Made by a program: the position numbers and the translations under genes
Part shown: positions 1 through 64,000 of the stretch, piece after piece
How positions within the stretch are numbered: position 1 is the stretch's first letter
How the letters are laid out: every line of letters begins with the position of its first letter
Notes under the pieces: generated by a model
Seen by the model: only the letters and a program-made list of their open reading frames with translations
What the model was told of the DNA's origin: nothing
Database searches by the model: none
Assembly: GCA_003222675.1 (NCBI GenBank)
Contig: QHWT01000075.1
Coordinates: forward strand, 31,674-95,673
Direction of reading: 5' to 3'
DNA from: Acidobacteriota bacterium
GTDB lineage: Bacteria > Acidobacteriota > Vicinamibacteria > Vicinamibacterales > 2-12-FULL-66-21
DNA: 64,000 nucleotides

Positions 1-1051
1 CACGGTAGGTTCGGGATACCTCGGGCGGCAGCCCGGGTGGCACCGTGTCCTGAAATATTCTGGCCGAGATAGCGGCAAGGTGGTTCGACGCGCGGTCGAA
101 CGACCATCCAGGCGCAACGCGCCCGATCACCGTCAGCCACCACCAGCTTCGATCATTGAGTGCACTCTGTTCGGAGTTGAGTATCCGCTCGGCGCACAGC
201 GGAGTGGCGACGTCGAACGTGCGGCCTACCTCGAGTCCGGTGAATCCGCGGCGTGCAATACCAACGATCTCGAACGAGTGGCTGTCGAGCGCGATGGCTT
301 TTCCGATGACTGACGCATCCCCGCCGTACTGCCGCTGCCAGAACGCATAACTGAGCACCGCGGCTGGCGAACCGCAGCCAGGTCGATCGTCCATCGACGT
401 CAACAGACGGCCAAGGTGTGGGCCCACACCGAGCACGCCGAAGAAGTCGCCGCTCACCCAAAGACCTTGGGCGTACCGCGCCTCGCCGCGAGTTGCCAGG
501 TTGACCGGGTAAGCACTCCAGGCGACTACGCCCGAGAACGCGTGTTGCCGCTGGCGCAACTCCTCCCAGAGCGCATACGTGAATAGCGGCCGCCGGCCAG
601 CGAACGTTCCCATCCGCCCGCGCGTGGGATCGGCCATGCGTACCTCGGCGAGCTGCTCCGGATGGTCCACGGGCAGCGGACGGAGCCGGACCGCATCAGC
701 GAGCTGGAAGATGGCGGTAGTGGCGCCTATCCCGAGCGCTAACGACAGCAGAGCAGCGGAAGTGAAGCCCGGGGATCTGAACGAGAGCCGGATCGCGTAG
801 CGAACGTCCTGCCAAACGCTGTCGACGACTGATTCCCAGCCGACGTCGCGAACGCGATCCTTCACCGCCTCGACGCTGCCCATTTCGGCCCGTGCGGCGC
901 GGACCGCCGCCTGCTCGCTCAGCCCGGCGCGCATCTTCTCTGCGACGGCGGCAGCGAGGTACTCGCGCAATTCGGCGTCAAGTTCCCGTTCGGCCGTGCT
1001 CTTGCGGAACAGTCCGTGAACGCCGCCGGTGATCCTGGTGAAGAGCGACAT
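1..1051 (-). CDS. ADOP-family ABC transporter permease (MacB-like), 3' part outside window
   Basis: The gene starts at ATG 1051 and runs off the left edge, so only about 350 N-terminal residues are visible. The first residues read MSLFTRITGG, followed by ERELDAELREYLA. This is the 'permease prefix' typical of acidobacterial duplicated orphan permeases. Next come VWQDVRYAIR and SPGFTSAALLSLALGIGATTAIF, with the first membrane helix at about residues 85-105, and then LRPLPVDHPEQL, the start of the MacB periplasmic core domain. The family forms large permeases (about 800 residues) without a fused ATPase; their substrates are generally unknown. The start codon overlaps the stop of the padR gene (ATGA), so the two are translationally coupled and presumably repressed together. 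Confidence 0.9.
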   Translation of the reverse strand, partial: MSLFTRITGGVHGLFRKSTAERELDAELREYLAAAVAEKMRAGLSEQAAVRAARAEMGSVEAVKDRVRDVGWESVVDSVWQDVRYAIRLSFRSPGFTSAALLSLALGIGATTAIFQLADAVRLRPLPVDHPEQLAEVRMADPTRGRMGTFAGRRPLFTYALWEELRQRQHAFSGVVAWSAYPVNLATRGEARYAQGLWVSGDFFGVLGVGPHLGRLLTSMDDRPGCGSPAAVLSYAFWQRQYGGDASVIGKAIALDSHSFEIVGIARRGFTGLEVGRTFDVATPLCAERILNSEQSALNDRSWWWLTVIGRVAPGWSFDRASNHLAAISARIFQDTVPPGLPPEVSRTYR

Positions 1052-1401
1052 CAGATCTCTCCCAGCGACGCATCGAGGATCCGGGCGATCGCCCTCGTCT
1101 GCACCTCCCAATCGCGTGTCTCACGCTTGAGTTTCGCGCGTCCCTGCGCGGTGAGCCGGTAGTACTTCGCCCGCCGGTTATTTTCCGTGACCCGCCAGTC
1201 GCCCGCAATCAGCGCGTCGCGCTCGAGCCGACGCAGCGCAGGAAAAAGCGAACCAGCATTTACCTGGAAGACGCCCTTGCTGATTTGTTCCAACCGGACG
1301 CCGATGCCGTAGCCATGCATGGGCTCGAGCGCCAGCGTCTTCAGGATGAGCATGTGCAGCGTGCCCTGCACCAGGTCGCTCGGTTTCGGTTCGCCAGCCA
1401 T
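1051..1401 (-). CDS. PadR-family transcriptional regulator
   Basis: A 116-residue winged-helix regulator. It contains the PadR pattern LILKTLALEPMHGYGIGVRLEQISKGVFQVNAGSLFPALRRLERDAL (about residues 18-64) and a C-terminal dimerisation helix. I chose ATG 1401; a TTG five codons upstream is in frame but less likely. PadR proteins repress neighbouring genes and often themselves. Here the target is presumably the coupled ADOP permease, whose start overlaps this stop. A strong promoter flanked by inverted TCTAG/CTAGA repeats lies upstream at 1511-1560. Confidence 0.92.
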   Translation of the reverse strand: MAGEPKPSDLVQGTLHMLILKTLALEPMHGYGIGVRLEQISKGVFQVNAGSLFPALRRLERDALIAGDWRVTENNRRAKYYRLTAQGRAKLKRETRDWEVQTRAIARILDASLGEI

Positions 1402-1455
1402 GAGATTTTTTCTCAATGCTCGCGGGGCCCCACCCCCGCCCGCGCTCGCGCGGCG

Positions 1456-1472
1456 GTCGGGCTTCGCCCGAC
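1456..1472. other. Hairpin in padR leader
   Basis: GTCGGGC-TTC-GCCCGAC is a perfect 7-bp stem with a 3-nt loop in the untranslated leader of padR. It has the same stem/TTC-loop style as the dispersed palindromes elsewhere in the window. It could also be an RNA hairpin in the leader. Confidence 0.5.
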
Positions 1473-1510
1473 GTCACTCTGTCGCCCCGCTCGAGCCGCA
1501 GGCGCTCTCA

Positions 1511-1560
1511 TCTAGCCAAACTAGATAAGTAGACCATACGCCGCTTCTCTAGTTTGTCAA
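1511..1560 (-). promoter_or_regulatory. padR promoter with TCTAG/CTAGA inverted repeats
   Basis: On the minus strand, TTGACA (1560-1555) and TATGGT (1538-1533) are separated by 16 bp, a good sigma-70 promoter. AAACTAGA at 1518-1525 and TCTAGTTT at 1548-1555 form a perfect 8-bp inverted repeat around the -10 region, and TCTAG at 1511-1515 adds a further half-site. This is a plausible operator for autoregulation by the PadR protein (inference). Confidence 0.6.
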
Positions 1561-1589
1561 GAGGAGCAGGAGCACGCGCGTCGGTGGGA

Positions 1590-1952
1590 TTACAGCTCGA
1601 CGCGTTCCGACGGCCGCAGCTGCTCGAGGATAGCCTTGTCGCCGGTTGCAAGACGCCAGCGCCGAAGCCGGGCGTGCGCGACGATGAGTCGGTCGAACGG
1701 ATCGCGCGTCCAGGATTCCTCGGCCGCGCGCTCGAACCAGTCGATGGCGGGTGGCTCGTCGATCTCCCAGCTCTCGGCGTCGACGATGCCGCGGGTGCCT
1801 GAACGGAGTCGGAGCCGTCCGATTTCTTCGAGCAATTGGAGCTCGAGAACGGTCGCAGGCGAAACGAGGAGCCGGACCGCGCGGGCAAGCTTGCGGGTTC
1901 GCGGATGATTCTGATCCATCCAGATCACGGCGTTCGTGTCGAGCAGGATCAC
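1590..1952 (-). CDS. PIN-domain toxin (VapC family)
   Basis: A 120-residue PIN-domain ribonuclease-type toxin. The start is GTG 1952, giving ILLDTNAVIW at the N-terminus, and GTGA overlaps the antitoxin stop. A longer in-frame reading from 2003 would overlap the antitoxin and is less likely. Acidic residues expected of the PIN active site are visible: Asp in LLDTN, Glu in TVLELQLLEE, Asp in TRDPFDRLIVAHA and Asp in LATGDKAI. With the preceding Phd-like protein it forms a classical type II toxin-antitoxin operon. Confidence 0.88.
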   Translation of the reverse strand: MILLDTNAVIWMDQNHPRTRKLARAVRLLVSPATVLELQLLEEIGRLRLRSGTRGIVDAESWEIDEPPAIDWFERAAEESWTRDPFDRLIVAHARLRRWRLATGDKAILEQLRPSERVEL

Positions 1953-2209
1953 CGCCGGCGCGCCCGGAACCGCAGCTGACCGTCCTGCCAGTCCCACGAC
2001 CACTCGCCGGCTTCAACCGCCTTATCCAGGATCTCGATCTGCGCGGACCGCGCCCGCCGCGACTCCCGTGGCGTGTCGACGCTCAGCCGGTATGTGACGC
2101 CGCGCCGCTCGATCAGCACGGACTCTCCCCTGTCCGCCTGGTCGAGCGCATCGGACAGGCGCTCCCGGACGAGGCTGACGGTGTACTTCTTCACGTGTAC
2201 ATTGTACAT
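1949..2209 (-). CDS. Phd/YefM-like antitoxin
   Basis: An 86-residue antitoxin starting at ATG 2209 (MYNVHVKKYT). The N-terminal half, YTVSLVRERLSDALDQADRGESVLIERRGVTYRL, has the Phd/YefM pattern: a DNA-binding dimerisation fold with 'GE.VLIERRG'. The C-terminal half (EILDKAVEAGEWSWDWQDGQLRF) is the likely toxin-neutralising tail. A longer open frame extends upstream, but only this part has family features. It is coupled to the PIN toxin through a GTGA overlap. Confidence 0.85.
   Translation of the reverse strand: MYNVHVKKYTVSLVRERLSDALDQADRGESVLIERRGVTYRLSVDTPRESRRARSAQIEILDKAVEAGEWSWDWQDGQLRFRARRR
2194..2209. promoter_or_regulatory. TGTACA-N-TGTACA operator candidate at antitoxin start
   Basis: TGTACATTGTACA is a 13-bp near-perfect palindrome made of two TGTACA half-sites, each itself palindromic. 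It overlaps the antitoxin start codon. Phd-type antitoxins usually bind palindromes at their own start, so this is a good candidate for the autoregulatory site (inference). Confidence 0.5.
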
Positions 2210-2264
2210 TACGTCCGCCTGCCGGGCAAGACCGAGGAGATTCGAATTCGATACCGTCAGCCGA

Positions 2265-2293
2265 TTGACTCCACCTCCCGCCGGTCCTAAGAT
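2265..2293 (+). promoter_or_regulatory. Promoter of the cox operon
   Basis: TTGACT (2265-2270), 17 bp, then TAAGAT (2288-2293) is a good sigma-70-type promoter about 50 bp before coxS. No inverted-repeat operator is evident around it. Confidence 0.6.
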
Positions 2294-2344
2294 GCGCACT
2301 CCGGCAGCGCTTCCACCATGCAACCTGTTCTCCGGAGGCGGTCC

Positions 2345-2821
2345 ATGAAGCTCCCCGTCACCATTACCATCAACGGTCGCGCGTACCAGCGTGAGATCGA
2401 GCCGCGTCTCCTGCTGGTGCACTTCCTGCGCGACATGGCCGGCCTGACCGGCACCAAGATCGGCTGCGACACCAGCCAATGCGGCGCATGCACGGTGCTG
2501 CTCGATGGGGTCGCCATGAAATCGTGCACCTGCCTGGCAGCGCAGGCCGACGGCGCCAGCATCACCACGATTGAAGGCTTGTCTGCGGACGGCCAGCTCG
2601 CGCCGATTCAAGAGGCTTTCTGGGCGAAGCACGGTCTGCAGTGCGGCTTCTGCACGCCCGGCATGGTCCTCGCGACGCGCGCGCTGCTCGAAACGACGCC
2701 GCAGCCCACGCCCGAACAGATTCGTCACGCGCTCGAAGGCAATATGTGCCGCTGCACCGGCTACCAGAACATCGTCCGGTCCGTGCAGCATGCGGCGAAC
2801 ATGATGGGAGGACGGCCATGA
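2345..2821 (+). CDS. coxS: CO dehydrogenase-type molybdenum hydroxylase, 2Fe-2S small subunit
   Basis: A 158-residue iron-sulfur subunit carrying electrons between the molybdenum and FAD subunits. The plant-type ferredoxin cluster ligands are C41, C46, C49 and C61 (GCDTSQCGAC). The helical-domain cluster ligands are C100, C103, C135 and C137 (CGFC, MCRC). ATG 2345 is preceded by GGAGG at a good distance; the longer in-frame start at 2318 lies upstream of this site. Its stop overlaps the coxL start (ATGA). Gene order small-large-medium matches form II ('CODH-like') enzymes rather than form I, which has medium-small-large. Confidence 0.95.
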   Translation: MKLPVTITINGRAYQREIEPRLLLVHFLRDMAGLTGTKIGCDTSQCGACTVLLDGVAMKSCTCLAAQADGASITTIEGLSADGQLAPIQEAFWAKHGLQCGFCTPGMVLATRALLETTPQPTPEQIRHALEGNMCRCTGYQNIVRSVQHAANMMGGRP

Positions 2822-5223
2822 CCGTCGCGGTCGAACCGGCACGCGTTTTCGGTTCGGGCATTCGGCGCCGTGAGGATCCGCGGCTGCTCACGGGAACCGC
2901 ACGCTACACCGACGACATCGTGCTCCCGGGCCTGGCGCATGCCGCCATCCTGCGCAGCCCGCACGCACACGCGCTAATCATGCGCATCGACACGTCGCGC
3001 GCCAGGACGGCGCCGGGCGTGCTCGGCGTGTTCACCGCGGCGGACACGGACGGGATCCTCACGCCCATTCCGTGCTGCTGGCTCCTGCCCGGCTCCAAGC
3101 TGAAGACCACGCCTTATCACCCGCTCGCCAAGGACGCGGTCCAGTACGTGGGCGACCCGGTCGCCGTCGTTGTCGCCGAATCGCCGTACCAGGCGCAGGA
3201 CGCGCTCGAGTTGATCGATGTCGAGTACGAGCCGCTGCCGGCCGTCGTCGATCCGCAGAAGGCTGCGCAGCAGGGGGCGCCGGCGCTCCACGCCGAAGCG
3301 CCGGACAACGTCGCGTTTCACTGGACGGTGACGGGCGGCGACGTCGATGCGGCGTTCAAGTGCGCTGACGTCATCGTCCGCGAGCGCATCGTGCAGCAGC
3401 GGCTCATCCCGAATGCGATGGAAACGCGCGGCGCGGTGGCGCAGTTCGTGCCCGCGACCGGCGAGCTCACGCTCTGGAATACGACGCAGAACCCGCACAT
3501 CGTGCGGTTCGTGATGTCGCTCGTCACAGGCATCCCTGAGGATCGCCTGCGGGTCATCGCGCCGGAAGTCGGCGGCGGCTTTGGCAGCAAGATCGCGCAA
3601 ATCCCCGGCGACTTCATCACCGTGTTCTGCTCGATGAAGCTGGGACGCCCGGTCAAGTGGACCGAAACACGAACCGAGAACTATCAATCGACGACGCACG
3701 GTCGCGACCATGTGCAGGAGGTCGAGCTCGCGGCGACGCGCGACGGCCGCGTTACCGGGCTGCGGTGCACCGTGTGGGCGGGCATGGGCGGCTACTTGTC
3801 AACCGCGGCGCCCGGCATTCCGACGATCCTGCACGGCCTGATGTTGTCGGGACCGTACACGATTCCGGCCGTCAAGGAAGATGTCTATGGCGTTTACACG
3901 AACACGACGCCTGTCGAAGCCTATCGCGGTGCGGGACGGCCCGAGGCGACGTTCATGCTCGAGCGCATGATGGATCGTCTCGCAGACGAGATTGGCCTCG
4001 ATCCGGTGGATGTCAGGCGACGCAACATCATTCCACCGTTCCAGAACGGCCACGACGTCATCACGGGGCTGAAGTACGACAGCGGCAACTACGAAGGCGC
4101 GCTCGCCAAGGTGCTCGAGCACGTGAGCTACGACGCGCTGCGTGCGGAACAAAAGGCTGCGCGGGACAAGGGACGCTACATCGGCATCGGTGTGTCTCTC
4201 TACGTCGAGATTTGCGGTCTAGGTCCGTCGCAGGTTGCCGGCGCCGTAGGCTTCCAGGGCGGACTGTGGGAAAGCGCGATCGTGCGCTTCCATCCGAGCG
4301 GCAAGGTCAACGTCTTCATCGGCGCGTCACCACACGGCCAGGGAGAAGAAACGACGTTCGCGCAGATCGTGGCCGATGAACTGGGTGTCGCGGTGACGGA
4401 CGTGAAGGTCGTTCACGGCGACACGGACGCAACGCCGATGGGTTGGGGCACGTACGGCAGCCGGACGACCGCGGTTGGCGGCGCCGCGCTGGCCATAGCG
4501 ACGCGCAAGATTAAAGACAAGGCGAAGCTCCTCGCGAGCCACCTGCTCGAGGCGGCGGTCGAGGACATCGATTATTCCAGCGGACGCTTTTTCGTGCGCG
4601 GCGTGCCGGATCGTCACAAGACGATCCAGGACATCGCGTTGATGGCCAACGTCGCGTGGAACATGCCGGAGGGCATGGAAGCGGGACTCGAAGCGACATC
4701 GTTCTATGATCCCCCAAACTTCACGTATCCATTCGGCGCGCACGTGGCCGTCGTCGAAGTCGACCCGGAGACGGGGCACGTGACGTTGAAGCGGTACGTC
4801 GCCGTTGATGATTGCGGACCACAGATCAATCCGGTCATCGTCGAGGGTCAAGTACACGGCGGCGTCGTCCAGGGAATAGGCCAGGCGTTGTGGGAAGAAG
4901 CGGTGTACGACGACACGGGCCAGTTGTTGACCGGTTCGCTGGCCGACTACGCCATTCCAAGGGCCGACATGCTGCCGGACATCGAGGTGCTCTCGACCGT
5001 CACGCCTTCGCCGCACCACCCACTTGGCGTCAAGGGAATTGGCGAAGCGGGCACGATTGCGTCGACGTGCACGGTTTACAACGCCGTCATCGACGCGCTC
5101 GAGCCATTCAAGGTGCAGTCGGTGCGGATGCCGCTCACCCCCGAGCGCGTGTGGCGTGCGATCCGCGAGGGAGCGGAGCGGGGCGCAGGGGCCCCGCCCC
5201 TCGACACGCTCGGGGCGCCCTGA
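2818..5223 (+). CDS. coxL: CO dehydrogenase-type molybdenum hydroxylase, large catalytic subunit (form II)
   Basis: An 801-residue subunit that binds molybdopterin cytosine dinucleotide. Visible family features are VGGGFGSK at about 251-257, AYRGAGRPEA at about 367 and GIGEAGT with the catalytic Glu at about 743. The AYRGAGR active-site loop is the form II signature; form I CO dehydrogenases carry AYRCSFR. True CO oxidation is therefore uncertain, and another aldehyde, purine or heterocycle substrate is equally possible. ATG 2818 overlaps the coxS stop. The last 20 or so residues (REGAERGAGAPP..LGAP) are encoded by the GC-rich repeat that continues downstream, so the native C-terminus has been replaced or extended by repeat DNA. 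Confidence 0.93.
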   Translation: MTVAVEPARVFGSGIRRREDPRLLTGTARYTDDIVLPGLAHAAILRSPHAHALIMRIDTSRARTAPGVLGVFTAADTDGILTPIPCCWLLPGSKLKTTPYHPLAKDAVQYVGDPVAVVVAESPYQAQDALELIDVEYEPLPAVVDPQKAAQQGAPALHAEAPDNVAFHWTVTGGDVDAAFKCADVIVRERIVQQRLIPNAMETRGAVAQFVPATGELTLWNTTQNPHIVRFVMSLVTGIPEDRLRVIAPEVGGGFGSKIAQIPGDFITVFCSMKLGRPVKWTETRTENYQSTTHGRDHVQEVELAATRDGRVTGLRCTVWAGMGGYLSTAAPGIPTILHGLMLSGPYTIPAVKEDVYGVYTNTTPVEAYRGAGRPEATFMLERMMDRLADEIGLDPVDVRRRNIIPPFQNGHDVITGLKYDSGNYEGALAKVLEHVSYDALRAEQKAARDKGRYIGIGVSLYVEICGLGPSQVAGAVGFQGGLWESAIVRFHPSGKVNVFIGASPHGQGEETTFAQIVADELGVAVTDVKVVHGDTDATPMGWGTYGSRTTAVGGAALAIATRKIKDKAKLLASHLLEAAVEDIDYSSGRFFVRGVPDRHKTIQDIALMANVAWNMPEGMEAGLEATSFYDPPNFTYPFGAHVAVVEVDPETGHVTLKRYVAVDDCGPQINPVIVEGQVHGGVVQGIGQALWEEAVYDDTGQLLTGSLADYAIPRADMLPDIEVLSTVTPSPHHPLGVKGIGEAGTIASTCTVYNAVIDALEPFKVQSVRMPLTPERVWRAIREGAERGAGAPPLDTLGAP

Positions 5224-5670
5224 GCACATCGAAGGGCGCGAGCGATCGAGCCGGCGTTCGGGGCGGGACCCACAGTTAGGACGCGCACGGCGCGTCCTGC
5301 GAGGGAGCGGAGCGGGGCGTAGGGGTCCCCGCGAGCGACCGAGCCCCCGGGGCCCCCGGCGCGTGTTTTGTGCGCGCTGGGGTGGGAGTCGGGGTGTGGG
5401 GCGGAGCCCCACGTGAGAAATGCAAAGGAGCGGGGCGTATGGGGACCCGCGAGCGACCGAGCCCCCGGGGGGCCCCGGCGCGCGTTTTGTGCGCGCTGGG
5501 GTGGGAGTCGGGGTGTGGGGCGGAGCCCCATGTGAGAAATGCAAAGGAGCGGGGCGTAGGGATCCCCGCGAGCGACCGAGTCCCCGGGGCCCCCGGCGCG
5601 CGTTTTGTGCGCGCTGGGGTGGGAGTCGGGGTGTGGGGCAGAGCCCCACGTGAGACATGCAAAGGAGCGG
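5165..5670. repeat. Tandem GC-rich repeat, about 118-119 bp x 3, between coxL and coxM
   Basis: The anchor GGAGCGGGGCGT recurs at 5309, 5427 and 5546, and GGAGCGG again at 5664, giving periods of 118, 119 and 118 bp. Each unit carries GAGCGACCGAG, a GC-rich centre, a GTGGGAGTCGGGGTGTG stretch, the hairpin GGGGC-GGA-GCCCC and ends with TGCAAAGGAGCGG. The last such end is the Shine-Dalgarno sequence of coxM. A diverged partial unit also covers 5165-5300, including the end of coxL. A related copy lies at about 10839-10920 on the other strand. Confidence 0.9.
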
Positions 5671-5673
5671 AAC

Positions 5674-6546
5674 ATGTACGCGGTTGATTTCGATTACTAC
5701 CGCGCCGGCTCGCTGGCAGACGCGCAGAAACTGCTGGGCGATCATCCCGGCGCGAAGCTGCTGGCGGGCGGGCACAGCCTGATTCCGCTGATGAAGCTTC
5801 GGCTTGCCGCGCCGCCCGCGGTGGTTGACATCGGTCGCGTCGCCGAGCTCCGCGGCGTGACGCTCAGCGGCGCCGCGGTCCGCATTGGCGCGCTCACGAC
5901 GCACACCGAGCTGGCCGCGTCTGCCGACCTTGGCCGCGCCGCGCCAGCGTTGGCGGAGACGGCCGCGCAGCTTGGTGATCCCACCGTCCGCAATCGCGGC
6001 ACCATCGGCGGCAACATCGCGCACGCGGATCCGGCCTCCGATCTTCCGACCGTGCTCGTCGCGCTCGACGCCCGGATCAACGTGGTCGGGCCGTCAGGCC
6101 ATCGCACGATCGACGCGGCGAAGTTCTTCACCGGCCTGATGACAACCTCGCTCGAGGAGAACGAGATCGTTACATCGATTGACGTGCCGGTAGCGCAGCC
6201 CGGCCGCGGATCGGCGTACGTGAAGTTCTCGCATCCCGCATCGCGTTACGCGGTGATTGGCGCCGCCGCGGCAATCACCTTGTCGGGCGGCACGTGCTCG
6301 AGTGTCAGCGTCGCGATTGGCGGGCTGGTGGCGCACGCGCGCCGCTTGCCATCGGTCGAGCGCGCGCTGACGGACCAGGCGCCGTCCGAATCTGTCGTCG
6401 CAAAGGCGGCAGCGGCCGTTGCCGCGGACCTGGGCCGCGACGTGAGCGGCGACATCTTCGCGTCCGCGGAATACAGAACCGCGGTCGCGCCCGTCTACGT
6501 GAAACGGGCGCTGCTTGCCGCCGCGGCGCGGGCGAGTGCGCGGTAG
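5674..6546 (+). CDS. coxM: CO dehydrogenase-type molybdenum hydroxylase, FAD-binding medium subunit
   Basis: A 290-residue FAD subunit. AGGHSLIP (31-38) and TIGGN (110-114) are the two flavin-binding motifs of the family. The start is ATG 5674 (MYAVDFDYYR) with AAAGGAGCGG upstream, which is the end of the last 118-bp repeat unit. Open frame exists upstream only because the repeats are open. Together with coxS and coxL it completes the hydroxylase, passing electrons to the respiratory chain. Confidence 0.95.
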   Translation: MYAVDFDYYRAGSLADAQKLLGDHPGAKLLAGGHSLIPLMKLRLAAPPAVVDIGRVAELRGVTLSGAAVRIGALTTHTELAASADLGRAAPALAETAAQLGDPTVRNRGTIGGNIAHADPASDLPTVLVALDARINVVGPSGHRTIDAAKFFTGLMTTSLEENEIVTSIDVPVAQPGRGSAYVKFSHPASRYAVIGAAAAITLSGGTCSSVSVAIGGLVAHARRLPSVERALTDQAPSESVVAKAAAAVAADLGRDVSGDIFASAEYRTAVAPVYVKRALLAAAARASAR

Positions 6547-6549
6547 CGG

Positions 6550-6592
6550 CAAATGAAGACGTCATCCGTGTTGTCCGTGTGATCCGTGGTTG
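6550..6592. repeat. 9-bp tandem repeat (ATCCGTGTN family)
   Basis: GTC-ATCCGTGTT-GTCCGTGTG-ATCCGTGGT is an imperfect 9-bp tandem repeat filling the gap between coxM and coxD and reaching into the GTG start region of coxD. A degenerate reverse-orientation copy lies inside the GT4 gene at about 30930-30985. Confidence 0.7.
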
Positions 6593-7518
6593 AGACCCTT
6601 CCGGTTCCGCGATCGGTCGACGAGCTGCAACAGGCGCTCGCGGCGCGGCATTACGTTGCCGATCGCGGACTGGCGGTGTCGATATTTCTCGCGCTCCGGC
6701 TGAAGCGTCCGCTCTTTCTCGAAGGCGAGGCGGGGGTCGGCAAGACCGAGGTCGCAAAGACGCTCGCGGTCGCTCTGGACACGGAGCTGATTCGTCTTCA
6801 GTGCTACGAGGGGCTCGACGTCAGCCACGCCGTGTACGAGTGGAACTACTCGCGCCAGCTCCTCGAGATCAGGCTGCTCGAAGCGGCGCACGAGCTGGAT
6901 CGCGCCGGCACCGCGAAGCACCTCTTCACCGAGCCATTCCTCATCAAGCGTCCGCTCCTCCGCGCGCTCGAGCCAACGGACGGACGACCGCCCGTTCTTC
7001 TAATAGACGAGATCGATCGCGCCGACGAAGAGTTCGAGGGCTATCTCCTGGAATTGCTCTCCGATTTCCAGGTGACGATCCCGGAGCTCGGCCCGATTCG
7101 CGCGTCCGATCCGCCGGTCGTCGTCATCACGTCGAACCGTACGCGTGACGTGCACGACGCGCTGAAGCGGCGGTGCCTGTACTGCTGGATCGAGTATCCC
7201 GACTTCGACAAGGAGCTGCGCATCGTCTCGGCAAAGGTCCCCGGCGTGTCGGCGCGTCTTGCCGAGCAGGTCACCGCATTCGTGCAGGAATTGCGCACGG
7301 TTGAACTGTACAAAGCCGCGGGCGTGTCGGAAACGCTCGACTGGGCGGCCGCGCTCGTCGCGCTCGATCGAGAGACGATCGATCGGGACACGATCGAGCA
7401 GACGCTCGGCATCCTGCTGAAGAACCAGGAAGACATCCTGAGTGTACGTGGCGAACGCCTGCAGACGCTTCTCGCCCGTGCGCTCGTGCGCGGCACCTCG
7501 TCGGCCGGCTCCGCATGA
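6586..7518 (+). CDS. coxD: MoxR-type AAA+ ATPase, CoxD-like
   Basis: A 310-residue AAA+ ATPase with Walker A GEAGVGKT (47-54), Walker B VLLIDEID, and the sensor segment VVITSNRTRDVHDALKRRCLY. In CO dehydrogenase clusters CoxD is involved in assembling the sulfur- or copper-containing molybdenum centre, acting with the VWA protein CoxE. The start is GTG 6586. It overlaps the next gene by ATGA, so ATPase and VWA protein are coupled, as is usual for MoxR/VWA pairs. Confidence 0.9.
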   Translation: MVETLPVPRSVDELQQALAARHYVADRGLAVSIFLALRLKRPLFLEGEAGVGKTEVAKTLAVALDTELIRLQCYEGLDVSHAVYEWNYSRQLLEIRLLEAAHELDRAGTAKHLFTEPFLIKRPLLRALEPTDGRPPVLLIDEIDRADEEFEGYLLELLSDFQVTIPELGPIRASDPPVVVITSNRTRDVHDALKRRCLYCWIEYPDFDKELRIVSAKVPGVSARLAEQVTAFVQELRTVELYKAAGVSETLDWAAALVALDRETIDRDTIEQTLGILLKNQEDILSVRGERLQTLLARALVRGTSSAGSA

Positions 7519-8678
7519 GCCACGCGCTCGTTCCGAATCTCCTGCTGTTTGGCCGCGTACTCCGGGGCGCCGGTTTGGAGGTGCATCCGGGCCGGATGCT
7601 CGATGCGCTCACCGCGGTCGAGTACGTCGGGATTCGTTCGCGGCAGGACCTGCGCGCGACTCTCTGCGCGCTCCTCGTGCACCGGCGTGAGGACGTTCGG
7701 CTGTTCGATGATGCATTCGATCTCTTCTGGCGGTCGCACGACGCCGGCGAAGGCGGGCTGCCGCTGTTCGCACTGGGCGAACGTCCACGCGTCGTTGCAA
7801 AGCGCGTATCGGCCGCGGATGTCGGCCTCGAGATCCACGACGTCACGTCGAGTGACGACGAGACGCCTCGATTGACGGCCGGCGCCTACAGCGACTCGGA
7901 GGTCCTCCGCTCGAAGGATTTCGCGGAGCTGACCGACGATGAGGTCCGCCGTGCCGAGGCGCTGCTGGCGGACATGGGATGGCGGCTTGGCACGCGGCGC
8001 ACCCGACGCTGGAGGCGAGGCACCCGCGGCTCCGTCGACATCCGGCACATCGCACGCGTGAGCCTGAAGTACGGTGGCGAGCCGATCGAGCTGCCACGCC
8101 GTCAGCGCGTTGAGAAGCCGCGACCGATTGTGGCGCTCTGCGACGTGAGCGGATCGATGGAGCGATACAGCCGCATGCTGCTGCAGTTTTTGTGCGGCAT
8201 GGTGCGCGGAACGGCACGGGCCGAGAGCTTTCTGTTTGCGACGCGACTTACCCGCGTCACATGGCATATGAGCCAGGGGCGCGCTCAGCGCGGCATGTCC
8301 GCGCTCGTGAGAACCGTGCAGGACTGGGGCGGCGGCACGCGCATCGGCGAGTCGCTCCGCGCATTCAACGTGCACTGGGCGCGTCGGGTCATGCGGAGCG
8401 AACCCATCGTGTTGATCGTCTCGGACGGCTGGGACCGCGGCGATCCCGAGCTGGTGGCGCGCGAGATGGCGCGGTTGCGCCGCCGGTGTGACCGGTTGAT
8501 CTGGCTCAACCCCCTGCTGGGATCGGCTTCATACGAGCCGCTGACGCGGGGCATGCTGGCCGCGCTCGATCACGTCGACGAGTTCCTGCCGGCGCATAAT
8601 CTCGCGAGCCTCGAGCAGCTCGCAGTGCATCTGTTTGCAGGCCGGGTCTTTAGAGCCGGCATTCATAGGGCGGTGTAG
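7515..8678 (+). CDS. coxE: VWA-domain protein, CoxE-like
   Basis: A 387-residue protein of the CoxE / VWA-containing family. The MIDAS motif DVSGS begins at about residue 210 and is followed by TRL and SDGWDRGDPE, so metal binding is likely retained. It is the expected partner of the CoxD ATPase in cofactor maturation. ATG 7515 overlaps the coxD stop. The last dozen residues (GRVFRAGIHRAV) are encoded by a degenerate copy of the GGGTCTT-type palindrome, so the C-terminus appears to have been rewritten by a repeat. Confidence 0.88.
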   Translation: MSHALVPNLLLFGRVLRGAGLEVHPGRMLDALTAVEYVGIRSRQDLRATLCALLVHRREDVRLFDDAFDLFWRSHDAGEGGLPLFALGERPRVVAKRVSAADVGLEIHDVTSSDDETPRLTAGAYSDSEVLRSKDFAELTDDEVRRAEALLADMGWRLGTRRTRRWRRGTRGSVDIRHIARVSLKYGGEPIELPRRQRVEKPRPIVALCDVSGSMERYSRMLLQFLCGMVRGTARAESFLFATRLTRVTWHMSQGRAQRGMSALVRTVQDWGGGTRIGESLRAFNVHWARRVMRSEPIVLIVSDGWDRGDPELVAREMARLRRRCDRLIWLNPLLGSASYEPLTRGMLAALDHVDEFLPAHNLASLEQLAVHLFAGRVFRAGIHRAV

Positions 8679-8760
8679 CCCGGGTCTTTAGCAGGCTGCT
8701 GAAGAAGAAGACAGCCCTGCGGGATTTGGTGATTTCTGGATTGGGTAATCTGGTGATTGT
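8641..8760. repeat. Composite repeats at the coxE 3' end
   Basis: The segment holds GCCGGGTCTTTAGAGCCGGC (8641-8660, inside coxE), CCCGGGTCTTTAG (8679-8691), and the TAGCAGGCTGCTGAAGAAG element (8689-8707), whose CAGG..CTG part can pair with CAGCCCTGC at 8713-8721. After these comes an imperfect TTGGTGA-type 7-bp repeat (8726-8760). The TAGCAGGCTG element recurs at 17167 and 52195. Confidence 0.7.
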
Positions 8761-8806
8761 GCTTCGCACGCGCTCCCGCGCGTGCGTCGAGAGACCCGGC
8801 GATCAA

Positions 8807-9240
8807 ATGGACATCACCGGCACCTACACGTTCGACGCCGCTGCAGACGCTGTCTGGACGCTGCTGATGGACACGTCCGCGATCGCGGGCTGTGTACCCG
8901 GATGCCGCGAGTTGCGTCCCGACGGTAATGATCGATACCGCGCCGAACTCTCGGTCCCCGTGGCAGCCGTCACAGGTCAATTCGACGCGACGATCGCGCT
9001 CGAGGACAAAGTCCAGCCGCGCTCGTACACGCTGGTGGTGCAGGCGACCGGACGTCCCGGATTCGTTCGCGGACAGGCGGCCGTCACGCTGACGCCGGAT
9101 AACGAACGGACGACCGTGCAGGTCACCGCGCACGCGGACGTGGGCGGCGCCATCGCGCGCGTGGGGCAGCGGCTTCTCGAGGGAGCCGCGCGGATGATGA
9201 TGGACCGGTTCTTCGAGTGCCTGCGGAGGAAGCTCGGCGA

Positions 9241-9244
<4 letters not shown>
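8807..9244 (+). CDS. coxG: SRPBCC-family protein, CoxG-like
   Basis: A 145-residue protein starting at ATG 8807 (MDITGTYTFDAAADAVWTLL). The N-terminal pattern, 'IPGC..L..DG...Y' equivalents (CVPGCRELRPDGNDRY) and the later VTAHADVGGAIARVGQRLLEGAARMMMDRFF match the carbon monoxide dehydrogenase subunit G family. CoxG is thought to help anchor or activate the hydroxylase at the membrane. It ends convergently with the sigma-54 regulator: the two TAG stops share CTAG at 9241-9244. Confidence 0.88.
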
Positions 9245-10821
<1,577 letters not shown>

Positions 10822-10827
10822 AAGCCT

Positions 10828-10945
10828 CCTCTTCTACATGGGGCTCCGCCCCATACCCCGGCTCGGTCGCTCGCGGGGACCCTGCGCCCCGCTCCGCTCC
10901 CTCGCAAGGCGCGCCGTGCGCGCCCAACAGTGGGCTCGTCCGAGT
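10828..10945 (-). repeat. GC-rich 5'-UTR repeat element, dispersed copy
   Basis: On the minus strand this reads GAGGGAGCGGAGCGGGGC..GGGTCCCCGCGAGCGACCGAG.., then the hairpin GGGGC-GGA-GCCCC (10842-10854), then AGAAGAGGAGG and the ATG of the regulator. It is clearly related to the triplicated element in front of coxM and holds the same position, just before a ribosome-binding site. The rest of the 336-bp gap, to 11157, contains no recognisable gene. Confidence 0.8.
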
Positions 10946-11157
10946 ACACAGGTCTCGCTGTGAGCCGCATAACAAGCTAAGACGCGGCCGCGAATCGGTT
11001 GGTGCCAATCGGCTGGCGCGGTGCCAGCTGGCGGTCGCGATGTTCGTTGGCACCGGCACGGACGCCGCCTGCGGCTCAAACACGTAAATCGCGACCGCTG
11101 AACGCCTTAGCGTCCTGCCTGCCCGGTTCTGCAAGAGCGGCACGCCCATAGCTTTGG

Positions 11158-11472
11158 ATGACGTCGCGACACGGCCTCATGTTCCGCATCACCTCACGTA
11201 TCGACGGCGACGAGATCGTGCTGAAAGTCGAAGGCTGCCTGATGCGCGAATGGGTCCACGAGCTCGACGCGTGCTGGATCACGGCGGCCGCGGGTCCTCA
11301 GGGGCGGCGCATACGAGTGGATCTCACGGAGGTCTGCCACGTCGACGCTGCCGGGCAGGCGCTCATGACGGCGATGTATCGCGCCGGCGTCCGTTTCATG
11401 GCGAGAGGATGCGTGATGCCCGAGATCGTGCGCGAGATCGCCGACGCCGCCGAGGGCGGCAGAAGGATTTGA
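11158..11472 (+). CDS. STAS-like domain protein
   Basis: A 104-residue protein. VDLTEVCHVDAAGQALMTAMYRAGVRFMARG resembles the STAS fold of anti-sigma-factor antagonists (a 'D.S.V..ID..G...L' equivalent). The usual phosphorylated Ser is replaced by Ala (VDAAG), so classical partner switching is doubtful. Start 11158 or the in-frame ATG 11179 are both possible; neither has a clear Shine-Dalgarno site. It lies directly before the efflux operon and may be co-transcribed with it. Confidence 0.6.
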   Translation: MTSRHGLMFRITSRIDGDEIVLKVEGCLMREWVHELDACWITAAAGPQGRRIRVDLTEVCHVDAAGQALMTAMYRAGVRFMARGCVMPEIVREIADAAEGGRRI

Positions 11473-11493
11473 GGTGTCCATGTTCAGGCGTGT

Positions 11494-11522
11494 CGGAGGG
11501 CGGAGGACGGAGGACGGAGGAC
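11494..11522 (+). repeat. CGGAGGA heptamer array forming the OMF ribosome-binding site
   Basis: Four 7-bp units (one variant, CGGAGGG, then three CGGAGGA) end 5 nt before ATG 11527. Each unit contains GGAGG, so the array presents four Shine-Dalgarno cores, the last ideally placed. Confidence 0.85.
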
Positions 11523-11526
11523 CGAC

Positions 11527-12960
11527 ATGAAGCGGACAGTATTCACGATCATCGCCGCCGCGCTGGCTGCGTCGTGCACCGTGGGACCGAATTACAAGCG
11601 CCCGCTCGTCCAGCCTCCATCGGCGTTTCGCGGCGATGCATCCGCCTCCGCTGAAGCTCGGGCGGGACAAGGCAGTGCCGAATCGGTCGCGGATCTGAAA
11701 TGGTTCGACGTGTTTCATGACGACACGCTCACCGGCCTCGTCTCTGCCGCGTTGAAACAGAACTTCGAGCTGCGCATCGCCGCCGAGCGCGTGCTGCAGG
11801 CTCGCGCGCTCTACGGGATCACGGGCGCCGGTCGCTTCCCGGAAATCGACGCGTCGGCCGACGTGAATGCCCTCCGCTCATCGCAGGCTGGCGCGAACCG
11901 CGGGATCCCCTCGGGCGTCAACACAGATGTGAGCTACGTGCAGGCCGGATTCAGCCTTGGCTGGGAGATCGATGTGTGGGGACGCCTGCGCCGGCTGAAC
12001 GAAGCCGCGCGCGCGCAGTACCTCGCCACCGAAGAAGCGCGGCGCGGTGTGATCACGACGCTCGTGGCGGACGTCAGCGCAACATATCTCCAGCTGCGCG
12101 CACTCGATCTCGAGCTGGAGATTGCGAAGCGCACTCGCGACGCGGCGAACGAGAGCCTGCGGCTGACGGAAGCCCGGCGATCGCAGGGCGCGGCAAGCGG
12201 ACTCGACATCCGCCAGTCGGAACAGCTGCTGTTCACCGCGACCGGACAGATCGCAAGCCTCGAACGCGAAATCGCGCAGGCGGAGAACGCACTCAGTCTA
12301 TTGCTCGGCCATTTCCCCGGAGACGTGCCGCGCGGCGGTCCGCTGGAAGCGTTCCACGCGCCCCCTGCCGTGCCCGCGGGACTGCCGTCTGCGCTCCTGG
12401 AGCGCCGGCCCGACATCCGCCAGGCGGAGCAGGAGCTGATTGCGGCGAACGCGCGGATCGGCGCCGTCAAGGCCGAATACTTCCCGCGCATCAGCCTGAC
12501 CGGCTTTTTCGGCGCGCAAAGCCGCGCGCTGTCGGATCTGCTGACGGGACCCGCGACGCTGGCGAGCGCGACCCTCGGAGCGACGGCACCAATCTTCAAC
12601 GCGGGGCGCACGCGCGCGAACGTCAGGTTCGCGGAAGCCGTCCAGCGCGAAGCGGTCGTGAACTATCAACGGGTCATTTACACGGCGTTCCGTGACGTGG
12701 CGGACTCGCTCGCGGATCACGGCAAAACGAGCGAGCAGCGCGCGCAACAGGAACGGCTGGTCGACGCGCTGCGCGAATCGACGCGGCTCGCAACGGAGCG
12801 ATATCGCGGCGGGCTGGACAGCTATCTGCCCGTGCTCGACGCGCAGCGGAATCTCTTTCAAGGCGAGCTCGAGCTCGCGCAACTCCGTCAGCGGGAGCTC
12901 ACGTCGATCGTGCAGCTCTATCGCGCTCTTGGTGGCGGGTGGGAGCAGACACATGGCTAA
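11527..12960 (+). CDS. RND efflux outer-membrane channel (NodT/OprM family lipoprotein)
   Basis: A 477-residue TolC-like outer membrane factor. The N-terminus has a signal peptide and lipobox (ALAASC, Cys at about 17) followed by TVGPNYKRP, the hallmark of the NodT lipoprotein family. Two OEP repeats with long helices follow; ERRPDIRQAEQELIAANARIGAVKAEYFPRISL is characteristic of the second. It forms the trans-envelope duct for the pump encoded by the next two genes. Its 3' end overlaps the adaptor gene by 8 nt. Confidence 0.93.
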   Translation: MKRTVFTIIAAALAASCTVGPNYKRPLVQPPSAFRGDASASAEARAGQGSAESVADLKWFDVFHDDTLTGLVSAALKQNFELRIAAERVLQARALYGITGAGRFPEIDASADVNALRSSQAGANRGIPSGVNTDVSYVQAGFSLGWEIDVWGRLRRLNEAARAQYLATEEARRGVITTLVADVSATYLQLRALDLELEIAKRTRDAANESLRLTEARRSQGAASGLDIRQSEQLLFTATGQIASLEREIAQAENALSLLLGHFPGDVPRGGPLEAFHAPPAVPAGLPSALLERRPDIRQAEQELIAANARIGAVKAEYFPRISLTGFFGAQSRALSDLLTGPATLASATLGATAPIFNAGRTRANVRFAEAVQREAVVNYQRVIYTAFRDVADSLADHGKTSEQRAQQERLVDALRESTRLATERYRGGLDSYLPVLDAQRNLFQGELELAQLRQRELTSIVQLYRALGGGWEQTHG

Positions 12961-14080
12961 GCGAATGGTTTTGATGCTCGCGCTGATGATTGCATTCATC
13001 GCAGCGCTCGGTTTCGTAAAGGTCCGGCAGTTCCAGGCGATGGCGAAACAATTTGCGGCGATGCAGGCGCCGCCGGACGCCGTCACCACCGTTGTGGTCA
13101 CGCGAGAAGAATGGCCGTCGACAATCAACGCTATCGCAACAGTCGCGGCCGTTCAGGGGGTGACCGTCAGCGCCGATCTGCCCGGCATCATCGATCGGAT
13201 CGCGTTCGATTCGGGAAGAAGCGTCCAGCAGGGGGACATCCTCGTGCAGCTCGACACGCGCCAGGAGCAGGCACAACTCGCCGCGGCGCAGGCACAGTTC
13301 GAGGTCGCGCGTTTGAACTTCGAGCGGATGCGCGGACTGGTCGAGCAGGATGCTGTATCGCGCGCCGAATACGACAATGCGGCTGCCGTCCATAAGCAAG
13401 CCGAGGCGCGTATCCAGGAGATCCGGGCGACCATCGAGCGCAAGACGATCCGCGCGCCATTTTCCGGAGTGCTCGGGATCCGCCAGGTGAACCTCGGTCA
13501 GTACCTCACAGGTGGCGATCCCGTCGTCCCGCTGCAGTCGCTCAATCCGGTTTATGTGAACTTTGGCATTCCTCAACAGCAAGCGGGAGAGGTGCGGGCC
13601 GGTTCAAAGGTTCACATCAGGATCGGCGAACTGGGAGCGCGGGAGTTCTCCGGCCGCGTGAGCGCCGTGAATGCAGTCGTGGACCAGACCACGCGGAACA
13701 TCCAGGTCCAGGCCACGCTCGCGAACCCCGGCGGCGTGCTGCGCGCGGGCATGTTCGTCCAGGCGCAGCTGCATCTCGGCGCGAGTCAAGCCGTCGTCGC
13801 ACTCCCCGCCTCGGCGATCAACTACGCGCCCTATGGCGATTCGGTGTTCATCGTCAGCGATCTGAAGGATGCGACCGGGCAGCGCTATCGCGGCGTGCGC
13901 CAGCAGGTCGTGAAGCTGGGAGGCGCGCGCGGCGATCAGATCGCCGTGCTGTCCGGACTCAATGCGGGTGAAGAAGTCGTCACGTCGGGCGTTTTCAAGC
14001 TCCGGAACGGCGCACCAGTCCGCGTCAACAACAAGGTGCAGCCGGCCAACAGCCGGACGCCGAAGCCGGAGGAAAGCTAA
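12953..14080 (+). CDS. RND efflux periplasmic adaptor (membrane fusion protein)
   Basis: A 375-residue HlyD/AcrA-family adaptor. ATG 12953 (MAKRMVLMLALMIAFIAALGF) starts with a membrane anchor. A lipoyl-type hairpin (GRSVQQGDILVQLDTRQEQAQL), a coiled-coil segment and a beta-barrel (KTIRAPFSGVLGIRQVNLGQYLTGGDPVVPLQSL) follow. It links the inner-membrane pump to the outer channel. Stop and start overlap with the pump gene as TAATG. Confidence 0.93.
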   Translation: MAKRMVLMLALMIAFIAALGFVKVRQFQAMAKQFAAMQAPPDAVTTVVVTREEWPSTINAIATVAAVQGVTVSADLPGIIDRIAFDSGRSVQQGDILVQLDTRQEQAQLAAAQAQFEVARLNFERMRGLVEQDAVSRAEYDNAAAVHKQAEARIQEIRATIERKTIRAPFSGVLGIRQVNLGQYLTGGDPVVPLQSLNPVYVNFGIPQQQAGEVRAGSKVHIRIGELGAREFSGRVSAVNAVVDQTTRNIQVQATLANPGGVLRAGMFVQAQLHLGASQAVVALPASAINYAPYGDSVFIVSDLKDATGQRYRGVRQQVVKLGGARGDQIAVLSGLNAGEEVVTSGVFKLRNGAPVRVNNKVQPANSRTPKPEES

Positions 14081-17000
14081 TGAAGCTCACGGATCTGTTC
14101 GTCAGGCGGCCGGTCCTGGCGATCGTCGTCAATCTGGTCATCCTGATTGCGGGGCTGCAGGCGATCCGCGCGCTCAGCGTCAGGCAGTACCCACGCAGCG
14201 ACATCGCGGTCGTCAAGGTCAGCACCGTCTATGTCGGTGCCAACGCCGATCTGGTGCGGGGATTCATCACCACTCCGCTCGAGCGCGTCATCGCCAGCGC
14301 CGACGGCATCGACTACATGGAATCGTCCAGCGCGCAGGGACTCAGCACGATCACCGTTCACCTGACGCTGAACTACGACACCAACGCCGCGCTGACGCAG
14401 GTCCAGGCGAAGGTTGCGCAGGTGCGCAATCAGCTTCCACCGGAAGCGGAGGCGCCGGTGATCGAGATGGAAACGGCGGACAACCAGTTCGCGGCGATGT
14501 ACATCGGATTCTCGTCGAGCGATCTCGATCAGAACCAGATTACGGATTACCTCACCCGCGTCGTGCAGCCGAAGCTGAGCGCTGTCAGCGGCGTGCAGCG
14601 GGCCGACATCCTCGGCGATCGCACGTTCGCGATGCGGATCTGGCTGAAGCCGGACAAGATGGCGGCGTACGGCATCTCTCCCTCCGCGTTGCGAGACGCG
14701 CTGGCGCGCAACAACTATCTCTCGGCGCTCGGCAAGACGAAGGGGTCGATGGTCTCCGTGAACCTCATCGCCAACACCGATCTGCGAACGCCCGAGGAAT
14801 TCCGTCAGCTCGTGGTCAAGGAAGAGAACGGGGTCGTCGTGAGGCTCGGCGACGTGGCGGACGTCGTGCTCGGCGCGGAGAACTACGAACAGGACGTCCG
14901 GTTCAACGGCCAGACCGCGACGTTCATGGGCATCTGGGTCCTTCCGACCGCCAACTCGCTCGACGTGATCCGCGGCGTGCGCGACGAGATCCCGGCGATC
15001 CAGTCGCAGTTGCCCGCCGGAATGAAGATCGGGATCCCGTACGATTCGACTGAATACATCCAGGACGCCATCGACGAGGTCCTCACCACGCTCACCGAGA
15101 CGCTGCTCATCGTGATCGTCGTCATCTTCCTCTTCCTCGGATCGGTGCGCGCGCTGATCATCCCGGTCGTCGCGATTCCGATCTCGCTGGTCGGCGCGGT
15201 CTTCCTCATGCTCGTCGCAGGCTTCACCATCAACCTGCTGACGCTGCTCGCGATCGTCCTCTCGGTCGGTCTCGTCGTGGACGATGCGATCGTGATGGTC
15301 GAGAACGTCGAGCGACACCTGCATGAGGGAAAACGTCCGCTGCAGGCGGCGCTCGACGCGGCGCGCGAGCTGGTCGGCCCGATCATCGCGATGACGATTA
15401 CGCTGGCAGCCGTCTATGCGCCCGTGGGCATCCAGGGCGGTTTGACCGGTGCGCTCTTCCGCGAGTTTGCGTTCACGCTGGCGGGTGCCGTCATCGTATC
15501 GGGGGTCGTCGCACTGACGCTCTCGCCGATGATGGGATCGAGACTGCTGCGCGCCGGCGCCACGGAGCGTGGATTTGCCGGCTGGATCAACCGTCGCTTC
15601 GACCGTGTTCGAACGGGCTATGCACGCGTGCTGTCAGGGACGCTCCGCTACCGGCCCGTCGTCCTGGTCCTGTGGGCGATCGTGGCGGCGCTGACCGTCC
15701 CGTTCTACATGTTCTCCCAGCGAGAGCTCGCGCCCGCCGAGGACCAGGGCGTGGTGTTCGGCGTCGTGCAGGCGGCGGCAAACTCCACCGTCGATCAGAC
15801 GAACCTGTTCACACGGCAGATTTACGACGTGTATCGATCGATGCCCGAGGCGGCCAGCATCTTTCAGATCACGTTTCCGACGGGAGGATTCGGCGGCATG
15901 GTGACGAAGCCATGGAGCGAGCGGAGCAAGACCGCGCAGCAGCTCCTGATGGAGTCGATGGGACCGTTGTCGCAGATTCCCGGGATCCGTGTGATCCCGC
16001 TGACGCCTCCGCCACTGCCTGGCGGCGGCGATTTTCCTGTCGATCTGGTCATCGCCTCCGCCGCCGAACCGGAGCAGCTCCGCGAGTACGCAGGGCAGCT
16101 CGTTCAGAAAGCGTTTGCCAGCGGCATGTTCATCTTCGCCGACGCGGACCTGAAGTTCGATCAGCCACAAACGGAAGTGGTATTCGATCGCGACAAGCTG
16201 CGATCGCAAGGTGTCGACCTGAGCCAGGCCGGGCGCGACCTGTCGACGCTGCTCGGCGGAGACTACGTCAACAGGTTCAGCATCCAGGGACGGAGCTACA
16301 AGGTCATTCCGCAGGTCAAGCGGGGGGAGCGCCTCACGCCGGATCAACTCGCTGATATGTACATCAGCGGTTCGGAGAATAAGCTCGTTCCGCTGTCAAC
16401 GTTTGCGACGCTCCGCACGACTACCGGCCCGCGTGAACTGAAGAAGTTCCAGCAGCTGAACGCGGTGCGTATCCAGGGTGTGATCCCGCCGCCGGTGCCG
16501 CTCGATCAGGCGCTGTCGTTTCTCGAGAACGAAGCGCGACAGATCCTGCCTCAGGGTTTCACCATCGATTACGCCGGCGAGTCGCGTCAGTTGCGGACCG
16601 AAGGCAGCCGGTTCCTCGGCGTGTTTCTTCTCTCGGCCGTGCTGATTTACCTGGTGCTTGCCGCGCAGTTCGAGAGCTTTCGCGATCCGTTCATCATCCT
16701 GGCGGGTTCCGTGCCGCTGGCGATTTCAGGCGCGCTGCTCTTCTCGTTCCTTGGACTGACGACGTTGAATATCTACAGCCAGGTCGGGCTGATCACGCTG
16801 GTGGGTCTCGTCGCCAAGAACGGGATCCTGATCGTCCAGTTCGCCAATCATCTGCAGGAAACCGGAGTGGACAAGCTCAGGGCCATCGTCGACGCGTCGG
16901 GGACGCGTCTCCGTCCAATCCTCATGACGACGGCGGCGACGGTGGTGGGGCATGCGCCGCTCGTGATCGCGACGGGACCGGGCGCGGGCGCGCGCAACAG

Positions 17001-17163
17001 CATCGGCATCATGCTGGTGAGCGGGATGATCATCGGCACGCTGTTTACGCTGTTCGTGGTGCCGTCGATCTACATGCTCGTCGCGCGCAGGCGCGCGACG
17101 GTCGTCGCGCCTGAGCGCGACGCGCCGGCGCATGTCCCCGAGCTCGCGGGGAGCACCGTATAA
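14080..17163 (+). CDS. RND multidrug efflux permease (HAE1-like)
   Basis: A 1027-residue inner-membrane proton-driven pump of about 12 predicted helices with two large periplasmic loops. The N-terminus LFVRRPVLAIVVNLVILIAGLQAIRALSVRQYP is typical. The proton-relay region SVGLVVDDAIVMVENVERH (about 405-423) keeps the two adjacent Asp residues, and GLVAKNGILIVQFAN occurs in the second half. Together with the preceding two genes it forms a complete tripartite pump. The substrate cannot be told from sequence. Confidence 0.95.
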   Translation: MKLTDLFVRRPVLAIVVNLVILIAGLQAIRALSVRQYPRSDIAVVKVSTVYVGANADLVRGFITTPLERVIASADGIDYMESSSAQGLSTITVHLTLNYDTNAALTQVQAKVAQVRNQLPPEAEAPVIEMETADNQFAAMYIGFSSSDLDQNQITDYLTRVVQPKLSAVSGVQRADILGDRTFAMRIWLKPDKMAAYGISPSALRDALARNNYLSALGKTKGSMVSVNLIANTDLRTPEEFRQLVVKEENGVVVRLGDVADVVLGAENYEQDVRFNGQTATFMGIWVLPTANSLDVIRGVRDEIPAIQSQLPAGMKIGIPYDSTEYIQDAIDEVLTTLTETLLIVIVVIFLFLGSVRALIIPVVAIPISLVGAVFLMLVAGFTINLLTLLAIVLSVGLVVDDAIVMVENVERHLHEGKRPLQAALDAARELVGPIIAMTITLAAVYAPVGIQGGLTGALFREFAFTLAGAVIVSGVVALTLSPMMGSRLLRAGATERGFAGWINRRFDRVRTGYARVLSGTLRYRPVVLVLWAIVAALTVPFYMFSQRELAPAEDQGVVFGVVQAAANSTVDQTNLFTRQIYDVYRSMPEAASIFQITFPTGGFGGMVTKPWSERSKTAQQLLMESMGPLSQIPGIRVIPLTPPPLPGGGDFPVDLVIASAAEPEQLREYAGQLVQKAFASGMFIFADADLKFDQPQTEVVFDRDKLRSQGVDLSQAGRDLSTLLGGDYVNRFSIQGRSYKVIPQVKRGERLTPDQLADMYISGSENKLVPLSTFATLRTTTGPRELKKFQQLNAVRIQGVIPPPVPLDQALSFLENEARQILPQGFTIDYAGESRQLRTEGSRFLGVFLLSAVLIYLVLAAQFESFRDPFIILAGSVPLAISGALLFSFLGLTTLNIYSQVGLITLVGLVAKNGILIVQFANHLQETGVDKLRAIVDASGTRLRPILMTTAATVVGHAPLVIATGPGAGARNSIGIMLVSGMIIGTLFTLFVVPSIYMLVARRRATVVAPERDAPAHVPELAGSTV

Positions 17164-17166
17164 CGT

Positions 17167-17193
17167 GGCAGGCTGCTGAAAGAACACAGCCTG
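17167..17193 (+). repeat. CAGGCTG...CAGCCTG hairpin repeat after the RND operon
   Basis: GGCAGGCTGCTGAAAGAAC, then CAGCCTG, forms a perfect 7-bp stem (17169-17175 with 17187-17193) 3 nt after the operon stop region. It matches the elements at 8689 and 52195. There is no U-tract, so it is terminator-like at most. Confidence 0.6.
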
Positions 17194-17308
17194 ACAGTCA
17201 ATGTTCAATCACGAATGCTCAATGCCGGGTACCCGGCCATTGCCATTGGCATTGGCCTTCGTGATGACACCGGCTTTACCAGGCGTCCGCGTAGACGGTG
17301 GACGACTG

Positions 17309-17605
17309 TCAGCCCTTTCTCTTCCACATCCTCGGATCGAAGCTGAGGGGCTCAGCGGGACCGACCTGAAATGCCGCGAACTCCGCATGACCGGGATTGA
17401 GAATGAAGTTGCGTTCGTGAGGGATCACCACGGATGGGACCGATAACATCGCGGTTCTGGACTCACGAAGCCATCGCTCGCCGATCAGCGCGAGTGCAGG
17501 CGGAGCGGGATACGTCCGCCAATCGCCGGTACGGCGCACGTGATACTCGTCGTCGAAGACAACGGCACGCCGACGCTGACGTCCTATCGGCGCATCATCC
17601 TGCAT
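17309..17605 (-). pseudogene. RES-domain toxin, C-terminal fragment
   Basis: The reading TGDWRTYPAPPALALIGERWL...LSVPSVVIPHERNFILNPGHAEFAAFQVG..EPLSFDPRMWK is a good match to the C-terminal half of RES-domain (MbcT/ParT-like) NAD-modifying toxins. The conserved N-terminal half (the Arg/Tyr NAD site around 'RWN..G') is not found in the preceding 100 bases in any frame I read. No Xre/MbcA-type antitoxin is seen next to it. It is most likely a decaying remnant. Confidence 0.6.
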
Positions 17606-17688
17606 ATCAGGCCTGCGGTGCGCTATGAATCGCTACCGCCGCGAACCAATCTCTGACATAGTAGTCGCGCTGCGAGCTGCAGGGGAGC

Positions 17689-18009
17689 ATGGTCGACGCC
17701 ATGGAACTCCAATCCGCCTGCGATGCATCACTGCGCTTCGCGATTGAGAACAAGCGTCTGGTCTGTTTCCTGTACAACTCGAAATGGCGCGTCGCCGAAC
17801 CGCATGACTATGGCGTGAAGCACGGCGCTTCGAGGCTGCTCGTCTATCAAGTGCGCGGCGAGAGTTCCGGCATCGTTCGTGGCTGGAAGCTCCTCGATAC
17901 GGCGAAAATCGACCAACTTGCCGTTCTCGAGGCCACGTTTCGCGGCACGCGCGGCAGACCGGATCAGCACCACATCCACTGGGACGAGCTGTTCGCGCGA
18001 GTGCGTTAG
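17689..18009 (+). CDS. WYL-like small protein of unknown function
   Basis: A 106-residue protein with AIENKRLVCFLYNSKWRVAEPHDYGVKHGASRLLVYQVRGESSG...GWKLLDTAKIDQLAVLEATF. The layout (alternating strands with RVAEPH.YGV.. and a later W..L) resembles stand-alone WYL-type ligand-binding segments. I cannot assign a function. ATG 17689 is preceded very closely by AGGGGAG; ATG 17701 is an alternative. Confidence 0.65.
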   Translation: MVDAMELQSACDASLRFAIENKRLVCFLYNSKWRVAEPHDYGVKHGASRLLVYQVRGESSGIVRGWKLLDTAKIDQLAVLEATFRGTRGRPDQHHIHWDELFARVR

Positions 18010-18039
18010 TGAATTACTACTCCGGACTGGAGGCTCAGG

Positions 18040-18192
18040 GTGGCGAAGTCGACTCAGCGGTCAGCGGCACGACGAAACATCAAGAAGGCGGCGGCAGCAG
18101 CGAGGAGGAAACGCACGATCGCGCACCTGCCGAAAAAGATCCGCACCGCACTCGGGAAGAAAGGGGCGGCGGTCGCTGCGAAGAAGCGGTAG
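18040..18192 (+). CDS. Small Lys/Arg/Ala-rich basic protein
   Basis: A 50-codon frame starting at GTG 18040 with GGAGG 6 nt upstream: AKSTQRSAARRNIKKAAAAARRKRTIAHLPKK..ALGKKGAAVAAKKR. About 40% of residues are Lys or Arg, the rest mostly Ala, as in histone H1-like or other nucleic-acid-binding tails. The sequence keeps a regular pattern (RRNIKKA, KRTIAHLPK) rather than random composition, and the ribosome-binding site is good. A longer overlapping frame, 18009-18377, reads as low-complexity and is rejected. Function is unknown. Confidence 0.6.
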   Translation: MAKSTQRSAARRNIKKAAAAARRKRTIAHLPKKIRTALGKKGAAVAAKKR

Positions 18193-18297
18193 TCACCGCC
18201 TCGCTGCCTTACTCAGTGCGCCGGGCGGTCGCGGGATCGATCCGCGACGCGCGAACAGACGGCAGCAAGCAGCCAGTGAGCACCTCGTTACCCGCTC

Positions 18298-19416
18298 CTA
18301 CTGACTGCGCGGCGGATGAGCCGCGCGCGCGGCTGCGTCACGCGCCGCTTTCGTCTCGACGCCCGGCTTCTGCATGAACCCAAGATCGCGAAACCAGTCG
18401 ATGAATCGGAATTGCCACGTGCCAAACGGAATGCCGTTGCGATCCGTCAAGCCGCCGCTCATCGTGCCGCCCTCTGGTAACACGTCCCCAGGGTGCCGGC
18501 CGTTGCCATAGATGTGCATCTCGAGATTGGGAATGCGTGCGCGCAGGAACGCGGCGAAGAATTCGTCCGCCCACACCGCATGTACCGCATCGCCCACGCC
18601 GCCACTGGCGATGAACGCGGCAGGGGCATCGTCGGGAATCGGCACCGGTGCGCCACCGCGGAACGGAGACGGACCCGGATAGATGAGACCCACGAAATTC
18701 GGGCGCGAGCTGATCTTCGCCAGCGGGTTGCCCGGCACGTCGTGCGTTCTGTCGAACTCGGAATACTTCAGCGCAGCGGGCGCCGTGAGTTCTGCGCCCG
18801 CCGAGAAGCCGACGGCGCCGATCTTCGCGGGATCAAGTCCCCAGTCCATCGCGTATGCGCGAACCATTTTGATCGCCTGCAGCATGTCGTTCACGGCGTC
18901 GACCTGCGAGTTGTAGCCGTCGCGCCGGAGACGGTAGCGCAGGATCACCGTATTGATCCCGTAGTTGTAGAAGAAAGGTACGAAGTCCGCGCCCTCGGAT
19001 CCCACGTTGAGGGTGTTGTGGCCTCCGCCAGCCACGACGATCACCGCCGCTCCCGTATTCAACGACGCAGGCACGCGATGCAACTCCACTGAAGGGTTAT
19101 GGACGTTGACGATGCTGGCGATGCGGCCGGGAACGCCCGCCATGTTGTAGACCTCGGCTTCCTGGATTCTTGTCTTGTTCAGCAGGGGCGAGTCCGGCGG
19201 AAAAATCGGCACGACAATGCCGCCGGGGAGAATGGCCTGTGGTGCGTACGGTTGATCCGTCGCCAGGCCGGGCGCCGGAATCAATTGCGGCGGCGGCGTG
19301 GCGCCAAGGACCGGCTTCGGCGGACGCGCTGTCGTCGTCTGGCCGCCTGGAGTGGCCGGGAGCAGGACGGCGAGAGCGACGACAAGGAGCACCAGGTGTC
19401 GATGGAGCGGGGACAT
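18298..19416 (-). CDS. Secreted alpha/beta-hydrolase (esterase)
   Basis: A 372-residue protein with an N-terminal signal peptide (HLVLLVVALAVLLPATPGGQ). The oxyanion region AVIVVAGGGHNTLNVGSEG and the nucleophile elbow GFSAGAE (Ser) are clear. A late His is present in YGNGRHPGD, and IPFGTWQFRFIDWFRDLGF is the usual end of the BD-FAE / pectin acetylesterase-like group. It is exported and probably hydrolyses carbohydrate esters (family inference). It follows the cupin gene by 3 nt on the same strand. Confidence 0.85.
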   Translation of the reverse strand: MSPLHRHLVLLVVALAVLLPATPGGQTTTARPPKPVLGATPPPQLIPAPGLATDQPYAPQAILPGGIVVPIFPPDSPLLNKTRIQEAEVYNMAGVPGRIASIVNVHNPSVELHRVPASLNTGAAVIVVAGGGHNTLNVGSEGADFVPFFYNYGINTVILRYRLRRDGYNSQVDAVNDMLQAIKMVRAYAMDWGLDPAKIGAVGFSAGAELTAPAALKYSEFDRTHDVPGNPLAKISSRPNFVGLIYPGPSPFRGGAPVPIPDDAPAAFIASGGVGDAVHAVWADEFFAAFLRARIPNLEMHIYGNGRHPGDVLPEGGTMSGGLTDRNGIPFGTWQFRFIDWFRDLGFMQKPGVETKAARDAAARAAHPPRSQ

Positions 19417-19419
19417 GGT

Positions 19420-19761
19420 CTACTTGCTGCCACGCGGCAGCTCGTCGCCGCCTTTCGTGTAGGCAGGAGGGACGTACAGATTAAGTGTCCGAAGCGGCGT
19501 GCGCCCGATGTTCCGAATCTCGTGGCGTTTGCCGCGGTCGATGAGGATCAGGCTTCCGGCGCGGAGCGCATGACGCCGACCGTTGACGAGGGCAACGCCA
19601 CGTCCGGCTTCCACGAACATCCACTGATCCGCCCCGCGATGACGATTGTCGGGTCCACCTTCCGAGTCACCCGGCGCGATTGTCATCGTCGCCGCCTGCG
19701 CGCGACGGTTGCCGATGATGACTTTGAATCCGTTCCCAAAGCGGAGCGCCGCTTTCTGCAT
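19420..19761 (-). CDS. Cupin-domain protein
   Basis: A 113-residue single-cupin protein starting at ATG 19761 (MQKAALRFGNGF). The upstream open frame to 19911 consists of repeat DNA and is not counted. Metal-binding cupin motifs are partly visible: HRGADQWMFVEAGRG (H, then Q/E) and RGKRHEIRNIGRTPLRTLNLYVPPAY, close to mannose-6-phosphate isomerase-like small cupins. It is transcribed with the esterase 3 nt downstream. Confidence 0.85.
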   Translation of the reverse strand: MQKAALRFGNGFKVIIGNRRAQAATMTIAPGDSEGGPDNRHRGADQWMFVEAGRGVALVNGRRHALRAGSLILIDRGKRHEIRNIGRTPLRTLNLYVPPAYTKGGDELPRGSK

Positions 19762-19796
19762 GACGCATTGTACGCACCCCTGACCGCCTACGAAAT

Positions 19797-19822
19797 GAAA
19801 AGGGCCGGCTTGCGCCGGCCCT
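19797..19822 (-). terminator. Intrinsic terminator of nrdJ
   Basis: AGGGCCGGC (19801-19809), TTGC loop, GCCGGCCCT (19814-19822) is a perfect 9-bp stem. On the minus strand it is followed by TTTTCATTT, so it would terminate transcription leaving nrdJ before the cupin gene. Confidence 0.7.
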
Positions 19823-19826
19823 GAAC

Positions 19827-19911
19827 GCCGGGTCTGAAGTCCCGGCCTACGAACGAGGCGGGTCTGAAGACCCGCCCTACAATCCAGCTTCCAGCTAAAG
19901 CCGGAAGCCAC
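19827..19911. repeat. Three dispersed palindromes between nrdJ and the cupin gene
   Basis: 19827-19850 (GCCGGGTCT-GA-AGTCCCGGC then CTAC) and 19857-19880 (GGCGGGTCT-GA-AGACCCGCC then CTAC) are two variants of one palindrome with changed but mostly compensated stems. 19888-19911 is a third element (CTTCCAGCT-AA-AGCCGGAAG then CCAC), the same family as the two copies inside the NtrB-like kinase gene. Confidence 0.85.
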
Positions 19912-19923
19912 ACGAGCGGGTGC

Positions 19924-22755
19924 TTACGCGCAGCCGCTCGTCGTGCCGCAGTTGGTGCACTTGTAGCACGCACCGCTCCGGACCATGATCGACCCGCACG
20001 TCGAACACGGGGGAGCGTCCTCCTGATTCTGGATCGCGGCGAACGATGACGGCGATGCAGCCCTAAAGGGCTGCGCTACGGGCGAGGACGACGCAGGGCG
20101 ACCCGCCGTCGCCGCCACATCGAGCGGCAGCTGCTCCGGCGTCGTCGTGACCTCTTCGCGGTTGTTCACCCCCGCGCGGAACTGCGCCTCCGCCGACAGG
20201 AACTTCGCCGCCATCCACCGGAAGATGTAGTCGACGATCGATTTCGCGAAGCGGACGTCGGGGTTCTTCGTCATCCCCGACGGCTCGAAGCGGACGTGAC
20301 TGAACTTGTCCACCAGGTCCTGCAGCGGGACGCCGTACTGGAGCGCGTAGCTGATCGCCTGCGCGAACGCGTCCGCGAAGCCGGAGATCGTCGAGCCTTC
20401 CTTCGCCATGACGAGGAAGATCTCTCCCGGCATCCCATCCTCGAACAGACCGACGGTGATGTAGCCCTCGTGGCCCGCGATGTCGAACTTGTGCGTGATC
20501 GCATGACGCTCGTCCGGCAGCTTCCGGCGGACCGGCTCCGTCCGGCTGAAGCCGGACACCACGTTGCCGGACGCGTCCTTCGCGCCCGCCGCGAGGATCG
20601 CGGCCTTGCTCGTGTTCAGCGGCTGCGTCCGCTTGCTGCCGTCGCGGTAGATCGAGACCGCCTTGGCGCCCATCCGCCACGCGTCGACGTAGGCCTGCTG
20701 GATCTCCTCCACGGTCGCGTCCTTCGGCACGTTGACGGTCTTGCTGATCGCCCCCGACAGGAACGGCTGCGTGGCGCCGATCATCTTGATGTGACCCATG
20801 TAGTGAATCGACCGCGCGCCGCGCATCGGCTTGAACGCGCAGTCGAACACGGCGAGGTGCGGCTCCTTGACGTGCGGCGCCCCTTCGATCGTCTCGTGCT
20901 CGTCGATGTACTCAATGACGTCCTTGATCTGTGCCGGCGTGTAGCCGAGCCTCTTCAGCGCCATCGGGACGGTCTGGTTGACAATCTTCATCATCCCGCC
21001 GCCGACGAGCTTCTTGTACTTCACGAGCGCGATGTCCGGCTCCACGCCCGTCGTGTCGCAGTCCATCATGAAGCCGATGGTCCCGGTCGGCGCGAGCACC
21101 GTCGCCTGCGCGTTCCGGAAGCCGTGCTGCTCGCCCATCTCGATGACCTCGTCCCAGACGTTCTTCGCGGCGGACAGGAGGTCCTTCGGGACGTTCGTCT
21201 TATCGATGTCCTTCACCGCGGCGCGGTGCTTGCGCATGACGCGCAGGAACGGCTCCTTGTTCTTCTCGTAACCGGCGAACGGGCCGCCGTGATCGCGCGC
21301 GACGCGCGACGACTCCGCGTAGGCCGCGCCGTGCATCAGCGCGGTAATCGCCGCCGCGTAATCACGTCCCGACTCGCTGTCGTACGGCAGGCCGCGCGAC
21401 ATCAGCAGCGCCCCCAGATTCGCGTAGCCTAGACCGAGCGGGCGGAACGCGTGCGAGTTCTTTTCGATCGCCGGCGTCGGATAGCTCGCATTGTCAACGA
21501 GGATCTCCTGCGCCAGGATCATCGTGCGGCAGGCCTTCTCGAACGCAGCGACGTCGAACTCACCGTCCTCCCTCACAAATTTCATGAGGTTGATGGACGA
21601 TAGATTGCACGCCGTGTCGTCGAGGAACATGTACTCCGAGCAGGGATTCGACGCGTTGATGCGCGCCGTGTTCGGGCACGTGTGCCAGTCGTTGATCGTC
21701 GTGTCGAACTGCATGCCGGGATCGCCGCAGATCCACGTGCCTTCGGCGATCTGGCGCATCAGATCGCGCGCCTTGTAGGTCTCCATCGGCTCGCCCGTGC
21801 GCACCGCCTTCGTCGTCCACTCGCCGTCGTCCAGCACCGCGCGCATGAACTCGTCGGTCACGCGGACGGAGTTGTTCGAGTTCTGGAAGAACACCGAGCC
21901 GTACGCCGGGCCCGTGAACGAGCCGTCATAGCCGGCATCAATCAGCGCCCACGCCTTCTTCTCTTCCTCGACCTTGCAGTTGATGAACGCGCGGATATCC
22001 GGGTGCTCCGCGTTGAGGATCACCATCTTCGCCGCGCGGCGCGTCTTGCCGCCCGACTTGATGACGCCCGCGAACGCATCGAAGCCCTTCATGAACGACA
22101 CGGGACCCGACGCGGTGCCGCCGCCCGCCAGCAGCTCCTTCGACGAGCGAATGCTGGAGAGATTGGAGCCGGTGCCCGAGCCGTACTTGAACAGCATGCC
22201 TTCGGTCTTCGCGAGCGTCAGGATCGATTCCATCGTGTCCTGGACCGAGTTGATGAAGCACGCCGAGCACTGCGGCGCATTCTCGAAGCCGACGTTGAAC
22301 CAGACGGGCGAGTTGAACGCCGCTTTCTGATAGACCAGCAGGTGCTTCAGATCATCGGAGAACGCCTGCAGATCGTCGTCGCTCGCGAAATACTTCTGCT
22401 TCCTCGCCCACTCGGTGATCGTGTCGACGACGCGGCCGATCAGCTGCTTGACGCTCTTCTCGCGCTCCGGCGTCCCGATCTGCCCGCGGAAATACTTCGA
22501 GACGACGATGTTCGTGGCCTGCTGGGACCAGAACTTCGGGATCTCCACATCGCGCTGCTCGAAGACGACCTCGCCCTTTTCGCTGCCGATGACCGCCGCA
22601 CGCAGATCCCATTCGATTTCGTCGAATGGATCCACGCCTTCGTTGGTGAAGAACCGTTCGTACTCCAGGCCGGGCACGGTCGGTTGAGCCACTCGGGTCG
22701 ATTCCGACACGCCCGACCGCGGCGTCGGGCTCACAGGCGAAGCGCCTCTTTCCAT
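19924..22755 (-). CDS. nrdJ: Adenosylcobalamin-dependent (class II) ribonucleotide reductase
   Basis: A 943-residue enzyme converting ribonucleotides to deoxyribonucleotides without oxygen-dependent radical generation. ATG 22755 is preceded by GGAGGAAGC; an in-frame start at 22794 lacks this. Visible features are PQCSACFINSV, the catalytic NPCSEYMFLDDTACNLSS loop, TGTIGFMMDCDTTGVEPD, and the C-terminal zinc/redox tail CSTCG...CYKCTNCGTTSGC. Two short in-frame insertions encoded by perfect palindromes occur near residues 731-739 (VVSGFSRT) and 892-899 (VAQPFRAA), both in poorly conserved parts. Two NrdR-type boxes lie upstream. Confidence 0.96.
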   Translation of the reverse strand: MERGASPVSPTPRSGVSESTRVAQPTVPGLEYERFFTNEGVDPFDEIEWDLRAAVIGSEKGEVVFEQRDVEIPKFWSQQATNIVVSKYFRGQIGTPEREKSVKQLIGRVVDTITEWARKQKYFASDDDLQAFSDDLKHLLVYQKAAFNSPVWFNVGFENAPQCSACFINSVQDTMESILTLAKTEGMLFKYGSGTGSNLSSIRSSKELLAGGGTASGPVSFMKGFDAFAGVIKSGGKTRRAAKMVILNAEHPDIRAFINCKVEEEKKAWALIDAGYDGSFTGPAYGSVFFQNSNNSVRVTDEFMRAVLDDGEWTTKAVRTGEPMETYKARDLMRQIAEGTWICGDPGMQFDTTINDWHTCPNTARINASNPCSEYMFLDDTACNLSSINLMKFVREDGEFDVAAFEKACRTMILAQEILVDNASYPTPAIEKNSHAFRPLGLGYANLGALLMSRGLPYDSESGRDYAAAITALMHGAAYAESSRVARDHGGPFAGYEKNKEPFLRVMRKHRAAVKDIDKTNVPKDLLSAAKNVWDEVIEMGEQHGFRNAQATVLAPTGTIGFMMDCDTTGVEPDIALVKYKKLVGGGMMKIVNQTVPMALKRLGYTPAQIKDVIEYIDEHETIEGAPHVKEPHLAVFDCAFKPMRGARSIHYMGHIKMIGATQPFLSGAISKTVNVPKDATVEEIQQAYVDAWRMGAKAVSIYRDGSKRTQPLNTSKAAILAAGAKDASGNVVSGFSRTEPVRRKLPDERHAITHKFDIAGHEGYITVGLFEDGMPGEIFLVMAKEGSTISGFADAFAQAISYALQYGVPLQDLVDKFSHVRFEPSGMTKNPDVRFAKSIVDYIFRWMAAKFLSAEAQFRAGVNNREEVTTTPEQLPLDVAATAGRPASSSPVAQPFRAASPSSFAAIQNQEDAPPCSTCGSIMVRSGACYKCTNCGTTSGCA
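20057..20079. repeat. In-frame palindromic element in nrdJ (VAQPFRAA type)
   Basis: GCAGCCCT-AA-AGGGCTGC followed by GCTAC; a perfect 8-bp stem. Read on the coding strand it begins GTAGC and encodes VAQPFRAA in the linker before the C-terminal cysteine tail. Confidence 0.85.
20540..20562. repeat. In-frame palindromic element in nrdJ (VVSGFSRT type)
   Basis: GTCCGGCT-GA-AGCCGGAC followed by ACCAC; a perfect 8-bp stem. On the coding strand it begins GTG and encodes VVSGFSRT between two conserved parts of the enzyme. Confidence 0.85.
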
Positions 22756-22896
22756 GCTTCCTCCGGACCAATGGCAGCCGACACCCATCCCCACGGGTCG
22801 GCCCCAGACGAGAAAAAGTGTTGTTGGAACAGCGCGCCAGATCGGCGATTGCTGGGGGGCTGGGAAGCCCCACTCCCGTCCGTCGGCTGGCGGACC

Positions 22897-22925
22897 AATA
22901 TGGACCCCGTTTACGCCGTTGTCAA
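22897..22925 (-). promoter_or_regulatory. nrdJ promoter
   Basis: On the minus strand TTGACA (22925-22920), 17 bp, CATATT (22902-22897). It lies about 140 bp before the nrdJ start and just downstream of the two NrdR-type boxes. The remaining leader (22756-22896) shows no clear cobalamin riboswitch core. Confidence 0.6.
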
Positions 22926-22933
22926 GCGCTGAT

Positions 22934-22981
22934 CCACTATATATTGTGCACTTTCTTTAGGGCACGCGCAAGATATCGACA
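22934..22981 (-). promoter_or_regulatory. Tandem NrdR boxes upstream of nrdJ
   Basis: Box 1 (22934-22949) is CCACTATATATTGTGC. It fits the NrdR consensus ACACWATATATWGTGT at all but the two end positions. Box 2 (22966-22981) is weaker, GCGCAAGATATCGACA, matching about 10 of 16. The boxes are 32 bp apart start to start, the usual three-helical-turn spacing of NrdR pairs. No NrdR gene is in the window. Confidence 0.7.
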
Positions 22982-23099
22982 AATCGCGCGATTTGACGCG
23001 GGCTTCTTTCGGCTGACCTATTTTCTGGCTTCGGGCCCTGCGGCTCCAGGCTTCCGGCAAGCGAGATGAGCCGAATCGGCGCGACTCGGAAGGACTCCC

Positions 23100-23131
23100 C
23101 TGAAGCCTGAAGCCTGAACGCCGAAGCCTAT
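23100..23131. repeat. GAAGCCT heptamer array at the stop codon of the proline-rich lipoprotein
   Basis: CTGAAGC-CTGAAGC-CTGAACGCCGAAGCCTA: 7-bp repeats whose final CTA is the TAG stop codon (minus strand) of the gene ending at 23128. The same arrangement is found at the hslU stop. The rest of 22982-23099 contains no recognisable feature. Confidence 0.8.
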
Positions 23132-23712
23132 TTCCCAGCCAGCTCACGAGCCAAGGTCTCGGCCTTCGTCGCGACTCCCTGGGCGAAGACGAAGTTCCCC
23201 CGCTTCAGGGCTTCCTCGGCTTCCTGGATGAACATCTTGGCGTCGTTGTAGGCCTTCTTGCGGTCGTTGTTCAGCGGGGCATAGTTCACGCCGCCGAGCG
23301 ACTTGTTCGCGCGATCGATCGTCGTTCGCACGTTGCGTTCGGCTTCCGTCGTGTCCGCCGTCTGCGGCGTGCGGAGTTGCGGCGCAGGCTGGGCCACGGT
23401 GGGCGATGGCGCGGGAGGCTCCGCCGGAGTCGCTTCCCCAGTCTTCGTTTCAGGCGCCTTTGGCGGTTCCTGCCGTGGACCGGTGTCGCGAGCCGCGCGC
23501 GGCGGCTTGTTCGGCACAGGGGCCGGCGGCAGATCCGCTACTGGTTCCGGCACCGGATCCGGCTGCGGCGCCGACTCGATCACGCGCGGCGGCGGTGGCG
23601 GCACGGCCAGCGGCGGCCGCTCGGCTGGCTTGCTCTTCGCGCTCGCCACGGCGCATGCACCTAGCATCGGAGCGAGACCAATCAGCGGGATGAGTAGGAG
23701 CGCCTTCCTCAT
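23128..23712 (-). CDS. Proline-rich lipoprotein with C-terminal helical domain
   Basis: A 194-residue predicted lipoprotein: signal peptide with lipobox APMLGAC (Cys about 20). It continues with a long Pro/Ala/Glu-rich spacer (about 25-130) and a C-terminal two-helix segment (ERNVRTTIDRANKSLGGVN....KKAYNDAKMFIQEAEEALKRGNFVFAQGVATKAETLARELAG) resembling the DUF4398-like, tetratricopeptide-like helical pair of envelope lipoproteins. The spacer would let the domain reach across the periplasm. Function is unknown. Confidence 0.8.
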   Translation of the reverse strand: MRKALLLIPLIGLAPMLGACAVASAKSKPAERPPLAVPPPPPRVIESAPQPDPVPEPVADLPPAPVPNKPPRAARDTGPRQEPPKAPETKTGEATPAEPPAPSPTVAQPAPQLRTPQTADTTEAERNVRTTIDRANKSLGGVNYAPLNNDRKKAYNDAKMFIQEAEEALKRGNFVFAQGVATKAETLARELAGK

Positions 23713-23733
23713 ATCAACCTTCGATCGCTGCGA

Positions 23734-23747
23734 GTTGCCAGTTGCCA
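23734..23747. repeat. GTTGCCA heptamer x2
   Basis: Two perfect 7-bp units followed by a partial third (GTTAGAA), just upstream of the lipoprotein start. A related CAACTGCCAATC occurs at 23788-23799. The 93-bp gap between this gene and the kinase gene holds nothing else. Confidence 0.6.
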
Positions 23748-23805
23748 GTTAGAAGATGCGGTTCTGGAAACCGGAACCCGGCTGCGGGAAACTATCAACT
23801 GCCAA

Positions 23806-25749
23806 TCAGGCTTGTGGAAAGATCAGTCTAAACCTTGTTCCGACGCCCGGCGTAGATTGCACCTCGACTTCGCCGTCGTGGAGCTGGACGATACGGTAGA
23901 CCATCGAGAGGCCGATGCCGCTGCCCTTCTCCTTCGTCGTGAAGTACAGATCAAAAATCTTCTGCAGGTGATCGGGTGGGATGCCGACGCCGGTGTCCTC
24001 GACATCGATCTCTACGCGTTTGCGCGACGTGGTGCGGCACGACAGCTTCAGCGTGCCGCCGTTCGGCATGGCCTGGCACCCGTTCAGCGCGAGGTTCAGG
24101 ATCGCCTGGCTGAGCATCGCCGGGTCCGCATTGATTTCCGGGAGCTCGCGCGGACAGTCGGGCCTCACCGCCACGTGCATCCGCTCGGCTTCGGGCGCGA
24201 CCGTCGTCGACACGTCGCTGATGATCGATGCCAGGTGGACTGGCTGCAACTTGAGCTCGTCGGGACGCGCGAACTTCAGGAAACCGCCCACGACCTGATC
24301 GAGGCGCTGGATCTCCTTGCCGATGATATCGACGTGTTTGGTGATGTTGCTGTCGACGAGGCCCCCGACTGCGTTCGCCGCAACTTGATCTTCCGCCTGA
24401 AGACGGAAGCCACGGGAGTCGGTATCGTGACCCCCGCGCGCGTCTCCTTCCGCCATCTCGTGGCTTCCGGCTTGAGCCGGAAGAACACCAACGCCAACGG
24501 GCACGAGCTGCGCCCTCACAAGCTTCTGCCGGAGCAGCTCGAGGTGAATCGTCATCGCATTGAGGGGATTCTTCACTTCGTGCGCGACGCCGGCCATCAA
24601 CCGTCCGAGCGCCGCGAGCTTGCGTGAGTAGTTCAGCGTGGAGTGTACCTGGTTCAGGTATGCGAGGTTGCGCGCGACGAGCATCGCACCGACGAACTTG
24701 TCGTCTGCGTCGTCGATCGGATGCGTCATCAGCAGCCGCTCTTCACCTTGATCGTTGGACACGGACACGGGCCCCTGCGGCCGATGCGCGGCGAGCGTGC
24801 GTTCGACGAGCTGTCGCACGGCGTCGTCCTCCGGCGCCATTTCAGACAGCCGCCGCGTCTGCGCCAGGGAGAATCCGGGCAGGAGCGAACCCATTGCCGG
24901 GTTGCAGAAGATCAGATCGCCATCGGGATTGAACAATGCGACCGCGTCCTCGAGGTTCTCGACGACCGTCTCGAACTCCGTCGGTGACGACAGCGCCTTC
25001 GCGCGCGACGCCGAGAGCTGCGCGCTCACCGCTTCGAACGACGTGCCGAGGCCCTTGAACTCCTCGCCGTCCGGCAGCTCGAGCCGCACATCGAGTTCGC
25101 CGCGCCCGAGCCGCGAGAGGCCGCTCTGGATCACGTGGATCGGCCTCAGCATCCACTGCGCGAGCAGGATCGCGACGAACGAGGACACCAGCAGCGCAAT
25201 CAATACGTTCTGCGCGGCCGCCTTGAAGGCCTTCTGCAGCTGGCTCTTGACGAGCAGCGTCGACACCCCGATGCGAATCGACCCGAAGTCCTGGTCCCCG
25301 AACACCAGCAGCTGGCGGATTTCGAACGTACGATCCGAGTAGACATTGCGCAGTAGATCGATCGACCCCTCATCGACGATCTTCTTGAGGTCTTCCTGCT
25401 CGGGAAGGCGCTGACCCTGGTAGGCGGGGAAGCTGTGCGCGACGGCAATGCCTTCGCGGTTGACGATTGCCGCGTACATGACGTTCTCAGAGCAGCACGC
25501 TGCCGACTCGAGCAGCGAGCGGATGCCGCCGTCTTTCTGCAGCGCAAGATACGCGGACGCCGCGTCGTTCGTCGTGGGGACGACGTCCCGCGCGCGCTGG
25601 AAGATCGCCTGCCCGAGCAGCTCGCCGCGCGACGCGCTCTCCTGCAGGCTCAGTCGCGCGAGCGTGGCAAGATGGTACGCCGACAACACCGCGACGATGA
25701 CCACGACGAGGGAGGTCACGCCGGCCACCTGGCGCGATTTGATCGACAT
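23806..25749 (-). CDS. Membrane sensor histidine kinase, NtrB/ZraS-like
   Basis: 647 residues: membrane helix at about 8-28, a periplasmic domain to about 180, a second helix at about 181-201, HAMP (about 202-250), PAS (about 255-365), HisKA with phospho-acceptor His390 (VAHEVKNPLNAM), and HATPase with NLALNGCQAM, DTGVGIPP and GSGIGLSM. About 50 residues (413-462) separate the two DHp helices, where related kinases have only a short turn. This insertion is encoded by two inverted palindromic elements. The gene follows the sigma-54 response regulator by 13 nt on the same strand. Confidence 0.92.
   Translation of the reverse strand: MSIKSRQVAGVTSLVVVIVAVLSAYHLATLARLSLQESASRGELLGQAIFQRARDVVPTTNDAASAYLALQKDGGIRSLLESAACCSENVMYAAIVNREGIAVAHSFPAYQGQRLPEQEDLKKIVDEGSIDLLRNVYSDRTFEIRQLLVFGDQDFGSIRIGVSTLLVKSQLQKAFKAAAQNVLIALLVSSFVAILLAQWMLRPIHVIQSGLSRLGRGELDVRLELPDGEEFKGLGTSFEAVSAQLSASRAKALSSPTEFETVVENLEDAVALFNPDGDLIFCNPAMGSLLPGFSLAQTRRLSEMAPEDDAVRQLVERTLAAHRPQGPVSVSNDQGEERLLMTHPIDDADDKFVGAMLVARNLAYLNQVHSTLNYSRKLAALGRLMAGVAHEVKNPLNAMTIHLELLRQKLVRAQLVPVGVGVLPAQAGSHEMAEGDARGGHDTDSRGFRLQAEDQVAANAVGGLVDSNITKHVDIIGKEIQRLDQVVGGFLKFARPDELKLQPVHLASIISDVSTTVAPEAERMHVAVRPDCPRELPEINADPAMLSQAILNLALNGCQAMPNGGTLKLSCRTTSRKRVEIDVEDTGVGIPPDHLQKIFDLYFTTKEKGSGIGLSMVYRIVQLHDGEVEVQSTPGVGTRFRLIFPQA
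24364..24513. repeat. In-frame insertion with two inverted palindromes inside the kinase gene
   Basis: 24390-24413 (CTTCCG..CGGAAG then CCAC) and 24460-24483 (GTGG then CTTCCGGCT-TG-AGCCGGAAG) are the same 24-bp element in opposite orientation, 46 bp apart. The remaining bases keep the frame open and encode low-conservation sequence (VPVGVGVLPAQAGSHE..DTDSRGFRLQ) in the DHp loop. Confidence 0.8.
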
Positions 25750-25756
25750 TAGAAGA

Positions 25757-25785
25757 CAGGAGTCAGGACTCCTGCCTCCTGCCTC
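25757..25785. repeat. CTCCTGC heptamers at the regulator/kinase junction
   Basis: CAGGAGTC-AG-GACTCCTG (perfect stem) continues as CTCCTGC-CTCCTGC-CTCCTTC. On the coding strand it forms the last codons (GGRRQES) and the stop of the response regulator, and lies directly before the kinase ATG. Confidence 0.75.
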
Positions 25786-27175
25786 CTTCTTCCTCTTTCA
25801 TCCGATTCAGCTTGTTGTGCAGCGTCTTCAGGCTGATGCCGAGGATCTCGGCCGCCCGGGTCTTGTTGTTGCGCGTGTGCTCGAGCGTCAGCACGATCAA
25901 GCGGCGCTCCGCTTCGTCGACGGTCGTCCCGGGCGAGAGCGTGACGGTAGGCAGCGTTTCCTCCCCCTTCGTCACCAGCAGCGGCGGCAAATGCGTGGTC
26001 GTGATGAAGTCGGCGTCCGAGAGGATCGTCGCACGCTCCATGACGTTTCGCAGCTCGCGGATGTTGCCCGGCCACGGATACTGCTCGAGGATCTGCATCG
26101 CATCCTGATCGACCGCGCGCACCGACTTGCCGTTGACGGCATTGAACTCGTTGAGGAACCGCTGGATCAGCAGCGGCACGTCTTCGCGGCGCTCGCGCAG
26201 CGGCGGCAGCTCGATTGCGAAGACGTTCAAGCGGTAATAGAGGTCTTCCCGCAGCTTGCCGTTGCGGACAGCATCCGCCGGATTCATGTTCGTCGCCGCG
26301 ATGACGCGGACATCGACCGTTTGCTCCTGGCGGCCGCCGAGCCGCCGGAACGTCCGCTCCTGCAGCACCCTCAGCAGCTTCACCTGCGTCGCGGGCTGCA
26401 TCTCCGCAATCTCGTCGAGAAACAGCGTGCCGCGGTGCGCGAGCTCGAAGACGCCGGTGCGCCGATCGTGCGCGCCGGTGAACGCGCCCTTCTCGTGCCC
26501 GAAGATCTCGCTCTCGAGCAGCGTCTCCGGAATCGCGGCGCAATTGATCGCGACGAACGGAAACGACGATCGCGGGCTCAGCTCGTGAATCGTCTGCGCG
26601 ATGAGCTCCTTGCCGGTTCCCGATTCGCCCCAGATCAGCACAGATGCGTTGGTCGGCGCCGCCTGTTCGACGACGCGATAGACGCTTCGAATGCCGGGGC
26701 TGTTGCCGACGATCCGCCCGAAGCTCCCCTGCTCGCGAAGCTGGCGGCGGAGGTGCTTCACCTCGCGCAGCGTCTCCTGACGTTCGACCGCTTTCTGCAG
26801 CAGGATCTTCAGCCGCTGCGGGTCGACTGGCTTACTCAGGTAATCGTACGCACCTTCCTTGATCGCCTCGACGGCACTCTCGACGGTGCCTTGCGCGGTC
26901 AGCAGAATGAGCGTGAGATCGGATAGCTGGTCCTTGAGCGCGCGCAGCAGCTCGAGCCCCCCCATCCGCGGCATGACGAGGTCCGACACGATGATCGCCG
27001 GCCGGAAAGTCGTGACCTTCTGCAGCGCTTCTTCACCGTTGGCGGCCGCGTCTGTGTGAAAGCCCCAGGCGCCGACGAGCTCGGTCAATCCGATGCGCGT
27101 GGACGGATCGTCCTCGACGATCAGGACGCGTTCGGCGGGAATCCCGGCACGATCTTCTGGCTCTTCGGTCGACAT
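25763..27175 (-). CDS. Sigma-54-dependent response regulator (NtrC family)
   Basis: 470 residues from ATG 27175; a GTG at 27202 is also in frame. A receiver domain with phospho-Asp in IIVSDLVMP (about D65) and acidic pocket VEDDPS is followed by an AAA+ domain (GESGTGKE, GAFTGA, LFLDEIAEM). A Fis-type HTH ends it (NKTRAAEILGISLKTLHNKLNRM). The kinase lies 13 nt downstream, so this is a complete NtrC-type two-component pair; its targets are unknown. The C-terminal codons derive from 7-bp repeats. Confidence 0.94.
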   Translation of the reverse strand: MSTEEPEDRAGIPAERVLIVEDDPSTRIGLTELVGAWGFHTDAAANGEEALQKVTTFRPAIIVSDLVMPRMGGLELLRALKDQLSDLTLILLTAQGTVESAVEAIKEGAYDYLSKPVDPQRLKILLQKAVERQETLREVKHLRRQLREQGSFGRIVGNSPGIRSVYRVVEQAAPTNASVLIWGESGTGKELIAQTIHELSPRSSFPFVAINCAAIPETLLESEIFGHEKGAFTGAHDRRTGVFELAHRGTLFLDEIAEMQPATQVKLLRVLQERTFRRLGGRQEQTVDVRVIAATNMNPADAVRNGKLREDLYYRLNVFAIELPPLRERREDVPLLIQRFLNEFNAVNGKSVRAVDQDAMQILEQYPWPGNIRELRNVMERATILSDADFITTTHLPPLLVTKGEETLPTVTLSPGTTVDEAERRLIVLTLEHTRNNKTRAAEILGISLKTLHNKLNRMKEEEGGRRQES

Positions 27176-27311
27176 GCGATCCGTTTCTGTCAGCGTAGTC
27201 ACAAATCCGAGTGTACCACCGGCAGCGTAAGAATTACCGGCTTCGGCGATCGTTCCTCTCGTCAGCGTTGAGGCTGAGTTTGAGGCCGGGGTACGACCAT
27301 TGCACTAACGG

Positions 27312-27325
27312 CTGTCGGAGGACAG
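27312..27325 (+). promoter_or_regulatory. Shine-Dalgarno sequence in a hairpin loop
   Basis: CTGTC-GGAG-GACAG precedes TTTT and the ATG at 27330. The 5-bp stem would hold GGAGG of the ribosome-binding site in or next to the loop. It may affect initiation or be fortuitous. Confidence 0.4.
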
Positions 27326-27329
27326 TTTT

Positions 27330-28016
27330 ATGAAGCGCATCTTCGTCCTGCTCTGCGGCGCGGCACTGATCGGTGCGTGCTCGCGCGAGCCGGAGACGCT
27401 GAAGGTTCCGAGTGCCGGCCATGCAGGCGTCGCCTCGGATCTCGCGGATCCAAGAGCTGTTGGTTCGACGGGCAAGGCGACCGATTATCGCGAGGTCACG
27501 ATCCCGGCCGGTACGGTGTTGCCCGTGACGCTCGAAACGTCCGTTGGATCGGACATCAGCCGCGTCGAGCAGCCGGTGCACGGCGCGCTGCGACGCGCCG
27601 TCACGATCGGCGGCGTTGAAGTGCTGCCCGCAGGCACGGCGATCAGTGGTCATGTGACCGCAGCGCGGCGTCCGGGCAAGGTCAAGGGGCGCGGCATGGT
27701 CGCGATGCGCTTCAATCAGCTCGACACGCCGGGAGAAGGGACGACCAGGATCAGCACGGCGACGGTATCACGCGTGGCGCCGGCGACCAAAGAGAAGGAT
27801 ACGCTGCAGATTATCGCGCCCGCGGCGGGCGGCGCGGTAGTCGGCCGTCTCGTGGGCGGCAAGAGCGGCGCGGCGAAGGGAGCGGTGATCGGCGGAGCGG
27901 CAGGCACGGGCTACGTGCTGTCGACGCGCGGCAAGGAAGTTCGCCTCGGCAGCGGCGCGCGCCTTGCGGTGCGGCTCACGGCGCCGGTGACGTTCAGAGT
28001 GCCGAATCGCAAATAG
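27330..28016 (+). CDS. Lipoprotein with glycine-zipper segment
   Basis: A 228-residue protein with a signal peptide and lipobox (LIGAC, Cys about 17). The middle part (TIPAGTVLPVTLETSVGSDISRVEQPVHGALRRAV...GTAISGHVTAAR) resembles the beta-rich domain seen in VirB10/TrbI-like and other envelope proteins. It is followed by a glycine-zipper-like stretch (AAGGAVVGRLVGGKSGAAKGAVIGGAAGTG, about 168-197). Probably an outer-membrane-associated protein of unknown role. It is divergent from the NtrC-type gene. Confidence 0.8.
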   Translation: MKRIFVLLCGAALIGACSREPETLKVPSAGHAGVASDLADPRAVGSTGKATDYREVTIPAGTVLPVTLETSVGSDISRVEQPVHGALRRAVTIGGVEVLPAGTAISGHVTAARRPGKVKGRGMVAMRFNQLDTPGEGTTRISTATVSRVAPATKEKDTLQIIAPAAGGAVVGRLVGGKSGAAKGAVIGGAAGTGYVLSTRGKEVRLGSGARLAVRLTAPVTFRVPNRK

Positions 28017-28031
28017 CCTTAAGACTGATAT

Positions 28032-28100
28032 CTCACGGCTCGCGCTGGCTCATGGCTTCGGCACTGCCCTGAGTCACAAGCCGCGAGCCGTGAGCCGTGT
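28032..28100 (+). repeat. 13-bp inverted repeat with GAGCCGT heptamers
   Basis: CTCACGGCTCGCG (28032-28044) and CGCGAGCCGTGAG (28082-28094) are a perfect 13-bp inverted repeat with a 37-nt loop. The right arm continues as a second GAGCCGT unit. It separates the lipoprotein and protease genes and could act as a transcriptional or mRNA-stability hairpin. Confidence 0.7.
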
Positions 28101-28112
28101 TAGATTCGGCGA

Positions 28113-28874
28113 GTGTCCGACGACGCCATCGAAGGTTCGCCGGAGCTCGCCGGCCGTCCCTTTCAGCGAGCGATCCTGCCCGTTGAACGAGCAGCCGCGG
28201 CGCTCGAAGTCATCCTGTGCTCCGGGTTTCCCACACAACTGATCCTCATCACGGTGCTGACGACGTTCGGAATGAAGCCGGTCGTCGCGGGTGGCCAGCT
28301 CTCGCCGCCGTTCGTGTTCTCGCTGACCCTGCTCGACACGGCCGTCCTCATCGGCCTTATCCTGTTTTTCCTGCGCGCGCATCGTGAATCGCCACGCGAG
28401 ATGTTCCTCGCGGCGCGCCCGCACACGCGCGAGCTGCTGTTTGGCGTGGCGCTGATTCCCGCATCGTTCACTGTCGTCGTCGGCGTGCTGCTGCTCCTGC
28501 AACTGGTCGTCCCCGGACTCCGGAACGTGCCACGCAATCCCCTGCAGGACCTGGCGCACACGCGCGCGAACGCGGTCCTCTTCGCGGTGGTGGTGATGAT
28601 CGCCGGCGGGGTGCGAGAAGAAGTGCAACGCGCGTTCGTGCTGCGGCGCTTCGAGCAATACCTCGGCGGCGGCGCGCTCGGTCTCGTGCTCTTCAGCGTG
28701 ATCTTCGGCCTGGGCCATCTGCCGCAGGGACACGACGTGGCCATCGCCACCGCGATCCTCGGCGCGTTCTGGGGCGCGATCTACCTGCGGCGGCGCTCGA
28801 TCCTCGGTCCGATGGTCGGGCACGCCGGGTTTAATCTCGCGCAGGTGGTGAAGTTCATCATGGTCGGCGCTTGA
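28113..28874 (+). CDS. CPBP-family intramembrane metalloprotease
   Basis: A 253-residue integral membrane protein of about 6-7 helices. The CPBP (Abi/CAAX protease) motifs are present: REEVQRAFVLRRFE (EExxxR), FGLGHLPQG (the first His) and VGHAGFNLAQV (HxxxN). GTG 28113 starts the frame. Such proteases cleave membrane substrates or help in bacteriocin self-protection; the substrate is unknown. The stop codon runs into the GGTCCGA heptamer array. Confidence 0.85.
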   Translation: MSDDAIEGSPELAGRPFQRAILPVERAAAALEVILCSGFPTQLILITVLTTFGMKPVVAGGQLSPPFVFSLTLLDTAVLIGLILFFLRAHRESPREMFLAARPHTRELLFGVALIPASFTVVVGVLLLLQLVVPGLRNVPRNPLQDLAHTRANAVLFAVVVMIAGGVREEVQRAFVLRRFEQYLGGGALGLVLFSVIFGLGHLPQGHDVAIATAILGAFWGAIYLRRRSILGPMVGHAGFNLAQVVKFIMVGA

Positions 28875-28897
28875 GGTCCGAGGTCCGAGGTCCGATA
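28875..28897. repeat. GGTCCGA heptamer array starting at a stop codon
   Basis: Three 7-bp units directly after the TGA of the CPBP gene. The same family occurs at 30271-30320, 53717-53790 and, as the reverse complement, 61574-61640. Confidence 0.85.
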
Positions 28898-28913
28898 AGA
28901 TAGACGGACGCGC

Positions 28914-30326
28914 GTGTCTTCAGCCACACAACCGGCAGCCGTGACGCGGCGCCAATGGGTCCTGCTTTTCTGCCTGTTTCTTCTGTCGCTGCCGGCGGTC
29001 ACGACGCGGATTTATTCTTCTGACGAGATTCAGTACTTCGCTTACCTGCGATCGCTCTGGTTTGATCGCGACCTGTCGTTCGAAAACGAGTATCGCTACT
29101 TCTACGATCGGGGCATCGCGCAGTCGGAAGGATTTCACGAGACATTCCTGGAGCGTCAGACGGAAGCCGGACGCCGCGTGAACTTCGGGACGATTGGATG
29201 CGCGATCCTGTGGGCGCCGTTCTACGCGGCAGGAGATATCCTCGCGCGAGTGACGGGCATGCCGGCAGACGGTTTTTCGAAGCCGTACATCGCGGCCGTC
29301 GCATACGGCTCCGCCGTGTACGGATTCGCCGCGATCGTGTTCGCGATGCTGTCGGCCGAACGTCTCGGCCTGGCGCCGTTCGGAGCCGCGCTCGCGGTGT
29401 GGTTCGGGACGCCTCTCCTCTTTTATATGTACGTCGCGCCACCGTTCTCGCACGCGTGCTCGGCATTCGCCGTCGCGCTGTTCATGTGGACGTGGCTGAA
29501 GGTGCGCGCCTCATGGTCCATCCAAGGCGCATTCGCGCTCGGCGCCGCGGGGGCGCTGATGGCGATGATCCGCGAACAGGACCTCTTTTTTGTGGCCGGA
29601 CCTGCAGCTGATTTCGTACTAACGGGCTTCAGGCTTCAGGCTTCAGGCTTCAGGCTCGCCGCCGGAGCCGCGGGTGTGCTCGGCTTCGCGGCGGCGTACA
29701 TTCCGCAGGCGATCGTATACGTGCGGCTGAACGGGCATCTCGGGCCGTCGCGGCTGGTGACGCGAAAAATGAGCTGGCACGCGCCGCATGCCCTGCAGGT
29801 CATGTTCTCGCCGGAGCACGGGTATTTCGTGTGGACGCCGCTCGCGTTGATCGCGATCGCTGGTCTCGTGTGGCTCGCGGTCGCAACGAACCAGAGCGAC
29901 AGGCGTGTCGCCGGCTGCATGCTTCTCGTGATTGCGCTGCAGGTCTATGTCGGCGGCAGCGTGGAATCGTGGACAGTCGCGGGGGCGTTTGGCCAGAGAC
30001 GATTCATCGCGCTCACCGCGTTCCTCGTGATCGGCCTTGCCGCGTTGATGCAGGCGCGCGCGGGATTCAGGCTCCGAAAGCGCGCGACCACGGTTGTTGT
30101 CGCGCTCGCCGTGTACTGGAATCTCGCGCTGATCGCCGAGTTCGCGACGGGGCTGATGGATCGGCAACGGCTCGAGCCTGCGAAGAACGCGTACGACGCC
30201 TTCATCACGGTGCCGCGGCTGGCGCCGTCGCTGGCATATCGGTACCTGTTCGAGCGAAGCTCGTTCTATCGAGGTCCGAGGTCCGAGAGCCGAGGTCGGT
30301 CCGAGACTCGAGGTCCCAGCTCCTGA
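28914..30326 (+). CDS. Integral membrane glycosyltransferase-like protein (PMT/GT39-like)
   Basis: A 470-residue protein with about 10 predicted membrane helices, starting at GTG 28914. The early loop YSSDEIQYFAYLRSLWFDRDLSFENEYRYF contains the acidic residues expected of the first periplasmic loop of GT-C enzymes. It is homologous in layout to the second module of the fused gene at 37862 (FYYFAYLRSIAFDRDVNFNNDYRL). Four in-frame heptamers encode GFRLQASGFRL (about residues 238-250), and the C-terminus (RGPRSESRGRSETRGPSS) is encoded by GGTCCGA heptamers. It is probably involved in lipid-linked sugar transfer to a surface glycan. Confidence 0.8.
   Translation: MSSATQPAAVTRRQWVLLFCLFLLSLPAVTTRIYSSDEIQYFAYLRSLWFDRDLSFENEYRYFYDRGIAQSEGFHETFLERQTEAGRRVNFGTIGCAILWAPFYAAGDILARVTGMPADGFSKPYIAAVAYGSAVYGFAAIVFAMLSAERLGLAPFGAALAVWFGTPLLFYMYVAPPFSHACSAFAVALFMWTWLKVRASWSIQGAFALGAAGALMAMIREQDLFFVAGPAADFVLTGFRLQASGFRLAAGAAGVLGFAAAYIPQAIVYVRLNGHLGPSRLVTRKMSWHAPHALQVMFSPEHGYFVWTPLALIAIAGLVWLAVATNQSDRRVAGCMLLVIALQVYVGGSVESWTVAGAFGQRRFIALTAFLVIGLAALMQARAGFRLRKRATTVVVALAVYWNLALIAEFATGLMDRQRLEPAKNAYDAFITVPRLAPSLAYRYLFERSSFYRGPRSESRGRSETRGPSS
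29626..29657. repeat. In-frame GGCTTCA heptamer array inside the membrane glycosyltransferase
   Basis: Four perfect GGCTTCA units and a partial fifth. Because 7 is not a multiple of 3, the run cycles through the frames and encodes GFRLQASGFRL with no stop. It is the reverse complement of the TGAAGCC arrays at 23100 and 53795. Confidence 0.85.
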
Positions 30327-30327
30327 C

Positions 30328-31554
30328 GTGCGCATTCTCTATCTTGCGGACATCCGGTTTCCCCTCGAGCGGGCCAACGGCATCCAGTCGATGGCGACGT
30401 GTCATGCGCTCGCAGCGCGGGGACACGACGTGACAATGATCGTCCGGCCGGACACGCACACCCCGGCGCTCGATCCGTTCGTTTTCTACGGCGTGCCAAG
30501 AATTGATCGACTCCGGATCGAGATCGCGCCGATCAGCGGGCCACCCGCGGCCAGACGCGCGGGCTACCTGACGTATGCAATCGGTCGCTCGCTCGGCCAC
30601 GCGCGCCAGGATTTGATCTTCACGCGCGATCTCGGGCTGGCAGCGCTCGTGCTGAGACTGCCGGCGTCGCTGCGCGCGCCGCTCGCGTACGAGGCGCACG
30701 GGATCGCTAGGGACTCTGCGGCGGCGCTCCCCGATCTGCTCTCGTCTGCGCCGCGCGCCTCCACCGCGAAACTGCGCCGGCTCGGACAGCGCGATGCGCG
30801 CGTCTGGCGTGTCGCGGACGCGTATGTCACGATCACCGAGGGGCTCGCGCGCGAACTGAGCCGCCGATTCGGCGAGAGGCCGCGGGTTGCCGTCGTGCCG
30901 GACGGCGTTCGGCTGACGGCTGACGCCACTGATCACGTGGCCGCCGGCCATGCGAATCACAAACCAGCCGCGGATGGTACGGATCAGAAACCATTCACGA
31001 TCGGCTACGCGGGGCACCTGTATCCGTGGAAGGGCGTGCATCTCGTTATCGAGGCCGTTGCGGCGCTGGCGGACACGCGCGGCCTGATTATCGGCGGCCA
31101 CGAACGCGAAGGCGATCTCGCAAGGCTGCGCGAGCTCGTCGATCAGCTCGACTGCACGTCGCGGGTGACGTTCACGGGCCGCGTTGCACCCGTCGATGTC
31201 GCGCCGCTGTTGAAACGGGCGGACGTGCTCACGCTGCCCAACCCCGCTTCGGCGATCTCCACGGCGTTTACGTCACCATTGAAGCTGTTCGAGTACATGG
31301 CGGCCGGACGGCCGATCGTCGCGAGCGACTTGCCGTCGATTCGCGAGATCCTCACGGACGGCCACAACGCCCTGCTCGTCGAGGCAGGGAACCCGCAGGC
31401 GCTGACGGCGGCGATCCGCCGTCTCAAGGAAGACGCCCAGGCAGGCGAGCGGCTCGCGCGACAGGCGCTGGAAGACGTGCGGCAGTACACGTGGGAGCGC
31501 CGGGCGGCGAAGCTCGAGTCGCTCTTCACGCAGGTGGTCGAGGCCGCCGCGTGA
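30328..31554 (+). CDS. GT4-family glycosyltransferase
   Basis: A 408-residue cytoplasmic GT-B glycosyltransferase starting at GTG 30328 (RILYLADIRFPLERANGIQSMATCHALAARGH). The C-terminal donor-binding half has IGYAGHLYPWKGVHLVIEA and PLKLFEYMAAGRPIVASDLPSIREIL (E-x7-E type). Residues around 198-220 (DHVAAGHANHKPAADGTDQ) interrupt the usual short linker and are encoded by a degenerate copy of the 9-bp ATCCGTG repeat, reversed. Its stop overlaps the methyltransferase start (GTGA). Confidence 0.9.
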   Translation: MRILYLADIRFPLERANGIQSMATCHALAARGHDVTMIVRPDTHTPALDPFVFYGVPRIDRLRIEIAPISGPPAARRAGYLTYAIGRSLGHARQDLIFTRDLGLAALVLRLPASLRAPLAYEAHGIARDSAAALPDLLSSAPRASTAKLRRLGQRDARVWRVADAYVTITEGLARELSRRFGERPRVAVVPDGVRLTADATDHVAAGHANHKPAADGTDQKPFTIGYAGHLYPWKGVHLVIEAVAALADTRGLIIGGHEREGDLARLRELVDQLDCTSRVTFTGRVAPVDVAPLLKRADVLTLPNPASAISTAFTSPLKLFEYMAAGRPIVASDLPSIREILTDGHNALLVEAGNPQALTAAIRRLKEDAQAGERLARQALEDVRQYTWERRAAKLESLFTQVVEAAA

Positions 31555-32822
31555 TCTCGCCGCGGCTGCTGTCGCTCGTTCGCTGCCCCGAGTGTCATGG
31601 CACCCTGCGAGAATCTCCTGGCGCGTTGACCTGCGGATCGTGCGGTCGCACGTACGGATCCGCGTCGGGTGATTTCCTGGATCTGAGGCCGCATGTCGCG
31701 TTCGAGGAACGCACGAAATACCTCGACGAGGCGCTCCACGCCGACGCCCGGCACGAACGTGTGTCGCCGCCGCTGCTCGGCTCGAAAATCCGCAACGACA
31801 TGTTGCGGGCCTTTCTTGCGCCCACGCCGTCGGATGTGGTCGCCGATCTTGGATGCGGCAGCGGACGCGCGCTGCTCTGGAACCGCGACTGGGGCTCGGC
31901 GACCGTCGGGATCGACATCGCGCCGTTCTTTGCGCGCGACGCGCGTCAGCAGGTGGATCTGGTGATCGGCGATCTGCGCCGCCTTCCGTTCGCGGACGCC
32001 GCCTTCACCAAAGCCTACTCGCTCGACGTGCTGGAGCACCTGTCGCCCGACGCGCTTCGCGGAATGCTGAGAGAAGCCGCACGGGTGATCGCGCCCGGCG
32101 GCTCATTGTTCGTGTACACGCACGTGCGCAAGAACGCCCGTATCGCGATGGGATTGCGCTGGGTGAATGCGCTCGCGCGCCAACTCGATCGCGCCCACCT
32201 GATCGATTTGCGGCAGGAACATCTGCGCAAGGCCGACCATCTCAATCCGCTCGCGGACATCCCGGAACTGCGGCGCGTCGCCGGCGAAACCGGTTTCCGC
32301 ATCACGCGCATCCGGTATTACACGCCGATCGTCGGCGGCTTCGTCGAGAACATCCTCGTGCGGATGGCGGAGCGGCAGCTGGCGCGCCGCGCCGCCAGGC
32401 GGCTCGCGTCGAAGATGGACGGGGCCTCGGCGGATCGACAGGCGATTAAGGAGGCGCGCAGCGCCGCGAAGGCGCAGATTGCCGCGAGCGCCGCCACCCG
32501 AGCCGCCTTCCGCGCGTTGACGGTGGCGATGAAGCTCGACTTGCTGTTGTTCGGATCGATCGAGTCCGGACCGTTCTTCGCATTGCTCGAGAAGAAGACG
32601 GAGGTTAGAGCAGACCGAGGAGACGGAAGAGACGGAGGAGACGGAGAAGAACACGAAGGAAACGGATCCAATAAACGAAGCAACGAAGGTAACGAAGGGC
32701 AACGAAGGTTTTCCTCCGTTTCTCTTCGTTTTCTCCGTTGCTTCGTTTTTGAGATCCGTTCTCTTCGTGTTCTTCGTTCTCTTCGCGTTCTTCGTGTTCT
32801 TCGTGGATGCGCGCGCCGATGA
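31551..32822 (+). CDS. SAM-dependent methyltransferase with N-terminal zinc ribbon
   Basis: 423 residues from GTG 31551. The N-terminus LLSLVRCPECHGTL....LTCGSCGRTYG is a Trm112-like zinc ribbon. The class I SAM domain follows, with motif I VVADLGCGSGRAL and post-motifs GIDIA and SLDVLEHL, VIAPGGSLFVYTH. It probably methylates a sugar or lipid in the glycan pathway. The last 70 or so residues (from EVRADRGDGRDGGDGEE) are low-complexity, encoded by 9-bp repeats, and end exactly where the next gene begins (ATGA). Confidence 0.85.
   Translation: MISPRLLSLVRCPECHGTLRESPGALTCGSCGRTYGSASGDFLDLRPHVAFEERTKYLDEALHADARHERVSPPLLGSKIRNDMLRAFLAPTPSDVVADLGCGSGRALLWNRDWGSATVGIDIAPFFARDARQQVDLVIGDLRRLPFADAAFTKAYSLDVLEHLSPDALRGMLREAARVIAPGGSLFVYTHVRKNARIAMGLRWVNALARQLDRAHLIDLRQEHLRKADHLNPLADIPELRRVAGETGFRITRIRYYTPIVGGFVENILVRMAERQLARRAARRLASKMDGASADRQAIKEARSAAKAQIAASAATRAAFRALTVAMKLDLLLFGSIESGPFFALLEKKTEVRADRGDGRDGGDGEEHEGNGSNKRSNEGNEGQRRFSSVSLRFLRCFVFEIRSLRVLRSLRVLRVLRGCARR
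32590..32812 (+). repeat. 9-bp repeats forming a long hairpin at the methyltransferase 3' end
   Basis: Left arm: GAGGAGACG, then AACGAAGGT-type 9-bp units; right arm: TTCGTGTTC-type units in inverse complement. Perfect pairs are 32649-32658/32763-32772 (10 bp), 32661-32668/32753-32760 (8 bp) and 32673-32685/32736-32748 (13 bp), enclosing a loop of about 50 nt. All of it is translated as the methyltransferase tail. Confidence 0.85.
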
Positions 32823-33979
32823 GAATCCTCTACTCCGCCATCGACCAGATGGTGCCGGGCACCAAGGGAGGATCGGTGCACGTGACGGCGGTGGCCGAGG
32901 GTCTCGCGGCGCTGGGGCATGAGGTCCACGCGCTCGTCACGCCAGGCAAGGAACGTCCGCGAGCCAGCGCCGTCCAGTGGATCGCGATGCGACCGCCGCT
33001 CGGATCCTCGCACCTGCGGTTGACGCGATCGAGTGCGATCGCCGACCTTGCCGCACGACTGCAACCCGACGTCATCATGGAGCGGTACCACAACTTCGGT
33101 GGCGAGGCGATCGTCGCGGCAGACGCGTTGGGTGCGATCGCGGTGCTCGAGGTGAATGCGCCCGTCATCGATCATCCCGGCTCGCGCAAGGCCTGGCTGG
33201 ATCGAGCGCTGCTCGTTCAGCCGATGCGGCGATGGCGCCAGCGCCTGTGCAGCCTTGCCGACGTCATCGTCACGCCGCAGCTCGCTGTTCTGCCGGCGGG
33301 CATTCCCGCGAACCGTGTCGCCGTGCTCGAATGGGGTGCCGATACCGATCGTTTCCGGCCGGGTCTCTGCGTTCCCGCGCCGTTCACTCGACCATCCGTC
33401 ACCACGCTCGCGGTGTTCGCCGGCGCATTCCGCAACTGGCATGGCGCGATTCACCTGGTGCGTGCGATCAAGGCGCTGCATGCCCGCGGGCGCACTGGCA
33501 TTGGCGCGGTGCTCATCGGCGATGGTCCCGAACTGGCGCGCGTGCGCGAGGAAGCGTCGGGTGTGCCGGCGATTCTCATAACCGGCGCCCAGCCTCACGA
33601 CGCGATGCCCGCAGCGCTTGCGGCGGCGGATGTGGGCGTCGCGCCGTTCGACCTTGGCGCCCATGCGGCGCTGTCGCTCGGGTTCTATTGGTCGCCTCTG
33701 AAGATCTTCGAGTACATGGCCGCCGGCTTGCCGGTGATCGCGCCGCGGTCAGATCGCATCCCGTCGCTCGTCGAAAACGGCCGCGAGGGCATCCTTTACG
33801 ATCCGCGGGATCCCGATGCGCTGGCCGCGGCGCTCGAGCAGATGACCGATTCCAGGCTGCGCGCCTCGCTCGGCGCCGCGGCGCGTGAGCGCGCGGTGCG
33901 TGACTACAGCTGGAGCGCCCACTGCCGCGCGCTCGAGGGGGCGATCGTTCAGGCACGTGCACGCCGCCGCACAGCATGA
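32819..33979 (+). CDS. GT4-family glycosyltransferase
   Basis: 386 residues from ATG 32819 (MRILYSAIDQMVPGTKGGSVHV); a start at 32807 is possible. The Gly-rich N-terminal loop (PGTKGGSVHV) and C-terminal APFDLGAHAALSLGFYWSPLKIFEYMAAGLPVIAPRSDRIPSLVE place it in the GT-B/GT4 group. ATGA overlap with the methyltransferase upstream and with the next glycosyltransferase downstream shows a single operon. Confidence 0.9.
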   Translation: MRILYSAIDQMVPGTKGGSVHVTAVAEGLAALGHEVHALVTPGKERPRASAVQWIAMRPPLGSSHLRLTRSSAIADLAARLQPDVIMERYHNFGGEAIVAADALGAIAVLEVNAPVIDHPGSRKAWLDRALLVQPMRRWRQRLCSLADVIVTPQLAVLPAGIPANRVAVLEWGADTDRFRPGLCVPAPFTRPSVTTLAVFAGAFRNWHGAIHLVRAIKALHARGRTGIGAVLIGDGPELARVREEASGVPAILITGAQPHDAMPAALAAADVGVAPFDLGAHAALSLGFYWSPLKIFEYMAAGLPVIAPRSDRIPSLVENGREGILYDPRDPDALAAALEQMTDSRLRASLGAAARERAVRDYSWSAHCRALEGAIVQARARRRTA

Positions 33980-35202
33980 GGATCCTGATCTACGAGCTCG
34001 CACGCGGTCTCCGCGCCCGTGACCACCTCGTCGACATCGTCTGGCCGCGACCACAGCCATCTCGCGTCCTGCAGGCCATCAACGCCACGTCGTATGACGG
34101 ATTCAACGTGACGGCGTTCACGTTCCAGGCATCGACGCTGCCGTTCGCGCGCAACTACCACAAGAGCGAGCGGCTCACCGCCCGACTCTCGGCGTATCTC
34201 GCGCAACGAGTGCGGGAGGGACCGTACGATCTCATGCACGCGCAGCACGTGATGACGGTACCCCCGGCGATCGCTGCTGCCAAAGCGAGTGGCGTACCCG
34301 TGATTGCCACGGTGCGTGACTACTGGCCCGTTTGCTACTGGTCCGACCTTCTGCACACTCGCAACGGACTCGCGCTCTGTCCAGAGTGCACGATCGGAAA
34401 CATGACGCGCTGCATCCAGCCACGCGCAGGTCGGGCATGGCCGCTCGCGTTGTCGATGATTCCTTATATGCGGGCCAATCTTGCGCGCAAGCAGCGCACG
34501 CTCGCCGATGCGGATGCGGTGATTGCCGTCAGCCGCCGCATTGCGGACGATCTCCGCGCGCGGGCGCCGGAGCTGGGCGTGACCCGCATCGAGGTCATTC
34601 CGAATCCGGTGAATATGCACGCGCTGCGGGCCCTCGCGTCCAGGCAGCCGATGACGATCCGCGCACCCAGCGGCCCTTACGCGCTCTACCTGGGAAAAAT
34701 CGCACCGAACAAGGGCACCAGTTTTCTGGTGCCGGCGATCGAGCGCGCGGATCTCGACTGGCCGTTGATCGTCGCGGGCGATGGACCCGACCGCTCCGCC
34801 CTCGAGCAGCACGCCGCCAGCTCCGGTCGGGACGTGCGCTTCACCGGCTGGATCGACCAGGCGGCCGCCGCCGAATGGCTGGCGCACGCGTCGATGCTGA
34901 TCTTTCCTTCGCGAGGACCGGAGTCGCTGAGCCGCGTCCTGATCGAAGCGAGCGCGCTCGGCGTGCCGATTGCCGCCATGGATACCGGCGGCACGCGAGA
35001 CATCATCGAGCCGGGCGTCACGGGCCTCCTCTCGTCATCGCCGGAAGGATTGGCGGAAGACGTGCGGACCCTGAGGCGCGACGACGCGCTTCGCGCGCGC
35101 CTGGGGGCCGCGGCACGACGACGGGTCGAAACCGAGTTCGACGCGGCCGCGGTGGTCGCGCGCGTCGAGCGGCTTTACACCGAGCTGATTGCGCGGTCGT
35201 GA
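33976..35202 (+). CDS. GT4-family glycosyltransferase, N-terminus apparently shortened
   Basis: A 408-residue GT-B enzyme. The C-terminal half is normal (YLGKIAPNKGTSFLVPAIE, MLIFPSRGPESLSRVLIEASALGVPIAAMDTGGTRDIIE). The N-terminus MRILIYELARGLRARDHLVD joins the first strand directly to the helix that normally follows the Gly-rich acceptor loop ('..GG.E..IYELARGL..RGH.V'). About 15-20 residues seem to be missing, which could affect substrate binding. ATG 33976 overlaps the previous stop. Confidence 0.85.
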   Translation: MRILIYELARGLRARDHLVDIVWPRPQPSRVLQAINATSYDGFNVTAFTFQASTLPFARNYHKSERLTARLSAYLAQRVREGPYDLMHAQHVMTVPPAIAAAKASGVPVIATVRDYWPVCYWSDLLHTRNGLALCPECTIGNMTRCIQPRAGRAWPLALSMIPYMRANLARKQRTLADADAVIAVSRRIADDLRARAPELGVTRIEVIPNPVNMHALRALASRQPMTIRAPSGPYALYLGKIAPNKGTSFLVPAIERADLDWPLIVAGDGPDRSALEQHAASSGRDVRFTGWIDQAAAAEWLAHASMLIFPSRGPESLSRVLIEASALGVPIAAMDTGGTRDIIEPGVTGLLSSSPEGLAEDVRTLRRDDALRARLGAAARRRVETEFDAAAVVARVERLYTELIARS

Positions 35203-36440
35203 AAGTTGCGCTCGTCGCCCGATCGGTCTTTCCCATCCACGGATACGGCGGCCTCGAACGTCATGTCTACGATCTCGCCCGCGCGCTTGCTGAGCGCGAC
35301 GTGCGTGTCACGCTCATCACGCGGCCGCCCGCGCGCGGGCGCGAGTGGCACCGCTCCTCAATTCACGAGGCGGTGATCGCCGAGTTTGTTCCGTATCACA
35401 CCTTCCCGTTCGCCGGCCGGCGCGGCACGACCGTGCTCGATCGCAGCACGGCATATCCGCTGTTCGGCCTGCGCGCGGGCCGACGCGCACTGGATCTCGT
35501 CCGCCGTGGCGATGCGGAGATCGTCCATGGCCTCGGCGGCAGCGTCATCGGCTACGCGCGCGAGCGTGCGACTGCTGGCGCGCCGCTCGTGCTCAACCCG
35601 CAGGGCCTCGAGGAGTTTGGCGCGACGGACCCGTCCCGCGCGAAGCTGAAGCGCGCCGTGTACTTGCCGCTCCGCCGCGCGGTGCTCGCATGTGCGGCCG
35701 CCGCAGATGCGGTGATCGCAACCGATCGCACCCTGGAACCGGTCGTCATGCGCCATTTGAAGATCGACGCGAGCAAGGTGCATACGATTCCCAACGCGCT
35801 CGACCTCCCCGCCATCGATTCGCTGACGGATCCGGCATTGATTGGCGAGCTGCGGCGGCGGCACGGGATCGCCGCCGGTGAAGTCGTGCTCCTGAGCGCC
35901 GGACGGCTCGAGAAGAACAAGGGATTTCAGGTGCTGTTGCACGCGCTCGCGGCCGTGCGCGATCTGAGCAGCCTCGAAGGACGATCGTGGCGGTGGATTT
36001 CGATCGGCGACGGGCCGTATCGCGATCGGCTGCAGTCGCTCGCGCGCGATCTCTCGCTCGGCGATCGCGTGCGGTTCCAGGGGCGCGTCAGCGATGCCGA
36101 GATGCACGCATGGCACGAGATCTCGACGCTCTTCGTACACCCGACGCTCTACGAGGGGAGCTCGCTCGTCACCCTCGAAGCGATGGCGCATCGCCGCGCC
36201 GTGGTCGCGTCGGCTGCCGGCGGACTCCCGGACAAGGTGCGTCCCGGCATCAACGGCTGGCTCGTCGCGCCGGGTGAGGCGGGCGGGCTCGCCGCAGCGA
36301 TCAGTGGCGCCCTCTCCGACACGGCACGACTCGAACGCTATGGCCGCGAGGGTCGAGGGATCGTGGAGCGCGAGTTCTCGTGGCGCGCAGCGGGCGACGC
36401 GACCGTCGCGCTCTACAGGTTACTATTGCGTCTGCAGTGA
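35199..36440 (+). CDS. GT4-family glycosyltransferase
   Basis: 413 residues from GTG 35199 (KVALVARSVFPIHGYGGLERHVYDLARALAERDVRVTLIT). The Gly-rich loop GYGGLERH and the donor site (LLSAGRLEKNKGFQVLLHAL, LFVHPTLYEGSSLVTLEAMAHRRAVVASAAGGLPDKV with E-x7-E) are intact. It overlaps the preceding stop (GTGA) and the next gene's GTG (36437), continuing the operon. Confidence 0.92.
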   Translation: MKVALVARSVFPIHGYGGLERHVYDLARALAERDVRVTLITRPPARGREWHRSSIHEAVIAEFVPYHTFPFAGRRGTTVLDRSTAYPLFGLRAGRRALDLVRRGDAEIVHGLGGSVIGYARERATAGAPLVLNPQGLEEFGATDPSRAKLKRAVYLPLRRAVLACAAAADAVIATDRTLEPVVMRHLKIDASKVHTIPNALDLPAIDSLTDPALIGELRRRHGIAAGEVVLLSAGRLEKNKGFQVLLHALAAVRDLSSLEGRSWRWISIGDGPYRDRLQSLARDLSLGDRVRFQGRVSDAEMHAWHEISTLFVHPTLYEGSSLVTLEAMAHRRAVVASAAGGLPDKVRPGINGWLVAPGEAGGLAAAISGALSDTARLERYGREGRGIVEREFSWRAAGDATVALYRLLLRLQ

Positions 36441-39400
36441 CTCGCCTCTTCGAGCGCTTGCCGCCCGATCTCTCCTGCATCCGGCGCGCGCGCACCGGAC
36501 TCCTGCTCGCGTTGGTTGCCGCCGCCTTGCTTCGCTTCTGGGGTCTGCCGCACGGCATCCCGTTCAGCGTCGGCGTGGACGAGCCGGAAATCATGGACCG
36601 CGCGGTCCGCATGATGAAGACCGGCGACTTCAACCCGCACTTCTACGACTATCCATCGCTCTACATCTACGTGCAGGTGATCGTCGCGATCGCGCGCTTC
36701 ATCACCGGCGCCGCCGCGGGCAGGTGGGCCTCGCTTGCGCAGGCCTCGACCTTCGATTTTTACGTGTGGGGCCGCGCCGTGACCGCGATCATGGGGACCG
36801 CGACAGTGTGGCTGGTCTACAACGCGGGGCTGCGGTGGGGACATCGCACGGCGGTCCTCGCAGCCGCGGTAATGTCGGTGATGCCGATGCACGTGCGCGA
36901 GTCGCACTACGTGCTCACCGACGTGCCCGCGACGTTTTTGGTGACGCTGACGCTTCTGCTCTCCCTGCGCGCGAGCGAGCGGCCACGGATGCGATCGTTT
37001 GTGCTGGCCGGCGTCGCGGCGGGCCTTGCTACCGCGACGAAGTACAATGGCGTGCTCGCCATCACCATGCCGCTCATCGCGTGCGTGATGACACCGTCAA
37101 CAGCGATCGCTCGCCTTCACGCGGCGCTCGCGGCACTCGCGGCATGCGTCGCAGCCTTCTCGTCACAGTTCAGGAACCAGACGGTCATCGGATCGATCCC
37201 GGTGATCTATCTCAAGCATCTTCGTAATGCCTTCCACTGGCCCTCCAGTCTTCTCGTGCTGGTCGGACTGGGACTCGGAATCGCTCGTGCGGGCGCGGGC
37301 CCTGAGCGTCTGAAATGGATGCTCGCGATCGCGTTCCCTCTCCTGTATTTCTGGTTCATCTCGTACCAGCACATCGTGTTCGGCCGCTACCTGCTGCCAG
37401 TCATCCCCTTCCTGGCGCTGCTCGCGGCGGCCGCCGTCGTGTGGATTATCAACCGCGTGCCGCGCTCGCGCGTCCCGCGCGGGCTGCGACCGGCGATGGC
37501 AGCGGGCCTGATGCTGCTCGCCGTCGTTCCCGTCTCGATCGATGCGGTCAGGTTCGACGCCGACCTCTCACGAACGTGGACGACCGAGATGGCGTACCAA
37601 TGGGTGCTGACGAACGTCCCGGCGGGAACGTCAATAACGATCGAGAGCCGCAACCTCCTGCTGCCGCCCAGCTACAAGAGCAGCAACGTCCCACAACTCC
37701 GGATCCACTCGGCCGCGGAGTACGCCGCCAGCGGCGTCGACTACCTCGTCGCATCCTCGCAGTCCTATGGCGCGTTTACCGCCGACCCGCACAGGTATCC
37801 GGACGAGTACCGTGATTATCGAACACCCCGGTCCCGAATTGCGCGTGTTGAAGGTGATGCGATGACCGGACGGATCGTCGCCTGGATGATCATCGTGGTG
37901 ACGGCGCTCGAACTGTGTGCGCGCGAGGCCGCGCGCCGGTCGATCGTGCAGGCCGCGATCGGGCGAACGCCGGGACTGGCGAGCCTCGTCCTGGTTGCGT
38001 CGGTCGCGGCGCTCGCGACTATCGTCGCCACACCTCGCCGCGGCCATGCTGCGATCCTGCTTGCGGCGCTCTTCTGCGCGGGTGTCGCCGCGCAACTCTC
38101 GCTCGGCGCACGGTTGCAGAGTGACGGGTTCTATTACTTCGCCTATCTGCGGTCGATCGCTTTCGATCGTGATGTCAATTTCAACAACGACTACCGCCTG
38201 CTGGGACTCGGCGACAAGACCAACCTGTTCAACGCGACACCCACCGGCTACGCGCAGTCGGCGGCGACAATCGGTCCGGCGATCGTGTGGAGTCCGTTCT
38301 TTGCTGCCGGACACGTGATCGCGGTGCGGCTGCAGGCCTCCGGCGCGGCCGTCGCCGTCGATGGCACGTCGTATCCGTACCGTCAGGCTATCTGCGTCGC
38401 AAGCCTTGCCTACGGGTTGCTCGGCTGCTGGTTCGCGTATCGCCTCACTCGCCGATACGCAGCCGCGGGAATCGCCGTCGCGGCCGTCGCGATCGTGACG
38501 GCCGGATCGTTCATGTTGTGGTACTTCGTGAGGGAACCGAGCATGACCCACGCCACGTCCATGGCAGCGGTCGCCGGCTTCGCGTGGCTGTGGGCGGCAT
38601 CGCGCGACAGGCGCACACTCGTGCAGTGGGCGCTGCTTGGCGCCGTCGCCGGGCTGATGTCGATGATCCGCTGGCAGAACGCGCTCTTCATGCTGCTGCC
38701 GGCGTGCGATGCGGTGCCTGCGCTCGCGCGCGCGTGGCGCGCACGAGACCGTCACGCGGCACGGGTGCTCGTCACGGGTTGCGCGATCTTCCTCACATGC
38801 ACGGTGGTCGCGTTCGTTCCGCAGATGATCGCGTGGAAGTCGATCTACGGCTCCTACATTGCGCGGTCCCCCATCGGCCCGCAAATCTGGTGGACGAATC
38901 CACGGGTGGTGGACATCCTCTGGTCGGCGCGCAACGGCCTGTTCAGCACGTCGCCGGTCCTGTACCTCGCCGCACTGGGTCTCATTGTCTTTGCGTATAT
39001 CCGGCCGGCGATCGGCGTACCCGCGCTTCTGGCTATCGCGGTCATGACCTACTTCAACGCGTGCATCCAGGATTGGTGGGGGAGCGCGGCGTTTGGCGGC
39101 CGTCGGTTCGACGGCACCATCCCGCTCTTCGCGGTCGGCGCTGCGGCGTTCATCGAGGCCGGCGCGGCGGTGGCCCGTCGACACGCCGCCGCGTTCATCA
39201 TCACCGCGCTCGCCGTCCTCGTCGTCTGGAACATCGCGCTGATGAGTGCGGCGCAGGCCGGCGTGGTCCGGATCGGCGAGACAGTGAAATTCGATCGCGC
39301 CTGGGCAGCGCAGGCGCGCGAAGTGCACGCGTGGTTCGGCAACCCGTTCACGTACCCGGCCAGCCTGGTGTTCGCGCTGCGCAATGGCGTATCGCCGGCT

Positions 39401-39850
39401 GAGTACGATTTACTCTCGACCAACCGGTTCCTCTCCGATCCGCTGCAGCCGAACGCCCGCGTCGATATCGGCGGGGGTGATGAATGGGTGGTCGAGGGGG
39501 GGATGGGCGCAGTCAACCGCCGTGCTGCGCGTTCCGCTCGATCACCGAGATGCGCTTCACGTGGAGGTCAGGCTGCACGCCTTCGCATATCCGGGCGCGC
39601 CGCCGCAGACGCTGACGCTGTCGGCGCGGGGACATCCGTGCGGGCCATTGCCAATCGGACCCGCATGGCAGACCGTCGAGTGCGTTGTCGATGCCACGGC
39701 GTGGCGCTCGGGCGTCAACCATCTGTCGCTGACGTTCGCGTGGGCACGCCGCCCGGCGGACGTCGGCCTTGGCGGCGATGCGCGTCCGCTCGCCGCCGCG
39801 ATCGATTACGTGAGGATCGCGGTCGCGCGTTAAGTTGCCTTCCCGCCTGA
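36437..39850 (+). CDS. Two membrane glycosyltransferases (GT-C) fused in one frame
   Basis: One open frame of 1137 residues from GTG 36437 contains two separate GT-C proteins. Module 1 (residues 1-475) has VGVDEPEIMDRAVRMMKTGDFNPHFYDYPSLYIYVQ, TDVPATF and YQHIVFGRYLLPVIPF, typical of the GT39/ArnT-like dolichyl-phosphate-sugar group. Module 2 starts at the former ATG 37862 and resembles the protein at 28914. The fusion results from a small deletion near 37822: in another frame the bases before the old ATGA junction read IEHPGPELRVLKVMR-stop, the usual end of module 1 proteins. The last 115 or so residues after EGG are out of frame because of a 7-G tract (39496-39502). Confidence 0.75.
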   Translation: MTRLFERLPPDLSCIRRARTGLLLALVAAALLRFWGLPHGIPFSVGVDEPEIMDRAVRMMKTGDFNPHFYDYPSLYIYVQVIVAIARFITGAAAGRWASLAQASTFDFYVWGRAVTAIMGTATVWLVYNAGLRWGHRTAVLAAAVMSVMPMHVRESHYVLTDVPATFLVTLTLLLSLRASERPRMRSFVLAGVAAGLATATKYNGVLAITMPLIACVMTPSTAIARLHAALAALAACVAAFSSQFRNQTVIGSIPVIYLKHLRNAFHWPSSLLVLVGLGLGIARAGAGPERLKWMLAIAFPLLYFWFISYQHIVFGRYLLPVIPFLALLAAAAVVWIINRVPRSRVPRGLRPAMAAGLMLLAVVPVSIDAVRFDADLSRTWTTEMAYQWVLTNVPAGTSITIESRNLLLPPSYKSSNVPQLRIHSAAEYAASGVDYLVASSQSYGAFTADPHRYPDEYRDYRTPRSRIARVEGDAMTGRIVAWMIIVVTALELCAREAARRSIVQAAIGRTPGLASLVLVASVAALATIVATPRRGHAAILLAALFCAGVAAQLSLGARLQSDGFYYFAYLRSIAFDRDVNFNNDYRLLGLGDKTNLFNATPTGYAQSAATIGPAIVWSPFFAAGHVIAVRLQASGAAVAVDGTSYPYRQAICVASLAYGLLGCWFAYRLTRRYAAAGIAVAAVAIVTAGSFMLWYFVREPSMTHATSMAAVAGFAWLWAASRDRRTLVQWALLGAVAGLMSMIRWQNALFMLLPACDAVPALARAWRARDRHAARVLVTGCAIFLTCTVVAFVPQMIAWKSIYGSYIARSPIGPQIWWTNPRVVDILWSARNGLFSTSPVLYLAALGLIVFAYIRPAIGVPALLAIAVMTYFNACIQDWWGSAAFGGRRFDGTIPLFAVGAAAFIEAGAAVARRHAAAFIITALAVLVVWNIALMSAAQAGVVRIGETVKFDRAWAAQAREVHAWFGNPFTYPASLVFALRNGVSPAEYDLLSTNRFLSDPLQPNARVDIGGGDEWVVEGGMGAVNRRAARSARSPRCASRGGQAARLRISGRAAADADAVGAGTSVRAIANRTRMADRRVRCRCHGVALGRQPSVADVRVGTPPGGRRPWRRCASARRRDRLREDRGRALSCLPA
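39496..39833 (+). pseudogene. Out-of-frame C-terminal domain of the second GT-C module
   Basis: With one G fewer in the 7-G run, the protein would read VVEGGWAQSTAVLRVPLDHRDALHVEVRLHAFAYPG...AWQTVECVVDATAWRSGVNHLSLTFAWARRP...AIDYVRIAVAR and stop at 39833. That is a beta-rich C-terminal domain with normal codon use. The annotated frame instead gives Arg-rich sequence to 39850. It is either a sequencing or assembly error at the homopolymer or a real frameshift. Confidence 0.7.
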
Positions 39851-39853
39851 CTT

Positions 39854-39893
39854 GGCTACCGGGCACTACCGGCCACTGGCTACCGGCTACTGT
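39854..39893. repeat. GGCTACC-type heptamers between two convergent stops
   Basis: GGCTACC-GGGCACTACC-GGCCACT-GGCTACC-GGCTACT: imperfect 7-bp repeats that end directly at the TAA stop of the SurA-like gene (39894-39896). Confidence 0.7.
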
Positions 39894-40415
39894 TTACGGC
39901 TTTGCAACATACAGCACCGTCACCTCAGCTCGACGACGCAAGCTGCCGACCCATTCGGCGACGAGCGTATCCCGTGCGTCCGGATCCGACTCGCCAAATC
40001 GCTGGTTGATGTAGGTCACGCTGCGCAGGTCATCGCGAATGTGACTGCGCAGCTGCGCATCGGTCATACCCACGGACGTGAGCGCCTTCGGAAACGCGTC
40101 TGGCGTGCCGAACCGCTGCCGGATGGCGTCGACCCGCTTCTCGATCTCCTCCGGCGCAGGGTCGGGGGGCTGATAGCGTTCCACCTCTTCGAGGATGAGC
40201 GATCGTTCGATCAGCCGTTCGAGTGTCGATGCCAGCGGATCTCCGGCCTCGGGTCGCGGCACGAGCTGTAACAGCATCGCGGCACTCACGTCCGACAGCA
40301 GGATCGGCTGTCGGTTCACGACCGCCATGACGCGATCGATCACATCGGCCGCAGATGCCCGGCCGATGCCGGCCAGCGCAACCACCGCCGCGAACACAAG
40401 CCTTCGGGTCCTCAA
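39894..40415 (-). CDS. SurA-N-like periplasmic chaperone-domain protein
   Basis: 173 residues if started at TTG 40415 (LRTRRLVFAAVVALAGIGRASAADV, a signal peptide); ATG 40454 and a TTG at 40478 are in frame but consist of heptamer DNA. The mature part begins VIDRVMAVVNRQPILLSDV, the SurA N-terminal signature, followed by helices. No parvulin (PPIase) domain is present, so it is a short chaperone-only form. It follows the BamA-like and TamB-like genes on the same strand, which suits a role in delivering outer-membrane proteins. Confidence 0.75.
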   Translation of the reverse strand: MRTRRLVFAAVVALAGIGRASAADVIDRVMAVVNRQPILLSDVSAAMLLQLVPRPEAGDPLASTLERLIERSLILEEVERYQPPDPAPEEIEKRVDAIRQRFGTPDAFPKALTSVGMTDAQLRSHIRDDLRSVTYINQRFGESDPDARDTLVAEWVGSLRRRAEVTVLYVAKP

Positions 40416-40480
40416 CCGACCTCCGTCAACCGATAACCGACCTCCGTCAACCATCAACCGACAATCGACAATCGACAACC
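40416..40480. repeat. GACAATC and ACCGACCTCCGTCA repeats at the SurA-like 5' end
   Basis: Three 7-bp units (GACAATC, GACAATC, GACAACC; 40460-40480) and two copies of ACCGA(C/T)..CCTCCGTCAACC (14 bp, i.e. twice 7). On the minus strand they supply GGAGG ribosome-binding sites and extended start codons for the gene. Confidence 0.75.
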
Positions 40481-40517
40481 CGCCTCCGCCGCGAAGCGGC
40501 CACGGCGGGGCAAGCCG

Positions 40518-41294
40518 CTAGAATGCCTGCCCGATGCTGAAGTGCAGCGCCGTTCGCGGCTCGAGTCGTCCTCCGACTTCGCGACGATCGAGCTTGAAGC
40601 CCAGATCCACGCGAATCGGACCGAGCGGCGAACGGTACCGGAGTCCGAAGCCCACGGAGCCACGCAGTTCGTGGATGGCGAACTCCGACGGCTGCAGGAA
40701 CACGTTGCCTCCGTCGATGAACGCGGCAGCTCCGAGGTCGCGCCATACGGGCGCGCGCAGTTCGCCGTTCAGGATGACGACCGCGTCACCGCCGATTGGA
40801 AACCCCAGCGGACTGATCGTACCGGTGGCGCCAACGCTGTCCAAGGCGAATCCCCGGATCGTCGTGTCGCCGCCGGCAAAAAATCGTTCGCTGGCAGGCA
40901 CCACGTCTATGCCATCGTCAGATGGCTGAGCGCCAAACGGGTTGGCCACACCCAGACGCAACCCGCCGGCAAACACGAGGTGCGGGTGCCCGAGGTTGCG
41001 ATAAATAAAACCCGTCACGAAAACCTTGCTGAACCCGACCTCGGATCCGATCGCGCGCGCCGCAACAGTGCCATCTGCGGTAAGGAACGTGCCGCCCTGC
41101 GGATCGACCACGTCATCGCGGGTATCCCGCGCCAGCGCCAGCGAAAATGCCGAAATGCGCACTTGCGGAAAGAGGCGGGGAATCAGAGGCGCCAGCTGAT
41201 CGTTTGGACTCAGCTGCACGTCGAAGATGCGCGTCGTGCCAATAACGGATGCTGCCGCGCAGGATGTTCGAAAGGCGGCGTGCAACTTCCGCAT
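40518..41294 (-). CDS. BamA/TamA-like Omp85 protein, C-terminal beta-barrel part (split by frameshift)
   Basis: The true reading of this piece starts at about 41243 with GTTRIFDVQLSPNDQLAPLIPRLFPQVRISAFSLALARDTRDD. It runs through the Omp85 barrel, including the lid motif region FFAGGDTTIRGF (the (V/I)RG(F/Y) motif) and the last strand FGLRYRSPLGPIRVDLGFKLDRR...LHFSIGQAF ending in Phe. The first residues of this frame (MRKLHAAFRTSC) are an artefact of the shifted frame. It belongs with the upstream 41113-43410 piece; a single 1-nt indel separates them. Confidence 0.8.
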   Translation of the reverse strand: MRKLHAAFRTSCAAASVIGTTRIFDVQLSPNDQLAPLIPRLFPQVRISAFSLALARDTRDDVVDPQGGTFLTADGTVAARAIGSEVGFSKVFVTGFIYRNLGHPHLVFAGGLRLGVANPFGAQPSDDGIDVVPASERFFAGGDTTIRGFALDSVGATGTISPLGFPIGGDAVVILNGELRAPVWRDLGAAAFIDGGNVFLQPSEFAIHELRGSVGFGLRYRSPLGPIRVDLGFKLDRREVGGRLEPRTALHFSIGQAF

Positions 41295-43410
41295 TCACTC
41301 CCTTGCGGCTGAAGTTGAAACTCGATCGCACGCCTTGCTCGACCGCCGCCGTGACCGTGAAGTCGCCCGCGCCGCGGAACGGGCGGGGCTGGCGGTAAGT
41401 GCCGACGATTCGGTACTCGGCGAAGCCAAACGTCTTGGGGTTGTTCGGATCGCGATTCGGCCTGAGGCTCAATCGCGTATACAGGTTCGCAGTGCGATTG
41501 CGTCCGCCGATGTTCCGCCGTCCGATTTCAAAGAATCCGCGCGGCGCGAACTCGAGGTCCTCGCGCGCTTCACCCGTAACCGGATCAGCCTCCAGCAGCC
41601 GATTGATTTCGGCGCCGCCGCCGTAGCCAATCGTCGTCCGCGACGCTTCTTCGACCGTGATGATCACGTCGTGGTCGCCGGAATTACCGTGTTCGAGCGG
41701 AGTGATCCGCACGCGGCGGAATAATCCGAGCGCGCTCAGGCGCGTGCGGCTCTCGATGAGATCCTGCAGCCCGAGCGGCTTTCCTTCTTGAAGCTGCAGT
41801 TCCCGGCGGATGACCGATACATCCGTCCGTGTGTTCCCGACCACGATGATGTGGTCCACGATCGTCTGTGGTCCTTCGACGACGGTGAATGGCAGATCGG
41901 CGCGCCCGCCGTCCGGCGACACCCGCGGAGCAATCGTGACGTTCGCCGCGGCGTACCCGGCATTCAAGTATTCGACGAGGATCGCGTCGCGATCCGACGC
42001 GATCCTCGGACCGTAGTACGTCGCGCCGGTCTTGGACGTCACGCGCGCGAGGAGTTCCTCTGATTTGAGATGCGTGTTGCCCTCGATCGACACCGTGCCG
42101 ACCACGACGCCCGGGCCTTCCATGATCGCGATAACAGGCCTGACGACACCGGACTGTGTTTCGTTCGCTGCGGACTGCGCCTTCATCGTGGCGAACCCGC
42201 GCGTCCGGTACAGCTGTGTGATGGCGCCGACGATGGCGTCGAGTCTCGCAGCCACGAACGGATCGCCCGGCGCAAGCGTTCGCAGCGCGGGCCTGAACTC
42301 CTCGATTGGAATCGACGCGTTTCCGCTCACCTCCACACCCTCGGGACCAACGTGGTACTGAGGTCCCCGGGTGACGTGAAACACGATCGCCAGCGTCCCG
42401 GGACCTGCCTGTTCGGTGTGCGTGACGGCGGCGCGCCAGTACCCCTGCTGAGTCACGTACGCGGCCATCCGGTTCTTCGCATCTTCCAGCAGATCTTCAT
42501 CGACCGAACCCTCGCGCTCAATCGGCACGAACTCCGCCAGCTTCTCCTTGGGGATGGGATCGCCTTCGTACCGCACCGTGACGAGAGGTCCGGGGCGCAC
42601 CGCGATCGTCAGGTCCGCCTGCATGCGATCGGGGCTGATGGTCGCCGACTCCATCGTCGCTGACGCCTGGTAGTAGCCACGATGGCGCAGGCGCTGGACG
42701 TGCTCCGCCAGCTTGCGCCGGATCCGCGCGGGCTGATATGGCTGTCCCGGCTGCACGCCCAGACGGCCCATGAGCTCCGGCTGCGGCTCGATCGGATCGC
42801 CGACGATGTTCGTGCGCGAGATACGGGCGCGGCCGCCGGTATTGACGTCGAACACGAGCGTGGTGCGATCGGGATTGTGCTCGACGATAGGCGCTGCAGC
42901 CCGAACGTCAGCTTCCAGATACCCCTCCTCGCGATAGAGATCTTCGAGCGAAGCGGCAACGTCGGGGGCACGGCCGACTGGTGGCGTCTCGCCGAACCGC
43001 TCCGCCATCCGATCGCGCAGCATCGATTCCGATATGCCGAGCGGTCCGCGGAATTTCACCGCGAACACCGCGTGGATGGGCTCCAGCAGATAACGGACGT
43101 GCACCGTTCCGCTCGCGCTGTTCTCGGCCTCGACTTGCACGTCGTCAAACCTGCCGAGACTGTAGAAGTGTGTGATGGTTGCCCGGACGTCCGCGATCGA
43201 GAGCGGGCGGCCCTGGCGTGTCGCGACGAGCGCGAAGAGCTGAGGTTCCAGCGCCGGTCGTCCCTCGATGGAGATGGCGACATCTTCAACGGAACGTCCA
43301 ACGTACGCGGATGCGGGCACGCTGGCTTGCGGCGAGCGCGCAGCCTGCGCCTCGGCGGGGCGCGCGAACGCGGCGATGAGCGGCAGCAGGACGATCGCGG
43401 CGAGACGCAT
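41113..43410 (-). CDS. BamA/TamA-like Omp85 protein, POTRA and N-terminal barrel part (split by frameshift)
   Basis: Starts at ATG 43410 with a signal peptide (RLAAIVLLPLIAAFARPAEAQA). Several POTRA repeats follow; 'SIEGNTHLKSEELL' and 'VVGNTRTDVSVIRRELQLQEGKPL' are the clearest. The barrel begins at about residue 600 (GYGGGAEINR...GRRNIGGRNRTANLYTRL). Correct sequence ends at about 41244 (SIRY); the remaining residues to 41113 are out of frame. The combined gene (40518-43410) would encode about 963 residues. Its start overlaps the TamB-like stop (ATGA), a typical TamA/TamB-type pairing with assembly of outer-membrane proteins as its role. Confidence 0.85.
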   Translation of the reverse strand: MRLAAIVLLPLIAAFARPAEAQAARSPQASVPASAYVGRSVEDVAISIEGRPALEPQLFALVATRQGRPLSIADVRATITHFYSLGRFDDVQVEAENSASGTVHVRYLLEPIHAVFAVKFRGPLGISESMLRDRMAERFGETPPVGRAPDVAASLEDLYREEGYLEADVRAAAPIVEHNPDRTTLVFDVNTGGRARISRTNIVGDPIEPQPELMGRLGVQPGQPYQPARIRRKLAEHVQRLRHRGYYQASATMESATISPDRMQADLTIAVRPGPLVTVRYEGDPIPKEKLAEFVPIEREGSVDEDLLEDAKNRMAAYVTQQGYWRAAVTHTEQAGPGTLAIVFHVTRGPQYHVGPEGVEVSGNASIPIEEFRPALRTLAPGDPFVAARLDAIVGAITQLYRTRGFATMKAQSAANETQSGVVRPVIAIMEGPGVVVGTVSIEGNTHLKSEELLARVTSKTGATYYGPRIASDRDAILVEYLNAGYAAANVTIAPRVSPDGGRADLPFTVVEGPQTIVDHIIVVGNTRTDVSVIRRELQLQEGKPLGLQDLIESRTRLSALGLFRRVRITPLEHGNSGDHDVIITVEEASRTTIGYGGGAEINRLLEADPVTGEAREDLEFAPRGFFEIGRRNIGGRNRTANLYTRLSLRPNRDPNNPKTFGFAEYRIVGTYRQPRPFRGAGDFTVTAAVEQGVRSSFNFSRKGVNAEVARRLSNILRGSIRYWHDAHLRRAAESKRSAGASDSPPLSASAHFGIFAGAGAGYPR

Positions 43411-46400
43411 CAGAAGATCTGGCGGCGGACTCTGAAGTCGACGGAGAACGTGCGATCGCCGTTCTGCGTGAGCACCCAGCCGAAGCTCTGGCTCTGATCG
43501 TATTCGAGAATGATGATCTGCTCCCGGCTGGTGGTGCCCAGCGCGCGGGAGTACGTCAGGTAGGCGCGGTTCGAGAGGCGCTTTCCCAGGATCAGACGAG
43601 CGGTCGGCGTCAGCGGATCGTTCTCCGTTCCGAGGCTTGGGGCGATCTGCACCGTGCTGATGCCGAACGTCTGCTCGAGCACACGGCTTACTGGCGCGGC
43701 GATGGGACCGGCCGCGAGCCTTACAAAAGCCTGCCGGAGCAGCGCCTCTTCCGACTGCGTCACCGCGGACGGACGCAGCGCGTTCAGCTCTGCATTCCCG
43801 AGGTTGGGCGCCTGGCCGAAGAGAAGCGCAATGATGTCGACGGGCGCCAGTGGCGGATCCGAATTGAGCTGCATGTTCATGCGGCCGCCGAGCGTGCCGC
43901 TGACCGCGATGGTCACGCGGTATGTTTCGCTCGTTCCCGCGCTGGCCGCGGTCGTCGCGGCGCGCACGCGCGTCTCTGCCTCGATGTCGAAGAACGGTTC
44001 GATGCGCGCGGGGTTCAGGAAATCAATCGTGCCGCGCGTCACGACGTAGCGGTTGCCTTCGAAGAGGATGTCGCCGCGCTCGACTTCCGCGCGGCCGAAC
44101 AGCTGCGGCCGATCGTAGGTGCCGGTCAACGTCAGGTCGGCGCGCGAGACGAGACGCGCCAGGTTGTTGTCGACGCGCAGCGTGGATGGCGCCGAAACCT
44201 GCAGGTCGAACCGCAACGGAATCGTAGGGCCCGTCGCCGTTGGTCCCGGTAAGGCCGTCGTGCTGCCGGCGAGATTGAAGATGTCGACGTTCGGCTCGAA
44301 CCGCTTGGTATAGACCCCGTCGACAATCACGACCCTGCCGCTCAGCACCGGCGATGAGATGTCGCCGCGCAGCGCGAGCGATGCATCGATAATCGAGCGG
44401 AACCCCTCAGGATACCGGAGGCTCATCTGCTCGCCGGTTGCCGTGAGATTCAGTTCTCCGGGTGCGAAGCCCTTGATACCGATGCGCCCGCCGAACTGGA
44501 CCTTGCCACCACCGAGCTCCGCGGCGGCATCGACGATCCGGATCCCCTGCGCATCGAACTGCAGCCGGCCGTTGATGGCCTGCAGACTGTTCGGCAGCGC
44601 CGAGTAGCGGAAGCGCCCGTCCTTGATGGTTGCGTTACCGGAGAAAACGGGCGCGTTGAGGTCGCCGCGGATCTCCGCGTTGAGAGACGCTGCGCCTGAG
44701 CTCCGAATCTCGCGGAAAAACCCCTGCAGGATGCCGAGGCTCGCATCGCCGGAGGCATTCAACGCGATCTTGTTGTCGTGCAGGCCAACCTCTCCGCCGA
44801 GCTCCAGCGCCGTGCCTTCGCCGGCGAGACGGAATCGCTGGACATCGACGCGGTGCTGGTTCAGTGCCATCTTGATGGGACCGTCGTTGTGCGCCGGGTA
44901 GTCGAACAGCTTCAGCTTGAGCTGCTCGACGTTCGCCTCCACGAGCAGGTGATCGATGTCCGACAGTTCGCCCACGATTCGGATGGTGCCGTCGGCCACC
45001 GCGGTGGTGAACGGCGACAGCGACGGCTGAAAGAAGCGGATGTATGGATCGAGCGACGTATCGGACACGCGCAGCGTGATTTCGGCGTCCATCTCGGGGG
45101 TGAGCGCCACGCGTCCCGAGCCCGATACCGACAAGCGCGGCGACGCCGCTTCCATTTCCATCGTCAACACTTCGCCGCGCATGGAGAGCCGGCCGCTGAC
45201 CTGACCGATCCCCTCGTCGCCGGCGAATAGATCGGCGATGCTCAATTTGACATCGTACCGAGGGGACTGGAACGTGCCGGCGCCCGTCGCGTTGAACTGC
45301 ATCAGCCCTGACAGCGGCGCACGTGGAAACGCAGCAGACGCGAGCGACTCGACGGGAATCCGCGCGCCGGTGGCATCGAACGAGTAATTCCCGTCCCAGC
45401 CCACCCACGCCGCGCCCGTCACGCGGCCGGTGCTCTTCTTGACGTCGATTGCGTCGAGGCGCACGCCGTTGCCTTCGAAGCGCAGGTTCGAGGTCGCCAT
45501 CTCGAACGGCTCGCCGTACGCGACGCCGTTGTCGATTTGCAGACGGCCGAATCCGTCGGGCGTCTGGTACTTGCCCCAGATGTGGTATTCGCCGGAGGCG
45601 AGCCCGTCGACCGGATAGTCGTCCAGCTCGAACGCGTGACGCAGATCCGCGAGCGATCGCTTCGTCATGCGGACGACCGCGTTCAGCTCCTCACCGTTGT
45701 CCTTGCGTGGATAGCCGAGCGAGAAGGTGCCCTCCGCCGCGATTTCGGATCCCTCGCGCTGAATCATGCCGTTCTTGATGAACACGTAGCTGTTCTCGAT
45801 GACGAGATCGGCGGCGCCATGTCCCCACAGCACGTCCCAGGCGCGCATCCGGTCGCCGGTGAAATGTCCTTCGATGCGCGGCTTCGAGAACGACTCGAGC
45901 ATGACGCCGTCGAACTCTCCACGGCCGCCGATCGGAATCGCGCCCGTTGACGATCCGAATGCCGTCATGATTCCGGCGAGCAGGCGATCACTCTCCTGCC
46001 AGTCCACGCTCGTCACGTGGAACGGGATCCGGGAGTGCTGCAGCCAGGCGGTCTGGCCGGAGAACTCGACGTACGTTCTTTCCGTCGCGGCCCAGCTGCC
46101 GCTGTCGATCGTGATCCAGTCCGGATCGAGCTTGTACGTGATCCGGCCGGCAACCGGGACGTAGCCGATCCAGAGGCGGGCGTTGAACGGTCCCTGCGCG
46201 GGCGGCAGAGGATCGACCTTCGCGATGACGTCGGCGGCCATCTCGCGCGTCATCGGACGCACGCCCGGCGGAAGCACGGTGGTGATCTCTCCCTCGCCGT
46301 GCTTGTCGCTGAACTTGCCGAGCGGCCACTCGAGCCGGTTGTGACCCGTCGCTCGGCCGGCGAGGCGCAAGCCCTGTGTCTGGAGAAAGTCGGTCAGCGT

Positions 46401-47570
46401 CGCGAGATCGACATCCGTGTAGAGCGCGTCCCACAGGACCCTGGTCGGATGCTCGGGGCCGGCGCCGATCGGCGCCATCGAATACAGGAACTTCGCGCGG
46501 CCGCCATAGAGGGCCGTGGTGACATCGGTCACCTCGAACTTGCTCGGAATCCAGAGCAGCGATCCGGCGACGTTCTGAAAACGCCAGGCATTCCCGCCGA
46601 CGTTGACGCCTGCCTGCGGCGTCGTGAACTGCCCCTTGAGCTCGCGCCCGCCCTTGAAGAAATGAAATGCGCCGGTGAAGTCGGCCTGGCCCGTGACGCC
46701 GAAGTTCATCCCCTTGAAGAAGATGTCCTTCTGGATTGGAAAGTCGACACGCGAGCGCACGTGATAGAGCATCTCGGGCCAGTGCGCGATGTCGACGTAC
46801 CCGGTGACCGCGCTCGTCGCCCCTTCGCTCTTCAGATCGATGCGATCGAGGATCACTCTTCCGCCGTCGATCTTGAACGCCGTCTCCATGTCCGCTCGAA
46901 ACGGGCGATACGACTGGATCGCCACGGTGCCGTTCGTAAACTGTGCGGTGCCTCGATACGTGTCGAGTCCCTTCCAGGCCGACACGTTGAGATTGCGCGC
47001 GACAGTGCTCCAGGGTGTCGTGTGATCTTCGTACGTGAACTGCCCGTTGTGCGCGATGACCGATCGGACGGTGGTCGTGAACCGTTTCGGCCCCTTCGGC
47101 CCCTTCGACTCCGGTGTGATCTTCGGAAAGTTGTGACCGTTCTTGAACTGTTCGACCAGCATCTCCCAGTCGCTCATATCGACGTCCTGGATGACGAGGT
47201 CCTTGTTGAGGATGGACCACCACGGCATGTTCACGGCAATCCGCTTCGCCTTCAGAAACGGGCGGTCCGTCGGCTTCAGGCCTTCGATCATCAGGTCGTC
47301 GACGATGAACGTTCCGGTCGACAAGCGGACGCTCAGCTTCCCGATGTGCATCGGCCGTTTCAGGTAGTTCGAACCGGCGGTTTCCGCGCGCCGACGGAGT
47401 GACGGGCCGAGGTCAACCGTCAGTGACGCGACGATGAGCGCGGCGACCAGCGCAACGAGGATGCCGAGCACGCGTAGAACCGGATGCTTTCGCCGCTTGC
47501 GCGGCGGCGCAGCGGGGACCGGCGCGGCTTCGGCCGCCGGCTGCTCCGGTGTGATGCGGTCCTCTTTCAA
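43410..47570 (-). CDS. tamB: TamB-like translocation/assembly module protein (DUF490)
   Basis: A 1386-residue AsmA-like protein. An N-terminal membrane anchor (VLRVLGILVALVAALIVASL, about 31-50) precedes a very long beta-rich periplasmic region. The end is a DUF490 domain (ADLTLTGTYDRPQLFGRAEVERGDILFEGNRYVVTRGTIDFLNPARIEPFFDIEAETRV..., then AYLTYSRALGTTSREQIIILEYDQSQSFGWVLTQNGD). Family members bridge the periplasm and move lipids or help insert outer-membrane proteins. The start is TTG 47570, just after the biotin carrier stop. It is coupled to the downstream Omp85 gene. Confidence 0.92.
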   Translation of the reverse strand: MKEDRITPEQPAAEAAPVPAAPPRKRRKHPVLRVLGILVALVAALIVASLTVDLGPSLRRRAETAGSNYLKRPMHIGKLSVRLSTGTFIVDDLMIEGLKPTDRPFLKAKRIAVNMPWWSILNKDLVIQDVDMSDWEMLVEQFKNGHNFPKITPESKGPKGPKRFTTTVRSVIAHNGQFTYEDHTTPWSTVARNLNVSAWKGLDTYRGTAQFTNGTVAIQSYRPFRADMETAFKIDGGRVILDRIDLKSEGATSAVTGYVDIAHWPEMLYHVRSRVDFPIQKDIFFKGMNFGVTGQADFTGAFHFFKGGRELKGQFTTPQAGVNVGGNAWRFQNVAGSLLWIPSKFEVTDVTTALYGGRAKFLYSMAPIGAGPEHPTRVLWDALYTDVDLATLTDFLQTQGLRLAGRATGHNRLEWPLGKFSDKHGEGEITTVLPPGVRPMTREMAADVIAKVDPLPPAQGPFNARLWIGYVPVAGRITYKLDPDWITIDSGSWAATERTYVEFSGQTAWLQHSRIPFHVTSVDWQESDRLLAGIMTAFGSSTGAIPIGGRGEFDGVMLESFSKPRIEGHFTGDRMRAWDVLWGHGAADLVIENSYVFIKNGMIQREGSEIAAEGTFSLGYPRKDNGEELNAVVRMTKRSLADLRHAFELDDYPVDGLASGEYHIWGKYQTPDGFGRLQIDNGVAYGEPFEMATSNLRFEGNGVRLDAIDVKKSTGRVTGAAWVGWDGNYSFDATGARIPVESLASAAFPRAPLSGLMQFNATGAGTFQSPRYDVKLSIADLFAGDEGIGQVSGRLSMRGEVLTMEMEAASPRLSVSGSGRVALTPEMDAEITLRVSDTSLDPYIRFFQPSLSPFTTAVADGTIRIVGELSDIDHLLVEANVEQLKLKLFDYPAHNDGPIKMALNQHRVDVQRFRLAGEGTALELGGEVGLHDNKIALNASGDASLGILQGFFREIRSSGAASLNAEIRGDLNAPVFSGNATIKDGRFRYSALPNSLQAINGRLQFDAQGIRIVDAAAELGGGKVQFGGRIGIKGFAPGELNLTATGEQMSLRYPEGFRSIIDASLALRGDISSPVLSGRVVIVDGVYTKRFEPNVDIFNLAGSTTALPGPTATGPTIPLRFDLQVSAPSTLRVDNNLARLVSRADLTLTGTYDRPQLFGRAEVERGDILFEGNRYVVTRGTIDFLNPARIEPFFDIEAETRVRAATTAASAGTSETYRVTIAVSGTLGGRMNMQLNSDPPLAPVDIIALLFGQAPNLGNAELNALRPSAVTQSEEALLRQAFVRLAAGPIAAPVSRVLEQTFGISTVQIAPSLGTENDPLTPTARLILGKRLSNRAYLTYSRALGTTSREQIIILEYDQSQSFGWVLTQNGDRTFSVDFRVRRQIF

Positions 47571-47580
47571 CCTGGCCCTT

Positions 47581-48102
47581 TTATTCGATGACGATGAGTA
47601 CGCGGCCTGCCTCGACGGATGTGCCCGCCTCCACCGCGACGTCCTTCACGCGCCCCGCTTTCGGCGAACGGAGCTCGTTCTCCATCTTCATGGCTTCGAC
47701 GACGACGACCGGCTGGCGCGCTGCGACACCCTCACCCTGCGCGACCAGGACGCGCACCACCCGCCCGGGCATCGGCGCTGTCACCTTCTGTTCGCCGTGC
47801 GCGGTTCCGCTTGTATCGGCTCCGCGACGCGCGGCTCGGCGTCCATTGACGACGATCCGGATCGTCCGTCCGGCGAGGTGCGCCAGCACTTCTCCGGGCG
47901 CACTTCCCGGCGCCAGATCGATCGCGGTTCCCGCGTGTGCGTCACCGGGAAACAACAGCGATATGCCGAACTCGCCTACCCGTCGAGCGTCGACCACCTT
48001 CGTGGTGCCATCGACGCCGACCAGGAACTGCCCCGGCTCGGTGCCGGCGCGCTCGACGGACACGCGTCGCGTGCGCCCGTTCACCTCGATCTCGAACGTC
48101 AT
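47581..48102 (-). CDS. Biotin carboxyl carrier domain protein of acyl-CoA carboxylase
   Basis: A 173-residue protein whose C-terminal 70 residues are a biotinyl domain (VTAPMPGRVVRVLVAQGEGVAARQPVVVVEAMKMENELRSPKAGRV). Biotin attaches to Lys of EAMKMEN (about K139). The N-terminal part (EIEVNGRTRRVSVE...) resembles the BT-domain portion seen in split acyl-CoA carboxylases. It is the third subunit of the carboxylase encoded by the two upstream genes. Confidence 0.92.
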   Translation of the reverse strand: MTFEIEVNGRTRRVSVERAGTEPGQFLVGVDGTTKVVDARRVGEFGISLLFPGDAHAGTAIDLAPGSAPGEVLAHLAGRTIRIVVNGRRAARRGADTSGTAHGEQKVTAPMPGRVVRVLVAQGEGVAARQPVVVVEAMKMENELRSPKAGRVKDVAVEAGTSVEAGRVLIVIE

Positions 48103-48114
48103 CGATCGCGCCGT

Positions 48115-49629
48115 CTATCCACGCAGGGCGTCCTGGCGCGCCGCGCTCTTCCATGCGCTGCCCGACGCGCGCGACGAGGACGCCGCGCCGCTCGTCGCCC
48201 GCCACCATGCGTCGAGCCCTGCCGCGATCGCCAACTCTGTCTCTTCAGGCTCCGTGAGCGTCATGAACGAATCGCCGCGGCGTGAGGCGAGCACCTGATC
48301 CAGATAGGTGGTGTCGAAACGTCCGTCAACGAAGTCCGGCTCGCGCATCAGCCAGAGGAAGAACGGAATGGTCGTCCTGATGCCGAGCACCTCGTACTCT
48401 CGAAGCGCTCGCTCCATCCGCGCGAGCGCCGCGCCGCGCGACTCGGCCCAGGCGATCAGCTTCGCGATCATGGAGTCGTAGAACACCGGCACCGTGTAGC
48501 CCGCGACGACGCCGCCGTCGTTGCGGATGCCGGGCCCGCTCGCAGCGCGCACGCCACGAATGAGGCCCGGTGACGGCATGAAGCCCTGATCCGGATCCTC
48601 GGCGTAAATACGGCACTCGATCGCGTGGCCGTGCGGCGCCAGCGCGCGTTCCGGGTCGATCGACAGTCGCTCACCCTGCGCGATGCGGATCTGCCAGTGC
48701 ACGAGATCGATGCTCGTCACCATTTCGGTCACTGGATGCTCGACCTGCAGCCGCGTGTTCATCTCGAGGAAATAGAACGAGCCGTCCTCATCGAGGAGGA
48801 ACTCGATCGTGCCCGCGCTGGTGTAGCCGGCCGCCTTCGCGACAGACTGCGCCGCCGCGGCGATGCGCCCCCGCAGCGCCGGCGTGACCGCAAGCGAGGG
48901 GGATTCCTCCACGACCTTTTGGTGGCGGCGCTGGATGGAACACTCGCGCTCGACGAACGGCACGATCGTGCCGTGGCAATCGCCGAGCAACTGGATCTCG
49001 ATATGACGCGGCCGGATCAGCCGGCGTTCGAAGTAGACCGCCGTATCTCCGAACGCGGATCCTGCTTCCGAGCGCGCAGTGCGGACTGCGTTCAGGAGCG
49101 AATCAGGAGTCTCGACAGCGCGCATCCCCTTGCCGCCGCCGCCAGCGACGGCCTTCACGAGGAGGGGATAGCCGACGCGCGTGGCGGCGTCGACGATCTG
49201 TCGATCCGTCGCCGCCGCGGCAAACGGCTCGTCGGTGCCGGGCACGACCGGCACGCCGGCGCGCGTGGCGATCGCCCGCGCTCCCGTCTTGCTGCCCATT
49301 TTCTCGATCGCATCGGGCGAGGGGCCGATGAACGTCAGGCCCGCATCGCGGCACGCGCGCGCGAACGCCGCGTTCTCGGCGAGAAACCCGTATCCCGGAT
49401 GGACAGCATCCGCTCCCGTAGCCCTCGCGGCATCGAGCAGCCGATCGATGCGCAGATAACTCTGCGACGGGGGGCTCGGGCCGATGTGCACCGCCTGATC
49501 CGCGTCGCGCACATGCCGCGCGCCGCGATCGCAGTCCGAGTAGACCGCCACTGTCGGCAGTCCCATCTCGCGGCAGGCGCGGATAATCCGCACCGCGATC
49601 TCACCGCGGTTCGCGATCAAGATCTTCAC
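48115..49629 (-). CDS. accC: Biotin carboxylase subunit of acyl-CoA carboxylase
   Basis: A 504-residue ATP-grasp enzyme that carboxylates biotin with bicarbonate and ATP. The N-terminus KILIANRGEIAVRIIRACREMG, the ATP-binding loop VKAVAGGGGKGMR, and the catalytic EMNTRLQVEHPVTE are complete. GTG 49629 starts the gene. It lies between the carboxyltransferase and carrier genes, so it serves a propionyl- or acetyl-type acyl-CoA carboxylase rather than a free-standing AccC. Confidence 0.95.
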   Translation of the reverse strand: MKILIANRGEIAVRIIRACREMGLPTVAVYSDCDRGARHVRDADQAVHIGPSPPSQSYLRIDRLLDAARATGADAVHPGYGFLAENAAFARACRDAGLTFIGPSPDAIEKMGSKTGARAIATRAGVPVVPGTDEPFAAAATDRQIVDAATRVGYPLLVKAVAGGGGKGMRAVETPDSLLNAVRTARSEAGSAFGDTAVYFERRLIRPRHIEIQLLGDCHGTIVPFVERECSIQRRHQKVVEESPSLAVTPALRGRIAAAAQSVAKAAGYTSAGTIEFLLDEDGSFYFLEMNTRLQVEHPVTEMVTSIDLVHWQIRIAQGERLSIDPERALAPHGHAIECRIYAEDPDQGFMPSPGLIRGVRAASGPGIRNDGGVVAGYTVPVFYDSMIAKLIAWAESRGAALARMERALREYEVLGIRTTIPFFLWLMREPDFVDGRFDTTYLDQVLASRRGDSFMTLTEPEETELAIAAGLDAWWRATSGAASSSRASGSAWKSAARQDALRG

Positions 49630-49856
49630 GCACCAATTGTACTTTGGTTCGAACGGCCGGCGGACTTGCGGCCGGGGGGACTGCGTGGACGGCGCACCGG
49701 CGCCGCGCCGCCCACCAGGAACAGATCCACCTGCTGAATCTCCAGGTGGAGGATCGGAATCGAGCCCGGTGCGATCGTGCTCGTGATCGCCGGTCTATCG
49801 CCAGCATGGAAATCTATCGTGTTCACGACAGTGCCGGCGGCGGCGCTCACGGGCAC
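49626..49856 (-). CDS. Possible small protein before accC
   Basis: A 76-codon frame (GTG start) filling the 250-bp gap between the carboxyltransferase and biotin carboxylase genes; its stop overlaps the accC GTG as GTGA. The middle part (VNTIDFHAGDRPAITSTIAPGSIPILHLEIQQVDLFLVGGAA) is not low-complexity, but I recognise no family and see no ribosome-binding site. It may be a real coupled gene or a chance frame. Confidence 0.3.
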   Translation of the reverse strand: MPVSAAAGTVVNTIDFHAGDRPAITSTIAPGSIPILHLEIQQVDLFLVGGAAPVRRPRSPPGRKSAGRSNQSTIGA

Positions 49857-49881
49857 CCACGAGAACGTCGGATCGGCCGTG

Positions 49882-51429
49882 CTACAAGGGTATATTGCCG
49901 TGCTTTTTCGGCGGGTTTTTGTCGCGCTTCGTCTCGAGCGTGGCGAGCGCGGCAGCGAGCTTCGCGCGGGTCTGGCGCGGGCGGATTACTTCATCGATGA
50001 AGCCGCGCTCCGCCGCGACGTATGGATTCGCAAACTTCTCGCGGAACTCCGCGACCCTGGCTGCTCGAGCCGCGTGCGGGTCGTCGGCCTTCTCGAGCTC
50101 CCGCTTGTACAGGATGTTGACGGCTCCCTCGGGTCCCATCACCGCAATCTCCGCCGACGGCCACGCAAAGTTCACGTCCGTTCGAATGTGCTTGCTGGAC
50201 ATCACGCAGTATGCGCCGCCATATGCCTTGCGCGTGATCACGGTGACCTTCGGAACGGTTGCCTCGGCGTACGCAAACAGCAGCTTCGCACCGTGCCGGA
50301 TGATTCCGCCGTACTCCTGGCGCGTTCCCGGCAGGAAGCCAGGCACGTCCTCGAAGGTGACGAGCGGAATGTTGAACGCGTCGCAGAACCGCACGAACCG
50401 CGCGCCTTTGACCGACGCATCAATGTCGAGCGTCCCCGCGAGGTGTGCCGGCTGATTCGCGACCACGCCCACCGGACGCCCCGCAACGCGCGCGAAGCCG
50501 ACGATGATGTTCTTCGCGTAATGACGGTGCACTTCGAGGAACGCCCCCTCGTCGGCGACCGCGTGGACGAGATCGAGCATGTCGTATGGCTGACTGGCTG
50601 AATCGGGGACGAGTTGATCGAGCGCCTCGTCCTCGCGATCGATGGCATCGGCCGTGTCGCGGCGGGGTGGATCGTCGATGTTGTTGCCGGGAAGGTATCC
50701 GAGCAGCTCGCGGATGAGGAGCAGGCATTCGCGATCGTCGGGCACCGCGAAGTGTGCGACGCCGCTCGTGGCGTTGTGCGTCATCGCGCCGCCGAGCTCG
50801 TCTTTCGTGACCTCCTCGTGCGTGACGGTCCTGATCACATCGGGCCCGGTCACGAACATGTAGCTCGTGCCCTCGACCATGATGTTGAAATCGGTGATTG
50901 CCGGTGAATAGACGGCGCCGCCCGCGCACGGACCCATGATGGCGGAGATCTGCGGCACGACGCCGGAGGCGAGCGTGTTGCGCAGAAAGATGTCGGCGTA
51001 GCCTCCGAGCGAGAGGACGCCTTCCTGAATGCGCGCGCCGCCGGAGTCGTTCAAGCCGACCACCGGCGCTCCCATCTTGATCGCGAGATCCATGATCTTC
51101 ACGATCTTGGCCGCATTCGTCTCCGAGAGCGATCCGCCAAAAACGGTGAAATCCTGCGCGAAGGCGTAGACCGGCCGTCCATCGATCCGGCCGTGGCCGG
51201 CGATGACCCCGTCGCCGGGAATGAGCTGGTCCGCATCGCCCATGCCGAAGTCGCGGCATCGATGGGTGACGAGCTTGTCGATCTCCTGAAAGGTGCCCGG
51301 ATCGAAGAGCATGTCGATCCGCTCGCGCGCCGTGAGCTTGCCGGCTTCGTGCTGGCGTCGAAGGCGGTCGTCGCCCCCCCCGAGTTCCGCGCGCCGTTCG
51401 AGATCTTCGAGATGTTTGATCGGATCCAT
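49882..51429 (-). CDS. pccB: Acyl-CoA (propionyl-CoA type) carboxylase carboxyltransferase subunit
   Basis: A 515-residue PccB/AccD5-type carboxyltransferase carrying both halves of the crotonase-like fold. Markers are [51 protein letters not shown], and in the C half [26 protein letters not shown] and [12 protein letters not shown]. With accC and the biotin carrier downstream it makes a complete acyl-CoA carboxylase, probably acting on propionyl-CoA. ATG 51429 follows repeat palindromes. Confidence 0.94.
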
Positions 51430-51436
51430 GCAGAGA

Positions 51437-51510
51437 GCCGGGTCTGAAGGCCCGAATGCCGGGTCTAAAGACCCGGCCTCCAGTCGGTCGGGCGGACTTT
51501 CAGGTCCGCC
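51437..51510. repeat. Three palindromic elements between fsa and pccB
   Basis: 51437-51454 (GCCGGGTCTGAAGGCCCG, one arm altered), 51458-51477 (GCCGGGTCT-AA-AGACCCGGC, perfect 9-bp stem) and 51491-51510 (GGCGGAC-TTTCAG-GTCCGCC, perfect 7-bp stem). They fill almost the entire gap and may also end fsa transcription. Confidence 0.85.
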
Positions 51511-51511
51511 A

Positions 51512-52174
51512 TCAGGCCTTGCCCGCCAGTGCCGCCTGCGCCTTCTCCCAGTCCGCGATGAACTTTTTCAGCCCGACGTCGGTCAGCGGGTGGTTGAACA
51601 GCGAGTCGATCACCGCCGCGGGGCAGGTGCAGATGTCCGCTCCCATGCGTGCCGCTTCGACGATGTGCATCGGACCGCGCGTGCTGGCGACGAGAATCTC
51701 GGTCGTGAACTCATAGTTGTTGAAGATCTCGACGATCTCGTGAATCAGGCTCATGCCGGACGTCGCGACATCGTCAAGGCGGCCGACGAACGGGCTGACG
51801 AAAGTCGCGCCGACCTTGGCAGCGAGCAGCGCCTGCGTCGGCGAGAAGATCAGCGTGACGTTGACGCGGATGCCTTCCTCCGAGAGCTTCTTGCACGCCT
51901 TCACGCCGTCGCGCGTGAACGGCACCTTGACGACGATGTGCTCGTCGATCTTGGCGAGGTCCCGCCCCTCGCGCATCATGCCCTCGAACTCGGTGGCTAC
52001 CACTTCCGCGCTGACCGGGCCCTGGACGAGATCGCAAATCCTCTTCAGGATCTGGCGATAATCTCCTCCCTCTTTGGCCAGGAGGGACGGGTTCGTGGTT
52101 ATGCCGTCTATGATGCCGAGCGGCACCAGCGCTTCGATGTCTTTCAGGTTCCCTGAATCGATGAAGATCTTCAT
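51512..52174 (-). CDS. fsa: Fructose-6-phosphate aldolase / small transaldolase (TalC/Fsa family)
   Basis: A 220-residue (beta/alpha)8 enzyme of the short transaldolase family. [28 protein letters not shown], the Schiff-base Lys in IVVKVPFT (about K83) and [26 protein letters not shown] are all typical. It interconverts fructose-6-phosphate and smaller sugars in the non-oxidative pentose phosphate route; true transaldolase versus aldolase activity cannot be separated here. Confidence 0.93.
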
Positions 52175-52194
52175 GTCCGTGCCCCTTCGAAGCT

Positions 52195-52213
52195 TAGCAG
52201 GTTGTTGAAAAAG
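52195..52213. repeat. TAGCAGGTTGTTGAAAAAG element
   Basis: Third copy of the TAGCAGGCTGCTGAA-type element (others at 8689 and 17167), located between the fsa start and the end of the lipoprotein gene. Confidence 0.65.
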
Positions 52214-52239
52214 CCGATGTCACTGCTGATAGAACTTTT

Positions 52240-53709
52240 TCATCGGGCGGTCTCTTCGACTCGCGGCGACGCCGCGCTCCGGTTACCCGCGCGGTCGATC
52301 GCGACGATGGCATACACATAATGAACGCCGGGCGTCACCGTCGCGTCGCGGTAACGCGTTTCACGCGTCGGTTCGCCGTTCAGCGGCTGAAGTGTGTCAC
52401 CCGGGGCCTCCCCGCGCAAGACCACGTAGCCCGCCAGGTCCGCTTCGGTGTTCGCATCCCAAATGAGATTGATCGCGCCGGGCCCGGCGACGGCGGAGAG
52501 CGCCTTCGGCGCCGCCGGCGGAAAGGTGTCGCGCGGCGTGATGCACGTCCGGGCCGATGGCTCGCTTTCCACCATCGTGCTGGCGAGGGTTTCGACCGTC
52601 CGCACCACGAAGCACTGTTCAACCCCCGGTTTCGCGCTGACGTGCTCGAACGAGGACACATCGAGCGGCTTCTCATTCAGAGGCTTCGGCGCCTCGCCCG
52701 ACGAGTCTGGCGGCGAAGACGCCGCGTAGACGTTGTAGCTAATCGGCGTCGGCGCCGACGCGATCTCGACAACCGGCGGCAGCCACGTGATGGTGACGGC
52801 TGTCTCCGTGAATGACGTCGCCAGCGCGGTCGCGATTGGCGGGGGTGGAATGAGCGGAACGGTCATCCGCACCGACGGCGACCCCGGACGTCCTCGCCTG
52901 GTAATCCCCCGGACCACATAGATGCGAGTGGGCACGACGATCGCGGGCGCTGGTGGCGGCTCGCGCACAACGGGCGGCGGCGTGGCTGCGCCCGGGGATG
53001 CTGGCGACACGGGCGGCGCTGACGTCGGCTGCGTCGACGGAGGCTTGGTCGATGAAGGCACCGTAGACGCGGGGGCTGTGGAGGGCGGCGGCGTGGCGGC
53101 ACCCCCAACCGATGTTCCGCCGGCGGCTGGAACCGCGGCAATCGCAGGGGGCGTCGTCGGCGTTGTCGCTGTCTCGTCCGCGGGTGTCGCTGCGGGCGGA
53201 GTTCCCGTTGCAGCGCCTGCGGTGCTCGACGGAGCCGTCGCGGCGCCTGCAGGCTTCGGCGCCGGAAATATCTGTGGCGTCAGCTGCGCCTCAGTGAGGG
53301 TCTCCGTGAACGTCACGGTTTCACCGGGAGCGGGACGCGTGTCCTTGGGTTCATTGTCCGGGAGAGGCGGCTCGTCTTCCCTCACGGGCGGCTTCACCGG
53401 AACGCGTCCGATGAGCCGCGCCGACGTGAGCAACTCGCGATTCCCGGGCGCCGCGGCACCGGCCGCTGCGGTGACAGCATAAATCTCCAGATGATCCACC
53501 GCCACGGGACCCGGGCCGTTGGCATTCTTGCTCGGCACCGACATCTGTAAATACACCGTCGAACCGAGACGACGAGCCGTGAGGTTGGCGGCGGGCTCTG
53601 GCACCAGGTTGAGCGGCGCAAGAGGCGGCCCCTTTTTTCCGCAGGCGACCAGACCGATCGGCAGCCACAGAATCAGACCGAGCAACACTGAACGTTTCAC
53701 GTTGTCCAA
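52240..53709 (-). CDS. Lipoprotein with LptM-like N-terminus and fibronectin III-like domains
   Basis: About 489 residues; TTG 53709 or GTG 53700 may start it. The lipoprotein signal ends LVACGKKGPPLAP, the motif of LptM/YifL-like lipoproteins (CG.KGPL..P). A long Pro/Thr/Ala-rich segment (about 115-245) joins two fibronectin type III-like regions: the first ends PPVVEIASAPTPISYNVY; the second has PAAPKALSAVAGPGAINLIWDANTEADLAGYVVLRGE...YVYAIVAIDRAGN. It is a surface or periplasmic protein of unknown role. Confidence 0.82.
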   Translation of the reverse strand: MDNVKRSVLLGLILWLPIGLVACGKKGPPLAPLNLVPEPAANLTARRLGSTVYLQMSVPSKNANGPGPVAVDHLEIYAVTAAAGAAAPGNRELLTSARLIGRVPVKPPVREDEPPLPDNEPKDTRPAPGETVTFTETLTEAQLTPQIFPAPKPAGAATAPSSTAGAATGTPPAATPADETATTPTTPPAIAAVPAAGGTSVGGAATPPPSTAPASTVPSSTKPPSTQPTSAPPVSPASPGAATPPPVVREPPPAPAIVVPTRIYVVRGITRRGRPGSPSVRMTVPLIPPPPIATALATSFTETAVTITWLPPVVEIASAPTPISYNVYAASSPPDSSGEAPKPLNEKPLDVSSFEHVSAKPGVEQCFVVRTVETLASTMVESEPSARTCITPRDTFPPAAPKALSAVAGPGAINLIWDANTEADLAGYVVLRGEAPGDTLQPLNGEPTRETRYRDATVTPGVHYVYAIVAIDRAGNRSAASPRVEETAR

Positions 53710-53716
53710 TCCAAGC

Positions 53717-53829
53717 CGAAGTCCGAGGTCTGAACGGCCGACGTCCGAGGTCAGAGGTCAGAGGTCCGAGGTCCGAGGTCCGAGGTCCGAACCTTGAAGC
53801 CTGAAGCCTGAAGCCCCGAAGCCCGAAGC

Positions 53830-53831
<2 letters not shown>
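53717..53831. repeat. GGTCCGA and GAAGCCT heptamer arrays overlapping the hslU stop
   Basis: 53717-53790 carries eight to nine GGTCCGA-like 7-bp units (some GGTCAGA); 53795-53831 carries TGAAGCC units. The last unit, CGAAGCCTA, contains the hslU stop codon (TAG on the minus strand, 53832-53830), just as at 23128. Confidence 0.88.
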
Positions 53832-55212
<1,381 letters not shown>

Positions 55213-55221
55213 GAGCGGTTC

Positions 55222-55749
55222 TTAGAGCACTTCGATCGTGAGCGTGTCGTTCGTGTAGATGCAGATCTGCGCGGCAATCTGCATGGCCTGTTCCGCGATG
55301 GCGCGCGCGTCGAGGCCGGTGTGCCGCGCGAGGGCCTTTGCTGCCGCCATGGCGTACGCGCCTCCCGATCCAATGGCCACGATTCCATCATCCGGCTCGA
55401 TGAGATCGCCGTTGCCGGAAAGGAGATACGTCGCGTGCGTATCCATGACGATCAACATCGCTTCGAGCCGGCGCAGCATGCGATCGGTTCGCCAGTCCTT
55501 GGCGAGCTCGACGGCGGATCGCTCGAGGTTGCCGCGGTACTGTTCGAGCTTCGCCTCGAATCGCGAAAACAGGGCAAAGGAATCCGCCGCTGATCCTGCA
55601 AATCCCGCAAGGATCCGGTCGTTGTAGAGCCTGCGAATCTTGCGCGCGGTCTGCTTCACGACGGTGTCGCCGAAGGTGACCTGGCCATCGCCGGCCATGA
55701 CGGCGTGGTCGCCGTGGCGCACGGCCAGCACTGTTGTCGCGTGAAACAT
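55222..55749 (-). CDS. hslV: ATP-dependent protease peptidase subunit HslV
   Basis: A 175-residue proteasome-like peptidase. Self-processing would remove MFHA to expose the catalytic Thr of [48 protein letters not shown] is the conserved core. It forms the HslVU protease with the next gene. Confidence 0.97.
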
Positions 55750-55993
55750 GATCGGGAGGGCCGAAACAGCGACCTTCCTCGCAGTCTATCAAACCGGGGT
55801 CGGGCTGGGGGGCAGACTGGTGTCAGACCCCATCAACAGGGGCTTGACCGCGTAACGGGACGGCATGCTCTCCGGGGAGTACACACCGCGCGGGCTCAGC
55901 GCCAAAAACGCCTATTTTCAGGGTCCCACCCGTGGCAGATCTGTTGCACAATTGACTACGGACGTCCAGGTCCTCTTGCGCAAGGAGCGCATC

Positions 55994-57067
55994 ATGAAAC
56001 GTTTTCAAAGCAGACTCGGCATCGCGGTCGCGGGACTCGCGCTCATGGCCGCGCCGACGCTCGCAGGTCAGCGCCCGACGCAGGACAGCGGGTCGCCGGC
56101 GTCGGACCGGGCCGTCGATCGAGGAAGCGCGGCGGGCGGCGGGTCTGTGGCCGGCAGCGCTGGCGGCTCGGTCGCATCCGGCGGCTCATCAGGCGGTTCC
56201 TCCAGTACGGCACCTTCTTCGGTCGCCTCATCGCCGTCGTTTGGCGCCGGCGAGCGCAACCAACCGATGTACGCCGAACCTCAGCGCCGTGGCGGTGGTG
56301 GCGGCGGAAGCGCGAGCGGTGGAAGCTCGCACCGCGGTGGCGGAAACGGCGGCGACCACGCCGCACCGCGCGGCTCCTCGTCCCGTGGAACATCCAAGAG
56401 CGGAGGCGATGCCGCAACGAAGACCGGAGGGGAAAAGAGCGGTGGCGATGCCACGACGAGCAGCAGCAGCTCGGGCCGAAGCAACGCCGCGCCCGCGCGC
56501 GACAATGGCGAAGCGGTTCCCTCGTGGAGCCGTCCTCGTGGCGACCGTCCCGTGAGCGGCACCGCGACGGAGCGGGTCGGGCCGCCGCCTGACCGCCGCG
56601 GCGGCTTCGGTGGCCGCTCGTATAATCCGTTCTACTACGACCCGTATTACTACGGCTTCAGCCCGTACGGCAGTCTCCGGTACCCGGGATTCGGTATCGG
56701 CTACGGATACGGGCTCGGTCTGGGATGGCCGATCTTCTACGATCCGTGGTACGACCCCTGGTATGCGACCTCCGGCTATGCCGGTTACGGATACGGCAGC
56801 ATGGGCTACAACACCTCAACGTACGCTGGCGTTGATCAGGGCAAGATTCGGTTGAAGGTGAAGCCGCGCAACGCCAAGGTGTATGTCGACGGCTACTTCG
56901 TCGGCAACGTCGATCAGTTCGATGGCGCATTCCAGAAGCTTGCGCTGAATGGCGGCCGTCACCGCGTCGAAATCAAAGCCGACGGTTACGAGACCGCGGA
57001 CTTCGACGTGCTGATCACGCCGGACGAGACGGTCACGTATCAGGGAGAACTGAAGAAGATCCAGTAA
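55994..57067 (+). CDS. Secreted PEGA-domain protein with Ser/Gly-rich and Tyr/Gly-rich regions
   Basis: 357 residues from ATG 55994 (AAGGAG 6 nt upstream; the frame upstream to 55865 lacks this). A signal peptide (LGIAVAGLALMAAPTLAGQ) is followed by a Ser/Gly-rich, low-complexity region (about 30-185), a Tyr/Gly/Pro-rich segment (YNPFYYDPYYYGFSPYG..) and a C-terminal PEGA domain (KIRLKVKPRNAKVYVDGYFVGNVDQFDGAFQKLALNGGRHRVEIKADGY). PEGA domains are extracellular, probably surface-associated; the function is unknown. The preceding gap (55750-55993) includes a TGGTGTCAGACCCCA stretch but no recognised gene. Confidence 0.8.
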   Translation: MKRFQSRLGIAVAGLALMAAPTLAGQRPTQDSGSPASDRAVDRGSAAGGGSVAGSAGGSVASGGSSGGSSSTAPSSVASSPSFGAGERNQPMYAEPQRRGGGGGGSASGGSSHRGGGNGGDHAAPRGSSSRGTSKSGGDAATKTGGEKSGGDATTSSSSSGRSNAAPARDNGEAVPSWSRPRGDRPVSGTATERVGPPPDRRGGFGGRSYNPFYYDPYYYGFSPYGSLRYPGFGIGYGYGLGLGWPIFYDPWYDPWYATSGYAGYGYGSMGYNTSTYAGVDQGKIRLKVKPRNAKVYVDGYFVGNVDQFDGAFQKLALNGGRHRVEIKADGYETADFDVLITPDETVTYQGELKKIQ

Positions 57068-57090
57068 GACAGAAGACGGAAGACGGAAAA
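57068..57090. repeat. GACGGAA heptamers starting at a stop codon
   Basis: GACAGAA-GACGGAA-GACGGAA begins immediately after the TAA of the PEGA gene and fills the gap to the next start. Confidence 0.8.
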
Positions 57091-57091
57091 C

Positions 57092-57478
57092 TTGCTGAGG
57101 CCGATCGCCGCGATTTCAGGAATTTACGACGCGGCGGTCGGCCTCTTTTTATTGCTCGCGGCCGATCGCCTCGCAGATCTGTTTGGCGTCCCGCCTGCGC
57201 AGCCTCGGGTGTTCTCGGATCTCAATGCGATCTTTCTCCTGGCCGTCGGCACTGGCTACTACTTTCCGTGGCGCGATCCCCAAGGCGCGCGATGGTACTT
57301 ATGGGTGATGGGACCCGTCCTGAAGGGGGCCGGGGCGCTCACGTTTCTCATCGACTACTTCGTGCGGCATTCCCCGCCATCGTTCCTGCTGTTCGCGTTC
57401 AGCGACGGGCTGCTGGCGTTGCTGACACTGTGGGCGCTCGTCGCATCGCGTAGTACGCGGGGATCCCCGCAGCGATAA
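57092..57478 (+). CDS. Small membrane protein of unknown function
   Basis: A 128-residue protein with four predicted membrane helices (AISGIYDAAVGLFLLLAADRLADLFGV, IFLLAVGTGYYFPW, WVMGPVLKGAGALTFLIDYFV, FSDGLLALLTLWALVA). No family is recognised with confidence. The probable start is TTG 57092. It overlaps the 3' end of the convergent permease gene by about 80 bases. Confidence 0.65.
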   Translation: MLRPIAAISGIYDAAVGLFLLLAADRLADLFGVPPAQPRVFSDLNAIFLLAVGTGYYFPWRDPQGARWYLWVMGPVLKGAGALTFLIDYFVRHSPPSFLLFAFSDGLLALLTLWALVASRSTRGSPQR

Positions 57479-58811
57479 TCGCGAGGCCGGTGAGCGTCGT
57501 CGCCGCGTTGCGAAACAGTTCGTTGACAACCATGGCGACGCTGGCCACTACGAAGATGCCGGGCGCCCAGGGATATCCGAACGCGACGAACGGTCGCGCC
57601 CGCCGATCGCGGCGGCGCAACACGAACAACGCGAGCACCGCGACTCCCGCAAACAGCACGACCGCAAATCCCGTGTAGCTCACCAGCTGCGAGAGTGTGC
57701 CGGACAGCACGAGCACGCCGCTCCAGATTCCCTGGGCGATGATCGCCGCCGCCGGCGTGTGGAAGCGCGGGTGGACGCGTTCGGCCATCTGCACGAACAA
57801 ACCGTCGCGTGCCATCGCGTAGTACACGCGCGGACCGGCGAGCACCATCGCGCTGACGCTGGCCGCGATGCTGACGATGGTGAAGATCGCGAGCAGGTCG
57901 GCCGCGACGAATCCGAACAACCGCTCGGCGACGGTGTCGATCAGCCGTCCCCCGGGGAGCGCCGCGATATCTGCGACCGGCATCGCGAACAGGTAGAGCG
58001 CGTTGAGCGCGATATACAGCACGACGACGGTCGCCGTGCCTAGCGCGAGCGCGAGCGGAACGTTGCGGGCCGGATTGCGGACCTCCTCGGCGACATACGC
58101 GGCGGCGTTCCATCCCGAGTAGCTGAACATCACGGGGACGAGCGCAAGCAGCATCGAGACGGGCGCGGCGCTCGCGTTCGCAGCCAGATGCGACATGTTG
58201 CCGTGGCCAATTGCAAAGCCAATCGCGACGAACACCACGATCGCGCTGACCTTCAAGCCGGCAAGCACATTTTGCAGGATGCGGCCGGGTCCGAGCCCTC
58301 GGACGTGGATGATCGTGAGCACGGCGATCGGCGTGAGGGCGACGAGCGATCGCGGTGAGATTGATAGTCCGGAGATTCCGACGAGTGGAGTGGTGTCGGC
58401 TGCGGCGGGAATGAACCGGCCTATGTAATCAGCCAACGCGACGGACCCTGCTGCAATTGCGCCCGAAAATCCGGCGATGAAGGACGTCCATCCGCTGAGA
58501 AATGCCACCTGCGGACCGAAGGCTTCGCGCAAGTACACGTACTCGCCGCCCGCATGCGGCTTGAGCGCGGCAAGCTCCGCGTACGCCATGGCCCCTGCAA
58601 AGGCAAGCGCGCCGCCCGCCAGCCAGACGCCGATGATCGCGGCGGGATGTGGCACGAGTTGCGCGACTACGACGGGAACGAAAAAGATTCCGCTGCCGAT
58701 GACGTTGGAGATCACGATCGCGGCGGCATCGAACGGGCCAAGGCGGCGATCGAGGGCGGGCGCGGGCGCATGCGGCTGCGAGGTTCGGGCCGCCTGGGAC
58801 GCGCCGCGCAT
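57399..58811 (-). CDS. APC-superfamily amino acid permease
   Basis: 470 residues from ATG 58811, which overlaps the stop of the upstream lipoprotein gene (ATGA). The N-terminal GPFDAAAIVISNVIGSGIFFVPVVVAQL is the APC signature (GxGIF), with about 12 helices and the internal FSYSGWNAAAYVAEEVRNPARNVP typical of the family. The substrate is not determinable. Expression is tied to the upstream lipoprotein gene. Confidence 0.92.
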   Translation of the reverse strand: MRGASQAARTSQPHAPAPALDRRLGPFDAAAIVISNVIGSGIFFVPVVVAQLVPHPAAIIGVWLAGGALAFAGAMAYAELAALKPHAGGEYVYLREAFGPQVAFLSGWTSFIAGFSGAIAAGSVALADYIGRFIPAAADTTPLVGISGLSISPRSLVALTPIAVLTIIHVRGLGPGRILQNVLAGLKVSAIVVFVAIGFAIGHGNMSHLAANASAAPVSMLLALVPVMFSYSGWNAAAYVAEEVRNPARNVPLALALGTATVVVLYIALNALYLFAMPVADIAALPGGRLIDTVAERLFGFVAADLLAIFTIVSIAASVSAMVLAGPRVYYAMARDGLFVQMAERVHPRFHTPAAAIIAQGIWSGVLVLSGTLSQLVSYTGFAVVLFAGVAVLALFVLRRRDRRARPFVAFGYPWAPGIFVVASVAMVVNELFRNAATTLTGLAIIAAGIPAYYAMRRAPTVSATPAARR

Positions 58812-59302
58812 CAAGGTTGAACGATCAGCTGACGGGGAAGGTTGATCGCGCCGATCTCCACCCATTGGTCGGAGCCGTGCTTCGCGAAAACGTGCACGCG
58901 AATGTCGCGGAACTGGCTGTTCTTCAACATCTCGGCGCGCGATTGCGGCGGATCGCCGGTATAGCCGGCCTTGGGCCGCACGGTGATCGGCGCGGTCTCG
59001 TTGCCGTGGAACGTCAAGCCCTGGATGAAGCTCTCGTCAAAATCTTCTTCCGCGCCACCCGGGCCCGACAGGCGCTTGAAGGCAACATTGAGAGAAAGAG
59101 GACGGAGGTCGTCGTTGGTGGACTTGTTCAGTTTGAACGTGACGCTTGGCAGGAGCTTGTTGCGTCCGTCGACGATCCCCGCATCGAAGTAGCCCGCGGT
59201 CGTGTCCGTGATCGTCAGCGTCTGCTTCAGGTCGACCGAAAATTTGCCGCATCCGGCGGCAAGCACCGCGAGCACAACGACCGACCGGGCCGCAGCACGC
59301 AT
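58811..59302 (-). CDS. Predicted lipoprotein
   Basis: 163 residues from ATG 59302: signal peptide with lipobox VLAAGC (Cys about 18), then GKFSVDLKQTLTITDTTAGYFDAGIVDGRNKLLPSVTFKLNKST. No known domain recognised. It precedes and overlaps the APC permease and could be an accessory to it, or merely co-transcribed. Confidence 0.7.
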   Translation of the reverse strand: MRAAARSVVVLAVLAAGCGKFSVDLKQTLTITDTTAGYFDAGIVDGRNKLLPSVTFKLNKSTNDDLRPLSLNVAFKRLSGPGGAEEDFDESFIQGLTFHGNETAPITVRPKAGYTGDPPQSRAEMLKNSQFRDIRVHVFAKHGSDQWVEIGAINLPRQLIVQP

Positions 59303-59316
59303 CGCGCGATTGTAGA

Positions 59317-60087
59317 TCAGTTCTCGCGGACCTCGACTTTCTTCCGCGCCTCCTCCCGCGTGAGCTTCTTGGCCCGGAACGCCAGCAGGTCGCTCCCCTT
59401 CACCTTCAACACGATCGTCGACGCATCGTCGAGGACACCCGGCGAGATGGGGCCTTCGCTGTCGCGTGCCGCGACGATGAGCCATTCGTCCGCGCCGATC
59501 GGCAAACCGTAGTCCAACATCGCGTCAACCAGAGCCGCCTTCACCGCTTCAGTGTATTGCTCGTTTGGATCCCTGGGTTCCGGCGCGACCGTCTCGTTCA
59601 CGTCGTTCACGGCCGCGGCGACGGCGATGCCATTCGCCGCAGCCGGCGGCGCGAGCGGCAACGTGCTGCCGGGGTTTCGATCCAGCAGCCGGAGCTGCTG
59701 TTCCGCAAACCGCCGCGCGGGTGTGTCGGGCGACGTGTCGATCACCTGACGCAGCGCCGCGCGTTGCCGCTCACGCTCCAGCGTCTGCATGGACCACACG
59801 ACGCTCTGCTTCATCATCGGCACATCGACGTCGAAGAAGACGCCGTAGCCTTCGAGCACGATGCCCCGCGCGCGCGCAGTCCCCGTAACGATCAGACTGC
59901 CAGGCTCCTTCACCTGCATCGTGCGCGCGAGACTCTCCGCCCCCTGCCTGACAGCACCGGTCAACACGTTTTCCATCATCCGAATCTGATTGCGCTGGGG
60001 CGCGTCGGGACGCGACGGGGCATCCTGCGCGGTGACCGTCGCGGCCGTGGCGATGACGGCGGCGGCGATGAACACTGTTCCCTTCAC
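59317..60087 (-). CDS. Secreted protein of unknown function
   Basis: 256 residues from GTG 60087 with a cleavable signal peptide (FIAAAVIATAATVTAQ). The middle includes GTARARGIVLEGYGVFFDVDVPMMKQSVVW and EQYTEAVKAALVDAMLDYGLPIGADEWLIVAARD. The pairing with the preceding anti-sigma and sigma genes on the same strand, with gaps under 20 bp, suggests it is in the same regulated operon. No family assigned. Confidence 0.75.
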   Translation of the reverse strand: MKGTVFIAAAVIATAATVTAQDAPSRPDAPQRNQIRMMENVLTGAVRQGAESLARTMQVKEPGSLIVTGTARARGIVLEGYGVFFDVDVPMMKQSVVWSMQTLERERQRAALRQVIDTSPDTPARRFAEQQLRLLDRNPGSTLPLAPPAAANGIAVAAAVNDVNETVAPEPRDPNEQYTEAVKAALVDAMLDYGLPIGADEWLIVAARDSEGPISPGVLDDASTIVLKVKGSDLLAFRAKKLTREEARKKVEVREN

Positions 60088-60106
60088 GATTGCACCTCGA
60101 TACCTG

Positions 60107-60874
60107 CTATTTCTGACGTGACGATGCGACCAGATAGTTGGCGAGATCGCGATGCGCGACAGCCTCCTGCGTCGTCATCGCGTCGAGACGCCCGAATCCC
60201 TGTTGAATGCGATTGAGATCTGCGACGCGCTGCGCGTCGACGTCGCGGATCACCTGCGCGATCCGCAGCGCGAGCTCCTGGTGCTGCTTCGACTCACTCT
60301 GCGCGAGCAGGTCGTGGACCCGCCGCAGGATCTCCGCATCGCCCTGCCGCGCGCTCTTCAGCGCGGCCTGCTGCATGCCCGATGCACGCGGCGCCGATTC
60401 GAGCCGACCGACCCGTGCGGCCAGTGACGTAAGCAGCGCGCGCATCTCGTCTGCCTTCGCCGTGGATGCTGCCGCGGGCGCGGCGACCGGCGCTGCTGAC
60501 GGTGCTGGTGCGGATGTCGCGACAGCCGTCTCCACCCGGCCACGTCCGGTGCGCAGGTGCAGACCATCGGTCTCGTAAGACACGTCCACGTTGGCAATCG
60601 CCGAGGCGATCGCGAGGACGAGCACCGCGGCGGCGGCAAGCCCGAATGCCGGCGTCCACCACGCGCGCCACGTCGGCTTGCGATCGCGGACGATGTGGAA
60701 ACCGAACTCCGGCTGCGGCGGCGCCCATGACGCCAGATCCACGCGCACGCTGCGCAGCCCCGCGACTTCCTCGCGGCACTCGGCGCACGTCTTGAGATGC
60801 GCCTCGACCTGCGCGCGCTCGGCGCGGTCCAGCTCCTCGTATACGTACGCGACGATTCGTTCCTTGTCACACAT
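60107..60874 (-). CDS. Zinc-finger anti-sigma factor
   Basis: A 255-residue protein with an N-terminal zf-HC2 domain (VEAHLKTCAECREEVAGL: H-x3-C-x2-C), a single membrane helix (about 75-97) and a long Ala-rich then helical periplasmic domain (coiled coil around SLAARVGRLESAPRA and AEILRRVHDLLAQSESK). Typical of membrane anti-sigma factors that hold their ECF sigma factor; the sigma gene is 15 nt upstream. Confidence 0.9.
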   Translation of the reverse strand: MCDKERIVAYVYEELDRAERAQVEAHLKTCAECREEVAGLRSVRVDLASWAPPQPEFGFHIVRDRKPTWRAWWTPAFGLAAAAVLVLAIASAIANVDVSYETDGLHLRTGRGRVETAVATSAPAPSAAPVAAPAAASTAKADEMRALLTSLAARVGRLESAPRASGMQQAALKSARQGDAEILRRVHDLLAQSESKQHQELALRIAQVIRDVDAQRVADLNRIQQGFGRLDAMTTQEAVAHRDLANYLVASSRQK

Positions 60875-60889
60875 CGTTTGTATCCCTGC

Positions 60890-61495
60890 TTATTTCCATG
60901 GGCCCCGGGCCGCGCCCGGGAGCCCTTCCCTGGCGAGTTGCTTCCGCAGGACCGTGAGGCCCTGATACAGCCGCGTCTTCACCGTGCTCAAGGGACAATC
61001 GAGGAGATCGGCGATCTCCTGAAACGTGAGTCCGTGGTACTCCTTCAGGATGATCGCGGTGCGTTGTTCGTCGGGCAGCTCCGCCATCACCCGCGCGACG
61101 GCGCGCCCGATCTCGCGTCGCGCCACGAGCTCCTCGATTGATTCTGACGGCGTCGCTTCCGATGCGAGCTCGATGAGATCGACGCCCTCGGGCGCCTGCG
61201 CGATCGGTTGCCGGCGTTCGCGGCGGATCCAATCGCGGCACAAGTTCAAGGTGATGCGATACAGCCACGACGAGAATTTCGCCTGCCCCTTGAATCCCTT
61301 GAGCGCACGGAATGCGCGGAGGAATGTCTCCTGGCAGACATCGCGCGCGTCTTCCTCGCGTCCGATGACCCGGTAGGCGAGCGCGTAGATCGGCCGCTCC
61401 CAGCGCAGAACGAGCTGGTTGAAGCTGTCGAGGTCGCCCCCCATCGATCGGGCGACTAGCTCTTCGTCGGTCGACGGCATGCCGAGGGCGCTCAC
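60890..61495 (-). CDS. ECF-type RNA polymerase sigma factor (RpoE-like)
   Basis: About 200 residues (GTG 61495, or ATG 61480 giving MPSTDEELVARSMGGD). Region 2 (FNQLVLRWERPIYALAYRVIGREEDARDVCQETFLRAFRALKGF) and region 4 (AELPDEQRTAIILKEYHGLTFQEIADLLDCPLSTVKTRLYQGLTVLRK) are complete. It is paired with the anti-sigma factor downstream; the signal is unknown. The 155-bp gap upstream holds GGTCCGA-type heptamers. Confidence 0.93.
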   Translation of the reverse strand: MSALGMPSTDEELVARSMGGDLDSFNQLVLRWERPIYALAYRVIGREEDARDVCQETFLRAFRALKGFKGQAKFSSWLYRITLNLCRDWIRRERRQPIAQAPEGVDLIELASEATPSESIEELVARREIGRAVARVMAELPDEQRTAIILKEYHGLTFQEIADLLDCPLSTVKTRLYQGLTVLRKQLAREGLPGAARGPWK

Positions 61496-61573
61496 CTTAT
61501 TGCCAATTTAGACAGACCCCACGGGTTTTTGGCTTTCCCGGCTTCGCCGGCAGCAATGTTCGGACTTTGGCTG

Positions 61574-61640
61574 CGGCCCAAATCTCGGACCTCGGACCCT
61601 CGGATCTCGGACCTCGGATCTCGATCTCCGACCTCGTCTA
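61574..61640. repeat. CGGACCT heptamer array upstream of the GAF-PAS kinase
   Basis: Seven to eight imperfect 7-bp units (CGGACCT, CGGATCT, CGGACCC), the reverse complement of the GGTCCGA family at 28875, 30271 and 53717. It lies within 20 bp of the ATG at 61655. Confidence 0.82.
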
Positions 61641-61654
61641 AAATACACCGTCCC

Positions 61655-63199
61655 ATGAGCTTAGACCCAGCCCTGCACGAGGCGCTTCGGGACCTTCCGC
61701 TGTTGTTCTCGCGCGGGGTGTCCGCAACCCTCAGCCTGGCGACCGCCCTCGAAACGGTCGCACGGCAGATTTGTGATCTTCTTGGCGCACGGCGGACTGC
61801 CATCTGGGTGCACGACCGCCGTGCCCGCGAGCTGGAATTGACGGCCACATCGGATCCGGCTGTCGTCCTCGGGGTCCGCATCGCCACCGAAGATGCGTCA
61901 CATCCGGCTGCGCGGGGCCTGCGCGTCGAACGCGCGCAATTCGTCGGCCCGGATTTGGTGGCGCCCCTGCGAGGCTGGCGGCGCGCGCTCGGGACCGTCG
62001 TCATTGAAGGACTCGAGCATGCGCCCATCGACCGCGAACAGGTCGTCGAGTTCGCCCACGAACTGGGACGTCAGTTATCCGTCGGCATCGAGAACGTGCA
62101 GTTGCTCGACGAGGTGCTGCGGCAGCGACGGCTGCTCGAGGACACGTTCAACTCGCTGGTCGATCTCGTCGCCGTCACGGACCGGGAGCTGCGGATTGTG
62201 CAGACCAACGAAGCCTTCGCGGCGCGCGTCCATGTGGCGCGCGCGGAACTGATGCAACGGACCATCGCAGAATTCGTCGCTCCGGAAACCGCCGCCTGGA
62301 TTGCGTCGGTCGATCCGGCGCTCGCGCCGACGGGCAGCAGCCCCATTGAAGATGCGCGTCTTGGAGGCACGTTTCTCCTGACGGCCACGCCTCTCATCAA
62401 CCAGGAAGGGCATGCCGTCGGACGCGTCCTGGTGGCGCGCGACATCACTCGCCAGACGCGGCTCGAGGCTGAGCGCGCGGCGCTGCGGGAGCGGCTCGCG
62501 CAATCGGAAAAGCTCGCGTCGCTCGGTCAATTCGTCGCGGGCATTGCTCACGAAATGAACAATCCCCTGCAGGGTGTGCTCGGCCATCTCGAGTTGCTCA
62601 TCGAGCTGACGGAAGCGGCACGGCCGGTCCGCCGTGAGCTGAAGCAGATTTACCAGGACGCCGATCGCGCAGCGAAGATCGTGCGCAGCCTGCTCGTCTT
62701 CACCGGGTCGCACCGTATGACTCGAAAGCGAATGCAGGTCGATCGCGTGCTGACGCGTGCGCTCGCGAGCCGGCGCGCCAGCCTGCAGCGGGGGAACATC
62801 GAGGTGACGCGCCGCCAGGGAACCGAGCTGCCACGGGTCGTCGGCGATCCGCTGTTGTTGCAGCAGGCGCTCCTCAACATCCTCATCAACGCTGAGCATG
62901 CGGTGATCGAAGGCGGGGGTGCGCGCCGGATCGACGTCGCTTCATCGACCGATGACTCGCGCGAACACGTCTTGCTCACAGTGCGCGATACCGGTCCCGG
63001 CATTCCGCCCGACGTGTTGCCGCGAATATTCGATCCGTTCTTCACAACGAAGGAGGTGGGCCAGGGAACCGGCCTCGGTCTGGCCATCACCTACGGCATC
63101 GTCCAGGAGCACGGCGGCACGATCAGCGCGTCAAACGCGGCTGACGGCGGCGCGGTCTTCCGGGTCGACCTGCCATCAGCCGAGTTGGTGGTAAAGTGA
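61655..63199 (+). CDS. Soluble hybrid-type sensor histidine kinase (GAF-PAS-HisKA-HATPase)
   Basis: 514 residues from ATG 61655; the open frame upstream is heptamer DNA. GAF domain (about 15-150), PAS (about 155-260), HisKA with His299 (GIAHEMNNPLQGVLGHLEL), HATPase with NILINAEHAV, RDTGPGIPPD, and GTGLGLAIT. No membrane helices, so the ligand is probably cytoplasmic. The partner is probably the HTH-receiver protein 18 bp downstream. Confidence 0.9.
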   Translation: MSLDPALHEALRDLPLLFSRGVSATLSLATALETVARQICDLLGARRTAIWVHDRRARELELTATSDPAVVLGVRIATEDASHPAARGLRVERAQFVGPDLVAPLRGWRRALGTVVIEGLEHAPIDREQVVEFAHELGRQLSVGIENVQLLDEVLRQRRLLEDTFNSLVDLVAVTDRELRIVQTNEAFAARVHVARAELMQRTIAEFVAPETAAWIASVDPALAPTGSSPIEDARLGGTFLLTATPLINQEGHAVGRVLVARDITRQTRLEAERAALRERLAQSEKLASLGQFVAGIAHEMNNPLQGVLGHLELLIELTEAARPVRRELKQIYQDADRAAKIVRSLLVFTGSHRMTRKRMQVDRVLTRALASRRASLQRGNIEVTRRQGTELPRVVGDPLLLQQALLNILINAEHAVIEGGGARRIDVASSTDDSREHVLLTVRDTGPGIPPDVLPRIFDPFFTTKEVGQGTGLGLAITYGIVQEHGGTISASNAADGGAVFRVDLPSAELVVK

Positions 63200-63217
63200 C
63201 ACAGGGTCCCACCATTC

Positions 63218-63802
63218 ATGATCGATGAGAGCTTTCTGACGACCGAGGAAGTACTTGAGTACCTCCAGGTAAACCTCCGCACTGTGTATCGGCTGATCAA
63301 GGCCGGCAAGATTCCCGCGGTCAGGGTTGGCCGCCAGTGGCGCTTTCGCAAGCGCGATATCGATGCCTGGCTCGAGAGTCAGCGTCCGCGCACCGTCCGC
63401 AGCCAGCCCTCACCGCAACGCGTTGCGGCCGCCACGGATGCGCGTCCACGCGTGCTGGTTGTCGACGATGAGGCGAGCATCCGTGATTTGCTGGCAAAAA
63501 CGCTGGCTCTCGCCGAATACGACGTCGACCTTGCGCCCGATGGCCGCACGGCACTGGAACGGCTGCGAATCATCCCGTACGACCTTCTCATTACGGATCT
63601 GAAGATGCCGGGCGTGGACGGCCTCACGGTGATTCGCGAGGCGCGGCGTCTCAAGACGGACCTGCCCGTGATCATCATCACGGGCTTTTCGACAGAAGCG
63701 AGCGCTATCGACGCCCTCAACCTGGGGGTTTCCGGGTATTTGACCAAGCCATTCCGGGTCCCCATGGTCCTTGCCAAGGCAGCCAAGGCGCTCGGCGAAT
63801 AA
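63218..63802 (+). CDS. Excisionase-type HTH fused to a response-regulator receiver
   Basis: 194 residues: an N-terminal excisionase/MerR-like winged HTH (FLTTEEVLEYLQVNLRTVYRLIKAGKIPAVRVGRQWRFRKRDIDAWLES, about 6-53), a short linker, and a receiver domain with acidic pair D83/D84, phospho-Asp127 (LLITDLKMPG), Thr in IITGFST and Lys in YLTKPF. The DNA-binding part is N-terminal rather than C-terminal, opposite to most response regulators. It sits 18 bp after the GAF-PAS kinase, its likely partner. Confidence 0.88.
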   Translation: MIDESFLTTEEVLEYLQVNLRTVYRLIKAGKIPAVRVGRQWRFRKRDIDAWLESQRPRTVRSQPSPQRVAAATDARPRVLVVDDEASIRDLLAKTLALAEYDVDLAPDGRTALERLRIIPYDLLITDLKMPGVDGLTVIREARRLKTDLPVIIITGFSTEASAIDALNLGVSGYLTKPFRVPMVLAKAAKALGE

Positions 63803-64000
63803 CGCAGGTTTTTCCCAAATCTGCGTGCATCTGCGCGGTGTTCGGCGCTGTCCAAGGCGACGAATGCGGAGCAGCTGTGTGTTTCGAGCTTGACGACCAG
63901 GCTGCGGCCGCGCTACATTGTCGTCACTGTTGTCATTTAGAGTTCTCTACTGGACTCTATATCGGCAACATTAATGACAGTAGAGGCCCCTATGTTCAAC
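63803..64000 (+). promoter_or_regulatory. Right-end regulatory region
   Basis: Begins with an ATCTGCGTG/ATCTGCGCG 9-bp repeat (63818-63842). TTGACG then 18 bp then TACATT (within 63889-63920) is a promoter candidate. TAGAGT and ACTCTA, 10 bp apart (about 63938-63960), form an inverted repeat before a possible start ATG 63992. The gene itself lies outside the window. Confidence 0.4.

Follow-up and report, generated by a model that had tools for sequence, protein, structure and literature searches.

A high-copy, GTRG-tagged REP family and its dimer in the variable linker of an NtrB-like histidine kinase

The inserted sequence in an NtrB-like sensor histidine kinase gene (23806..25749, minus strand) of the 64,000-nt window, the whole stretch of DNA analysed, is best read as a dimer of REPs from a high-copy, GTRG-tagged family that was deposited and tolerated in a disordered, variable linker (probability about 0.88). 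The REPIN-like dimer spans 24390..24483 (minus strand) and codes for kinase residues ~423-454. As the earlier note had described, it consists of two palindromes in inverse orientation, 46 bp apart. REP unit 1 (CTTCCGCCTGAAGACGGAAGCCAC; 24390..24413, plus strand) reads GFRLQAED on the coding strand, and REP unit 2 (CTTCCGGCTCAAGCCGGAAGCCAC; 24460..24483, minus strand) reads LPAQAGSH. By eye, 21 of 24 positions are identical once one unit is reverse-complemented; unit 2 matches the search pattern exactly and unit 1 differs from it at two positions. As RNA, the dimer has a folding energy of -53.8 kcal/mol and folds better than shuffled sequences (hairpin z = -4.6). The palindrome pair is more than chance. 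The reading frame of the kinase ORF stays open across both palindromes, and the 94 nt of the dimer account for ~31 of the roughly 60 loop residues, although 94 bp is not a multiple of 3 and represents the length of the dimer core rather than the exact inserted length.

Both units belong to a family that is abundant throughout the genome. A search with the pattern CTTCCGGCTNNAGCCGGAAGCCAC, allowing up to 3 mismatches, recovered 153 copies in the 7.16-Mb genome versus 1 for the reversed control. The consensus of 98 copies is CTTCCG[C/G]CT[G/A]AAG[G/C]CGGAAGCCACGAGATT, which gives the unit 5'-AATCTCGTGGCTTCCGCCTTYAGGCGGAAG-3' when written from the tag end. The unit is 24-30 bp long and conserved position by position, as expected of a repetitive palindrome family. 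The arrangement of copies was assessed in a sample of 100 REPs within 455 kb of stretches, mostly picked around REPs. Among the 29 neighbouring pairs lying within 300 nt of each other, 20 point inward (+/-) as the window dimer does, which is the REPIN arrangement. Since many genome copies form this same inverted pair, the insert in the kinase gene is assigned as a REP dimer. When the whole insert was searched against the genome, most matches were partial and anchored in a REP. Single REPs without a partner are also common in the sampled stretches, and one of the main type lies intergenically in the window at 19888..19911 (plus strand), immediately after the stop codon of the ribonucleotide reductase gene.

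The host gene encodes a HisKA-type sensor kinase in which Pfam identifies HAMP, PAS, HisKA (residues 381-408), and HATPase_c (542-646) domains, and which was aligned with 13 homologues. The phospho-acceptor His390 is invariant (14 aligned homologues), and the dimer lies C-terminal to it, between intact DHp helices. With HATPase_c in place as well, the open frame and intact downstream motifs reported earlier are borne out. The two DHp helices are joined by a hypervariable linker (residues ~411-470; 24340..24519, minus strand), delimited by orthologue segment lengths, the alignment, and pLDDT. A match to the kinase gene is present in 12 of 12 genomes of the family, its own included. Orthologues were compared using ten family proteins, one of them from genome G001. 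In G001 (L051), the frame upstream of the kinase start contains tandem NWKLEAG/SWKLETG repeats, which probably account for its 1003-residue open frame. None of the ten orthologues compared, the same-genus one included, carries a REP at the linker site. The window protein has 109 residues in the segment from HEVKN to FARP, compared with 56, 72, 72, 74, 75, 79, 81, 86, and 94 in nine of the orthologues. Because this length varies from 56 to 94 residues among orthologues without REPs, the kinase loop is taken to be an ancestrally variable linker. The linker itself ranges from ~7 to 45 residues across relatives, with 7 in the shortest orthologue and ~37 in the same-genus one.

These lengths bear directly on the size of the insertion, which the earlier note put at about 50 extra residues. 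That figure is too high: the window protein exceeds the same-genus one (86 residues) by 23 and the orthologue median by 34, and a difference of 53 is reached only against the shortest orthologue. The same note had reasoned that orthologues with an unrelated loop of similar length would make the extra length ancestral, and this holds in part, in that the linkers of relatives are variable and free of REPs, with segments of 56-94 residues versus 109. The clean insertion boundaries and target-site duplication that were to be sought in an orthologue alignment did not emerge, since the loop is unalignable even against the same-genus orthologue, so that neither the boundaries nor an empty site can be read. 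A contig scan for a closer relative with an empty site returned distant homologues only, at no more than 48% identity, and the nearest named homologues, on which the phylum assignment was based, are proteins of two Acidobacteria MAGs (48% and 44% identity).

The position of the dimer raises the question of whether the loop has been recruited for kinase function, by setting the handedness of the hairpin, stabilizing the dimer, or providing a protein contact. In histidine kinases, hairpin loops can affect autophosphorylation geometry, and the loop does lie between the DHp helices of a kinase whose frame and motifs are intact. Recruitment is nonetheless very unlikely, as the linker is unconserved among relatives, unrelated proteins contain the same REPs, and the linker is modelled as disordered both with and without a REP. 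In an AlphaFold2 model built from a 14-sequence alignment, residues 416-465 have pLDDT below 50 and are flanked by helices at 362-415 and 464-494, and residues 415-443 of the REP-free same-genus protein are likewise predicted without a resolved fold. Given the modest overall confidence (pTM 0.35), the model speaks for a disordered loop and says nothing on signalling; the proposal of a repeat-derived loop at a signalling hinge thus finds no support in it. Deposition and tolerance of the dimer fit these features, since the frame was kept open and the residues were added where the DHp hairpin has its tip, in a disordered and already variable linker. The kinase would then still work with its REP-derived loop, and the extra residues may be neutral.

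It was also suggested earlier that the insertion resembles a miniature element that had carried an internal segment. This implies a classical MITE, in which terminal inverted repeats and a carried segment are moved by a DDE transposase that leaves a target-site duplication. An in-frame repeat insertion is indeed present, and its internal segment is bounded by inverted terminal palindromes. However, a private element of two copies plus a carried segment does not fit, as both units are members of a family of more than 150 copies and the 46-bp spacer (24414..24459) has no second 46-nt copy in the fetched loci by local blastn, which gives no support to the idea of a spacer that is a repeated element in its own right. 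In the sampled stretches, spacers between dimerized REPs vary from 12 to 87 nt and share no sequence; this variation and the frequency of single REPs likewise speak against a MITE. No direct repeat is seen by eye at the dimer edges (24387-24389 and 24484-24486), and the hypervariable loop precludes comparison with an empty site. A classical MITE is therefore highly improbable. The chance that the extra length is ordinary divergence of a loop that is hypervariable in REP-free relatives as well, with palindromes arising by accident or codon bias, is close to nil, as the units match the family pattern with 0 and 2 mismatches and the 153-versus-1 contrast in copy number refutes such an origin.

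For a REP dimer, it is envisaged that a RAYT-type HUH transposase (TnpA-REP) would have spread the REPs through a single-stranded hairpin and that the dimer would have arrived at the kinase gene as one unit. The spacers are heterogeneous in length and sequence, which weakens the case for arrival as a single unit. Among the other observations that count against the explanation are a GTGG rather than a GTAG tag and the lack of a REP-flanked RAYT in the window genome. At the position where the GTAG tag has T, 99% of copies in the window genome have C, though the search pattern itself favors C. In the same-genus genome (G011), most of the copies listed end in the canonical GTAG tag (...GCTAC). With one mismatch allowed, the family numbers 129 copies in the window genome, 86 in G011, 147 in G002, and 180 in G034, and the remaining 145 of the 149 genomes of the order contain none to seven copies each. 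A GTAG-tagged sibling REP (search pattern GTCCGGCTNNAGCCGGACRCYAC) reaches 352 copies in G016 and 93 in G024.

The RAYT-like transposase genes of G010 (L093) and G129 (L105) have the GTAG-tagged sibling REP GTAGTGTCCGGCTTYAGCCGGAC on both sides, and these loci represent REPtrons in relatives. The G129 protein scores above the cut-off of the NCBIfam model for REP-associated tyrosine transposases and the G010 protein just below it. An intact RAYT at a contig end in G011 is 43% identical to that of G129. In the window genome, two more distant Y1_Tnp genes fall below the same NCBIfam cut-off, and no REP occurs in the ~10-kb stretches surrounding them. Only G010 and G129, and there with the sibling REP, thus yielded a transposase flanked by its own REPs. 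No Y1_Tnp match was obtained in the REP-rich G002 and G034, both of which are fragmented assemblies. A candidate decayed RAYT at G000:C22:303284 (E = 0.025, 4 stops) was discarded, as the match of the same-genus RAYT there does not rise above noise. With no REP-flanked RAYT in the window genome, mobilization by a RAYT is suggested by the architecture of the repeats and by the relatives.

The kinase gene is not the only host gene. A simple gene caller based on codon usage (84.8% coding) was applied to stretches selected for containing REPs, and of 100 REPs, 36 lie inside ORFs, 4 over gene edges, and 60 in intergenic sequence. Random placement puts a mean of 83 REPs inside ORFs (minimum 69 in 500 trials). 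The family as a whole is therefore mainly extragenic, as is typical of REPINs, while the kinase copy itself is intragenic. When dimers are collapsed, 20 of 71 REP events fall in the interior of ORFs of at least 120 residues, and Pfam identifies FtsA, UvrA, an AMP-binding/acyltransferase protein, and the class II ribonucleotide reductase NrdJ among the hosts. In-frame REPs are present in ftsA (L107:2761-4272) and uvrA (L124:937-3891) of the same genome. In the window, a single sibling-type REP (CGTCCGGCTGAAGCCGGACACCAC; 20539..20562, plus strand) lies in frame in nrdJ and encodes the peptide GNVVSGFSRT in a variable linker that joins the barrel and TSCPD domains and differs in length among relatives. 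The REPs that persist in genes appear to have passed a filter: REPs are depleted in ORFs, and the survivors in the kinase gene and nrdJ, the two genes whose REP sites were compared among orthologues, are situated in variable linkers. A broader claim, that REP dimers in this lineage are a recurrent source of in-frame linkers in core proteins and that some, such as the kinase loop, are now functional, is judged highly improbable. Should loops of this origin prove to matter in kinases or NrdJ, they would make it possible to test whether selfish repeats can be the starting material of protein linkers.

Intragenic REP dimers as such are already known. The portion of the catalogue of GTAG- and CGTC-tagged REPs drawn on here (Di Nocera et al., 2013; PMC3733652) includes REPs and dimers inside ORFs, where they add 20-30 residues, lists uvrA among recurrent hosts, and states that REPtrons may be missing. 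The present family resembles the GTAG-tagged REPs in that portion in its short palindrome with one tagged end, its dimers of opposite orientation, its occurrence in some ORFs, and its uvrA host. It differs in its GTGG tag (GTAG in the same-genus species) and in that no cognate RAYT was found, and neither its sequence family nor the kinase host is described in that part of the catalogue. REPINs were defined as elements distributed in extragenic space, with GI doublets spaced 71 bp between invariant 16-mers (Bertels and Rainey, 2011; PMC3116915). The window dimer shares with them an inverted REP pair with a spacer, the capacity to form one long hairpin, and frequent doublets, but it lies in a gene and the spacers of its family vary more than the fixed GI-doublet spacing. 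Palindromic repeats in frame in genes are also represented by the Rickettsia palindromic elements RPE-1, RPE-4, and RPE-6, of which RPE-4 and RPE-6 correspond to the CGTC group without a dedicated transposase, according to the same portion of the catalogue (PMC3733652). Those elements belong to a different phylum, and the likeness drawn here follows their description there rather than their sequence.

No prior description of this REP family in Acidobacteriota was found in the open-licence literature. What is new here is the REP family and its kinase host gene; the kinase case is a tidy instance of an already familiar type of event and not a new system. The family is abundant in a few species of one order, where it writes residues into acidobacterial core proteins, and it explains the recurrent peptides FRLKAEAT, LPPEGGSH, and VASAFRRK met in unrelated proteins of these genomes. 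The window also holds short tandem arrays of CGGACCT-like heptamers (53756-53789, 28875-28894, and 61586-61620) and arrays of CCTGAAG-like heptamers (23099-23117, 29629-29654, and 53793-53811).

Follow-up and report, generated by a model that had tools for sequence, protein, structure and literature searches.

Heptamers are the most abundant repeat class in most repeat-rich prokaryote genomes (Mrazek 2007, as cited in PMC4679880). Longer repeat units are frequent in the large GC-rich genomes of non-pathogens, and slippage via a 7-nt polymerase contact has been proposed (both Mrazek 2007, as cited in PMC4679880 and PMC4692102). TAACTGA repeats have been described in Beggiatoaceae, Cyanobacteria, and Bacteroidetes, with some in-frame ORF copies that are mainly positioned at the protein periphery (MacGregor 2015, PMC4679880), and GGGNATC repeats in Xanthomonas and Nostoc, for which the authors judged phase variation unlikely (Rehm 2015, PMC4692102). 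By these accounts (Mrazek 2007; MacGregor 2015; Rehm 2015), heptamer-rich genomes as such are already known. In Haemophilus influenzae, the number of heptamers is described to alter expression; two tracts lie within ORFs, in-ORF tracts of 8-14 units were proposed for phase variation, and an octamer with 4-6 units was considered too short and too invariable to be a classical phase-variable locus (PMC2651432). A limited literature search yielded no paper that joins heptanucleotide repeats with Acidobacteria.

We analyzed a window of 64,000 nucleotides from an Acidobacteriota genome, in which a perfect heptanucleotide array lies inside an open reading frame (Table 1). The array consists of four whole GGCTTCA units followed by GGCT (32 bp, 100% matches, TRF score 64), in agreement with the initial annotation, which had described four such units in an open frame and had placed them at 29626-29657, one base off. 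The first base of the array coincides with a codon boundary. As the unit length of 7 is not divisible by 3, the encoded peptide uses each of the three reading frames in turn, and the unit is stop-free in every frame of this strand. In total, GGCTTCA occurs 24 times in the window, compared to 6.55 expected occurrences. The window contains 12 period-7 runs of at least 10 matched bases. In 20 second-order Markov resamples, such runs numbered 0.15 on average and never more than 1, and in the window each of the periods 4, 5, 6, 8, 9, 10, 11, 12, and 13 gave 0-2 runs. No short period other than 7 is strongly over-represented there. A second array in the same gene codes for its C-terminal tail, which is not common to the aligned orthologues. 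At 5309-5670, between two called genes, the window also carries a 118-bp tandem repeat with 3.1 copies and 93% matches.

Table 1. Positions of the arrays and their genes. Positions refer to the window unless a contig and locus of this genome (G000) are given.
Feature	Position	Strand	Remarks
Host gene	28914..30326	+	470 aa, GTG start; predicted GT-C-fold membrane glycosyltransferase, ArnT fold match, without family-library hit
GGCTTCA array	29625..29656	+	x 4.57, perfect, in frame, residues 238-248 (GFRLQASGFRL)
CGAGGTC heptamer-type array	30270..30315	+	codes for C-terminal tail of host gene
GAGGTCC array	28873..28895	+	x 3.3, overlaps stop codon of upstream gene (28113-28874)
GGCTTCA-unit array, opposite strand	23099..23118	-	intergenic
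Composite array	53716..53831	-	intergenic; CCGAGGT x 10.6, then TGAAGCC (GGCTTCA on the opposite strand) x 5
tilS	G000:C126:183731-185275 (L095:3731-5275)		in-frame insertion, mainly CGAGGTC-type heptamers
nagA	G000:C6:166787-168055 (L059:6787-8055)		32-bp CGGACCT array at linker

The initial annotation had called the gene product a membrane glycosyltransferase. No Pfam or NCBIfam model matches the protein, only 3 of the 23 members of the homologue alignment weakly match PMT_2, and no solved structure related by sequence was found at E-values up to 1. The designation agrees with the predicted fold, as an AlphaFold2 model built from 23 sequences (pLDDT 86.7, pTM 0.89) could be superimposed on ArnT (5f15) with a Z-score of 23.6 and an rmsd of 3.9 over 341 aligned residues. 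The top Foldseek match of the model was ALG12 (E 1.5e-4). By its fold, and by this only, the host protein is a predicted GT-C-fold membrane glycosyltransferase. In the model, a turn at residues 241-243 connects helix 221-240 with helix 244-273. The previous placement of the array in a loop is therefore nearly right for the predicted turn, but the array also codes for the end of the first and the start of the second of these helices. According to the positive-inside rule, loops rich in Arg and Lys face the cytoplasm. As the loops of the homologues at this site are Arg/Lys-rich, the array-bearing turn probably faces the cytoplasm and would lie away from the catalytic face. Genes for GT4 glycosyltransferases, a methyltransferase, and a protein with two PMT_2 stretches follow downstream, and the host gene is therefore likely part of a glycan cluster. 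The PMT_2 protein (1137 aa, 36437-39850) contains at about 38066-39265 a distant homologue (35%) of the host gene. Nine-base repeats at 32608-32805 cover the 3' end of a methyltransferase gene and code for a long low-complexity tail.

It had been suggested that a gain or loss of one unit would shift the frame and that the present number of units keeps the gene open, and both statements are borne out: the array is in frame inside the 470-aa ORF, the loss of one GGCTTCA unit results in a protein that ends at 269 aa, the gain of one unit leads to a wrong-frame product of 508 aa, and the frame is kept by three-unit changes only. It was therefore in principle conceivable that slippage of the array switches the glycosyltransferase off and on, which would cause cell-to-cell variation of a surface glycan. 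Beyond the frame arithmetic, this idea agrees with the position of the gene among glycosyltransferase and methyltransferase genes, with the precedent of in-ORF heptamer tracts with frameshifts described for H. influenzae (PMC2651432), and with the probably young age of the array, which is perfect and missing in the congener. However, the 4.57 units are fewer than the 8-14 units described for the in-ORF tracts of H. influenzae (PMC2651432), and the evidence from the other arrays of the genome and from the orthologues, given below, points in the same direction. We consider a switch unlikely. If it were one, an uncultivated lineage would have a contingency locus here, which the evidence does not favor.

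To place the array in its genomic context, we examined 2.04 Mb of the 7.16-Mb genome, namely stretches on 17 of the 152 contigs with 1587 genes (84.5% coding) that were called ab initio by a codon-usage script. These contigs were chosen via (GGCTTCA)2 or homologue hits, and the density of GGCTTCA may therefore be slightly raised. When neighbors within 25 nt were merged, 198 period-7 arrays were obtained, of which 158 were intergenic, 37 coding, and three at contig ends. With respect to the coding share of the sample, the density was about 24 times higher between genes than inside. The arrays use 72 distinct units, and they are mostly short, with two whole units in 98 and four in 25 of the 198 arrays; the longest has twelve. 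The preference for the period is strong also in 797 kb of the genome, with 107 runs at period 7 and 2-16 at the periods 4-6 and 8-13. The GGCTTCA array thus belongs by length, period-7 excess, and non-coding bias to the heptanucleotide long simple sequence repeats, and the switch that had been proposed concerns a member of a common and mostly intergenic repeat class.

The comparison genomes comprised one genome per species and included one other genome of the genus (congener G001). Among the sampled relatives, a period-7 enrichment with other units was found in two members of the same family (13 runs per 100 kb in G008 and 7.5 in G010). In G014 and G015, which belong to the same order, such runs were few, with 1 and 2 per 100 kb, respectively. 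The dimer (GGCTTCA)2 was detected at 41 places in this genome (0 with the backwards control) and in 2 of 11 other family genomes, but not in the congener. Similarly, (GGACCTC)2 was present at 169 places (control 6); of 98 other genomes from the phylum, 4 had it at 1-2 places each. These distributions show that the heptamer units expand lineage by lineage.

The intergenic bias would also be expected if the heptamer arrays were functional DNA or RNA elements, such as binding sites, quadruplexes, or translational control elements, of which the copy in the host gene would be a stray one. Roles of this kind have been proposed for the TAACTGA (PMC4679880) and GGGNATC (PMC4692102) heptamers, and arrays are mildly enriched within 30 nt of an upstream stop codon (48 versus 30.9 expected). 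However, no excess was seen near start codons (30 versus 30.9 expected), no consistent sense/antisense preference was seen among the ten units with at least three scorable arrays, and a regulatory element was therefore indicated neither by start-codon placement nor by strand preference. As the arrays in addition use so many distinct units, and as an Rfam scan of the window gave no structured-RNA match, we regard functional elements as very unlikely.

As a switch could be revealed by arrays that are caught in the off state, we analyzed the frames on both sides of the arrays. Arrays qualified for this frame test if both 150-nt flanks were open and coding-like on one strand, which makes the test insensitive: 10 of the 198 arrays qualified, and the 188 that did not include the array of tilS. 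In eight of the ten cases the flanks were in the same frame, one of these being two abutting genes, and the two exceptions were both at gene ends. Hence, within the reach of this test no gene was seen to be broken at an array, which may speak against switching.

We also examined which genes carry arrays in their interior, defined as TRF rows at least 90 nt away from both gene ends. Ten such rows were found at period 7, 0 at period 8, 1 at period 10, 0 at period 11, and 1 at period 13. TRF may list one array at several periods, but the ten period-7 rows correspond to ten different genes. These code for TilS, NagA, an M56 (BlaR1-type) peptidase, a DNA methylase, a protein kinase with PEGA domains, a class A-type penicillin-binding protein, an ArnT-like PMT_2 protein, two glycosyltransferases with the array near the C-terminus, and the GT-C protein studied here. 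In one of the glycosyltransferase genes (C151), the part downstream of the array scores as non-coding. As three of the hosts besides the present gene look like glycosyltransferases, some excess of arrays in glycan genes is conceivable. The gene of the M56 peptidase (G000:C22:267401-270304) has about 17 degenerate copies of a heptamer immediately ahead of its peptidase match. Mid-gene arrays did not follow a 1 + 3n rule for the number of units, as their lengths were 23, 23, 28, 32, 32, and 41.

The occurrence of such arrays in tilS, nagA, the penicillin-binding protein gene, and others argues against a switch, and tilS is the most instructive case. The gene is single-copy, as its product is the sole full-length match in the genome, and it matches both TilS equivalog-domain models. 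Its insertion of about 40 residues is missing in all 12 relatives that span the site, including the congener; one of them, G016, has a shorter stretch of its own in or beside the TilS linker, with GTCTCAC x 2.9 as its heptamer. As tilS is described as essential in other organisms (PMC10128029) and must stay on, its array is not used as a switch. At the NagA linker, the stretch of the congener is shorter and unrelated, and in G003 this site holds degenerate sequence that resembles heptamers (LGPRSSDLGHRSSD-like).

The orthologues of the host gene were compared in 26 rows, which represent 25 distinct loci and one duplicate (L088 = L010). Period-7 runs with at least 7 matched bases were present in just four rows, and two of these were 14-base runs of chance length, which does not agree with a conserved switch. 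The other two were 20-base runs. In G015, GCGGGAT x 2.9 lies in frame in another loop. In G003, a TAAAGCC-type array of 2.9 units lies in frame in the loop that is homologous to the GGCTTCA site, and this is the only other array in that loop, but it has a different unit and is on the other strand. The GGCTTCA unit is thus not conserved at this position, and the orthologue of the congener G001 is without a heptamer array. A third loop of the congener orthologue (L009:976-2475) contains a 45-bp in-frame minisatellite (SVPVASGFSRKLGFQ-like). A contig search for the gene in further strains gave 23 loci, none of which was the gene of this species.

The loop D233-P264 has 32 residues here, 31 in the congener, and 30-41 in 22 aligned homologues, so the loop that the array fills is of normal length. 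A simple insertion of three units does not agree with this, as the loop is hardly longer than that of the congener; replacement or compensation would be needed. The turn between two helices and its variable length among the homologues could mean that the repeat-coded peptide was selected because it affects the enzyme, for instance as a loop for regulation or assembly. However, the loop sequence is different in every aligned homologue, and the congener has an unrelated loop of nearly equal length, which makes a selected peptide highly improbable.

In our judgment, the array is quite probably a lineage-specific heptanucleotide repeat expansion that is tolerated as an in-frame spacer in a gene that is simply on. 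This draws on the observed repeat class, its period and intergenic bias, and the in-frame arrays in unrelated genes, as well as on a loop length within the range of the homologues and the absence of the array in the congener. A process with a strong preference for 7-base steps, probably replication slippage or unequal exchange, would create and lengthen tandem arrays of many units. Nearly all arrays that survive would be those between genes or at gene ends, and inside genes arrays would survive only when they keep the frame and where the protein tolerates foreign residues. Here, the tolerated site would be the turn between two membrane helices, with GFRLQASGFRL as the spacer. We infer that the GGCTTCA array does not switch. 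Single-unit growth passes through out-of-frame states, which a purely passive model would have to account for: either three units changed in one step, or an indel compensated for the shift, or the gene was off for a time, and the length has thus changed at least once. Such a past change fits a slow unselected process or a rarely used switch, of which the first is favored, and the array could still change its length slowly or rarely.

A possible but rather doubtful generalization is that the lineage has a generator, specific for period 7 and blind to the unit, that feeds peptide segments into proteins. Arrays would recurrently enter the same linkers of orthologues across genera, would be kept in frame by selection, and would decay to ordinary sequence, so that simple repeats would contribute to the evolution of linkers, also in genes that are essential. 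The cases in point are the glycosyltransferase loop and the NagA linker (this genome and G003, degenerate in the latter for NagA), and the TilS linker (this genome and G016, in or beside the linker). As a spacer, the array shows that a non-triplet repeat can persist inside genes, tilS included, and the whole set of arrays is tractable for the questions of why the step has precisely seven bases and how often repeats become protein sequence.

With respect to known systems, no Acidobacteriota family is named in the accounts of the long repeats of Mrazek (2007) cited above, and what is added here are in-frame arrays in the middle of genes, including genes of an essential type. Like the TAACTGA repeats as described (PMC4679880), the arrays have a period of 7 and are mostly intergenic. 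Unlike these, which have a single unit and are mostly found just before start codons, they have many units and no start-codon preference, and the array of the host gene, with its unit GGCTTCA, is not of the TAACTGA type. Like the GGGNATC repeats, the arrays are over-represented between genes, often near stop codons, and associated with genes of all functional classes, whereas the G-tract consensus of GGGNATC, which can form quadruplexes (PMC4692102), has no counterpart in GGCTTCA. The H. influenzae tracts are reported with 8-38 units and differences between strains (PMC2651432), compared to 4.57 units in one genome here. The Rickettsia palindromic elements are described as palindromic and about 150 bp long (PMC10969869), in contrast to the tandem heptamers studied here, but they, too, are repeat DNA that lies in frame in unrelated genes and is tolerated by the proteins.
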